Shown piece after piece: positions 1 through 33,190 of a stretch of 33,190 nucleotides of DNA. The notes below the pieces were generated by a model. It had not been told where the DNA came from. It saw only the letters and a program-made list of their open reading frames with translations, and searched no databases. A program made the position numbers and the translations under genes. Within the stretch, counting starts at the first letter, position 1. Each line of letters starts with the position of its first letter. The DNA comes from a virus, in IMG/VR virus record IMGVR_UViG_3300045534_000060, positions 1 to 33,190 of that record; one strand, 5' to 3'.

Positions 1-27
1 CCACACATACCCCCCCCCTGCAGGAAG

Positions 28-57
28 TATGCATGAATATGCATGGATATACATGAT
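28..57. repeat. Three tandem 10-bp repeats near the left edge
   Basis: Three consecutive decamers TATGCATGAA, TATGCATGGA and TATACATGAT are phased at exactly one helical turn. A run of nine C (10-18) and a CTGCAG palindrome lie just upstream. The third copy overlaps a small hairpin (GATAT 46-50 with ATATC 56-60). The phasing could suit a DNA-binding protein or a promoter-proximal element ahead of the structured RNA, but no function is shown. An ATG here opens a 60-codon frame that runs through the RNA stems and is not convincing. Confidence 0.5.
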
Positions 58-60
58 ATC

Positions 61-565
61 GGACGCATACGGGAATCTTTGGAAAGTTGTAGGGATTCCA
101 CCTGCCTTGTTTCGTCTCAAGTGTCGAATGCGACCCGCAAGGGTTGGGCAAGCGGAAACGCCCCTGAACGATTCGATACGATTGTATCCGCAAGGGTACG
201 GTAGTGACTGATACATACGCATTGTGGCATCCACCACTATGCGGTTTGGATTCGGGACGGAAGGTGTAGGTTGAATCCTACGTTGCGCTACCCTGCTAGA
301 CAGGAGGTAGTCATAAGATTGCAACGTGGCACTGTGATGTATGGTGCAAGAGTGATACCCTACGCTTTACGTAACGAGTGGAAAGTGTGAAGTAGCGACG
401 TACGCGGTAAACGGTGAAATATTCCTGCACACTTTCCTTCGGATTCTACGGAATCTTGCGAGATGAGGGGTAATGCGACTACCCTTGCGCCTAGTGGACG
501 TGGCGCGTAGTAACTACCACTAACAGATAGTTATGCCCGTGTTCACCGAAAGGTGAACGCGGGAT
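61..565 (+). ncRNA. Candidate large structured non-coding RNA (about 500 nt)
   Basis: No convincing coding frame, but many complementary stems. GGAATC 72-77 pairs with 94-99. 121-129 pairs with 171-179 (9 bp, one G-U), enclosing an ACCC-GCAA-GGGT hairpin (133-144) and a GCG-GAAA-CGC hairpin (152-161) extended by GGG/CCC. GTATCC-GCAA-GGGTAC is at 184-199 and CGCAT 218-222 pairs with ATGCG 239-243. GTAGG/CCTAC (266-281) has a T-loop-like TTGAAT loop. CGTTGC 281-286 pairs with GCAACG 321-326 around nested CTACC/GGTAG and CCTG/CAGG stems. GGAAAGTGTG 380-389 pairs perfectly with 428-437. A UACG-capped GATTC/GAATC hairpin is at 442-455, and a 12-bp GAAA-capped hairpin closes the element at 536-563. 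AGTGG 493-497 may pair with CCACT 517-521 as a pseudoknot. Size and phage setting recall the ornate GOLLD/ROOL class, but I cannot assign a family and the 5' end is uncertain. Confidence 0.6.
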
Positions 566-616
566 TTGACGGATTGTGTGTTCTAACCTTAACGCCCTAT
601 CGGGCACGGAGTGTAT

Positions 617-1018
617 ATGTCGAAGATTGAGAAGATTTCGCTTGACAAGTTTCGTTCTGCTGGGTTGCTCGATGCGTTTCTCTCCGCGTTGATGCGTGGA
701 ATCGAGAGTGGCGATGTGTCCATCGGAGATGATAAGCGTCTTAAGACGCGTGCTACTCTCCGCAGCATCGCGGGGATGATGTTCCTGTGGAATAAGCGGG
801 AAGTAAGCATCGCGGGTTTGCTTGCCGCAAAGAACGGATATTCAGAAGACAAGTTGTGTCTTCGTGGATCGGATTTCGTGAGTGTCGGAGCGGATTTCGT
901 TGAGGAGATTCTCACCGAGACTAATCCGTACATTCTGCCTGTGAGCAAGGCTAAGCCCAAGGTAGTGAAGGATAATCTTGGAGACTCTGCGGACGTGCTG
1001 TCTGCCTGCGGACTCTGA
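617..1018 (+). CDS. Hypothetical early protein, 133 aa
   Basis: First convincing gene of the early region. ATG 617 is preferred over GTG 611 because GGAG (608-611) lies five bases upstream of the ATG and includes the G of the GTG. A small GCCC-TATC-GGGC hairpin (594-605) sits just ahead of the ribosome site. The protein is soluble and mixed-charge, with helical segments (residues about 1-30 and 40-75), no cysteine cluster and no membrane segment. I do not recognise the family. It is followed by a strong GCAA hairpin (1037-1072), so it may form its own short transcription unit with the upstream RNA. Confidence 0.75.
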   Translation: MSKIEKISLDKFRSAGLLDAFLSALMRGIESGDVSIGDDKRLKTRATLRSIAGMMFLWNKREVSIAGLLAAKNGYSEDKLCLRGSDFVSVGADFVEEILTETNPYILPVSKAKPKVVKDNLGDSADVLSACGL

Positions 1019-1036
1019 TATATCGGACTCGCACTG

Positions 1037-1072
1037 TGGGGGAGTGTATGCCGCAAGGTATGCACTCCCCTA
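1037..1072 (+). terminator. Long GCAA-capped hairpin, terminator-like
   Basis: GGGGAGTGTATGCC (1039-1052), GCAA loop (1053-1056) and GGTATGCACTCCCC (1057-1070) form about 14 bp with two G-U pairs, extendable by two more. No uridine tract follows (TACTGTCTG), so it may be a terminator for the phage polymerase, an RNA processing signal or a stability element rather than a classical host intrinsic terminator. Confidence 0.5.
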
Positions 1073-1116
1073 CTGTCTGTGCCCGAATTAACCTCAACTG
1101 AAAGGTAGGTCTAACT

Positions 1117-1305
1117 ATGGCGAAGGTTTCTCCGCTGAAGGTGGCATACTGTCAACTGTGTGTGAAGGATTTCGAGGCAAATAAGACTGCCAAGAATTGG
1201 GAGCGTATGATCGACGCTCTCATTACTCGCGGGGGTATTTCCCGCAAGGTGGCGATTGCAAAGTGCACAAAGAAGTATGGCAAGATGTTTGGGGGTGTCC
1301 TTTGA
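1117..1305 (+). CDS. Hypothetical small basic protein, 62 aa
   Basis: ATG 1117 follows AAAGGTAGG (1101-1109). The product is strongly basic (Lys/Arg-rich, especially residues 35-58) with two cysteines near the N-terminus in C-x-x-C (residues 12-15), an ordinary early-phage small protein layout. I do not recognise a domain. Its stop overlaps the TTG start of the next gene, which implies coupled translation. Confidence 0.65.
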   Translation: MAKVSPLKVAYCQLCVKDFEANKTAKNWERMIDALITRGGISRKVAIAKCTKKYGKMFGGVL

Positions 1306-1595
1306 ACCCAACAATCGCTGCAGCGGTTTCAAACCTGCATGTTCGCGGGTTTGCCAAGCCAGAGTATCCCACTCAGGCTATGGCACTTGTGCGTATCACG
1401 AAGGGTGATGCGCAGGAAGTGGTGGCAGAGACTAGGCTGACTCGACAGGATGCCACAGACTTTCTGCACTTCTGTGCTGCGTTGTTTGGCAACGATCAAT
1501 GGAAGGTTGTTGCCGCGTGTGAGAAGAGGGAGTGGAATCCCTGCTGCTGCTATCGGGATGCCGATGGCGTGTATTGGGACGTGTGCATGGACTAA
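1302..1595 (+). CDS. Hypothetical protein, 97 aa, TTG start
   Basis: I choose TTG 1302, which overlaps the previous stop as TTGA and has GGGGGTG (1291-1296) five bases upstream. An upstream frame extension lies entirely inside the previous gene, and the internal ATG 1380 lacks a usable ribosome site. The C-terminal third carries a cysteine cluster with three adjacent cysteines. No domain recognised. It is the last gene before a 235-base hairpin-rich gap. Confidence 0.6.
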   Translation: MNPTIAAAVSNLHVRGFAKPEYPTQAMALVRITKGDAQEVVAETRLTRQDATDFLHFCAALFGNDQWKVVAACEKREWNPCCCYRDADGVYWDVCMD

Positions 1596-1604
1596 CAAAC
1601 TCAC

Positions 1605-1809
1605 ACGGTGCAGAGTGTGCACCGTAGACTGCGGAGATGATGGTATCCGCAGCCTGTGACCCATCACGGTATGCGTGGCAGGAATGCCATGCCTACCTTT
1701 CCTCGACTGACTGTGTGCTTGGGGTTGAATCGCCCGATGTATGGTGCATCGGGTGTGAATGGTCGCCATCCATTCCCAAGTTTCACGGGTTTGATTCCCG
1801 TGCGAGGCG
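1605..1809 (+). ncRNA. Hairpin-rich, tRNA-like untranslated region
   Basis: Consecutive perfect stems: ACGGTGCA 1605-1612 with 1618-1625; CTGCGGA 1629-1635 with 1646-1652; GTGA/TCAC 1656-1667; an 8-bp stem with GGAA loop at 1673-1692; CCCGATG 1733-1739 with CATCGGG 1747-1753; GAATGG 1757-1762 with CCATTC 1770-1775. The 3' end has a canonical T-arm (ACGGG, TTTGATT loop, CCCGT, 1785-1801) followed by an acceptor-like GCGAGGC and G. A partial partner lies at 1727-1733 (GAATCGC, 5 of 7 pairs), or CCTCG at 1701-1705. No standard cloverleaf fits because the D-arm and its spacing are wrong. It could be a degenerate class II tRNA, a tRNA mimic or a leader for the next gene. Confidence 0.4.
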
Positions 1810-1831
1810 TTCTAACAAAGGAGTATGAACT

Positions 1832-2254
1832 ATGCGTGAACTGATTCTTGTCAGGGGTGTCCCTGGGAGTGGCAAGTCAACCTTTGCTCTAGATATGTGG
1901 AGCGGGGATCGCAGCGGTGGTATATCTGCCGTGGTGTTGGAGGCGGATATGTGGATGACGAATCATAACGGACACTATAAGTTCGACGGTACCCGTCTCA
2001 AGGAGTGCCATCAGAAGTGTCAGCAGACTGTCAATGTACACATGATGCAGGGTACCGAGCACATCTATGTCGCCAACACTTTCGTCAAGAAGTGGGAGGC
2101 TGATGTGTACTACGCACTTGCGAAGGTGTGGGGGTACGATGTCAGGGTCTATCGCTGCGAAGGTAACTTCGAGAATGTGCATGGTGTTCCCGCTGATCGT
2201 GTGAATATCATGCGGGCTAACATGGAATCCTATCCAAACGAGGTGATCCGATGA
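1832..2254 (+). CDS. P-loop ATPase/kinase of the AAA_33 (N4BP2-like) type
   Basis: Walker A GVPGSGKST at residues 9-17 directly after the first beta strand, an acidic segment EADMWM near residue 38, an ANTF segment near residue 82, and a C-terminal HGVPADRV-x-IM-x-AN-x-E-x-Y stretch. The last is typical of the polynucleotide-kinase-like domain found in NEDD4-binding protein 2 and in many phages. At 140 aa it is a single-domain protein. Predicted to bind ATP and possibly phosphorylate a nucleic acid end or small molecule in the host cytoplasm; substrate unknown. ATG 1832 has AAAGGAG (1817-1823) upstream. Confidence 0.8.
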   Translation: MRELILVRGVPGSGKSTFALDMWSGDRSGGISAVVLEADMWMTNHNGHYKFDGTRLKECHQKCQQTVNVHMMQGTEHIYVANTFVKKWEADVYYALAKVWGYDVRVYRCEGNFENVHGVPADRVNIMRANMESYPNEVIR

Positions 2255-2268
2255 GTGTGTTCAAGTGA
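2251..2268 (+). other. Five-codon minicistron bridging two genes
   Basis: ATG 2251 overlaps the kinase stop (ATGA) and reads MSVFK before a TGA that overlaps the GTG start of the next gene (GTGA). The next gene lacks its own ribosome site, so this tiny frame could hand ribosomes across the 10-base gap. It could also be chance. Confidence 0.3.
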
Positions 2269-2510
2269 AGTATAAGGCAATTCTTCAGTACGAGGTTCCA
2301 AGTGGTGTTGTGTTCACCACCCGTGTTGTCTCTGCATCTTTCAAGGATGCATACGATGCATGTGTTAGAGATGCAAAGTCATTCCATCGTGATAACGGAG
2401 TGTCTCTTCTAAAGGATCACGCTAACAGTAGCATCGACGAGACAACCTATAAGGTTGTTGTCGGCGGTGTCGTTGACAGTACCGAGTGGTATGTAATTAT
2501 CAAGGAGTAA
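2265..2510 (+). CDS. Hypothetical protein, 81 aa, GTG start
   Basis: GTG 2265 is the only possible start: an in-frame TGA lies at 2244 and there is no internal methionine. No Shine-Dalgarno is near it; the best GAGG is more than 20 bases away, so it probably depends on coupling to the upstream frame. The protein looks like a small alpha/beta domain opening with alternating beta residues (MKYKAILQYEV) and ending with two beta strands. No family recognised. Confidence 0.6.
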   Translation: MKYKAILQYEVPSGVVFTTRVVSASFKDAYDACVRDAKSFHRDNGVSLLKDHANSSIDETTYKVVVGGVVDSTEWYVIIKE

Positions 2511-2513
2511 AAC

Positions 2514-2702
2514 ATGAACTTTGCAGAGTTTGTTGGGTTTCTTACTGTCGTTGGCATTGGTCTTCTTATGTGTCTTGCTCCTATCGTGGAGATTCCATAC
2601 GAGAACATTGCCCTGATTGTGTGTGGCTCCGTCACCCTTGCATTTTGTGCATGGTGTCTTGCTAAAGATTTGTCTCGCAATTACAAGATTGTTCGCAAGT
2701 AA
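2514..2702 (+). CDS. Small membrane protein, 62 aa, two TM segments
   Basis: Two hydrophobic stretches (about residues 6-25 and 32-51) separated by a short loop with Glu/Tyr/Glu, then a basic tail ending KIVRK, so both termini are likely cytoplasmic. Strong ribosome site AAGGAG. Size and hairpin topology fit a holin-like or superinfection-type inner-membrane protein, and it lies two genes before a lysozyme-like protein, but no specific family is recognised. Confidence 0.7.
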   Translation: MNFAEFVGFLTVVGIGLLMCLAPIVEIPYENIALIVCGSVTLAFCAWCLAKDLSRNYKIVRK

Positions 2703-2713
2703 GGAGTTTTCCC

Positions 2714-3034
2714 ATGCGTGTCTGTGAACAGAAGATGATTGGCAAGTTGCGCAACATGGAGTCTGGTAACTGCGGTGGAAACACTAAGGTTATCGTGGTG
2801 GATGGCGAGGCTGTCGTGTATCTGCATGGCCATGCCATTGCACGGTATGCACCGCAGGATAAGTTGCTTGGTATCTCCAGTCGTAATTGGGAAACAAGCA
2901 CTACCAAGTCTCGACTGAATGCAATCCTGCGAACCTTTGGTCTGGTGGGTATCCATCAGCATAAGTTCGTGTGGTATCGTGGCAATGAGCGTTTCATGTC
3001 ACCCGAGTGGATTAACCTTCAGGAGAATCTTTGA
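2714..3034 (+). CDS. Conserved phage hypothetical protein, 106 aa
   Basis: Contains the sequence pattern seen in a recurrent small phage family: an N-G/C-G-G-N-T-x-V start, a short L-H-G-x-x-I-A segment, a central W-x-T-x-T-x-x-R-L-N-x-I-L helix and a G-x-x-Q/H-x-x-F-V-W-Y C-terminal strand. Function of the family is unknown to me. ATG 2714 has AAGGAG (2701-2706). The stop overlaps the next start as TGATG. Confidence 0.7.
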   Translation: MRVCEQKMIGKLRNMESGNCGGNTKVIVVDGEAVVYLHGHAIARYAPQDKLLGISSRNWETSTTKSRLNAILRTFGLVGIHQHKFVWYRGNERFMSPEWINLQENL

Positions 3035-3432
3035 TGCTTAGCGCACTGCTTGTGTGTGGCGTGATGTGTGTTCCTCCGTCTGATTCTACCGATGTAGATG
3101 GAATCCTTCGCGCAATCTCAAAGGTTGAGTCCAATCATAAGGATGATGCCATCGGTGATGGTGGCAAGGCTATCGGCAGGTATCAGATCCACAAGGTATA
3201 CTGGCAGGATGCTGTGCAGTTCGATCCATCTATCGGTGGAAAGTATGAGGACTGCAAGGATTCCGAGTATGCTAGGAAGATAGTGGTTGCATACCTCTCT
3301 AGGTATGCACCAGACTGGGATATCGACACGGTGTCTGGTATCCACAATGGTGGACCGAAGGGTCACAAGAAGTCTGCGACAAAGGTGTATCGTCGCAAGG
3401 TAAAGCAGGCATTTGAATCCAACAAGGAGTAA
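3034..3432 (+). CDS. Lysozyme-like (SLT-type) putative transglycosylase, 132 aa
   Basis: After a hydrophobic N-terminus (residues 2-13, with cysteines 8 and 12) the protein has the lysozyme-fold signature: A-I-S-K-V-E-S-N with candidate catalytic Glu32, then A-I-G-x-Y-Q-I-type AIGRYQI (46-52) and a C-terminal H-N-G-G segment. This matches transglycosylase SLT-like domains that cut peptidoglycan glycan strands. The N-terminal stretch could be a weak signal or signal-anchor, although it lacks a basic n-region. ATG 3034 is preferred over TTG 3031 for spacing from AGGAGAA (3021-3027). An early-region position is unusual for a lysis gene, so an exclusion or entry role is possible. Confidence 0.75.
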   Translation: MLSALLVCGVMCVPPSDSTDVDGILRAISKVESNHKDDAIGDGGKAIGRYQIHKVYWQDAVQFDPSIGGKYEDCKDSEYARKIVVAYLSRYAPDWDIDTVSGIHNGGPKGHKKSATKVYRRKVKQAFESNKE

Positions 3433-3434
3433 CA

Positions 3435-3740
3435 ATGAGTATCAAGCGATGTTCTTTCAGCAACATGTATCACACCTACAGCATGCTTCTTGATGATGTT
3501 GACAACACCTATTGGTTTGTCGATGCGTTTCATATGATTATCGAAGGCAAGTCATCGTACAGAATCAGCGTTAGAAACTATCGTGATGCTGGCTATTCTG
3601 CTGAGAAGGATGTCAACAAGGATGTCTATGATCTTCTTGTTCACAGCATTGAGTACGATATTGACAATGTTCTGATCGTTCTTTCAAAGGAGTTTTCAGA
3701 TGCAGGAATCAACGTCAAGGTTGCCGATGTGGGGAACTAA
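3435..3740 (+). CDS. Hypothetical protein, 101 aa
   Basis: ATG 3435 with AAGGAG (3424-3429). Acidic soluble protein with aromatic-rich N-terminus and a DVYDLLVHSIEYDIDNVL helix-like middle. No recognised domain, membrane segment or metal site. Its 3' end overlaps the next gene. Confidence 0.65.
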   Translation: MSIKRCSFSNMYHTYSMLLDDVDNTYWFVDAFHMIIEGKSSYRISVRNYRDAGYSAEKDVNKDVYDLLVHSIEYDIDNVLIVLSKEFSDAGINVKVADVGN

Positions 3741-4020
3741 CCGAGATTGTGTGTGGATTCTTTCGTTCTATTCATTGGATGAGTATTCTCCAGATAACGA
3801 GCGTCGTTATCTGTCAACTTATGACAATGCCGAGAAGTATATGAAGAAGAACTGGCAATCAATCTTAGGCAAATATACGGATGTCTCCACAGATTACATC
3901 CTATGCGAAGATGATTACATGCTATGGTCTGTGTTTGTACGTGCTGCTGATGGAACATATGCAACAAGCGGCTATAGTTTCAGCATCAGTTGCAGGGATA
4001 TTGAAGATGAAGTGCGTTGA
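3700..4020 (+). CDS. Hypothetical protein, 106 aa
   Basis: ATG 3700 has a good AAAGGAG (3686-3692) seven bases upstream, though it overlaps the previous gene by 41 bases. ATG 3727 (97 aa, AAGG at 3717-3720) is a plausible alternative. Tyr/Asp-rich soluble protein with the look of a small alpha/beta domain (a WILSFYS strand followed by a helix with a KKNW end). No family recognised. Confidence 0.6.
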   Translation: MQESTSRLPMWGTNRDCVWILSFYSLDEYSPDNERRYLSTYDNAEKYMKKNWQSILGKYTDVSTDYILCEDDYMLWSVFVRAADGTYATSGYSFSISCRDIEDEVR

Positions 4021-4216
4021 TTGCGGTGATGATATCCCAAGTCTGCGCCTAAAGATCAAGCCAGGTGTAACGTACTGCGTCAAGTGTGCGGACAACCATG
4101 AGCCAGTCGTTGTGTGCAGGATGATCTATCCGCACAAGACAGGTGGTGAGTTGTTCGTTGCAAGTGGTAGCGAGAACATCCGAAGACTTAACAATGAATA
4201 CAAGAGAGCGAGGTAA
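4007..4216 (+). CDS. DksA/TraR-type C4 zinc-finger protein, 69 aa
   Basis: ATG 4007 gives the protein MKCVDCGDDIP at its N-terminus, with AGGGA (3994-3998) upstream. A longer upstream frame lies inside the previous gene. Cys3 and Cys6, then C-x-x-C at residues 24-27, with the CVDCGDDIPSLRL and PGVTYCVKC context, match the zinc finger of DksA/TraR proteins, which bind the secondary channel of bacterial RNA polymerase. The DksA coiled coil is missing; instead there is a basic C-terminal tail. Plausibly a host transcription modulator expressed early, but a generic zinc ribbon is also possible. Confidence 0.7.
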   Translation: MKCVDCGDDIPSLRLKIKPGVTYCVKCADNHEPVVVCRMIYPHKTGGELFVASGSENIRRLNNEYKRAR

Positions 4217-4217
4217 T

Positions 4218-4406
4218 ATGGAGAAGTGCTTGCTGTCTGATGGCTTTGATGCACTTAGGTATTGCTTTGTCATGGGCACTGCTTGCGATGCCGTTCATCA
4301 GTTTGCAAATCTTGTGTTGACTCAGAATGAATATTACTTTACGGATGAAGAGTATGACTTGTGTCTTCTCTATCTTGAAGACCATTCCAATGGATCTATC
4401 TGCTAA
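4218..4406 (+). CDS. Hypothetical protein, 62 aa
   Basis: ATG 4218 with GAGG (4210-4213); an upstream in-frame ATG would lie deep in the previous gene. Five cysteines, an acidic C-terminal half and helical character (DALRYCFVMGTACDAVHQF). No membrane segment or known motif recognised. Confidence 0.6.
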   Translation: MEKCLLSDGFDALRYCFVMGTACDAVHQFANLVLTQNEYYFTDEEYDLCLLYLEDHSNGSIC

Positions 4407-4421
4407 CAAAGGAGCATGAAC

Positions 4422-4568
4422 ATGTCTGATGATGTTAAGTTTGAGGATGTTGATATTGATCTTCTTCTGATGCGACTTGAGTCTGACTATCCTGCGGGAT
4501 ATAACTACAAGGTGTTGCGTCAGGCTGCCGCTGTGATTCGTTTCTTCATGGAGGATAGCGATGCCTAA
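4422..4568 (+). CDS. Hypothetical micro-protein, 48 aa
   Basis: Short gene with an excellent ribosome site (AAAGGAG 4408-4414, seven-base spacing); the leader CTAACAAAGGAG-ATGAAC closely copies the one ahead of the P-loop gene. An in-frame ATG at 4416 is too close to the site. The acidic N-terminal half (DVKFEDVDIDLL) is followed by an amphipathic helix (VLRQAAAVIRFF). The stop overlaps the next start by eight bases. Function unknown. Confidence 0.6.
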   Translation: MSDDVKFEDVDIDLLLMRLESDYPAGYNYKVLRQAAAVIRFFMEDSDA

Positions 4569-4875
4569 TCATTGCGACTATATCATGGAGTGCAGTATCT
4601 TCTTTGATCTTGAGCATGGATCCATTGAGGATAACGCACACATCATTGCATCGGCTGTTGCTGCTGCAGGTTATGCCATTGACCTTGATGATTATGAGAA
4701 CGTATCCGACAACAAGTATGTTCTCTTTGTGTCCATTCCATTTGATATCTGGGATTACTCCGAGGATCCCGAGGATGTTGCGGATTCCTTGATTCGAGAT
4801 ATCATCAATGAGTCTGGTGTTGACATCGTGCTTGACAATCTTGTTGAATATAAGGAGAACAATAATGAACGCTGA
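4561..4875 (+). CDS. Hypothetical protein, 104 aa, acidic
   Basis: ATG 4561 with GGAGG (4549-4553). The segment EHGSIEDNAHIIASAVAAAG suggests a helix between two beta strands, followed by a long acidic region and an Asn/Glu/Arg tail, in the style of a small alpha-beta (ferredoxin-like or KH-like) domain. No recognised family. It overlaps the following paralogue-pair gene by 11 bases. Confidence 0.6.
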   Translation: MPNHCDYIMECSIFFDLEHGSIEDNAHIIASAVAAAGYAIDLDDYENVSDNKYVLFVSIPFDIWDYSEDPEDVADSLIRDIINESGVDIVLDNLVEYKENNNER

Positions 4876-5233
4876 CATTGTAAAGAAGTGGGTTGATGCA
4901 CTTGAGAGTGGCGAGTATCTTCAGACTACTGGCTGTCTGATTGAGCAGAAGAGCGATAAGAAGGGTGACTGTGCATTCTGTGCCGTTGGTGTGCTTGTCG
5001 ATCTGTATGTCCAAGCCAAAGGCAAGGAATGGCGGTTTGATAACTCCGATCCCTATGGGTACATGAATGGTTATTACATGACTCTTCCACCAGAGGTTAT
5101 AGAGTGGGCTGGAATTACAATGCACGAACGAAATCTTATTGAGATGTCCGAGACTAGTGTCGTTGGTCTTAACGACAACTGTCTCAAGACCTTTCCAGAG
5201 ATTGCCATGTTTATCAAGGAGAAGTTTCAATGA
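4865..5233 (+). CDS. Conserved phage protein, first copy of tandem pair, 122 aa
   Basis: ATG 4865 with AAGGAG just upstream; a longer frame from 4808 is inside the previous gene. Family layout: K-K-W-V-D-A-L-x-S-G-x-Y near residue 6, a C-A-F-C-A-V-G-V-L-V-D-L-Y segment, then LPPEVIEWAGI and a GLNDNCLKTFPEIAMFI C-terminal helix. It aligns collinearly with the next protein, so the two arose by duplication. Equivalent proteins occur singly in many phages; function unknown to me. Confidence 0.75.
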   Translation: MNADIVKKWVDALESGEYLQTTGCLIEQKSDKKGDCAFCAVGVLVDLYVQAKGKEWRFDNSDPYGYMNGYYMTLPPEVIEWAGITMHERNLIEMSETSVVGLNDNCLKTFPEIAMFIKEKFQ

Positions 5234-5643
5234 ATGCTGATGTTGCAAAGAAGTGGGTTGATGCTCTTCGATCTGGTGATTATTCACAGGGCAAGGGTCG
5301 CTTGTGTTCAGTCACTGAGGATGATGATAAGTATTTCTGCTGTCTTGGTGTGCTCTGTGATCTGTATGAACGTGAGCATTCAGACATGTATGGTATTACT
5401 CAAGTAGTCGAAGAAAAGATTGACTTCGATTATGATTATGATATCAAGCATGAGGTTTACTATAATCATAATAACCTCACTCTTCCTCAAAGCGTGATGG
5501 AGTGGTCTGGTATCAAGCATGGTGACGGCACGTTTACTTCTGACATTGAGGGAGAGACTTCTCTTGCCCTTCTTAACGACGAGAATGGGTTGACGTTTGA
5601 TGAGATTGCTAACATCATTGAAAGGATTGAGAATAAACTGTGA
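5230..5643 (+). CDS. Conserved phage protein, second copy of tandem pair, 137 aa
   Basis: Starts on an ATGA overlap with the first copy. It shares MNAD, KKWVDAL-SG-Y, the cysteine-rich FCCLGVLCDLYE block (better conserved than copy 1), LPQSVMEWSGI and a LLNDENGLTFDEIANII C-terminal helix. It carries an acidic insertion (DFDYDYD) that copy 1 lacks. Divergence of the pair is large, so duplication is not recent. Function unknown. Confidence 0.75.
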   Translation: MNADVAKKWVDALRSGDYSQGKGRLCSVTEDDDKYFCCLGVLCDLYEREHSDMYGITQVVEEKIDFDYDYDIKHEVYYNHNNLTLPQSVMEWSGIKHGDGTFTSDIEGETSLALLNDENGLTFDEIANIIERIENKL

Positions 5644-5843
5644 AACTAAGAGTTGACGTTTTCATCAAGCGTATCTGCGTCGAGACTTGGGAGATTCCAG
5701 TAACCGAGGACGATGTTGATGATGTCATCAACAAGTTACGTGCTGACAACGAGTATCTTTGGGATATTCCAGACGCAGACATCGTAGATACTTTCGATAT
5801 CGACTATGAGATGCATGAGATTGAGTCCATCCAGATTATCTAA
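5640..5843 (+). CDS. Hypothetical acidic protein, 67 aa, GTG start
   Basis: GTG 5640 overlaps the previous stop (GTGA), implying coupled translation. Product begins with a beta strand (KLRVDVFIKRICVETWEIPV) and then is very acidic (DDVDDVINKL, DADIVDTFDIDYEMHEIE). No known domain. Confidence 0.6.
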   Translation: MKLRVDVFIKRICVETWEIPVTEDDVDDVINKLRADNEYLWDIPDADIVDTFDIDYEMHEIESIQII

Positions 5844-5852
5844 GGAGAACCA

Positions 5853-6002
5853 ATGCATACTGTTATGTTTGACGAGGGTTGGTACAACGTGTATGATCCT
5901 AGTGGAAAGATTGTCGATGGCTTTGACAATCCAGGAGATGCCTATGATTATGCCATGTTTCTTGACAACAGCATTGAGGAATGGGATCGATGCTATCTGT
6001 GA
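5853..6002 (+). CDS. Hypothetical micro-protein, 49 aa
   Basis: ATG 5853 with AAGGAG (5842-5847). Reads W-Y-N-V-Y-D-P-S-G-K-I-V-D-G-F then an acidic helix with DAYDYAMFLDN, a beta hairpin plus helix pattern often seen in small phage proteins that display a short query-strand motif. Function unknown. Its 3' end overlaps the tiny membrane gene by 13 bases. Confidence 0.6.
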   Translation: MHTVMFDEGWYNVYDPSGKIVDGFDNPGDAYDYAMFLDNSIEEWDRCYL

Positions 6003-6082
6003 TCGCAACGTGGGTTGCATTGGTTGCAACAGCTGTCGTTGTGTTCATCATCATGCATGATCTTCTTACAGGAGATGAATGA
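5990..6082 (+). CDS. Tiny single-pass membrane protein, 30 aa
   Basis: ATG 5990 has GAGGA (5976-5980) nine bases upstream and encodes a 30-residue product. Residues 4-22 are almost entirely hydrophobic (VIATWVALVATAVVVFIIM), followed by an acidic tail ending GDE. Stop overlaps the next start. Length, placement and hydrophobicity match phage membrane micro-proteins, but chance coding cannot be excluded. Confidence 0.5.
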   Translation: MLSVIATWVALVATAVVVFIIMHDLLTGDE

Positions 6083-6435
6083 TGGTAGACGGTGGTTACT
6101 ATGGTTTTCCAAACTATGATACATGGAACGTTGTTCTGTGGGTTGTCAACGACGAAGAACTATGGAACGTTGTGTCCAGGAAGATCAGGATCTTTGAGCG
6201 TCATGGCATGCTGATGGATGAGGACATCATCTTCTGTGTCAAGTCTGGATATGCCGAGTGGTTTCAATCCAGCAGCACACCAGACGATGTGTCTCTTGAC
6301 TCTCCAACCGTTCATTGGAACCATGTTGTTGGAATGATGCGTGAACTATTTGACCTCGATGATTCTGATCCAGATGATGTTTCAATCGTTGAGGATTGGG
6401 AAAGCCGCGATTCTTTTGGTCGCAAGATTTACTAA
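6082..6435 (+). CDS. Conserved phage protein with NYDTWNV motif, 117 aa
   Basis: Two adjacent ATGs (6079, 6082); 6082 has better spacing from AGGAG (6070-6074). The N-terminus N-Y-D-T-W-N-V-V-L-W-V-V-N-D matches a recurrent phage/plasmid family defined by NYxTWxxxLWxxND. The remainder is acidic and helical. No catalytic motif seen; function unknown. Confidence 0.7.
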   Translation: MVDGGYYGFPNYDTWNVVLWVVNDEELWNVVSRKIRIFERHGMLMDEDIIFCVKSGYAEWFQSSSTPDDVSLDSPTVHWNHVVGMMRELFDLDDSDPDDVSIVEDWESRDSFGRKIY

Positions 6436-6444
6436 GGAGATTAT

Positions 6445-6915
6445 ATGATTGACAATGATAGCATCGTTAAGTTCATGCGTGAGTTTGTCCTTGATACCGT
6501 CAAGGATACCAAGTATTCCGTTGAGGATTGCGTTGAGAACTACTTCATCAATGGAAACTTCAGCCTTTATGACCACATTGATTCGTGGGATATTCGAGAT
6601 GCAGTCCGATCCTACATGAATGACAACATGCATGAGATTGTACATATTGATGGGTGGGATATTCGAGATGCAGTCCGATCCTACATGGATGATAACATGC
6701 ATGAGATTGTACATGACGAGATGTCTGGACAGCGTATTGAGGAAATGGTCAGCGAGTATCTTGGCAATAGCACTGCTGTTCAGGATGCAATTGACAACTA
6801 TGATGATGTAGAGAAGTTCCTTCAGTCCCCTGTTGGACGTGAGTATCTTGCGGATGTCATTCTTACCGTGGTGTTTCCAAAGATCAGCGAGGTAATGAAT
6901 GCAGACAAAAAGTAA
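6445..6915 (+). CDS. Acidic protein with internal 23-residue duplication, 156 aa
   Basis: AAGGAG upstream of ATG 6445. Residues 45-67 and 68-90 are near-identical 23-residue units (core WDIRDAVRSYM and DNMHEIVH) encoded by a 69-bp tandem repeat. A looser C-terminal echo (EEMVSEYLGNS, VQDAIDNYDDV) suggests an originally helical-repeat protein. No known domain. The near-perfect nucleotide repeat points to very recent expansion. Confidence 0.7.
   Translation: MIDNDSIVKFMREFVLDTVKDTKYSVEDCVENYFINGNFSLYDHIDSWDIRDAVRSYMNDNMHEIVHIDGWDIRDAVRSYMDDNMHEIVHDEMSGQRIEEMVSEYLGNSTAVQDAIDNYDDVEKFLQSPVGREYLADVILTVVFPKISEVMNADKK
6577..6714 (+). repeat. Two tandem 69-bp direct repeats within a gene
   Basis: Units 6577-6645 and 6646-6714 differ at only four positions (TCG/GGG, AAT/GAT, GAC/GAT) and preserve the reading frame as 23 codons each. 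Confidence 0.9.
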
Positions 6916-7177
6916 TGTCAATCAGGTCATGATTGATTGGCTGATGCAGCATCCTGATGAAAGGCAAGTGTGCATCATGTTTTGCAAGGCTGATGTCGAG
7001 GCGTTGATCGACCACGAGATTCATCCCAGTGATTGGAACAAGCTTTCTGCAAAGATTGAATGGTATCTTCCTGATGACCACATGTGGGAAGTTCTAACCC
7101 ACCTATCTAATGATCTTAAGCAGCAACTGGATGATCTGTCTGAGTACGAGCGGCAGCATCCATCGGAAGAGAACTAG
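6899..7177 (+). CDS. Hypothetical protein, 92 aa
   Basis: ATG 6899 with GAGG (6889-6892), overlapping the previous gene by 17 bases. Helical, acidic protein: IDWLMQHPDERQVCIMF, then HPSDWNKLSAKIEWYLPDDH and a C-terminal coiled-coil-like LTHLSNDLKQQLDDLSEYERQ. Last gene before an AT-rich gap. No recognised family. Confidence 0.65.
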   Translation: MQTKSNVNQVMIDWLMQHPDERQVCIMFCKADVEALIDHEIHPSDWNKLSAKIEWYLPDDHMWEVLTHLSNDLKQQLDDLSEYERQHPSEEN

Positions 7178-7221
7178 ACAAACATTTTATTTAGAGTACA
7201 ACAAACTAAACGGAGATTATT
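7178..7221 (+). promoter_or_regulatory. AT-rich intergenic gap, possible promoter region
   Basis: One of the few non-overlapping junctions in the early region. It is strikingly A/T-rich (ACATTTTATTTAGAGTAC, then ACAACAAACTAAACGG) and followed by GGAG (7212-7215) for the next gene. I see no clear -35/-10 pair and no duplicated phage-promoter motif elsewhere to compare, so only composition and position support a regulatory role. Confidence 0.25.
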
Positions 7222-7446
7222 ATGCTTGACTTTACTACGACAATGGAACGACCTGCTTGTATCAACGAAAAGGTCTTGAACATTCAAGCACACACGGTCT
7301 ATGAGCTTGCAATCAAGGCATATGACGATGGTAACATCGACAACTATCGACTGTTGATGGGTGTTTCCAACATGCTGTATCAGATTAGTGGCGGTAAGTT
7401 CAAGCTTACCGTTGTGGAAGGGTACGATAACTGTGGTGAGTATTGA
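7222..7446 (+). CDS. Hypothetical protein, 74 aa
   Basis: ATG 7222 with GGAG six bases upstream. Small helical domain (VYELAIKAYDDGNIDNYRLLMGVSNMLYQ) followed by a beta-hairpin-like GGKFKLTVVEGYDN tail. No recognised motif. First gene after the AT-rich gap and two genes ahead of the RNA polymerase. Confidence 0.6.
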   Translation: MLDFTTTMERPACINEKVLNIQAHTVYELAIKAYDDGNIDNYRLLMGVSNMLYQISGGKFKLTVVEGYDNCGEY

Positions 7447-7462
7447 CAAGGAGATTGATGAC

Positions 7463-7630
7463 ATGGATCCAGGAGATTGGATTGATTTTATTGACGAGTA
7501 TCACTGCCCTGATTACTGGGATTCCTGCGACTACGATCCCAACGACGATCCTTGCTGCGGATATGACGAGCCAGATGACGAGGACGAGGATGACTGGGAT
7601 GATGAGTCCCATAAGTGTGGAGCGGATTGA
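7463..7630 (+). CDS. Hyper-acidic, cysteine-containing 55-aa protein
   Basis: ATG 7463 has AAGGAG (7448-7453); GTG 7436 would add nine residues. 24 of 55 residues are Asp or Glu, with a near-continuous acidic run at residues 35-48, a single Lys and five Cys (15, 22, 31, 32, 52). Such charge resembles phage DNA mimics such as T7 Ocr, which block host restriction or recombination enzymes, but there is no sequence homology I can claim. It sits immediately upstream of the RNA polymerase gene. Confidence 0.55.
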   Translation: MDPGDWIDFIDEYHCPDYWDSCDYDPNDDPCCGYDEPDDEDEDDWDDESHKCGAD

Positions 7631-7695
7631 CGGCACACGACTGACGTATCGTAGCACACAGGCTAGCCCCGTTGGTTGGCTGCAAGGAGAACGAT

Positions 7696-10179
7696 ATGTC
7701 TTTATCTGATTTCTGTACAGGAAAGCAATGGCTTTCCCTGTCGTTTGAAGAACGTCAGCAACGTCTTACACTTAATTCTATCTTTGAAGAAGATATCTTC
7801 AACGAGTCTCTTCAGAAATACTGGGATAACTATGAGCATATCCCTTCAACATACGCACCTGAACAAGCATTGATCTTCCGTGTCGTTGACCATATCTCCG
7901 ATACCGTTGAGCAATACCTTGCTGATCTTCAGAGAAAGAATGTCGCTTGGGTCAATCCTATCTATAGGCTTGGACCTAGGCGTGTATCTGGTCTGTTGAT
8001 TACGGTATGTGCGGATACCATCCTTACCCAGAGACGCAAGTCAAATGAGTACGATGAGAACGGCAACAGGACGTATGCTCCCGTGTTGCAGCAGGATCTT
8101 GCGAGATCCATAGCCAACACCATACAGACAGCCGTTAACTATCAGGTATCAAGGTCAGAGAATGCTGGTGCATGGGTATTGGCAAGCAAGATCGTCAAGT
8201 CAAGGTGGACAAAGAGACAAGTCAAGGACTTCATCAAGTACCACAAATCTGACGATCATGTTAGGTTGACGAACAAGGAAAGATATTATCTTGGTCTAAA
8301 CCTTATGACCATACTTGAGAAGGCTAACATCATAGAGCTTCGTAAGTTCTGGGATGGTCCTACCTCAAGTCCCATAGCGGTATGCTTTACTCAGGAAGTA
8401 ACCGATGGATTGACAGAGGCTCACTCTGACTTCCTTACACGTGCGAAGATACGCTATCGTCCTATGATAGTGCCGCCTCGAAAGCATACCATTGAGATGT
8501 CTGGTGGTGTCCATACCGAACACCTAAGAAAGGGAATGGTTGACCGTGGCTATACGTACTTTCATGGAGAGGATTATGTAACTGAGTTCAAGGGAAGCGA
8601 ACCATCGCAGGGTGTTGTCGATGGCTTGAATGCGTTGATGTCCACCGAGTGGACTGTAAACCAACGTGTGCTTGATATCATGGAGAACCTATTCAAGAAC
8701 AACACACGTGTTGCAAACCTTCCACCATATGAGCTTGATCCCATCCTCATATCAGACAGGCAGGATGTGTCTGATCCAATCGAAGTCGAGAGACTGAAGA
8801 AGGAAAAGTCAGAGCTATGGTCTGAGTGGTATCAGAAGGAGAACGAAAGGATCAGGATGTGCCTTCGCCTTTCATTGGCTAAGGATCTATCGTCCTATGG
8901 TTTCTTCTACCATGTCTACACCTGCGATTTCAGGGGCAGGGCATATACGACAACGGATCTCTTGTCTCCGCAATCTGGAGATCATGATAGATCCCTGATC
9001 GTGTTTGCCAACCCTATGAAGCAGACTGGCAAGGGAAGATACTGGCTTAAGGTTCATGTTGCAAACCTATTCGATCAGGACAAGAAGTCATTCACGCAGC
9101 GTGTGCAATGGGTTGACAACAACATGAACATGCTTAGGTCAATCAATGACGATCCGTTTGGAACGATCAACCTGTGGGCTGATGACAAGAAGAGAAAGAA
9201 CCAATCCTTCCAACGTCTTGCCGCTGTGTTTGAGTTGTTCAGGACGGATGGCATGACCCAACTACCCATTGGAATGGATGGATCATGCAATGGAATCCAG
9301 CATTGGGCTGCCATTGCAAAGGATCCTGTAATCGGAAGAATGGTAAACCTAATGCCTGCATCCGAACCAAACGATGCATACGGTGTCGTTGCCTCTGCGG
9401 TAACAACCGACATGCTTCCACTAAACTACAGGGATCCATGGGTAACTATGTTCCTTGAGCACTGGAATGGAAGCATCTCAAGGTCAACAGTCAAGCGGGC
9501 TGTGATGACTGATCCCTATGGCGTGACAACCAGAGGAATAACGGATGGTCTTCTTAACGATGGGCATGTCGATTGGATAGACAAACCTATCAGGATCAAC
9601 GCTGCAAAAGAACTGACCAAGTACATACAGTCAGCCATGAATACTCTGCTTACCATTCCAAACCAAGGAAAGACATGGCTTAAGCAGGTTGCAAAGATTG
9701 CATCCGAAAAGGAAGTGCATCTTGAATGGACTACTCCCATCGGGTTCAAGGTAAGACACCAATACTACGGAAAGACAAACGGAATAGTAAACCTGCAATG
9801 CCTGACAACCAGGGTTCAGGTTCAGTTCAATGAGTTTGTAAGGGACGAAGTGAATGGAAGGGAAGCTCAGAATGGAATCTCTCCCAACTTCATACACAGC
9901 CTTGATGCATCGCATATGTTTGCCGTGATACTCAAGCTTGTTGAATGCGGGTGCGATGCGTTCTCATTCATACATGATTCGTATGGTGTTCATGCACCTA
10001 TGGTTGACACACTTAGGTCAATCACACAGGAAGAGTTCGTAAGGATTCACAAGACAAACCAACTTGAAGAGTTGCGTTCTCAGCTTGTTGAATATCTGGA
10101 TTGCGACTTGCCAAGCGTACCTAGCACGGGTGCATTGGACATATCAAGCGTGCTAGATAGCGAGTATTTCTTCCATTGA
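7696..10179 (+). CDS. T7-type single-subunit DNA-directed RNA polymerase
   Basis: 827 aa (T7 enzyme 883). Transcribes the middle and late phage genes from phage promoters. Motif A LPIGMDGSCNGIQHW with catalytic Asp528; motif B K600-R-A-V-M-T-D-P-Y608-G with the equivalents of T7 Lys631 and Tyr639; motif C FSFIHDSYG with Asp761. The T/DxxGR-like DFRGRAYT element lies upstream of motif A, and the C-terminus ends SEYFFH, comparable to the T7 FAFA foot. ATG 7696 has AAGGAG (7684-7689); a longer frame from 7672 would lack it. The leader 7631-7695 holds no gene. About 7 kb of early genes precede it, so host polymerase must transcribe that region first. Confidence 0.97.
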   Translation: MSLSDFCTGKQWLSLSFEERQQRLTLNSIFEEDIFNESLQKYWDNYEHIPSTYAPEQALIFRVVDHISDTVEQYLADLQRKNVAWVNPIYRLGPRRVSGLLITVCADTILTQRRKSNEYDENGNRTYAPVLQQDLARSIANTIQTAVNYQVSRSENAGAWVLASKIVKSRWTKRQVKDFIKYHKSDDHVRLTNKERYYLGLNLMTILEKANIIELRKFWDGPTSSPIAVCFTQEVTDGLTEAHSDFLTRAKIRYRPMIVPPRKHTIEMSGGVHTEHLRKGMVDRGYTYFHGEDYVTEFKGSEPSQGVVDGLNALMSTEWTVNQRVLDIMENLFKNNTRVANLPPYELDPILISDRQDVSDPIEVERLKKEKSELWSEWYQKENERIRMCLRLSLAKDLSSYGFFYHVYTCDFRGRAYTTTDLLSPQSGDHDRSLIVFANPMKQTGKGRYWLKVHVANLFDQDKKSFTQRVQWVDNNMNMLRSINDDPFGTINLWADDKKRKNQSFQRLAAVFELFRTDGMTQLPIGMDGSCNGIQHWAAIAKDPVIGRMVNLMPASEPNDAYGVVASAVTTDMLPLNYRDPWVTMFLEHWNGSISRSTVKRAVMTDPYGVTTRGITDGLLNDGHVDWIDKPIRINAAKELTKYIQSAMNTLLTIPNQGKTWLKQVAKIASEKEVHLEWTTPIGFKVRHQYYGKTNGIVNLQCLTTRVQVQFNEFVRDEVNGREAQNGISPNFIHSLDASHMFAVILKLVECGCDAFSFIHDSYGVHAPMVDTLRSITQEEFVRIHKTNQLEELRSQLVEYLDCDLPSVPSTGALDISSVLDSEYFFH

Positions 10180-10190
10180 AGTCTCCAGTA

Positions 10191-10406
10191 ATGATCGTAG
10201 ATAGCGAAGGTGCTATCGAAAGCGCAGTCAAGATAATCTATAAGTCAATGAAGGACAAGAACAAGACACCAGTCAGCCTGCAATTCATGTGCACGTCTGA
10301 CTGGATGCATGTCCAGTTCCTTACCTACATGGCAGATTATCTATACAAGAAGAAAGCAAAGAAGGTAGATCATGTCAAAGTCGATATCTACATCGAACAA
10401 AAATAA
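10191..10406 (+). CDS. Hypothetical protein, 71 aa
   Basis: ATG 10191 is used. TTG 10176, overlapping the polymerase stop as TTGA, is an alternative giving 76 aa; neither has a strong ribosome site. Basic alpha/beta protein: a VDSEGAIESAVKIIYKSMK helix, a VSLQFMC strand, a YMADYLYKKKAKK helix and a VDIYIEQ strand. This order resembles a small KH- or ferredoxin-like fold. No family recognised. Confidence 0.6.
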   Translation: MIVDSEGAIESAVKIIYKSMKDKNKTPVSLQFMCTSDWMHVQFLTYMADYLYKKKAKKVDHVKVDIYIEQK

Positions 10407-10620
10407 CAAGAAGATCGTGCTTAACGGCAGGTCTTACAGGTACGGTGATCTGTACGATTCGTGGAACATCCACCAGCAACGTCACTTCGACGGTACTGGT
10501 GTGGATGTATACGAGCAGATACCGCAGGATGATGGCGTTCCTCTTCCATCCCTAGCGGAACAATGGAAAGAGGATTACAAGCGGAGAAACAAGAATGTCA
10601 AAAGTCCTCGTAATCGGTGA
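10372..10620 (+). CDS. Hypothetical basic protein, 82 aa
   Basis: ATG 10372 with AAGG (10362-10365); overlaps the previous gene by 35 bases and the phosphoesterase gene by 26. Lys/Arg/Asn-rich ends flank an acidic middle (FDGTGVDVYEQIPQDDG). N-terminal SKSISTSNKNNKK looks disordered. Possibly a nucleic-acid-binding accessory protein; no motif recognised. Confidence 0.6.
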   Translation: MSKSISTSNKNNKKIVLNGRSYRYGDLYDSWNIHQQRHFDGTGVDVYEQIPQDDGVPLPSLAEQWKEDYKRRNKNVKSPRNR

Positions 10621-11254
10621 TCTGCATTGTCCTGCGGTTCACTCAAGCTACCTTGACTTTGTCAAGTCAGTCAAGAAGAAGTATCGGACTGATGCTGTTG
10701 TATTCATCGGTGACATCATCGATCATGCAGCCATCTCCTTTCACAAGAAGAACCCAGAGAATCCCGCTGCATTGGATGAATACAACCAGGCGATGTATTC
10801 ACTCAAGCAATGGACAAAGAACTTTCCAGAGGCAACGGTAACAATCGGCAACCATGATGACAGGGTTGTTCGCATTGCCGCTGATGCAGGTATTCCATCG
10901 CACTATCTGCGTGAATACCAGGATGTGTATGGATCCAAGGGATGGGATTGGGTTCCAGCCATTGAGATAGATGGAGTATATTACTATCATGGTGTCGGTG
11001 CAGGTGGAATGTATCCTGCAATCAACGCAGCAAAGATGCGTCTTCAGTCAGTCGTGATGGGTCACTATCACAGCGTGGCTGGCATCAACTGGATCGTTGG
11101 TCCTACCTCCCGTATATTCGGAATGAATGTTGGGTCTGGTGTGGATAGATTCCATCCTGCGATGCAGTATGGTTCAGCGTACCTTAAGAAGCCAGTCCTG
11201 TCTTGCGGTGTTGTCATCGATGGACACCCATATCTGGAGCTGATGAACCTATGA
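10595..11254 (+). CDS. Calcineurin-like metallophosphoesterase, 219 aa
   Basis: The metal-binding blocks of the family appear in order: G-D-L-H (residues 8-11), G-D-I-I-D (39-43), G-N-H-D (85-88), an isolated histidine in YYYHGVG, and G-H-Y-H near residue 157. Predicted di-metal hydrolase of phosphate esters; phage members are proposed to act on nucleotides, DNA ends or phosphoproteins, but the substrate is not evident. Full-length single domain. ATG 10595 has GGAG (10583-10586). Overlaps the next start by ATGA. Confidence 0.9.
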   Translation: MSKVLVIGDLHCPAVHSSYLDFVKSVKKKYRTDAVVFIGDIIDHAAISFHKKNPENPAALDEYNQAMYSLKQWTKNFPEATVTIGNHDDRVVRIAADAGIPSHYLREYQDVYGSKGWDWVPAIEIDGVYYYHGVGAGGMYPAINAAKMRLQSVVMGHYHSVAGINWIVGPTSRIFGMNVGSGVDRFHPAMQYGSAYLKKPVLSCGVVIDGHPYLELMNL

Positions 11255-11652
11255 ACCTCACTCAGATACGCAAGGAATCCAAGAAGTGGCAGAAGGATCT
11301 TGGACTACATGCATGGAAGATCAAGATCATATGGGCAAAGCCAGATGAACTTAACACCGAGACAGAGGAAGTCTTTGGGTTGAACACATACGATCCAAAC
11401 CACATGGAGTCAACCATCAGGTTGCTTAATCCAAAATACAAGCAGTACGATGTGATGGCTACCATGGTACACGAACTTCTGCACCTGTTTATGTTTCCGC
11501 TTGAAAGCGCGGCAGGTTACAGCATAAAGCCACCGTCCGACCAATGGGAGACAGCCATGGAACAGACGATCAACAGACTGTCAGAACTATTAATAAAGGA
11601 AGAATCAAATGAACGAGCAAACGGAAGAGCAAGTGAAGATCCTCAAGGCTGA
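11251..11652 (+). CDS. Putative zincin metallopeptidase (HELLH), 133 aa
   Basis: Start at the ATGA overlap. Contains VHELLHLFM with the HExxH zinc signature at His74-Glu75-His78, preceded by a beta-rich region and STIRLLNPKY edge-strand-like sequence, the layout of small gluzincin/SprT-like proteins found in many phages. A third ligand could be the downstream Glu in ETAMEQTIN. Role unknown: possible host-protein cleavage, or a domain retained for another metal-dependent function. Confidence 0.75.
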   Translation: MNLTQIRKESKKWQKDLGLHAWKIKIIWAKPDELNTETEEVFGLNTYDPNHMESTIRLLNPKYKQYDVMATMVHELLHLFMFPLESAAGYSIKPPSDQWETAMEQTINRLSELLIKEESNERANGRASEDPQG

Positions 11653-11770
11653 TGAAGTAGTCAAGTATCTTGAGACTATTGTCGTATACCTTGAGGCTGT
11701 GCAGCAAGATATGATTACAAACATCAACAACATCAATAGCGAAAACAAGGAGAGCAACGATAATGCCTGA
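11609..11770 (+). CDS. Hypothetical helical micro-protein, 53 aa
   Basis: ATG 11609 with a strong AAAGGAAG (11595-11602). Predicted all-helix with coiled-coil heptads (VKILKADEVVKYLETIVVYLEAV) and an Asn/Glu tail. Overlaps the metallopeptidase gene by 44 bases and the SSB gene by 8. Could be a small partner of the replication proteins; no homology recognised. Confidence 0.6.
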   Translation: MNEQTEEQVKILKADEVVKYLETIVVYLEAVQQDMITNINNINSENKESNDNA

Positions 11771-12314
11771 TCGTATCAAGAATATCATCACCAACACGCT
11801 TGATGTCAAGTGGTCTAACCTCCTGAAGCCAGACACCATGTTTGGCGACGGCAGTGCAAACCACAACATCACCGTTGTCTATACCCCTGAGCTTGAGACT
11901 GTGCTCATGGGCATTGCAAAGGAGAACGGAGCAAAGAAGATCAATGGTCTGTATGAGAAGGATGGTGTCAAGACCATCAAGTTCAAGTCCAAGACCCACA
12001 TCGACAAAGGTGCATTCCCCTGTCAGGACAGCACTGGTCAGTATACTGACGTTGTTCCCTTTGGTGGCGACACCGTTCGTCTCAAGCTTGCTCCTGCCTT
12101 GATTGTCAAGGGTGCAAGCAAGTCAATGTCGTTCTATCTCAACGGTGTTCAGATCGTTCAGAAGAACTCAACCGATCCTTCTGCAAAGGTAAACGGTTTC
12201 GATTCGATTGAGGGAGGATATGTCGGCAACCATGTTGACCGACCTGTAAAGTCAGAGGCTGCTCCTATTGCCCAGACTTCCCCAGCGATCACCGATTCTG
12301 ACATTCCCTTCTAA
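11763..12314 (+). CDS. Single-stranded DNA-binding protein
   Basis: 183 aa, the counterpart of T7 gp2.5. The core includes VKTIKFKSKTH, a GDTVRLKLAPALI strand and MSFYLNGVQIVQKN, typical of phage OB-fold SSBs of this group. A disordered linker (about 150-175) ends in ITDSDIPF, closely like the bacterial SSB tip DDDIPF that recruits host repair proteins; T7 gp2.5 also ends in an acidic tail with Phe. Coats ssDNA during replication and recombination. ATG 11763 has AAGGAG (11747-11752). Directly precedes the resolvase. Confidence 0.85.
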   Translation: MPDRIKNIITNTLDVKWSNLLKPDTMFGDGSANHNITVVYTPELETVLMGIAKENGAKKINGLYEKDGVKTIKFKSKTHIDKGAFPCQDSTGQYTDVVPFGGDTVRLKLAPALIVKGASKSMSFYLNGVQIVQKNSTDPSAKVNGFDSIEGGYVGNHVDRPVKSEAAPIAQTSPAITDSDIPF

Positions 12315-12679
12315 TGAAGTGGAAGTTTCCCATCTCACCCGTGGCTGCATCACGTCCACGTGTGAGCAAGTGGGGTACGTACTTCACAGGTACGTACAAG
12401 CAATTCAGGGCTGATGCAAAGCCTGTGGTACTTAATGCAATAGGAGGCTGGAAACCAACGGATAAGCAACTCAAGGTAATACTTGAACTGTATCCAACCA
12501 GACCAAAGACAAGCAAGCTCAAGTACCCCAGACCAGACATAGACAACTACATCAAGTCCATATTCGACCTATGCAATGGAATAATATGGAATGATGACGT
12601 TCAGATCATAGAAGTAAAGGCCACTAAGCAATGGGCGCGTGGCGATGGTTATTTTACAATGGAGATCAAGGAACAATGA
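12314..12679 (+). CDS. rusA: RusA-type Holliday junction resolvase
   Basis: 121 aa, normal for RusA. Shows R-P-R near the N-terminus (14-16), P-D-I-D-N-Y-I-K (74-81, acidic Asp75 and Asp77), D-L-C-N-G-I-I-W-N-D-D-V-Q (85-97) and a trailing Lys-containing strand. RusA dimers cut four-way junctions using these aspartates. It takes the place of T7 endonuclease I (gp3), absent here, for recombination and replication-intermediate processing. ATG overlaps the SSB stop (TAATG). Confidence 0.9.
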   Translation: MKWKFPISPVAASRPRVSKWGTYFTGTYKQFRADAKPVVLNAIGGWKPTDKQLKVILELYPTRPKTSKLKYPRPDIDNYIKSIFDLCNGIIWNDDVQIIEVKATKQWARGDGYFTMEIKEQ

Positions 12680-12897
12680 ATAAGCGAGAAGAAGACTTTA
12701 GCCTTCGTGGAACCCTGCATGGATACGCAAACCCAGATTCAGGTGACTATCCTCTCATGGAAATCCATAGCGATGCAGACGAGAACAAGATCATCGTCCA
12801 CATGTACGGTGAGAACGGAGACTATGTGAGCGGTGTATTCGACTGCTTCGCAATGTCTCAACTCATCTCCAAGTTTGAGCGAAAGTGGGGAATGTGA
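12676..12897 (+). CDS. Hypothetical acidic protein, 73 aa
   Basis: ATG 12676 lies on an ATGA overlap with rusA and follows AAGGA. Begins with a charged stretch, then a beta-rich region (MEIHSDADENKIIVHMYGENG) and an amphipathic helix (FAMSQLISKFERK). No recognised family. Stop overlaps the next start (TGATG). Confidence 0.6.
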   Translation: MNKREEDFSLRGTLHGYANPDSGDYPLMEIHSDADENKIIVHMYGENGDYVSGVFDCFAMSQLISKFERKWGM

Positions 12898-13211
12898 TGA
12901 AGTTCAAGAAGGCAATCCTCAAGTCAGAGGAAGAGCACGGAGATAAGAAGTATACTTCAAAGGATGTCGTGATGATGCGAATTACCCTTGAGTATCCAGT
13001 ACTTCGGTCGAACATGACCAAGGAATCCGCTGAGATCTACCTTAGCAATGCATCTGAGTGCATCCACGACAGTGATCTTGAGAAGTGGATCACAGTCGAG
13101 TATGCGGATATCACCAACAAAGACATCGCTGAGTTTGCAAAGAACAACCCTGACTGGTACATGTACGATCCTATCAATGATCGTGATACCAGCATCCAGA
13201 ACATCAAGTAA
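12897..13211 (+). CDS. Hypothetical protein, 104 aa
   Basis: ATG 12897 is at a TGATG junction; an in-frame GTG 12885 would add four residues. Mixed-charge helical protein: KKAILKSEEEHGDKKYTSKD lead, ESAEIYLSNASECIHDSD and TNKDIAEFAKNNPDWYMYD segments. No domain recognised. Last gene before a hairpin and the tRNA cluster. Confidence 0.6.
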   Translation: MKFKKAILKSEEEHGDKKYTSKDVVMMRITLEYPVLRSNMTKESAEIYLSNASECIHDSDLEKWITVEYADITNKDIAEFAKNNPDWYMYDPINDRDTSIQNIK

Positions 13212-13216
13212 GTAAT

Positions 13217-13236
13217 GGCAGGGAGAAATCCCTGCC
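13217..13236 (+). terminator. GAAA-capped hairpin ahead of the tRNA cluster
   Basis: GGCAGGGA (13217-13224) pairs perfectly with TCCCTGCC (13229-13236) around a GAAA tetraloop, five bases upstream of the first tRNA. Without a U-tract it may serve as an RNase III/processing or partial termination signal that frees the tRNA transcript. Confidence 0.45.
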
Positions 13237-13241
13237 TATCT

Positions 13242-13332
13242 GGGCGTTTAGCATCTGGGTATGCAATCCTGCTTATAACAGGACTTAGTGGCCGATTACC
13301 GCGAGAGGTGGGTTCGATTCCCTCAACGCCTA
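13242..13332 (+). tRNA. tRNA with anticodon UAU (AUA) and long variable arm
   Basis: Acceptor GGGCGTT pairs with AACGCCT (13325-13331; G-U first pair), A73. D-arm GCA/TGC with GGG in the loop; anticodon stem TCCTG/CAGGA around C-T-TAT-A-A (13272-13278). A long variable arm has stem 13288-13291/13299-13302; T-arm loop TTCGATT with one U-U mismatch. The anticodon reads AUA Ile, but the long variable arm is the hallmark of Leu/Ser/Tyr tRNAs. Two bases rather than one separate the D and anticodon stems. No encoded CCA. Isotype is therefore uncertain. Confidence 0.75.
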
Positions 13333-13336
13333 TTAT

Positions 13337-13409
13337 GCCAAGGTAGACCAACGGCAGAGTCATCGCTCTCAAAATGCGATCAGTGTGGGTTCGACTCCCA
13401 TCCTTGGTA
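13337..13409 (+). tRNA. tRNA-Leu(CAA)-like, short variable loop
   Basis: Acceptor GCCAAGG/CCTTGGT with A73; D-stem GAC/GTC with GG in the loop. Anticodon stem 13363-13367/13375-13379 has a T-T mismatch closing the loop C-T-CAA-A-A. Variable loop is only five bases. T-arm GTGGG-TTCGACT-CCCAT. The anticodon CAA reads UUG (Leu), yet bacterial tRNA-Leu has a long variable arm. A shifted reading of the mismatched loop could make the anticodon UCA, so isotype needs care. Confidence 0.7.
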
Positions 13410-13413
13410 CTGC

Positions 13414-13486
13414 GGTTCCGTAACTCAATTGGTAGAGTAGCGGACTTTTAATCCGTTAGTTATGGGTTCAAGTCCCATCGGAACCA
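13414..13486 (+). tRNA. tRNA-Lys(UUU), CCA encoded
   Basis: Clean cloverleaf: acceptor GGTTCCG/CGGAACC, standard D-arm with GG, anticodon stem GCGGA/TCCGT around C-T-TTT-A-A, T-arm ATGGG-TTCAAGT-CCCAT, A73. The DNA continues with CCA at 13487-13489, so the 3' end is genome-encoded. Reads AAA/AAG. Confidence 0.95.
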
Positions 13487-13491
13487 CCATT

Positions 13492-13565
13492 ATACCTGTA
13501 GCTCAGATGGATAGAGCAACAGCCTTCTAAGCTGTTGGTCGGTGGTTCGAGTCCACCCAGGTATG
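13492..13565 (+). tRNA. tRNA-Arg(UCU)
   Basis: Acceptor ATACCTG/CAGGTAT (7 perfect pairs), G73, D-arm with GG, anticodon stem ACAGC/GCTGT around C-T-TCT-A-A, T-arm GGTGG-TTCGAGT-CCACC. Reads AGA/AGG, which are the dominant Arg codons of the right half of the window. Confidence 0.95.
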
Positions 13566-13581
13566 TTAAAGGAGATAACAC

Positions 13582-13812
13582 ATGAAAAATGACATCGTGA
13601 CACGGCTGCGCAACTGCAATTGCATTCCTCATTGTTTGTGCGGAGAAGCCGCCGACGAGATCGAACGGCTGCGCTCTGAGCGCGACGAGGCGAGGCGGGA
13701 GTGTTGCATGACTTGGGAAGCGGTGATGGGACGCGAAGCGCAAACAGCTGCCGCAGACAAGGGATGGGACTGCTTCAAGGAGAACACCAACTACCTACAG
13801 GATTTAGGATAA
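13582..13812 (+). CDS. Hypothetical protein, 76 aa, probably imported gene
   Basis: ATG 13582 with AAAGGAG. Starts DIVTRLR and contains EAADEIERLRSERDEARRE, a pattern of short coiled-coil proteins shared by many temperate and lytic phages. Function unknown. Arg codons are mainly CGC/CGG and the first two thirds are visibly GC-rich, unlike the AGA/CGT-using neighbours, while the C-terminal 20 codons look like the local style. Suggests transfer next to the tRNA cluster. Confidence 0.7.
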   Translation: MKNDIVTRLRNCNCIPHCLCGEAADEIERLRSERDEARRECCMTWEAVMGREAQTAAADKGWDCFKENTNYLQDLG

Positions 13813-13822
13813 AGGAACACAA

Positions 13823-14017
13823 ATGATGAAACCAGGATATCAGACAACGGAATTCTGGACAGCCGTGGCACCAATCGTTGGTAGCCTAACTGTCAAGGAT
13901 GGACAGAATCAAGATCTATTGATCCTCTGTGGTGCAGGTCTAGCTGCGCTATATATCGTATCTAGAACCGTAGTAAAGTACAAGGAAGCAAACAAGAATG
14001 AAGCTGTGGAACGGTAG
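13823..14017 (+). CDS. Small membrane protein, holin-like candidate, 64 aa
   Basis: ATG 13823 with AAAGGA. N-terminal K-P-G-Y-Q-T-T-E-F-W leads to a moderately hydrophobic segment (residues 12-23), then a strong TM segment (about 32-48, LLILCGAGLAALYIVS) and a charged Lys/Glu-rich tail. This layout occurs in phage inner-membrane proteins sometimes annotated as holins. Overlaps thyX by 20 bases, far from the lysozyme-like gene, so a lysis role is uncertain. Confidence 0.6.
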   Translation: MMKPGYQTTEFWTAVAPIVGSLTVKDGQNQDLLILCGAGLAALYIVSRTVVKYKEANKNEAVER

Positions 14018-14660
14018 TGAAGACGAGTTGGTTCAGTATGTGGATCACATGGGTTGTGACGATGCTGTGTGTGATGCCGCACGTGTATCCATGAATAAAT
14101 CAGCTGACCTATTCACCGTAGGTCAGAACGAGAAGCTAATCAACTACCTTGCCAAGCATAATCACTGGAGTCCATTCAGCCACACATCCATTAAGATGCG
14201 GTTCAAGGCTCCTATCTTCATTGCTAGGCAGCTTGCCAAGCATCAGGTTGGGTTTGCATGGAACGAAGTGTCAAGGCGATACGTATCAAACGAACCAGAG
14301 TTCTGGTTTCCAGATCACTATCGCGTTGCTGCTGAAAACGTAAAGCAGGGATCTGGAGTTGATCCAATCCACGGAAACGAACTGTTCAAGACTGATACAA
14401 TGTATGTCTTGCAGAAAGCAGCAGAGCACTATAATGACTTGCTTAAGGCTGGCGCATGTGCAGAGCAAGCAAGATCGGTGCTGCCTCAGTCCATGATGAC
14501 GGAGTGGATATGGACTGGTAGCCTATATGCATGGTCACGTATGTACAATCTTCGTTCTGAATCCCATGCTCAACGTGAGGTTCAGTTCTATGCTGGCAGG
14601 GTAGCGGACATCTGCAAGAAATTCTTTCCAGTCAGCTGGATTGCATTGACCGATGTATGA
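13998..14660 (+). CDS. thyX: Flavin-dependent thymidylate synthase ThyX
   Basis: 220 aa, usual length. Makes dTMP from dUMP using methylene-THF, FAD and NADPH. Family blocks: HWSPFSHTSIKMRFKAPIFIARQL then KHQVGFAWNEVSRRYV (residues 81-96) with Asn89-Glu90 and Ser92, and an LPQSMMTEWIWTGSLYAW C-terminal core with the arginine-rich RSESHAQREVQ. The classical RHR-x7-S signature is altered: the RHR position aligns with His82-Gln83-Val84 after Lys81, a variant I know from phage ThyX proteins. Overlaps the deaminase-like gene, which may supply dUMP. Confidence 0.93.
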   Translation: MKLWNGSEDELVQYVDHMGCDDAVCDAARVSMNKSADLFTVGQNEKLINYLAKHNHWSPFSHTSIKMRFKAPIFIARQLAKHQVGFAWNEVSRRYVSNEPEFWFPDHYRVAAENVKQGSGVDPIHGNELFKTDTMYVLQKAAEHYNDLLKAGACAEQARSVLPQSMMTEWIWTGSLYAWSRMYNLRSESHAQREVQFYAGRVADICKKFFPVSWIALTDV

Positions 14661-15012
14661 CTACTTGATTGAAGCGACCAAGGTAAACAACAACCTTGCT
14701 GATCGTACACACTTCTCCTACATTCTAAGGAAGAACAAGGTAATCGCACTAGGCAAGGAGCAACGTGGAAAGACTCATCCTCTTGCCGCAAGGTATGGAT
14801 ACAAGTATCCTACCATTCACTCCGAGCTTGATGCATTCAGGCAGCTACATAAGTTTGACATCAGGGATTCACTTACCCTTGTCAACACAAGGATATCGTG
14901 CACTGGCGTACTTGGAATGTCCCGTCCATGCAAGTATTGCATTGGATGGGTAACTAAGATATTCGATGAGATTTGGTACACTAATTCAGAAGGAATACTT
15001 GTGAAGCTATGA
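14653..15012 (+). CDS. Putative nucleotide deaminase-like protein (HxE, PCxxC)
   Basis: 119 aa. Zinc-dependent cytidine/dCMP deaminase fold signature: His56-x-Glu58 in IHSELDAF, and Pro92-Cys93-x-x-Cys96 in RPCKYCIGW, followed by IFDEIWYTNSEG, the usual beta-strand/active-site back wall. Overlaps thyX by eight bases, which suggests a dCMP-to-dUMP role feeding ThyX. Sequence is divergent from standard dCMP deaminase, so substrate is inferred. Confidence 0.75.
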   Translation: MYDYLIEATKVNNNLADRTHFSYILRKNKVIALGKEQRGKTHPLAARYGYKYPTIHSELDAFRQLHKFDIRDSLTLVNTRISCTGVLGMSRPCKYCIGWVTKIFDEIWYTNSEGILVKL

Positions 15013-15191
15013 GACGTGTTACTGTTAACATGATTGATCTAAAGCAGCAGCTTGAGCTTGTCGATATTGCAAGCGACTATGCCCAGGAAGACGATGCAAA
15101 ACTTCTACATGATCTTGGAACGCTGCTAGACAAGATCATAGGCGGTGAGATTGTGCTGTTCTATAAGGATACGAATGGAACTACAGAGTGA
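15009..15191 (+). CDS. Hypothetical protein, 60 aa
   Basis: ATG 15009 on an ATGA overlap. Helical protein with heptad-like leucines (LKQQLELVDIASDYAQEDDAKLLHDLGTLLDKII) and a short strand. Overlaps the primase-helicase by 17 bases. No family recognised; possible small accessory to the replisome. Confidence 0.55.
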   Translation: MRRVTVNMIDLKQQLELVDIASDYAQEDDAKLLHDLGTLLDKIIGGEIVLFYKDTNGTTE

Positions 15192-16908
15192 AAGCGTTGT
15201 TGTCAGGAGAGAGCGTTGTCCTGCTTGTGCATCTAATGGATCTGATAGAAGCGGCGACAACCTTGCTGTTTATTCTGACGATCATGTGCACTGCTTCAAG
15301 TGCGGATACCACAAGGGAGGTAACGGAAAGATGAGCGAGACTGTTGTAAGCAAGATGACCAATTCATTGAATGGGTCGTATTCGGATCTTCCACACAGGA
15401 GAATCGATGAGAAGACATGTCGGCAGTATGGATATCAGGTTGCCAATGTAAACGGCAAGGATGTCGAGATTGCAAACTACTACGATGCATCTGACAATCT
15501 TGTTGCACAGCATGTTCGAGGACCAGACAAGCAGTTTGCTTGGAAGGGTTCTCCAAAATCAGTCCAGCTGTTTGGTCAGAATCTATGGAAGGTTGGCGGC
15601 AAGCGTCTTGTAATCACAGAGGGAGAGATCGATTGCATGACGGTATGCCAGCTTCTTGGTGGTACATGGCCTGTCGTATCCATTCCCAATGGAGCGCAGT
15701 CAGCTGTACGTTCAATCAAGGATAACCTTGAGTTCGTGTCTTCGTATCAGGAGATCGTCCTATGCTTTGACATGGATGACGCTGGTCAGGATGCGGCAAA
15801 GGCTGTCAGCGAGATCCTTCCACCTGGCAAGTGCAAGATAGCCAAGCTTCCAATGAAGGATGCCAACGATTGCCTTGTTTCCAACAACGGCAAGGCTGTG
15901 GTCTCCTCAATATGGGAGGCACAGGTCTATAGCCCAGACGAGATCCTGCACGTATCTAGCGTAGCGGAGACAACAGATATCGTTGCAAGCAAGGTATATC
16001 CGTTTCCGTTCGACAGGCTATCGGAGTTCCTTATCGGACAGCGATCTGGAGAGATCAGTCTATGGGCTTCTGGCACAGGTTCAGGCAAGTCTACCATCTT
16101 GCGTGAACTTATGCACCACCACCTTGAGGAGAACAGGTCTGTCGGTGCAATCATGCTTGAGGAATCACCACAAGAGACGATGGATGACATGATCTCCCTG
16201 ATGATTAACAAGCCAGTCAGGGCTATTCGTGCAGCTCAGATGATGAATGAGCTGCGTGTAAAGATGGGCAAGCATCCCATTGACATCGAGTTTGTCAACG
16301 AGTTCAGCGACGATGAGTATGCCGAGGCAAAGAGAAAGCTGTGCGCTACAAGCCTGTATATCTACGACCATCTTGGAAACAACGCAATGCAGAATCTGCT
16401 TGCGCGTATGGAGTACATGGCTGTCAGTCTCAAGGTAGACGTAATCATACTGGATCACATCACTGCTGCAGCGGCAGGTCTTGTTGGTCTTGGTGACAAA
16501 GATATAGAGGGTGGAAACAGCGAGAGAATCATCATCGATACCTTGATGAAGGAACTTCGTTCACTTGCCGTTCGCACTGGTGTTCACATCGACATCGTGT
16601 CTCAGCTGAAGAAGACTGACAAGGCATACGAGGAGGGGGATCGCATCACACTGCAGGATCTACGTGGATCTGGTGCGCTTGCTTCTGTACCCAACACAGT
16701 CATTGCCCTTGAGCGTGACAGACAGAATCAGGATGCAGTGATTGCCAATACAACCATCGTTCGTGTTCTCAAGAACAGATTGACTGGACGTGCTGGCGTA
16801 GCCACCGCATTGTACTACGACCGTGGTACTGGTAGGCTTAGGGAAGTCGATGTCGCATTCAATGACGAAGGCTTTCCAGTTCTAAACCCACAGGAGATTA
16901 AGCAATGA
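15175..16908 (+). CDS. T7 gp4-type DNA primase-helicase
   Basis: 577 aa (T7 gp4 566). Primes and unwinds at the fork as a ring. Zinc-binding domain with Cys15-x-x-Cys18 and Cys40-x-x-Cys43; TOPRIM motifs VITEGEIDCMTV and VLCFDMDDAGQDAA; helicase Walker A G300-T-G-S-G-K305-S-T, an EES acidic motif, Walker B VDVIILDHIT, a VSQLKK motif and RGSGALASVPNTVIALERD. ATG 15175 with AAGGA (15165-15169) is chosen; the longer frame is inside the previous gene. Confidence 0.96.
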   Translation: MELQSESVVVRRERCPACASNGSDRSGDNLAVYSDDHVHCFKCGYHKGGNGKMSETVVSKMTNSLNGSYSDLPHRRIDEKTCRQYGYQVANVNGKDVEIANYYDASDNLVAQHVRGPDKQFAWKGSPKSVQLFGQNLWKVGGKRLVITEGEIDCMTVCQLLGGTWPVVSIPNGAQSAVRSIKDNLEFVSSYQEIVLCFDMDDAGQDAAKAVSEILPPGKCKIAKLPMKDANDCLVSNNGKAVVSSIWEAQVYSPDEILHVSSVAETTDIVASKVYPFPFDRLSEFLIGQRSGEISLWASGTGSGKSTILRELMHHHLEENRSVGAIMLEESPQETMDDMISLMINKPVRAIRAAQMMNELRVKMGKHPIDIEFVNEFSDDEYAEAKRKLCATSLYIYDHLGNNAMQNLLARMEYMAVSLKVDVIILDHITAAAAGLVGLGDKDIEGGNSERIIIDTLMKELRSLAVRTGVHIDIVSQLKKTDKAYEEGDRITLQDLRGSGALASVPNTVIALERDRQNQDAVIANTTIVRVLKNRLTGRAGVATALYYDRGTGRLREVDVAFNDEGFPVLNPQEIKQ

Positions 16909-17216
16909 TTATCGACATGGTGTTTTGTGCTCTAGCGATTGCATCTATTTGCCTATGGTTTTTCCATCAACGAATGATTGAAAAACACATTAGCAACCTT
17001 GAAAAAAAGATAGACAATTTGTCCAATGAGATGGATAGGTTTGAGTCAAGGTTGTTTACAATCGAAAGTAAGGTGTATGATTGCAAGGCTAAGGTGACAA
17101 TGCTTGAGACTGATCTTGGCAATGTCATCAAGACAGAGCAAAGAAAGTCAATGCATAAGACATATACCGAACTGGCTGCAAGATACAAGAAGCTTGCAAA
17201 GGAATATGCTAAGTAA
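16905..17216 (+). CDS. Membrane-anchored coiled-coil protein, 103 aa
   Basis: ATGA overlap with the helicase; AGGAG (16892-16896). N-terminal TM segment (about 2-20, MVFCALAIASICLWFF) then a long coiled coil (about 28-90, with ISNLEKKIDNLSNEMDRF heptads) and a basic tail. Topology resembles an inner-membrane spanin (Rz-like) or a signal-anchored structural protein, but it lacks a recognised partner o-spanin. First of three envelope-directed or small genes inserted before the DNA polymerase. Confidence 0.65.
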   Translation: MIIDMVFCALAIASICLWFFHQRMIEKHISNLEKKIDNLSNEMDRFESRLFTIESKVYDCKAKVTMLETDLGNVIKTEQRKSMHKTYTELAARYKKLAKEYAK

Positions 17217-17466
17217 CCTAGAGCAGTTCTGCCTGATGAGGGCAGCAGCGTGGGACATGTATGCAAGCGCAGCCTTGAGCATGTCCCTTCACCCAGGTAC
17301 TAGCAAGCACGAAACCGTAAAAAGAACAGCGGATGAAGTTGCTCAGATTGCAGATCAACTTCTTGCCGAGAGAGACAGGAGATTTCTATTCTATGTTGAA
17401 GATTCTAAACCTACTTGCGACACTTGTGATTGCCGCAAACGCAGCAGCTCAGGTTCCACCAGATAA
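17206..17466 (+). CDS. Hypothetical protein, 86 aa
   Basis: ATG 17206, 11-base overlap with the coiled-coil gene, AAAGG close upstream. Alanine-rich helical N-terminal half (MRAAAWDMYASAALSMS, a VKRTADEVAQIADQLLAERDRR helix), then a Cys-rich tail with C-x-x-C-x-C and basic RKRSSSG. The tail overlaps the signal peptide of the next gene by 74 bases in another frame. Function unknown. Confidence 0.6.
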   Translation: MLSNLEQFCLMRAAAWDMYASAALSMSLHPGTSKHETVKRTADEVAQIADQLLAERDRRFLFYVEDSKPTCDTCDCRKRSSSGSTR

Positions 17467-18673
17467 GATTGTCCAGCCAGATGGCACGATTCAGCTTGTG
17501 CCTAAGCCACCAGCACGTGTACTTACCCCATACTACATCGACCCAACGATGCAGTTTCAGATCTACATGGATTGCCAGTGGGCTAATAGATCATGGAGCG
17601 GTTCCAATAAGAACGGTCTGATTGCATATAAGGATGAGGTAGTCACGGCTGATGTCTTGGCTATGCCGATTCCAAAGACAAAGGTTGTCAATGGAAAGAC
17701 AGTTCAGATGTTCAGTGTATACAGATCATCCGATGTTGTCATCCAATACGATAGCACTAGGCTTGAGCTTATGCCTGTTGTGCCAGCTGCCTTTGGTCCA
17801 GCCTTTGATCCAAAGGTAATGGACGCTTCAAAGGTTACGCAAACCCAGCTTGCAGACGGTGTTCTTCTGTTTCATTCAGAGGCACTCAAGGCACCTGAAC
17901 TACGTACTCCAGCTTTGGCACCGCTGTACTATCAGTGGAATTTCGGAGGATATCTTTGGTCTGGTGGATATCGTCTGCTTGGAAAGATCCAGTTCAAGGT
18001 AAAGGATGATTACTATCTTCCTTCATGGGGACAGCAACGATCCTTCATTCGAGTTCTTGACAAGCATAACGATGCTGTTACACGTGTTGATGGTAGTCCT
18101 GTCGATGGAACAAACATCCTGAAGGAGATCAGAAGCCAAGGTGAACAGATCATGTTTGGTGTTCCACCTGCCTACAAGGTTTCACACTACCTATCCGCTG
18201 CAACCACCAAGTTCAATGTCGGAGACACAGTTAAGGTAAGCATCATGGTAAAGCCAGATTCAAAGCCACAGTTGCTTTCGTCTGTAGCCACCAACTTTGC
18301 ATGGGATCCAACGATCCTTGAGTTTACTGGACTGGATAAGACGGGTTCTCCACCCAGCATGGACAACTCAATGTACATGCCTGGACCTGGAAACATAAAC
18401 GAATCTTCCATTCCAAAGGATGGAAATGCATGTCATGTCTGGCTGTCTCAGCTTGGTGATCGTCGTTTCTACGACAAGGAAACACTGATTGTAACGCTTA
18501 ACTTCAAGGTGTTGTCAGCCTTCGCAACGACAAATGTAGACATCCTAAGCAAGAACGACCCAAGACTTGTTGGAATCAGCGTACTTGATGATTCAATGCC
18601 TATTGGAAGCAGCAAGCCAGGATCCACCGTACTTGGATCACAGCGTGGCATTACAATATACGGAACAAACTAA
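17393..18673 (+). CDS. Secreted protein with cohesin-like beta-sandwich domains, 426 aa
   Basis: ATG 17393 yields a classic signal peptide: Lys3, hydrophobic core to residue 15, and A17-A-A19 before Gln20. A frame extension to 17333 would bury it. The mature protein has two regions with cohesin-like patterns: V-V-I-Q-Y-D-S-T-R-L-E-L-M ... LGKIQFKVK (about 110-215) and GDTVKVSIMVKP ... F-A-W-D-P-T-I-L-E-F-T-G-L ... L-I-V-T-L-N-F-K-V (about 273-400). Such sandwiches bind dockerins, surface sugars or proteins. It lies between helicase and polymerase genes, not in the virion block. Could be a periplasmic or surface-targeted host modifier; function not proved. Confidence 0.65.
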   Translation: MLKILNLLATLVIAANAAAQVPPDKIVQPDGTIQLVPKPPARVLTPYYIDPTMQFQIYMDCQWANRSWSGSNKNGLIAYKDEVVTADVLAMPIPKTKVVNGKTVQMFSVYRSSDVVIQYDSTRLELMPVVPAAFGPAFDPKVMDASKVTQTQLADGVLLFHSEALKAPELRTPALAPLYYQWNFGGYLWSGGYRLLGKIQFKVKDDYYLPSWGQQRSFIRVLDKHNDAVTRVDGSPVDGTNILKEIRSQGEQIMFGVPPAYKVSHYLSAATTKFNVGDTVKVSIMVKPDSKPQLLSSVATNFAWDPTILEFTGLDKTGSPPSMDNSMYMPGPGNINESSIPKDGNACHVWLSQLGDRRFYDKETLIVTLNFKVLSAFATTNVDILSKNDPRLVGISVLDDSMPIGSSKPGSTVLGSQRGITIYGTN

Positions 18674-18681
18674 GGAGAAGC

Positions 18682-20397
18682 ATGAAGCTTATTATCGATA
18701 TCGAATCTGATTCATTGATGGAGTTGACGTTGGATAGCAAGGGAAACCCAGTCAAGGAATGCTCACGAATACACTGTGTCGTGACCAAGGATATCGATTC
18801 AGTCAACCAAGCCATCAACGTATGGACTGGAGACTCACTTGGTAAGCCGCTTCTGGACTACCTAGCTAAGGCTGAGTTGCTGATAGGTCACAACCTATAT
18901 GGGTTTGACCTTGAGTGTCTGCGCCGAATGCTTGGTTTCAAGGACAAGAAGAAGATCCACGATTCCCTTGTAGTAAGCAAGCTCATGTATCCAGATCTTA
19001 AGAACCACCCACTTGGTGGCAATTCACTGGAATGCTGGGGCAAGTTTCTTGGAAATGAGAAGATCAACTACACTGGAACGTGGAAAGAACTTACAGACGA
19101 TATGATAACCTACTGCATACAGGATGTCAATGTGGCTCATGACATATACCTGCATCAGATGGAATGGATCAAGCAGAACAAGTACGAGAAGATCGTGCAG
19201 CTTGAGCACATGGCTTCGGAGATCATATCCCAGCAGCAATCAAACGGATTCAACTTCGATATGAATGCTGCAGTAAAGCTTCAACGGGATCTTCTGTTGT
19301 TCAAGGCACAGGTTGAGGACGAGATGCGTGTTGTCTTTCCAGACAAGATCCATATCAGGTTCTCTGAAAAGACAGGCAAGAGACTGAAGGACAAGGTCGA
19401 GGTATTCAATCCTGGATCTAGAAAGCAGATTGCCGAACGGCTGTATGAGAAGTATGGATGGGTTGCACCAGAGACAGACAATGGAAATCCAAACGTAGAT
19501 GCATCTGTGCTTGAGGAACTAGATTATCCAGAGGCAAAGAAGCTTGTGGAATACTTCGATGTAATCAAGCTGATGGGTCAGGTAGAAGACTGGGTTGCAC
19601 GTGCATCTCATAGCAGGGACAGCAAGGTTCATGGCTTTGTGAATGTACAGGGAGCATCGACTGGTCGCTGCACCCATAGCCAGCCGAATCTTGCACAGGT
19701 ATCAAGCGATCACCGTGCACGTGAGCTGTGGATTCCAGACAAGGGAGATGTGTTGCTTGGCTCAGACCTAAGCGGTCTAGAGCTACGAATGCTTGCCCAT
19801 TACATGCATGAGTACGATGGTGGTGCATATGCAAACGTCATTCTCAATGGCGACATTCACCAACACAACATGGAGAAGGCTGGTCTGGCTACGAGAAACA
19901 ATGCAAAGACCTTCATCTATGGCTTCCTATATGGAGCAGGAGATGCCAAGGTAGGCAAGATCGTTGGTGGATCAGCCAAGCAGGGATCTGCATTGAAGGA
20001 TAGGTTCCTTCGTGAGTTGCCAGCATTGGCAAAGGTAAAGCAATCGGTTGAGTTTCAGGTAGCAAAGAACAACACCGTGATGCTTGTCGATGGCAGGAAT
20101 GCTCCTGTACGTAGCAAGCATGCCGCACTGAACACCCTGTTGCAGGGAAGCGGTGCCGTTGTCAGCAAGTATTGGATGATACTTGCCAACATGAACCTAG
20201 CACGTCAGTTCGGATCAAAGGTCAAGCAAGTTGCGTATGTGCATGACGAACTTCAATTCTCCTGCCCCGCTGACATTGCCGACAAAGCTGGACAGGTAAT
20301 CACTGATTCGGCAATAGAAGCAGGTAAGCGACTTGGAATCAAGATGCCAATCAATGCCGAGTACAAGATCGGTAGAAACTGGGCAGAGACCCACTAA
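18682..20397 (+). CDS. Family A DNA polymerase (T7 gp5 type)
   Basis: 571 aa versus 704 in T7, so shorter, especially in the region that could hold a thioredoxin-binding insertion. N-terminal 3'-5' exonuclease: D-I-E-S (6-9), GHNLYGFD, and YCIQD-x-N-V-A-H-D. Polymerase motif A LLGSDLSGLELRMLAHYM, motif B RNNAKTFIYGFLYGAGDAKVG with the Tyr equivalent to T7 Tyr526, motif C VHDE at 520-523. AAGGAG precedes ATG 18682. Replicates the genome with the primase-helicase and SSB. Confidence 0.97.
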   Translation: MKLIIDIESDSLMELTLDSKGNPVKECSRIHCVVTKDIDSVNQAINVWTGDSLGKPLLDYLAKAELLIGHNLYGFDLECLRRMLGFKDKKKIHDSLVVSKLMYPDLKNHPLGGNSLECWGKFLGNEKINYTGTWKELTDDMITYCIQDVNVAHDIYLHQMEWIKQNKYEKIVQLEHMASEIISQQQSNGFNFDMNAAVKLQRDLLLFKAQVEDEMRVVFPDKIHIRFSEKTGKRLKDKVEVFNPGSRKQIAERLYEKYGWVAPETDNGNPNVDASVLEELDYPEAKKLVEYFDVIKLMGQVEDWVARASHSRDSKVHGFVNVQGASTGRCTHSQPNLAQVSSDHRARELWIPDKGDVLLGSDLSGLELRMLAHYMHEYDGGAYANVILNGDIHQHNMEKAGLATRNNAKTFIYGFLYGAGDAKVGKIVGGSAKQGSALKDRFLRELPALAKVKQSVEFQVAKNNTVMLVDGRNAPVRSKHAALNTLLQGSGAVVSKYWMILANMNLARQFGSKVKQVAYVHDELQFSCPADIADKAGQVITDSAIEAGKRLGIKMPINAEYKIGRNWAETH

Positions 20398-20878
20398 GTA
20401 TAAATGCTATCTTGGATTCTACGATCTATCCAAGATACAAGGATGGTTCATTGGATCACTGCTGAAGATGACTGGACTAAGCTGCATAACGCATGTTGGT
20501 CCAATCATTCAGACAAAGACACAAGGAGAGATAACGATAACCATATGCGCTGCAACAAACAGACATGGCAGAAGAAGTAGCGTTGCCAAGGTTCACTCAA
20601 CGACTACGCTTGAGCAACTTGGAGCAATCCTGGTTGACAAGGTATACGTAGGAGAGATAGAGATGGACATAGACAATGTAGTTGAACAGGCAAAAAACTA
20701 TACGGATATCTCCGCATGGGATTTGATCTTTCATAACTTTATAGGTAGGTTCCTTGGGCTTACAAGACCAAGGATGTGCACGACATTCGTGTGCAAGATA
20801 TTCAATTTGCCAGAAACCTGGCACCCAGTAACACTATGGAGACGATATGATAACACTGCTATTGGCAGGTCAAGCTAG
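20354..20878 (+). CDS. Permuted NlpC/P60-like papain-fold protein (start uncertain)
   Basis: The frame from 20354 (174 aa) overlaps the polymerase end by 44 bases and has no ribosome site. ATG 20468 is the only other ATG but would remove the N-terminal part of the fold. Features of the circularly permuted family: a GFYDLSKIQGWFIGSLLKMTGLSCITHVG opening (His) and late FLGLTRPRMCTTFVCKIFN with the nucleophile-type Cys, then TWHPVTLW. In this family the His precedes the Cys, unlike classical NlpC/P60. Possibly a lipid or peptide hydrolase or amidase. Related proteins occur widely in phages with unknown role. Confidence 0.55.
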   Translation: MPSTRSVETGQRPTKYKCYLGFYDLSKIQGWFIGSLLKMTGLSCITHVGPIIQTKTQGEITITICAATNRHGRRSSVAKVHSTTTLEQLGAILVDKVYVGEIEMDIDNVVEQAKNYTDISAWDLIFHNFIGRFLGLTRPRMCTTFVCKIFNLPETWHPVTLWRRYDNTAIGRSS

Positions 20879-21554
20879 GGTTGGCAAGACAACAGCCGCG
20901 ACCTATATCTCTAACTATGCGAAGAAACAGGAATACAAGCCTGTTATTCTTCCGTTTGCACAAGCCATAAAGGATGCCGCGACAAAGGCTGGGCTTAGCA
21001 AGGATGACAACCCAGAGGAGTATAGGAAGTTCTGCCAGACGATAGGAGAAGGAAAGAGAAAGGAAAACCCAGACTACTGGGTTGATAGATTCAAGGAGAA
21101 GTGGCTTGAGTTATGCGAGAAAGACAGGATTGCATCACAGTCAGAAGACAAGATATGGAAGGAAACTGTCATTATTGTCGATGACTGCCGCTATCTTAAC
21201 GAGCTTAATCTTGGCAAGCAACTAGGTGCCAAGACGATCTTCATCTCACGTGGATCACGTAAGCTGCAGGATCAAGATGCCGAGTGGAGAAAGCATGAAT
21301 CGGAAAGCATGGCTAATGAATATGAACTTGGAAACAAGGACTATCAGGACATCTTCGATTTCATCATACGCAACGAAGAGACAAAGGAAGACTTTCATCA
21401 CAAGCTGAAGGACAGGCTTCCACTGTGGCTTGATGCCACACCCTTCTCATACACTGATTGCGACTGCGTTGGTTGCCAGAAGATGAAGAAGGATGAGAAG
21501 ATGACCATTGAGGAATTCTTCAAGGGTCTGTTTGAAGATGACGAGGAGGACTGA
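20847..21554 (+). CDS. Deoxynucleoside monophosphate kinase-like P-loop protein
   Basis: 235 aa. Walker A G8-Q-A-R-V-G13-K14-T15, with I-I-V-D-D-C-R-Y-L-N-E-L as the D-x-R-x-x-N-E region typical of T4 gp1-like dNMP kinases. Charged middle and a C-terminal Cys-x-Cys-x-x-Cys (DCDCVGC) plus acidic tail. Predicted to phosphorylate dNMPs to dNDPs for DNA synthesis, next to dUTPase and RNR. ATG 20847 with GGAG (20838-20841). Confidence 0.8.
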   Translation: MITLLLAGQARVGKTTAATYISNYAKKQEYKPVILPFAQAIKDAATKAGLSKDDNPEEYRKFCQTIGEGKRKENPDYWVDRFKEKWLELCEKDRIASQSEDKIWKETVIIVDDCRYLNELNLGKQLGAKTIFISRGSRKLQDQDAEWRKHESESMANEYELGNKDYQDIFDFIIRNEETKEDFHHKLKDRLPLWLDATPFSYTDCDCVGCQKMKKDEKMTIEEFFKGLFEDDEED

Positions 21555-21919
21555 TGGGACTGGACACAATCGCATACAAGGAGTTTCGTAATGGCGAGCA
21601 TGTGGAAGCTGATGATTCGTGGTTTGAAGGCACTGAAGAACTGGTTCGTGGTGTTATGGGCAGCAGCCTGTCGTGGATACGCGGGAAGGTCTATGCACAT
21701 CTGGTAGAGCAGATCTCAGGAATCTCCCTATATCAGGAATCAATCTCCAACGATCATGTCCGTCAGATAGCTGAAGCACTTGAGGATCTAAACAGGAATC
21801 CAGAGAAGTTCTCTACTATGGTATTCTACTATAACTTTGATAGAAAGCATCTCAGGCAACTTGAAAGGTGGTTTAGAATTGCAGCAGACAATGGATGCTA
21901 CATACACGGATGGTACTAA
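21554..21919 (+). CDS. Conserved hypothetical protein, 121 aa
   Basis: TGATG junction with the kinase. Begins MGLDTIAYKEF and contains SWIRGKVYAHLVEQISGISLYQESI, a pattern found in many phage and bacterial proteins of unknown function (M-G-L-D-x-x-A-Y start, R-G-K-x-Y, S-L-Y-x-E). Mainly helical with aromatic clusters. No catalytic motif recognised. Confidence 0.65.
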   Translation: MGLDTIAYKEFRNGEHVEADDSWFEGTEELVRGVMGSSLSWIRGKVYAHLVEQISGISLYQESISNDHVRQIAEALEDLNRNPEKFSTMVFYYNFDRKHLRQLERWFRIAADNGCYIHGWY

Positions 21920-22085
21920 CGTTATAGCGGAGGTTCTTTCTGGTCCACATCATGGAAAGATGTATGAGGTATCTCGTCTGAATAGATACCACGACATAGA
22001 CGGAAAGACATTCAGGCTTTATTTTGTTCAGGGTTTCTACTTTCTAATGGAGAAAACCAATGGTGCCGACGATAGCGGTTATTGA
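21891..22085 (+). CDS. Hypothetical small protein, 64 aa
   Basis: ATG 21891 overlaps the previous gene by 29 bases without a strong ribosome site; a TTG 21837 start is less likely. Beta-rich: V-I-A-E-V-L-S-G-P-H-H-G-K-M-Y-E-V then F-R-L-Y-F-V-Q-G-F-Y-F-L. May be a small SH3-like barrel, but no family is recognised. Confidence 0.5.
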   Translation: MDATYTDGTNVIAEVLSGPHHGKMYEVSRLNRYHDIDGKTFRLYFVQGFYFLMEKTNGADDSGY

Positions 22086-22827
22086 TGGTGATATTCTTGC
22101 ATACCGTGCAGCTTTCTGGGCTGACAGCGAAGGACCAGAATGGCTTGAGGATCGCATTCGTGACGATCTGATTAGATGGACACCGCCTGGTGTTGACAAG
22201 ATCTATGTCGCCCTGTCATGCAAGCGTGATGACAACTTCAGAAGGGATTACTACCCAGAGTACAAGGCAAAGAGAGACGACAGACCATCCCCAGAAACAT
22301 TGCCAGATGCCATGTCATTCCTTACTGACAACATGAATGTAATCCGCATGCCACGGATTGAGGCAGATGACATCATCGGCATGTGGCAATCCCGTGGAGA
22401 GGCAATCGGAGTTACGATTGACAAGGATCTTAAGCAGATTCCTGGGTACAGCTGGTATCCTAAGATCGATGATAACACCGAGGTCAAGAAAGTAGAGCAT
22501 ACCGACCTTGACAAAGCCGACTGGTTCTTCCACCGACAGTGGATAACTGGAGACAGCACTGACAATATTCCTGGAATCTGGAAGCTTGGACCAAAGAAGG
22601 CAGAGGCATTGCTCAATGCCACCACACCAGATAAGTACACAGAGCTGGTTCTTTCCCTATATGAGACACGACTCAACAAGGAAGGAAACAACTATACACC
22701 TGACGATGCAATGGCTATGGCTAGAGCCGTCAGAATCCTACGGAATGGCGAGGATACCAACCCGTGGATGCCCCGAGTAGCGACTGACGTATCGAAGAAG
22801 GAATCAGAAAATGAAACTAAAGACTGA
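22060..22827 (+). CDS. 5'-3' exonuclease / FEN-like nuclease (T7 gp6 role)
   Basis: 255 aa. Metal-site blocks of the FEN family: AVIDGDILAYRAAF, YYPEYKAKRDDRP, EADDIIGMWQ, TIDKDLKQIPG, and ITGDSTDNIPGIWKLGPKKAEALL (helix-3-turn DNA-binding). Removes RNA primers and resects host or phage DNA to feed recombination and dNTP supply. ATG 22060 with GGAG (22049-22052); overlaps both neighbours. Long form of the small phage FEN, no polymerase fused. Confidence 0.93.
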   Translation: MVPTIAVIDGDILAYRAAFWADSEGPEWLEDRIRDDLIRWTPPGVDKIYVALSCKRDDNFRRDYYPEYKAKRDDRPSPETLPDAMSFLTDNMNVIRMPRIEADDIIGMWQSRGEAIGVTIDKDLKQIPGYSWYPKIDDNTEVKKVEHTDLDKADWFFHRQWITGDSTDNIPGIWKLGPKKAEALLNATTPDKYTELVLSLYETRLNKEGNNYTPDDAMAMARAVRILRNGEDTNPWMPRVATDVSKKESENETKD

Positions 22828-23332
22828 AATGATAGCCAATAGCTTTACAGCTTCCAATCCAACCTCCATTACCGTGGAGCGTTATACTTATGATCTTCCA
22901 AATCAGGTTAAGATCAGAACTGGAAAGCATGGCACACCAAAGAAAGCAACCGAAGGTTCCGCTGGGTTTGACCTTAAGGCTGACTTAATCGAAAGAATTA
23001 CAATAAACCCAGGAGAAACATGCCTAGTATCCACAGGAACTAGCATGGAATTACCGTTAGGAATGTGTGCATTCATCCTACCAAGATCAGGTCTAGCCCT
23101 CAAGAAGGGCATCACTATCCCAAACAGTCCAGGTCTTATTGACTCAGACTACCGTGGGGATATCTGTGTGATCCTGAGAAACGAAGGTACCGAGCCATTT
23201 GTCGTAGAAGACGGAGACCGAATAGCTCAGTTGATGATTGTTTCTTTTATAGCTCCGTCATTTATTACAGTGGATGAACTTAACCGCACAAGTAGAAACC
23301 GTGGCGGCTTTGGATCCACAGGCATGGGATGA
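22811..23332 (+). CDS. dut: dUTPase (deoxyuridine triphosphate nucleotidohydrolase)
   Basis: 173 aa with an N-terminal extension of about 30 residues. All five trimeric dUTPase motifs in order: AGFDLKA, PRSGLALKKG, GLIDSDYRGDI, GDRIAQLMI and NRGGFGSTG. Converts dUTP to dUMP, preventing uracil in DNA and supplying ThyX. ATG 22811, 17-base overlap with the exonuclease gene. Confidence 0.96.
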   Translation: MKLKTEMIANSFTASNPTSITVERYTYDLPNQVKIRTGKHGTPKKATEGSAGFDLKADLIERITINPGETCLVSTGTSMELPLGMCAFILPRSGLALKKGITIPNSPGLIDSDYRGDICVILRNEGTEPFVVEDGDRIAQLMIVSFIAPSFITVDELNRTSRNRGGFGSTGMG

Positions 23333-23333
23333 T

Positions 23334-25214
23334 ATGAATACGTTTGAAAACTTTATTGCCCTTAGCAGATACTCAAGATGGATTGAGTCTGAGGGTAGAC
23401 GGGAAACATGGGAAGAGACGGTTGACCGCTGGTGGAACTACTTCACTGGCAAGGAGCCAGCTCTTCTTGAGCGACCCGACATCAAGGAAGCAGTCCTCAA
23501 CAGAGAGGTGTTTCCAAGCATGCGCGCACTTATGACAGCTGGTCCAGCATTGGACAGGGATCATACTGCGCTATACAACTGCAGCTACATTGAGGTGGAT
23601 GCAGTCGAGGCTTTCTCAGAGCTTCAATATATCCTGATGTGTGGAACTGGAGTCGGTTTCTCAGTCGAGCGAAGATGCATTGAGAAACTACCTGTCGTTC
23701 CACAGTCAATCAAAAGAGAACAGGATGTAGTAATTGCCGTACCAGATAGCAGGGAAGGCTGGTGCGATTCACTTCGCCAGCTTATGATGCATCTGTACAA
23801 CGGCATCCACCCAACGTGGAATCTATCAAACATACGTCCAGCTGGCGCACGTCTAAAGACGTTTGGCGGCAGGGCATCTGGACCAGCTCCTTTGGAAGCT
23901 GTGTTCAAGTTTGTGGTAGGTACCTTCAACAAGGCAAGAGGACGCAGACTTACAGCACTAGAGTGCCACGATATTTGTTGCGTCATCGCCCAATCCGTAA
24001 TCGTAGGTGGTGTCAGGCGATCAGCAATGATCTCCCTGTCAGACCTAGACGATCAGGAGATGGCACACTGCAAGTCAGGCAACTGGTGGGAAGCGCACGG
24101 CTATCGTGCTCTTGCTAACAACTCCGCTGTATATACAACCAAGCCAACCCTTGGAAGATATCTTCAGGAGTGGACATCGCTGTACAATTCGTTCAGCGGT
24201 GAACGCGGAATCCTAAACAGAGAAGCCTTGCAGAAGGTATGCTCACGTGTAGGACGAGAAATACCAGATGATTGTCACTTGGGTACGAATCCATGCTCTG
24301 AGATCATACTCAGACCAATGGAATTCTGCAACCTCTCGACAATCGTAATCAAGGAAAACGACAATAAGATGGACATCAGGCGAAAGCTTGAGATGGCAAC
24401 CATCCTTGGAACAATCCAATCAAAGTTCACGTACTTCCCATATCTCCGAAAGAAATGGAAGAAGAACTGCGAGGAAGAAAGACTTCTTGGTGTCTCTATG
24501 ACTGGCATCTTCGACAATGCCTTCACAAGCGGTCGTGTCAGTCCTTATGATCTTATAGAATTCCTTCAGGCTTTGCGTGACGTAGCTCAGGAAGTGAATA
24601 TAAGATGGGCGATGAAGATCGATACCGAACCATCCAAGGCAATCACATGCGTCAAGCCAGAGGGAACAACCTCATGCTTGGCTGGCTGTGCTTCAGGTCT
24701 TCACCCACAGTATGCACCCTACTATATCCGCAGGGTAAGGTTGGATAAGAAGGATCCATTGTACAGATTGATGAAGGATCAAGGCGTTCCTTGCGAGGAT
24801 TGCGTCATGAATCCAGACTCAACCGCTGTATTCTCATTTGCAATGTCTGCTCCACCTGGAGCAAAGACAACACAGACACTTGATGCAGAGACTCACCTGA
24901 TACTCTGGCGTATCTACGCAGACTATTACTGTGAGCACAAGCCATCGGTGACAATCAACTATACAGACGCGGAATTCATGCGTCTTGGCGCGACCGTATA
25001 CGAGCAGTTCGACAGCATCTCTGGCGTGTCCTTCCTTCCAAAGGCAGAGCACACGTATCAACAAGCACCGTTCGAGGAGATCACCGAGGAGCAATACCTT
25101 GCCTTTCCAAAGGTTGAGGTTGACTTCTCGTTGCTGTACTTGTATGAAACCGAAGATACCACGAAGGCTAGTCATGAACCAGCTTGCACCGCAGGAGGGT
25201 GTGTAATTGTATAA
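23334..25214 (+). CDS. Class II (B12-dependent) ribonucleoside-triphosphate reductase
   Basis: 626 aa. Reduces NTPs to dNTPs with adenosylcobalamin, oxygen-independent. Redox Cys83 in YNCSYIEV, VGFSVERR, the T-N-P-C-S-E block with Cys321, CVKPEGTTS, an SVTINYTDAEF-type loop and C-terminal ACTAGGC with Cys618/Cys623 thiol exchange pair typical of monomeric RTPR. ATG 23334 (MNTFENFIALSRY) is preferred. An ATG at 23274 would overlap dut by 59 bases and add 20 unsupported residues; neither has a strong ribosome site. Requires host cobalamin. Confidence 0.95.
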   Translation: MNTFENFIALSRYSRWIESEGRRETWEETVDRWWNYFTGKEPALLERPDIKEAVLNREVFPSMRALMTAGPALDRDHTALYNCSYIEVDAVEAFSELQYILMCGTGVGFSVERRCIEKLPVVPQSIKREQDVVIAVPDSREGWCDSLRQLMMHLYNGIHPTWNLSNIRPAGARLKTFGGRASGPAPLEAVFKFVVGTFNKARGRRLTALECHDICCVIAQSVIVGGVRRSAMISLSDLDDQEMAHCKSGNWWEAHGYRALANNSAVYTTKPTLGRYLQEWTSLYNSFSGERGILNREALQKVCSRVGREIPDDCHLGTNPCSEIILRPMEFCNLSTIVIKENDNKMDIRRKLEMATILGTIQSKFTYFPYLRKKWKKNCEEERLLGVSMTGIFDNAFTSGRVSPYDLIEFLQALRDVAQEVNIRWAMKIDTEPSKAITCVKPEGTTSCLAGCASGLHPQYAPYYIRRVRLDKKDPLYRLMKDQGVPCEDCVMNPDSTAVFSFAMSAPPGAKTTQTLDAETHLILWRIYADYYCEHKPSVTINYTDAEFMRLGATVYEQFDSISGVSFLPKAEHTYQQAPFEEITEEQYLAFPKVEVDFSLLYLYETEDTTKASHEPACTAGGCVIV

Positions 25215-25431
25215 AGACATAATCGAACCATCACTACAGGTAAAGCTGGAGCAGGGTCTTCCCCTGACTTCAGCTGAGTTTGGGCGGCTGGCACGTCAGC
25301 TCGTAACCTATACACAGACAATTGAAAAGGAATTAAATGAACTCAAGATATCCATATCTAGATCCAGACTGGATCCCGATACTGAAGGAATGGGTTCAGC
25401 CCCTAAGCTACGATCCAAATCAAACCAGTGA
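25207..25431 (+). CDS. Hypothetical protein, 74 aa, TTG start
   Basis: TTG 25207 follows a perfect AGGAGG (25193-25198) with eight-base spacing. Helical N-terminal part (EPSLQVKLEQGLPLTSAEFGRLARQLVTYTQTIEKELNEL); the last 30 residues overlap the next gene in another frame and look low-quality. It sits after RNR at the virion-module edge, where T7 has small gp6.5-7.7 genes. Confidence 0.55.
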   Translation: MYKDIIEPSLQVKLEQGLPLTSAEFGRLARQLVTYTQTIEKELNELKISISRSRLDPDTEGMGSAPKLRSKSNQ

Positions 25432-25540
25432 ACAACTGGCTAGACAACTGGCGTATGTGACTGGAAAGCTGGATACCATTGCAAAACTTGAAGCAGTCGT
25501 GAAGACGCAGGAGAAGTCCAATGGACAGGCAAACAGCTGA
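25337..25540 (+). CDS. Hypothetical protein, 67 aa
   Basis: ATG 25337 with AAAAGGA (25324-25330). Begins with aromatic/proline residues and ends in a helix (EQLARQLAYVTGKLDTIAKLEAVVK) echoing the LARQL-x-x-x-T of the previous protein, perhaps a diverged duplicate. Overlap with the previous gene is 95 bases, unusually long here, so one end may be mis-set or the pair may be joined. Confidence 0.6.
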   Translation: MNSRYPYLDPDWIPILKEWVQPLSYDPNQTSEQLARQLAYVTGKLDTIAKLEAVVKTQEKSNGQANS

Positions 25541-26096
25541 ATATTATCGTCGCATGGCTGACTTCAGAAAGAAGGAATTCCAAGCAGAAGACCTTGGTTC
25601 TGTAGGAAAGCTATACGAATCCAACTATACCCAGTATTACAAGCAATCCTTGGAGCAGGAGAACGCCCTGCTTGAGATCCAGTCGGAATGGAACGATATA
25701 GTTGCAAAGGCAAGAGAGGCACGGCTATCTGGAAAAAGCACAATACCGCTGAAGGGAAAAACAATAAGCGTGAATGCGATTCTAGATGACCAAGGAAACA
25801 TCAAAGACCTGAATGAGATAGTCAGAAGCCAGAGATGGTATTCAACATCTCAAGGAAAGATGATGCCTGGTCGCCTTGGAAAGATAGCAGAGGAGCTACA
25901 GATGGCTCAGATGGATGTAGATGAATCAAGCTCATCCTATAAAAAATACAAGCAACTATATGAACAAGAACTTTCAGCCCTGACAAAGCGAAACGAACAA
26001 CGCAAGGCGGAATTCTACAAGCAGAAGCAAGAGACTCTTGCACAAGCAGAAGGATCCGCATACCGTGGGGCATCATATGTTGAGAAACCACTATAA
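25521..26096 (+). CDS. Probable virion-associated protein, 191 aa
   Basis: ATG 25521 with AGGAGAAG. Long helical protein with Tyr/Gln-rich N- and C-terminal helices (ESNYTQYYKQSLEQENALLEI, YKQLYEQELSALTKRNEQRKAEFYKQ) around a smaller beta-rich part. It precedes the portal, as T7 gp6.7/7.3-type small structural proteins do. Family not recognised. Confidence 0.6.
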   Translation: MDRQTAEYYRRMADFRKKEFQAEDLGSVGKLYESNYTQYYKQSLEQENALLEIQSEWNDIVAKAREARLSGKSTIPLKGKTISVNAILDDQGNIKDLNEIVRSQRWYSTSQGKMMPGRLGKIAEELQMAQMDVDESSSSYKKYKQLYEQELSALTKRNEQRKAEFYKQKQETLAQAEGSAYRGASYVEKPL

Positions 26097-26105
26097 GGAG
26101 AAAAC

Positions 26106-26447
26106 ATGGGAGCACCCACAATCAGTGGCGGCATGACTGCCGCAGAGCAACGAGAGTTGCTGCAGGAGGAACGAGATTTCCAGGAGCAGCAGGAAAACAA
26201 AAGACGTGAGCAGATGCTGGAGGATGAGCGTCGCCGCGAGGAAGCTGCACGTGAGGAAAGAGAACGTATTGAAGCAGAGGAAATGAAAAGACTTGGCGAG
26301 ATCAATGCAGCTGAACAAGCTGTCATTGAGGAAGCTGAGGAAATGGAAAAGCAACAACCCAAGTCATCTCTTTCTGGTGTTTCATTCTATGAAGCACTTG
26401 GCAAGGGCGTTGTAAACAAGCCACTCACGTCAGAGAAACCAAAATGA
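26106..26447 (+). CDS. Putative virion/tail assembly protein (T7 gp7.3 position), 113 aa
   Basis: AAGGAG upstream. Short GAPTISGGMTAAE lead, a very long charged single helix (residues 14-85, Glu/Arg/Gln-rich), and an SGVSFYEALG-type tail. Similar short-lead plus charged-helix proteins lie just before the portal in many T7-like phages. Role inferred from order and shape. Stop overlaps the portal start (ATGA). Confidence 0.6.
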   Translation: MGAPTISGGMTAAEQRELLQEERDFQEQQENKRREQMLEDERRREEAAREERERIEAEEMKRLGEINAAEQAVIEEAEEMEKQQPKSSLSGVSFYEALGKGVVNKPLTSEKPK

Positions 26448-28042
26448 TATTGCAAGAACGCTTTAGAATACTTGATGGAAACAGAACAAGTAAGCTAGAG
26501 AGAGCAAGGTTATGTTCGTCAATCACCATCCCTACGATTCTGCCTCCAGAATCCTGGGATGAAGGACGAACTTTGCCTCAGCCCTATAGTTCGGTTGCAA
26601 GCAGGGGAGTAACATCCCTTGCTTCTCGGATGCTTAGTGCATTGATTCCACTCAACGATGCACCCTTCTTCAGGTTTTCACTGAAGGATGGATCAAGTCC
26701 ACCGTTTGAAGTAGAGCAATATCTTGAGACAGTGGCTTATCAGGTATACAGAAAGCTAGTGTCTACCAATCTACGAGAGTCTGTCTATCAGGCACTTCAG
26801 AACCTAATCATCACTGGCGATGTCCTCATGATGATGGATGAGAATTTCTTCTTCACCAACTATCGGCTGGATCAATACGTTGTCCAGCGAAACATCATGG
26901 GTGAAGTAATAGAGATCGTCCACTTGGAATACGAGGCGGTGGATCCAGATGACATTCGATACGATCAATCGTCTATTGAATATCGCCAAGGTTACTGCAC
27001 TTACTACTGCCAGTACCTTAAGATCGATGATAATGAATGGTACTACCGAAAGGAAAAGTCAGACGGAGAACTCATTTCTGATGGATACTATGTTGTCCCT
27101 CCTTTTGCTGTTCTTCGTTGGTTTAGCATTCCTGGTGAGAACTATGGTCGTTCACATTGCGAAGATATTCTCGGGGATCTTAGATCTCTTGAGTCATATA
27201 CCAAGTCTCAGATAGAGGGACTTGCCGCAGCAAGTGCATTCTGGATCGGAATAGATCCAGGTGGCATCACGGAGATCGATGACATAGCTACCATGTACAA
27301 CGGTTCCTTTGTCCCAGCGCGTCAACAGGATGTGTTCACCATATCCCCAGCTGCAACCATGAACCCACAGGTACAGGCTGCATCCGCTGCTGTAGAGGCA
27401 ATGAGACGAGAGATCGGTCAGGCTTTCCTTATGACAGGACAAGCCATACCTTCTGGAGATAGAGTAACGGCAACAGCTGTTCGCATGATTGGATCTGAAC
27501 TTGAGACTGTTCTTGGTGGTGCCTTCAGCTCCATAGCAAGAACTCTTATGGAGCCAATCGTAATGCGATGCATCGTTCAGATGATAGACAGCAAGCTTCT
27601 TGAGGAAGGTCTTGAGGAGCAGTTCTTCGACAAGGATGGAACACTTAGCCTTAAGATAATCACAGGACTTCAGGCATTGAGCAGGGACTCTGATCTTCAG
27701 AAGCTAATGCAGCTTGGAGAGATGGTCCGAAACCTGCCACCAGATGCAATCTCTACCTTTAAATGGGATGCATACGCATCTCAACTGATTACATGCCTTG
27801 GATTCGATCCAAGACAATGGGTCAAGTCTGAGGAAGAGGTACGCTCAATCGCAATGCAGCAACAGGCGATGCAAGCACAGCAAGCCACAGCCCAGACAAC
27901 GGCTGGCGCAATCGGAAGCAGCATGGCTCAGGCTGCAGGAAACGCGGCAAACAACGCGCTTCAGTCACCAGAACTACAGGCACAGACACAGGCGATGCTT
28001 CAGAACATCGACCTATCGCAACTATCAGGAGGCATGGGATGA
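26444..28042 (+). CDS. Head-tail connector (portal) protein
   Basis: 532 aa (T7 gp8 536). Dodecameric ring for DNA entry and tail attachment. Family features: early LPPESWDEGRTLPQPYSSVASRGVTSLASRMLSALIP, RWFSIPGENYGRSHCEDILGDLRSLE, and PSGDRVTATAVRMIGSELETVLGGAF, followed by a Gln/Ala-rich C-terminus. ATG 26444 overlaps the previous stop. Confidence 0.95.
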   Translation: MILQERFRILDGNRTSKLERARLCSSITIPTILPPESWDEGRTLPQPYSSVASRGVTSLASRMLSALIPLNDAPFFRFSLKDGSSPPFEVEQYLETVAYQVYRKLVSTNLRESVYQALQNLIITGDVLMMMDENFFFTNYRLDQYVVQRNIMGEVIEIVHLEYEAVDPDDIRYDQSSIEYRQGYCTYYCQYLKIDDNEWYYRKEKSDGELISDGYYVVPPFAVLRWFSIPGENYGRSHCEDILGDLRSLESYTKSQIEGLAAASAFWIGIDPGGITEIDDIATMYNGSFVPARQQDVFTISPAATMNPQVQAASAAVEAMRREIGQAFLMTGQAIPSGDRVTATAVRMIGSELETVLGGAFSSIARTLMEPIVMRCIVQMIDSKLLEEGLEEQFFDKDGTLSLKIITGLQALSRDSDLQKLMQLGEMVRNLPPDAISTFKWDAYASQLITCLGFDPRQWVKSEEEVRSIAMQQQAMQAQQATAQTTAGAIGSSMAQAAGNAANNALQSPELQAQTQAMLQNIDLSQLSGGMG

Positions 28043-28983
28043 CATACAAGGCAGCAGGAGCTAGCAATAGAAACCTACGCAATGTAAACTCAGCTACATA
28101 TTATGTCTCCAACAACGAGACATTGCTGAAGATAAACCAGACCCAGATAGTTGGCAGGTATCCCAACATAGAGGATGCCACCGAAGCACTTAGAGGAATC
28201 CTGATAAAGCTAGGTGTAAAGGATACACTCAGTAGATTACTGAAGATTCCAACAAACATCATATATCTGGATAGCCTAATAACAAGAAACACGCAATCTG
28301 GAAACTCAATAGGATCTTTCTTTACCCATGCTGCTGGTCCAACAACACCGACACCATTACCTGGAATAGTGGATCTAAGTAATCCGCTGTTCGTAGAGCT
28401 TAGAACAGTTGCTTCGGTAACGGTTCCTAGGGCAAGAATGATGAATGAAAATGATCCATATACTGGAGTTGCGCCAGATCTGTATTCAGCAGCCACTACA
28501 AATCTTGCAATCTACGATGCAACTGTGCGAGTATCAAGCTTTGATTCTGTCAATGCGGATATACAGCATTGCACATGCGGTTTCTTTACCGCACACAATC
28601 TCATATCTCCAGCAACTCCACAGCAGCTTGAGAAGTTTGTTGGATTCAGACCAACATCAAGCAATACATGGGCTTGCTCGGTATTTCAGAAAAATGGAAC
28701 ACTATTTGTAGAACGGTATAGTGTGGATACAAAGGCAAGAATCAGCGAACAACAGAAATTAACAACTGTCTTGTATAAAAATGGACAGGCAGCAACATGG
28801 ATGATTAACAATTCTCCAGTAGCTGGAACAACGGCATCAAGTCTATCGTTGCCAAATCTGCTATTCTACGATGCAGAAACAGTTCCAAATAGCGCATACA
28901 TCGGTTGCGAGGTAAAGCAACGTGCTGTTAGCGCAATCCCACAGAGACTAGAGATCTACAACTCAACGTTTAGATCCACATAA
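28039..28983 (+). CDS. Unassigned probable virion protein between portal and scaffold, 314 aa
   Basis: Starts on ATGA with the portal; T7 has no gene here. Ser/Thr/Asn-rich, beta-heavy sequence with few charges after residue 90: NTWACSVFQKNGTLFVERYSVDTKAR, ATWMINNSPVAGTTASSLSL and SAIPQRLEIYNSTF look like a jelly-roll or concanavalin-like sandwich. Candidates: capsid decoration, fibre or head-tail accessory protein. No signal peptide. Its AT-rich codon use is stronger than in the flanking genes. Confidence 0.55.
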   Translation: MTYKAAGASNRNLRNVNSATYYVSNNETLLKINQTQIVGRYPNIEDATEALRGILIKLGVKDTLSRLLKIPTNIIYLDSLITRNTQSGNSIGSFFTHAAGPTTPTPLPGIVDLSNPLFVELRTVASVTVPRARMMNENDPYTGVAPDLYSAATTNLAIYDATVRVSSFDSVNADIQHCTCGFFTAHNLISPATPQQLEKFVGFRPTSSNTWACSVFQKNGTLFVERYSVDTKARISEQQKLTTVLYKNGQAATWMINNSPVAGTTASSLSLPNLLFYDAETVPNSAYIGCEVKQRAVSAIPQRLEIYNSTFRST

Positions 28984-28993
28984 TAGGCAAAAT

Positions 28994-29896
28994 ATGTCAG
29001 AAACACAAGAACCAACGACTCCACCACAGGTGGAACAATCTGCGGTTGCATCGGATCCCGTCATTGCCCGTGAAGCACAGGCTTTCGAGACTTATGTAAA
29101 CGCAAACAACGTACCAGTGCCAGACAACTTCAAGTCTGTAGGCGACTGGTTCAGTGCGCTCAAGTCAGCCCAAGGCGAATATACCAAGGCAAGACAGGAG
29201 ATTTCACAACTAAAGAAGCAGATGACACAGGCTGAGCCTGTCGTGACAAAAGCTCAGGAGCAACCTGCGGAACCACCAGTTCCGAAGATTCCAGAGGAAC
29301 TTAGGATTCCCGACAAGCCCAAGGAACCAGAGCCATCAGCTCAGCAAGCAGCACAGAAGATCCTCACTCAGGAGGAGTGGACAAAGTATTCCACGGAATT
29401 CACAGTCAACGGCAATCTCTCAGAAGAATCTCGTTTGGCAATCCGTGATAAACTCAATGTCCCCGACTTCGTGATCGATGACTTCATGCAGGGACAGAAG
29501 GCCCGCTTGCAGAATGCATATAGCGAGGCAGCGCAGCGAGTAGGAGGCAAGGATACCCTTGCCCGTGTATTCGACTGGGCTAGCAAGAACCTGACCCAAC
29601 AGGAACAAACTAACGTTAATGCCGCGCTTGCATCACCTTCATGGGAAGTCACCTTACTGGGTCTGAAGACCAAGTATGAGAATGCCCAAGCTGGCAAGGT
29701 GACTGCAAACGAACCAGCAAAGACAGCCACAACAAAGGTGGGAGTTGGCAGTGCAAGCACCGTTAACAACCTTCCATATGGCAGCAAGGCTGAGTTCTAT
29801 ACAGAGCGTTCGGATCCACGCTTCAAGACGGATCCCAAATTTAGACAAGCCGTAGAGTTACGGATGTCTAGAACAAACTTCAATAATCTAAGATAA
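28994..29896 (+). CDS. Capsid assembly scaffolding protein
   Basis: 300 aa (T7 gp9 307). Highly charged, helical and Gln/Pro/Glu-rich, as scaffolds are: an AFETYVNANNVPVPDNFKSVGDWFSALK helix pair, a KQMTQAEP coiled-coil region, and a C-terminal YTERSDPRFKTDPKFRQAVELRM segment typical of T7-like gp9 that contacts the capsid. Immediately upstream of the capsid gene. A weak GGCAAAAT leader precedes ATG 28994. Confidence 0.92.
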   Translation: MSETQEPTTPPQVEQSAVASDPVIAREAQAFETYVNANNVPVPDNFKSVGDWFSALKSAQGEYTKARQEISQLKKQMTQAEPVVTKAQEQPAEPPVPKIPEELRIPDKPKEPEPSAQQAAQKILTQEEWTKYSTEFTVNGNLSEESRLAIRDKLNVPDFVIDDFMQGQKARLQNAYSEAAQRVGGKDTLARVFDWASKNLTQQEQTNVNAALASPSWEVTLLGLKTKYENAQAGKVTANEPAKTATTKVGVGSASTVNNLPYGSKAEFYTERSDPRFKTDPKFRQAVELRMSRTNFNNLR

Positions 29897-29908
29897 AGGA
29901 TATAAATC

Positions 29909-31213
29909 ATGGCAGGAGATCCACTAGGAACAGGAGATCTAGTTTATAGATCATCACTAACAAACAGTGTTGCTGGTCCACTCGCAGGTGTAAACAAGCT
30001 TTGGCTAAGCATCTGGAGCGGTGAAACAATTCACGCATACGATGAGTACAACATGTTCGAGTCTCTTGTAGAGTCACGAACAATCAATAATGGTGTATCT
30101 ATGGAATTCCCAGTAACTGGTACAGTAGCTCTTAAGGCTGCATGGGAAGCTGGTCAGGAATTGGTAGGTAACACTACAGATGCAGCTTCAACAACGTTCG
30201 CTATCAAGCTTGATAAGCGTCCAATTGCTGCTCACTTTGAGATTGATAACATTGATCTCATGCAGACCCAGTGGGAGTTCCGTTCGGAACTTGCACGTCA
30301 GGCTGGCATGACCCTCAGCAATGCACGTGACAAGCAGATTGCTGCTTACATTGCCCGTGCTGCAATGGAAGGTCCACTTTCTGACGATCCAAGATCACTG
30401 CCAGCTGGTCCTGTGTTCCTTAGTCCACTCTTTGACGATCTTGGTGCGCTTATCAATACAACCGCAAACTCCGCTGCAAGATCCGCAGCTGCCCTTGAAG
30501 CACTCAAGGCTTGCGAGGACTTCGTTGTATACCTCCAGAACATCAATGCTCCAACCGATGGCGTTTACCTTGCGGTAACTCCACGCGCATTCCAAGATAT
30601 TCGCGCTCTAGGTGTTGCAAGATCTGGCGATGCACAGTCAATTCTTACCAACATGCAGCCAATGTTCGGCGGTGTTGCATCTGCTGGTGGTCTTGGTGCA
30701 GCCCTAACTCAGGGTATGAACAACATCACTGACTCACTTGAGTACATGGGTGTTCGCATCGTCAAGAGCAACCACCTTCCAGTTGCCAACTTCTCTGGCG
30801 TTGGTGAAGCACGTTACAACCTTACCTTCGGTACTGCTGGTATTGTAGGTATTATCTTCCAGAAGAGTTGCGTAGCTTCTCTCAAGCTTCAGGGTCTAAA
30901 GGTAGATACTGTTGATGACATTCGTCGCAACACTACCTTTACCGTTGCAAGCATGATGGCTGGTACTGGCGTTCTACGTCCAGAGTGCGCTGCCGTACTT
31001 GTTGGTCCAACAACCGATAATACTGGTGCGTGGTCAGTTGGTGGTGGAAACCTATTTGCCAATGCAACCACCATTAATACTGAGGTTAATGCTGCCCACA
31101 CAGGTGGTTCAACTGCAACACTAGCAAGAGCAGAACTTCGCACCTTAACTGGAATGTCTGCAGAGTACATTACCATCGCTAGTAATACCTTCCCATACAC
31201 CCAGAACCCATAA
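29909..31213 (+). CDS. Major capsid protein (HK97-fold, T7 gp10 type)
   Basis: 434 aa. N-terminal ...NKLWLSIWSGETIHAYDEYNMFESLVESRTINNGVSMEFPVTGTV is the T7-like capsid signature (E-loop region), then LDKRPIAAHFEIDNIDLMQTQWEFRSELARQAGMTL and a DKQIAAYIARAA helix. The C-terminal 90 residues carry Thr/Ala-rich extras. Forms the icosahedral shell. AAAGGAT before ATG 29909. Followed by a terminator, as after T7 gene 10. Codon use is cleaner (GGT, GCA, CTT), as in a highly expressed gene. Confidence 0.96.
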   Translation: MAGDPLGTGDLVYRSSLTNSVAGPLAGVNKLWLSIWSGETIHAYDEYNMFESLVESRTINNGVSMEFPVTGTVALKAAWEAGQELVGNTTDAASTTFAIKLDKRPIAAHFEIDNIDLMQTQWEFRSELARQAGMTLSNARDKQIAAYIARAAMEGPLSDDPRSLPAGPVFLSPLFDDLGALINTTANSAARSAAALEALKACEDFVVYLQNINAPTDGVYLAVTPRAFQDIRALGVARSGDAQSILTNMQPMFGGVASAGGLGAALTQGMNNITDSLEYMGVRIVKSNHLPVANFSGVGEARYNLTFGTAGIVGIIFQKSCVASLKLQGLKVDTVDDIRRNTTFTVASMMAGTGVLRPECAAVLVGPTTDNTGAWSVGGGNLFANATTINTEVNAAHTGGSTATLARAELRTLTGMSAEYITIASNTFPYTQNP

Positions 31214-31298
31214 TCCTTATCCCTCTTGCTATTCTGTCTCTTTGTTTTTATTTTGCAAAGACTTTAGCCAGAAGGGTTACGGTGATCGGACATCTCCT

Positions 31299-31318
31299 CC
31301 ACATGCCCCAGCATGTGG
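31299..31318 (+). other. Perfect 8-bp hairpin in the capsid-tail gap
   Basis: CCACATGC (31299-31306) and GCATGTGG (31311-31318) around CCCA. Ten bases later comes the terminator hairpin. The 31214-31298 part of the gap is pyrimidine-rich, T-rich and holds no gene; it could contain a phage promoter for the tail genes, which I cannot identify. Confidence 0.6.
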
Positions 31319-31327
31319 TTGTATACG

Positions 31328-31359
31328 CCTCTTCCCCCTTAGTTGGGGGAGGAGGTTTT
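31328..31359 (+). terminator. Intrinsic terminator after the major capsid gene
   Basis: CCTCTTCCCCC (31328-31338) and GGGGGAGGAGG (31345-31355) form an 11-bp G-C-rich stem (one G-U) with a TTAGTT loop, followed by TTTTC. Position between capsid and gp11-type genes matches the T7 late terminator, which adjusts capsid to tail expression. Confidence 0.85.
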
Positions 31360-31388
31360 CATTATCCCCAAACAGAAAGGAATCATCT

Positions 31389-32042
31389 ATGGGATATTTA
31401 TCAAAACTAGATGCAGTTAATATGATGATGCTGTCTGCGGGGGAAAGCCTGGTGGCTGACCTTCAGGAAGCATCGGGCATCGACACTGGAATAGCGGAGT
31501 TCCTGCTAGACCAGCACAGCCTTGAGCATCAGCTCAGGGGAATTGCAGAGAACAAATTCACCAAGAAGGTTCAGCCAGATGATGATGGTCATATTCTTCT
31601 TGGATATCCAAACAATGATTATCTAGGTATTCTTGAGGCATCGCTTGCAAGCAATCACTACAACACGGACATGATCCTCATAAAGGCCAGGGTAACGGAG
31701 ACCAATCCACCACGGCTATACAACATGACCGATGAGACAGATGTCTGGTCGGACACCGAGGAATACTACGTGACCATAACGGCATTGCTTAAGTGGGAGC
31801 AACTTGACACGACAACCCAACGTGCAATCCTATCAAGCGCAATGCGAAGATACCAGATGATGACTCAGGGTGACAGGGCTACAGATGCCTTGCTTGTTGA
31901 ATCTGAGATTATGGATAGAATCAAGGCAAGAGCAAACAACATAGCTGACAGAAGGAGAAACATCCTGTCAGACAAGGGTGCCGTAATGCGGTATCCATAC
32001 ATCAACTATAAGTCTGGACGATACTGGAACGGAGGAATCTGA
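31389..32042 (+). CDS. Tail tubular protein A (T7 gp11 type)
   Basis: 217 aa (T7 gp11 196). MGYLSKLDAVNMMMLSAGESLV opening, an ALLKWEQLDTTTQRAILSSAMRRYQMMTQGD core and an ERRRNI-like C-terminal helix fit the family. ATG 31389 follows AAAGGA (31376-31381). An upstream frame extension through the terminator (to TTG 31242) is rejected. Forms the gatekeeper ring at the portal-tail joint. Confidence 0.93.
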   Translation: MGYLSKLDAVNMMMLSAGESLVADLQEASGIDTGIAEFLLDQHSLEHQLRGIAENKFTKKVQPDDDGHILLGYPNNDYLGILEASLASNHYNTDMILIKARVTETNPPRLYNMTDETDVWSDTEEYYVTITALLKWEQLDTTTQRAILSSAMRRYQMMTQGDRATDALLVESEIMDRIKARANNIADRRRNILSDKGAVMRYPYINYKSGRYWNGGI

Positions 32043-33190
32043 TGGCTGAAAAGCAAGTAATACCCATCTATACTCTAAGCGGAGGGGTATCTCGTCAACC
32101 ACCATCAAAGCGCACTCCGTTTCAAGCAGAGGATCTTGACAACTGCCTTGTCTCCTTGGAGAGATCGGTTGAGAAAAGACCAGGATTCTCCTTGCTACCT
32201 GGAGTTGGAGCATACGATCTATCGTTTCTTCCAACCAATTCCGATCCACACTTCACTTGGTTTCAACTTGACAGGGACAATAGATATCTTGTAATCATAA
32301 ACAGGAATGCCGTAAATTCAACGGACAAGATCCTGTATGTCATCAAGGTATCAAGCACTGGATGGACAAACGTAACTCCAGAATCCCAATGGGATCCAAC
32401 CGATGAAGTCCTGCAGTGGAATGGAACCGATCCAATTGATCCAGCGGATCCACGGTATGAACTACGCCAGCTGGCATTGTCATACGGTGGGTCGGATACG
32501 CTTCTTGTGAAGTACAACAAGATACTTGAGCAAGGAATCGTAAGCAAGATAACACGTCAGTACCTTATCTTTGGAAAGGGAAAAGTCAGGGAAGTACTGA
32601 AGTCCCTTCAGATAGGAACAAACATCTACTATCTTAATACCAAGGTATACGCTGGATTCACCAGCGGTACAAGCGGGAAGAACGTAGACCTAAGCGGCAA
32701 GGAACTGTCAAGCGATGACATGCTTGGCGGTAAGATAACATACTATACCGCTACACGCATAGTAAAGACAACCGATGGACGAATGTATCCACAGGGATAC
32801 AGCTTACGCGATGGCGAGGAGTTTGATCCTGATTGGAACGTCAAGTTCATTCCAGTAGAGGACTATGTCTATGGTGACTTTGAGAAACCATGGCTTGGTC
32901 AGTCAGTAAGAAACTTCGGAGAACTTAGATTTCCACCTGATAACAATGACTGGGTTGCCAATAACTCTAGATTACCTAGCACTGGTGTAACATTGGATGA
33001 ATCCGCAAGAAAAATGTTAAGGGATTACTATGATTCCTCCACAAGTTACTATGCAAATGGATTATCCCCAGCGGATGGAAGAGGCAAGATCGTATATTGC
33101 GATGCTCCTTATCTATCACTTGATGCTGGATTCTACCGCATCGTATCCTTTCCAGAAGGAGAGGTATACAACGATGGATTCATAAATGAA
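32042..33190 (+). CDS. Tail tubular protein B (T7 gp12 type), C-terminally truncated by the window
   Basis: First 383 residues of what is usually an approximately 800-residue protein; open at the right edge. Starts on a TGATG overlap with gp11. The N-terminus reads YTLSGGVSRQPPSKRTPFQAEDLDNCLVS then LERSVEKRPGFSLL, the standard gp12 beginning (GGISQQ-x-R, K-R-P). Beta-rich throughout (FTWFQLDRDNRYLV, ALSYGGSDTLLVKYNK, a DDMLGGKITYYTATR-like segment), as expected for the tail nozzle beta-propellers. Confidence 0.93.
   Translation, partial: MAEKQVIPIYTLSGGVSRQPPSKRTPFQAEDLDNCLVSLERSVEKRPGFSLLPGVGAYDLSFLPTNSDPHFTWFQLDRDNRYLVIINRNAVNSTDKILYVIKVSSTGWTNVTPESQWDPTDEVLQWNGTDPIDPADPRYELRQLALSYGGSDTLLVKYNKILEQGIVSKITRQYLIFGKGKVREVLKSLQIGTNIYYLNTKVYAGFTSGTSGKNVDLSGKELSSDDMLGGKITYYTATRIVKTTDGRMYPQGYSLRDGEEFDPDWNVKFIPVEDYVYGDFEKPWLGQSVRNFGELRFPPDNNDWVANNSRLPSTGVTLDESARKMLRDYYDSSTSYYANGLSPADGRGKIVYCDAPYLSLDAGFYRIVSFPEGEVYNDGFINE

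Follow-up and report, generated by a model that had tools for sequence, protein, structure and literature searches.

In the well-studied layout of phage T7, positions 1-924 at the left end are without genes and contain host promoters at 498, 626 and 750, ahead of gene 0.3. RNase III cleaves the early transcripts immediately before this gene. The T7 leader between 498 and 924 folds at a z-score of -3.7 and carries a perfect boxA at 813, an element with a role in antitermination in T7 (PMC3709561). Large phage-borne RNAs with many stems are represented by GOLLD and ROOL, both of which are often located near tRNA islands, and many GOLLD members are over 800 nt in length (PMC12286853).

The stretch of DNA analysed here, referred to as the window, is a virus record of 33,190 bp with a T7-like gene set comprising RNA polymerase (RNAP), DNA polymerase, portal, capsid assembly, major capsid and tail tube genes, and it also encodes a primase/helicase. 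Every predicted gene of the window lies on the + strand, and the left-end leader reads on the same strand. Relatives of the RNAP are few in IMG/VR and those of the primase are many; the fuller relative contigs, found via the primase, span 61-67 kb, so that the window amounts to roughly half a genome. The T7-like phage from which this fragment derives is uncultured, and a search of genome contigs with the RNAP for a prophage or host link gave no match.

A sequence-only reading of this DNA had described positions 61-565 at the left end as gene-free and elaborately folded, and in both respects it was borne out. The earliest credible open reading frame begins at 617, frames of at least 25 aa in the leader have no convincing counterpart among related leaders, and no conserved protein frame was found through the region. 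The helices that had been named form in the thermodynamic ensemble with mean pair probabilities of 0.79-1.0, the GNRA and UNCG tetraloops are present as GCAA at 137-140 and 190-193 and as UACG at 447-450, and the 12-bp GAAA hairpin at the 3' end is likewise predicted (Table 1). In the leaders, GNRA or UNCG loops account for 6 of 36 on the + strand versus 1 on the - strand, which is suggestive.

Table 1. Features at the left end of the window (window coordinates; z, folding z-score; P, pair probability)
Feature	Position	Strand	Remarks
C-run at the start of the contig	10-18	+	probably the final portion of the conserved C-rich terminus
Structured leader without genes, upstream of gene 1	20-616	+	z -5.0 (597 nt), -4.1 over 1-616; no conserved frame
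AT-rich stretch in hairpin GUAUGC/GCAUAC, repeated ATGCAT	27-70	+	P >0.8; no sigma-70 match
Leader motif CCTGCCTTGTTTCG, 14 nt, T-rich, common to relatives	101-114	+	weight matrix
Multi-branch helix 121-129/171-179 with GCAA-capped arm 133-144	121-179	+	P 0.98
Hairpin capped by GCAA	184-199	+	P >0.8
Hairpin CGCAUUGUGG/CCACUAUGCG	218-243	+	P 0.86
Long-range helix 262-269/360-367 around 281-286/321-326	262-367	+	P >0.8 and 0.79
10-bp helix GGAAAGUGUG/CACACUUUCC, arms 380-389/428-437	380-437	+	P 0.83
Hairpin capped by UACG	442-455	+	P >0.8
12-bp GAAA hairpin (536-547/552-563), followed by AUUUG	536-563	+	P 1.0
Gene 1, 133 aa, fast-evolving	617-1018	+	19-29% identity with counterparts in L002, L003 and L004
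17-bp hairpin following gene 1 and preceding gene 2	1036-1073	+	kept in L003 at 941-976

The 505-nt fold is more stable than its shuffles on the + strand (z -5.0) and on the - strand (z -3.8), with - strand values ranging from -3.8 to -5.2. Six stems pair perfectly over 10 bp or more, compared with 2.2 ± 1.6 in shuffles, and stems of 8-9 bp are just mildly above the shuffled level. Stability alone is little proof, because 6 of 81 equal-length tiles elsewhere in the window match or exceed the excess stability of the region, several of them coding; the 200-nt windows of the region (z -1.6 to -4.3) likewise fall inside the spread of the genome (mean -1.36, sd 1.31). The leader of the window cannot be aligned with any other leader, so that its structure is a prediction from folding. 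No relative of it was found by a DNA search of named phages and plasmids or with gene 1 as the query, and an exact 23-mer from it was absent from the viral contigs searched. The equally stable tiles, the near-background number of 8-9 bp stems and the lack of a homologue would all suit an ordinary spacer that carries early promoters and whose stems are functionless, as in any sequence of the genome. This explanation is nevertheless highly improbable, given the surplus of longer perfect stems, the compensatory changes in L198 and L200 described below, and the folding of the family as a whole: leader z-scores are -5.0 for the window and -1.2 to -6.9 for the others, compared with -1.76 ± 1.13 for 24 pieces of coding sequence. 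As a group, the leaders fold better than coding sequence.

In 15 contigs a conserved C-rich sequence (TTAGGKRTCRRRAATTW..CCCCC..CCCCC) lies after the last late gene and ahead of the first early gene, and in relatives it immediately precedes the leader. This sequence is probably the genome terminus, which would place the physical left end of the window at the C-run with which it starts; contigs L003 and L004 likewise start within the C-rich stretch. Every relative genome examined has a gene-free leader of 140-715 nt between the C-rich terminus and gene 1, with lengths of 143-195 nt in L002, L004, L090, L100 and L194 and of 340-715 nt in the remaining genomes. Conservation is lowest in the leader, the adjoining terminus being conserved, as illustrated by L092 and L093, which are 83% alike as far as the terminus, and by L088 and L089, which are 71% alike as far as the same point, both pairs being unalignable beyond it. 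Directly after the terminus, palindromic GTTATCGG hairpins occur in several relatives.

L198 and L200 are the sole pair for which an informative alignment extends through a long leader; the leaders of L193 and L195 are too alike to be informative on a shared fold, and those of L088 and L089 yielded no common fold. The consensus energy of L198/L200 lies at z -7.6 relative to column-shuffled alignments, and 22 pairs have changed on both sides compared with 9.8 ± 2.7 in the shuffles, none of 100 shuffles reaching 22; as the alignment has two rows and the shuffle, although it preserves column classes, does not retain every local feature, this covariation is strong but not final. Because the compensatory changes exceed those of every shuffle, the structured leader RNA is taken as real in this phage group, and such leaders can evidently experience genuine selection on RNA structure although they diverge in sequence more rapidly than the genome around them. 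L198 and L200 share a 127-nt core with a four-way junction at 91% identity, and a covariance model of this core (R1) had no match in the window or in other leaders. For the window and L003, the consensus fold reaches z -5.1, with much of its strength apparently in the terminal hairpin, and compensatory pairs are not in excess (28 vs 29.8).

The position of the leader beside the C-rich terminus, conserved in the 15 contigs, the palindromic hairpins that follow the terminus in several relatives and the good folding of the - strand might together point to an element that works at the level of DNA, in which inverted repeats by the terminus would serve concatemer processing, packaging or the start of replication and RNA folding would be a by-product. 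We regard this as very unlikely. The L198/L200 consensus folds better on the + strand (-147.6) than on the - strand (-135.2) and includes G-U pairs, and it is the terminus that is conserved, whereas the leader is conserved least.

Two elements of the window leader recur in relatives. The first is the 14-nt motif, which was originally chosen by eye among enriched words and then represented by a weight matrix built from the leaders of other phages, the window being left out; its occurrence in the leader is the best + strand site of the 33 kb and the sole site at its score on either strand. The motif is absent from L088, L089, L100 and L193. The second is the terminal 12-bp hairpin, which lies 53 nt before gene 1 and resembles hairpins in L003 (465-494) and L087 (9362-9391), such hairpins standing 46-63 nt before gene 1; in the alignment of the window with L003 the terminal stem is in the same register. 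It is a candidate for the 3' boundary of the leader RNA, as a processing or terminator hairpin. Gene 1 thus has a hairpin on either side, this one before it and the 17-bp hairpin after it, the latter a possible site of processing or termination. Each locus has 0-3 terminator-like hairpins on the + strand, and all ten loci together have just 1 on the - strand.

Hairpins of the same class also occur at 31327-31356 in the window and at the right ends of L002, L088 and L089. The one in the window is a 12-bp hairpin with a U tail directly after the major capsid gene, a place that is occupied in T7 by the T-phi terminator. The right ends of L002 (1761-2280), L088 and L089 contain some 420-520 nt of noncoding sequence downstream of the last late gene, whose strongly conserved fold (z -12.3 vs column shuffles) closes with a hairpin carrying a CC-UAAC-GG loop and a UUUC tail.

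That terminator-like hairpins are rare, yet one closes the leaders of the window, L003 and L087, and that its class resembles the hairpins after the capsid gene and at these right ends, would be expected if the region encoded a separate noncoding RNA of ~500 nt (~60-565) that ends at the 536-563 hairpin and acts in trans as the first product of the phage, for instance to take over the host or to counter its defences. The core common to L198 and L200 would also accord with such an RNA, but it is found in no other leader; furthermore, the U-tract that follows the window hairpin is poor and relatives manage with leaders of ~150 nt, which makes a separate RNA unlikely. The more general proposal, that this group of ~65-kb phages of the T7 kind makes a discrete, rapidly diverging structured RNA first, closed by a hairpin of the terminator class, directed in trans against the host and reshaped in each lineage, is decidedly unlikely.

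The sequence-only reading had also proposed that the region may be GOLLD, ROOL or a new class of giant RNA. The window leader is like GOLLD in being phage-borne, large and rich in stems, and like ROOL in being phage-borne, ~500 nt long and equally rich in stems. However, an Rfam scan of the region returned no family at its gathering score and none plausible up to an E-value of 10, and scans of the region together with its relatives identified no large-RNA family. GOLLD was rejected for lack of an Rfam match, because the leader of ~600 nt stays below 800 nt and because the tRNA genes (13241-13566) are 13 kb away; ROOL was rejected for lack of a match and because the leader is not near the tRNA cluster, and unlike ROOL the leaders have no architecture that is conserved across relatives. 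The tRNA cluster itself consists of four genes and, at 80-94% in relatives, ranks with the most conserved sequences in the window. A new class is unproven and is countered by a leader that cannot be aligned, by the 140-715 nt range in relatives and by the T7 leader, which is alike in layout and in fold excess. What stands of the original proposal is a gene-free, folded phage left end that is probably made as RNA, and what falls is its assignment to a known large RNA such as GOLLD or ROOL. Since the Rfam models and the genomic context exclude GOLLD and ROOL, the region is viewed as a version of a known type of element that is longer and evolves faster, the best reading being a leader RNA that is unusually long and fast-evolving.

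The element in question is the early leader of T7, which extends from the A1-A3 promoters to gene 0.3. As in T7, a gene-free tract of several hundred nucleotides separates the left end of the T7-like window sequence from its first early gene and stops just short of that gene; it lies on the same strand as all genes and folds beyond shuffles (z -4 to -5 in the window and -3.7 in T7). Unlike that of T7, the window leader lacks a recognisable promoter or boxA of the E. coli type, and it differs further in its longer chain of hairpins, its own 14-nt motif and the lack of sequence similarity. No sigma-70-like promoter was found in positions 1-616, a consensus that may not be of the host's type, and a repeat search for phage promoters gave nothing clear; the AT-rich stretch near the left end (Table 1) is a possible early promoter region. 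The E. coli boxA is absent from the window leader (best site with 4 mismatches), and here too the consensus may not be that of the host. In the leader of L087 (G014), GGTTCTTTGACAAC near 9082 (gene orientation) is one mismatch away from general boxA forms.

The left-end region very probably encodes a heavily folded leader RNA before the first gene in a T7-like layout, and by analogy with T7 we consider it on balance probable that this leader acts in cis. In such a scheme, transcription by the host RNA polymerase would begin close to the left end and pass through 500-600 nt of successive hairpins and branched helices before reaching gene 1. The terminal 12-bp hairpin would mark the 3' boundary of the leader, either as a processing site of the RNase III type or as a partial terminator, and the leader might let the polymerase through, like the boxA-bearing leader of T7, and/or protect and process the early message. 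The 14-nt motif would be the likeliest recognition signal. Promoter, processing and antitermination are assigned to the window leader by inference. An apparently exotic giant RNA is in this way tied to the layout of the T7 leader, and it makes antitermination or early RNA control testable in uncultured phages of the T7 type.

Several further observations were made in the window and its relatives. A ribonucleotide reductase of class II (B12-dependent type) is encoded at 23274-25214 of this T7-like phage, a tandem duplication of 69 nt with copies 93% alike lies within a gene at 6574-6711, and the genes starting at 4865 and 5230 are paralogous. The gene-poor stretch 1596-1831 contains hairpins at 1668-1697 and 1731-1755 as well as a T-arm-like CACGGGTTTGATTCCCGTG, and may hold a degenerate tRNA-like remnant. 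In the early region of L003, a type II hammerhead ribozyme was detected at 1297-1364 (45.6 bits, above gathering), and L193 carries a pistol ribozyme at 12092-12168 on the - strand (57.3 bits), ~1.2 kb downstream of the start of gene 1; small self-cleaving ribozymes may recur in the early regions of these phages.

Follow-up and report, generated by a model that had tools for sequence, protein, structure and literature searches.

A mobile phage gene for a predicted exported protein with two cohesin domains, and its possible role as a docking adaptor

The window analysed here (the whole stretch of 33,190 bases) is an IMG/VR virus record from a T7-like phage. Its T7-like genes encoded a phage RNA polymerase, a T7-type primase-helicase, a family A DNA polymerase (PolA) and a 5'-3' exonuclease; further genes specified a dUTPase, ThyX, ribonucleotide reductase (RNR), head-tail connector, scaffold, capsid and tail tube. 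Between a small conserved ORF and polA, a junction hereafter called the slot, lay a gene for a protein composed of a predicted signal peptide (SP) and two cohesin domains. The features of this region were the following:

15145 to 16908, plus strand: T7-type primase-helicase, upstream of the slot
17236 to 17466, plus strand: small conserved ORF (AWDMYASAALSMS...LLAERDRR), left side of the slot, its 3' end overlapping the cohesin gene
17377 to 17382, plus strand: AGGAGA, a likely ribosome-binding site separated from the ATG by 10 nt, read directly from the sequence and similar to the GGAG/AGGA before most relatives
17393 to 18673, plus strand: SP-cohesin-cohesin gene, 426 aa plus stop, delimited by ORF, Pfam, AlphaFold2 model and structure comparison
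17393 to 17449, plus strand: predicted Sec signal peptide of 19 aa with cleavage before Gln20 (called by pattern alone; Gln20 does not vary in alignments A2 and A4)
17540 to 18166, plus strand: N-terminal cohesin-fold domain, residues 50-258, divergent, by AlphaFold2 model, top PDB matches and profile match to the C-terminal domain
18170 to 18670, plus strand: C-terminal cohesin domain, residues 260-426, by Pfam and structure comparison
18682 to 20397, plus strand: family A DNA polymerase (polA), right side of the slot (Pfam DNA_pol_A, E 2.3e-48)

The reading frame extended from the ATG at 17393 to the stop codon at 18671-18673. An alternative in-frame ATG was present at 17333; the start at 17393 was favoured because of the homologues and of the AGGAGA preceding it.

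The Pfam Cohesin model (PF00963) matched residues 271-385 with 27.7 bits, above the curated cut-off of 24.1, and was also matched in 14 of the 17 aligned relatives (E<=0.1). The full-length AlphaFold2 model, built from a 14-sequence alignment, displayed a pLDDT of 76.4, and its residues 260-426 were superposed on cohesin 2vo8 with a Z score of 14.5 (rmsd 2.4 A, 133 of 135 residues). The N-terminal domain had no Pfam match of its own; folded alone, it reached a pLDDT of 88.6 and a pTM of 0.85, and its model resembled 2vo8 (Z 12.4, rmsd 2.7 A, 135 residues), cohesins ranking first in the PDB. By sequence and predicted fold, the protein carries a cohesin domain, and its N-terminal domain is, according to the model, a divergent cohesin copy. 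The two domains probably arose by tandem duplication, since their profiles matched each other (probability 91.8, E 7e-7). Two cohesin-type beta-sandwich regions in a 'cohesin-like' protein had been announced by the first-pass annotation, which named structure prediction and comparison with cohesins as a check; cohesins were indeed the top matches for both domain models, and the PF00963 score raised the designation to cohesin domain. Integrin matches in Foldseek were generic beta-sandwich rows and were not taken as identity. A phmmer search of the protein against PDB sequences returned nothing, and PHROGs and NCBIfam, from which the family is absent, gave no useful match.

The protein began with a signal-peptide-like leader, MLKILNLLATLVIAANAAA followed by Q after the cleavage point (a pattern call). 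A basic and hydrophobic leader stopping before a Gln was encountered in 20/20 twin-cohesin records, of which L013 and L041 are truncated at a contig end (L numbers denote viral records); the leader sequences differed while their make-up was kept. Sec-type export of the window protein is thereby supported as a prediction, and at that level so are the strong signal peptide and secretion claimed earlier. Whether signal peptides are swapped together with the backbone was also considered; identities between the short leaders were hardly above those of shuffles, and no claim is made.

The small ORF and polA were directly joined in L016-L018 and nearly so in L019, so that the slot was empty there, and no cohesin match was found anywhere in these records. 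A location between helicase and DNA polymerase genes had been noted before and was confirmed here. The gene had also been taken as part of a replication module, a link that appeared incidental because other phages carry the gene elsewhere and close relatives lack it at the slot. Directly after the helicase gene, positions 16905-17216 (plus strand) encoded a protein of 103 aa that combines a hydrophobic segment near its N-terminus with a coiled coil.

SP-cohesin-cohesin proteins were found in 20 distinct viral records (the window and 19 others), all metagenomic and mostly fragments, representing at least eight dissimilar phage backbones. The relatives in the 19 other records, full-length or interrupted by a contig end, showed 34-68% identity. 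Carriers were distributed as follows:

T7-like phages: L014 (a relative of the window) and L009 (another T7-like phage)
A terminase-defined phage type: L001 and L004, with the gene at different positions
DnaB-primase-RNR phages: L002, L007, L008, L010, L011, L013, L034, L035, L036 and L041
Others: L005 (75 kb), L006 (65 kb), L037 (174 kb), L012 and L033

These groups had almost no other genes in common. When backbones were mapped on the twin-cohesin protein tree, 10 label changes were counted, against a mean of 9.8 after shuffling. The window protein clustered with those of L001 and L002; the PolA of L014 was 85% identical to that of the window, yet its twin cohesin grouped with that of L037. 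Within the gene, DNA of L005, L006 and L009 was 83-93% identical, whereas the flanks were devoid of detectable similarity. In L001 the gene filled the ERCC4-TerL junction, which was shorter than 300 bp in 31 of 47 relatives; other wider gaps at this junction (535-1222 bp) belonged mostly to distant relatives, from which no cohesin match was obtained. Every pair of relatives compared displayed a dN/dS of 0.06-0.17, which argues against a chance ORF. Judging from these comparisons, the twin-cohesin gene is a mobile, selected and accessory gene, mobility being indicated by a tree that ignores the backbone and by DNA identity that stops at the gene edges.

Cohesin-dockerin proteins are bacterial and archaeal, and this would suit a host gene that was picked up and serves no function in the phage. 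Such an origin is very improbable: purifying selection largely refutes a functionless passenger, and the gene is widely spread. Two pattern-based scans of GTDB genomes revealed no relative, close bacterial ones included, as far as such scans reach, for they confirm only sequences with the chosen peptide patterns and distant host relatives may escape them. Neither isolate phages (50,697 phage records) nor plasmids contained a relative of the window protein in tblastn searches. Matches of Pseudomonas phages to the divergent L037 member (tblastn, E ~0.07) were taken as chance.

A second form, named Coh-Doc here, was detected at 37 loci. These proteins of ~214-265 aa were composed of one cohesin and a C-terminal dockerin with two calcium-loop repeats, mostly preceded by a signal peptide; the dockerin scored above the Pfam cut-off in 25 of the 27 records checked. 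Coh-Doc and twin-cohesin forms occupied the same slots. Some adjoined genes for SNase and tubulin, others separated the small ORF from polA (L015, L139, L140 and L153), and others again had portal and capsid genes on either side (L143-L147, L151 and L152; compare L009). Export is not universal in this wider family, since a minority of Coh-Doc versions lacked the signal peptide, namely those of the polA slot (L015, L139, L140, L153) and L151 and L152.

The copies between portal and capsid, the absence of a leader in L151 and L152, and the position of the L009 gene after the portal gene and among tail-fibre-like genes would agree with a virion or tail-associated adhesion protein, comparable to the promiscuous Ig-like domains of phages. 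This function is improbable for the family at large, as the signal peptide pattern was displayed by all twin-cohesin and most Coh-Doc versions, most copies were located outside structural modules, and the slot was empty in close relatives. The window gene itself is stand-alone and provided with a leader, unlike an Ig-like decoration or tail domain.

Genes of the envelope type recurred next to cohesin genes. One encoded an exported protein resembling an outer-membrane barrel and ending in Phe (L007:6054-6827, L034:5700-6443, L136:4879-5634 and others), another an exported protein whose tail read, for instance, APTPGAIALLGMAGLMGRRRR, and a third a 65-aa holin-like protein, holin-like neighbours being present in six records. 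Proteins with the PEP-CTERM-like tail (PTPGAIALLG..GRRRR) were found just before cohesin genes, likewise in six viral records (L010:7218-7898, L127:5181-5891, L128:2828-3493, L132:3202-3876, L134:4953-5627 and L135:4971-5645). We take tails of the APTPGAIALLGMAGLMGRRRR type to resemble the PEP-CTERM sorting signals of Planctomycetota. For freshwater Planctomycetes, cohesin-dockerin complexes that include peptidases and lie outside the cell have been proposed (PMC6461901), and these complexes together with the tails make Planctomycetota-like hosts plausible by analogy. The C32 family was rejected as a general partner; in three records it lay a short distance downstream of the cohesin gene, and the others lacked it.

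Predicted export, an accessory status, occurrence in unrelated phages and the barrel-like and other exported neighbours are all compatible with a masking of the cell surface, by which the twin cohesin would bind a dockerin-bearing or other receptor protein and prevent superinfection or keep debris from capturing the progeny. A parallel is provided by porins that some phages encode and that shut out others, such as Lc of phage PA-2. Known exclusion proteins are, however, mostly small membrane proteins or lipoproteins, and masking alone leaves Coh-Doc and dockerin-protease genes unexplained; we regard it as possible and on the unlikely side.

Such dockerin genes were encountered twice. In L037, the only positive among the twin-cohesin records examined for dockerins, a 365-aa protein (L037:6527-7624, plus strand) with a C-terminal dockerin (31.6 bits) was encoded two genes upstream of the twin cohesin; despite its GDSGS motif it was not matched by trypsin models and is not called a protease. 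In L135, a 102-kb record with a terminase, a subtilisin-like S8 protease with a leader (L135:10726-12177, minus strand; 144 bits, subtilisin E-value 1.7e-38) was located ~4 kb from the Coh-Doc gene and ended in two C-terminal dockerin-like repeats, which at 15.6 bits remained below the Pfam cut-off. Neither a dockerin nor an S8 protease was found in the window, whose dockerin partner would be provided by the host or encoded in missing sequence.

The two dockerin genes, together with the dockerin peptidases of the proposed planctomycete complexes (PMC6461901) and the holin-like neighbours, could be explained by a recruitment of enzymes, the phage building or hijacking an extracellular complex by which protein would be degraded as a source of nutrients, or a proteinaceous envelope or matrix loosened ahead of release. 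Partners of this kind were restricted to two phage records, one of them not confirmed as a protease, and the window is without S8 protease; this explanation is doubtful, slightly more so than masking.

What these observations point to, at the sequence level, is protein-protein docking as the primary activity, rather than polymer binding. The first-pass annotation had offered binding of a host-surface polymer, a block of superinfection or the tethering of host cells as roles that the protein might have. We propose, with about an even chance of being right, that the mobile gene encodes an exported two-headed cohesin adaptor that links the phage to an extracellular network of cohesins and dockerins belonging to its host. 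During infection, the host Sec pathway would export the product of this accessory ('moron') gene. In the periplasm or at the surface of the cell, the two cohesins of this product would bind proteins that bear dockerins, and the phage would thereby be connected to that network. In sister phages an adaptor with one cohesin and one dockerin would take its place at these positions, and a few phages would themselves encode proteins tagged with a dockerin, among them an exported protease. Least certain is the purpose: the adaptor may mask or cross-link the infected surface against further adsorption, or gather proteases for nutrients or for loosening of the envelope.

A docking adaptor was favoured because Coh-Doc versions share the slots and because phages encode dockerin proteins. 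It is further supported by a cohesin assignment from both sequence and predicted fold, by a leader pattern that is kept while its sequence drifts, by a gene tree independent of the backbone, by the empty slots of relatives, and by the envelope-type genes (barrel-like, PEP-CTERM-like and holin-like) among the frequent neighbours. Against it counts that cohesin folds also occur without dockerin partners. The scarcity of dockerins among twin-cohesin records (L037 alone, with none in the window), the leaderless minority of Coh-Doc versions, the dockerin score of the L135 protease below the cut-off and the missing trypsin match of the L037 protein weigh on the same side. The adaptor is compatible with both masking and enzyme recruitment, which are not mutually exclusive. 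More tentatively, and with chances somewhat short of even, phages as a group may encode an exported cohesin-dockerin kit of twin-cohesin scaffolds, Coh-Doc adaptors and dockerin-tagged proteases, which would build or rewire complexes on infected cells and be swapped as a cassette among unrelated phages sharing hosts.

Several known systems share part of these characteristics. Non-cellulosomal cohesins from Clostridium perfringens GH33/GH84C (2vo8, 2jh2, 2w1n) and Archaeoglobus (2xdh) have the same predicted fold (Z ~10-14) and, similarly, are not tied to cellulose; the phage protein differs from them by being stand-alone, with two cohesins and predicted export, at ~10-15% identity. Two tandem cohesins are likewise present in the type II cohesin dyad of ScaA (3l8q) and in cellulosomal scaffoldins. 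Pfam detected Cohesin alone in the window protein, with no carbohydrate-binding, X or SLH module beside it, which ruled out a cellulosomal scaffoldin; nor is there a link to cellulose. The 'planctosome' of Nemodlikiaceae (PMC6461901) combines a signal peptide, a cohesin and a dockerin on one adaptor with dockerin-tagged peptidases; it is bacterial and large (its anchor comprises 2,210 aa), whereas phage versions are short and mobile. Like superinfection-exclusion morons, the twin-cohesin gene is accessory and horizontally exchanged, with a product exported according to prediction. To our knowledge, none of the known exclusion morons is a cohesin.

Phages of this type were said at the outset not to be known to export such a protein. 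This agreed with the 50,697 phage records without a match and with the literature searched (partial coverage), in which no phage cohesin or cohesin-dockerin pair was described. Few known protein locks are as tight as cohesin-dockerin pairs, which have been studied mainly in bacterial cellulosomes. If phages deploy such pairs outside the infected cell, this would be a new viral way of altering the host surface before lysis, and it would offer a handle on the role of non-cellulosomal cohesin-dockerin systems in uncultured bacteria. The spread of the gene suggests that phages tap or copy protein-docking systems on the exterior of their host cells.

Additional genes were recorded in the window and around cohesin genes. 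At 3031-3432 (plus strand) the window encoded a lysozyme of the destabilase type, which scored 40.3 bits against a cut-off of 26.2. Its N-terminus was hydrophobic, and it is likely to be exported and to serve in lysis; a counterpart with a leader, 44% identical to it, was present in L037 (174 kb). The window also encoded a 64-aa holin-like membrane protein (13823-14017, plus strand). Small genes immediately precede the cohesin genes of L037 and L033, and the 64-aa protein shared ~51% identity with the one in L037 and ~43% with the one in L033. Tandem 69-nt copies (n=2, 93% identical) were located at 6574-6711 (plus strand) within a 156-aa ORF; a search for T7-type promoters in repeats gave nothing usable. 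A run of four tRNA genes (Ile-TAT, Leu-CAA, Lys-TTT and Arg-TCT) occupied 13241-13566 (plus strand). A conserved protein of 464-570 aa with no Pfam match was encoded just behind the cohesin gene, with little or nothing in between, in three records (L005:9319-10713, L010:9343-11055 and L011:9152-10558). Finally, a Tubulin/FtsZ-family protein (43.5 bits; L002:9297-10487, plus strand, and relatives) adjoined the cohesin gene in phages of the DnaB-RNR type and was found at 18 loci.
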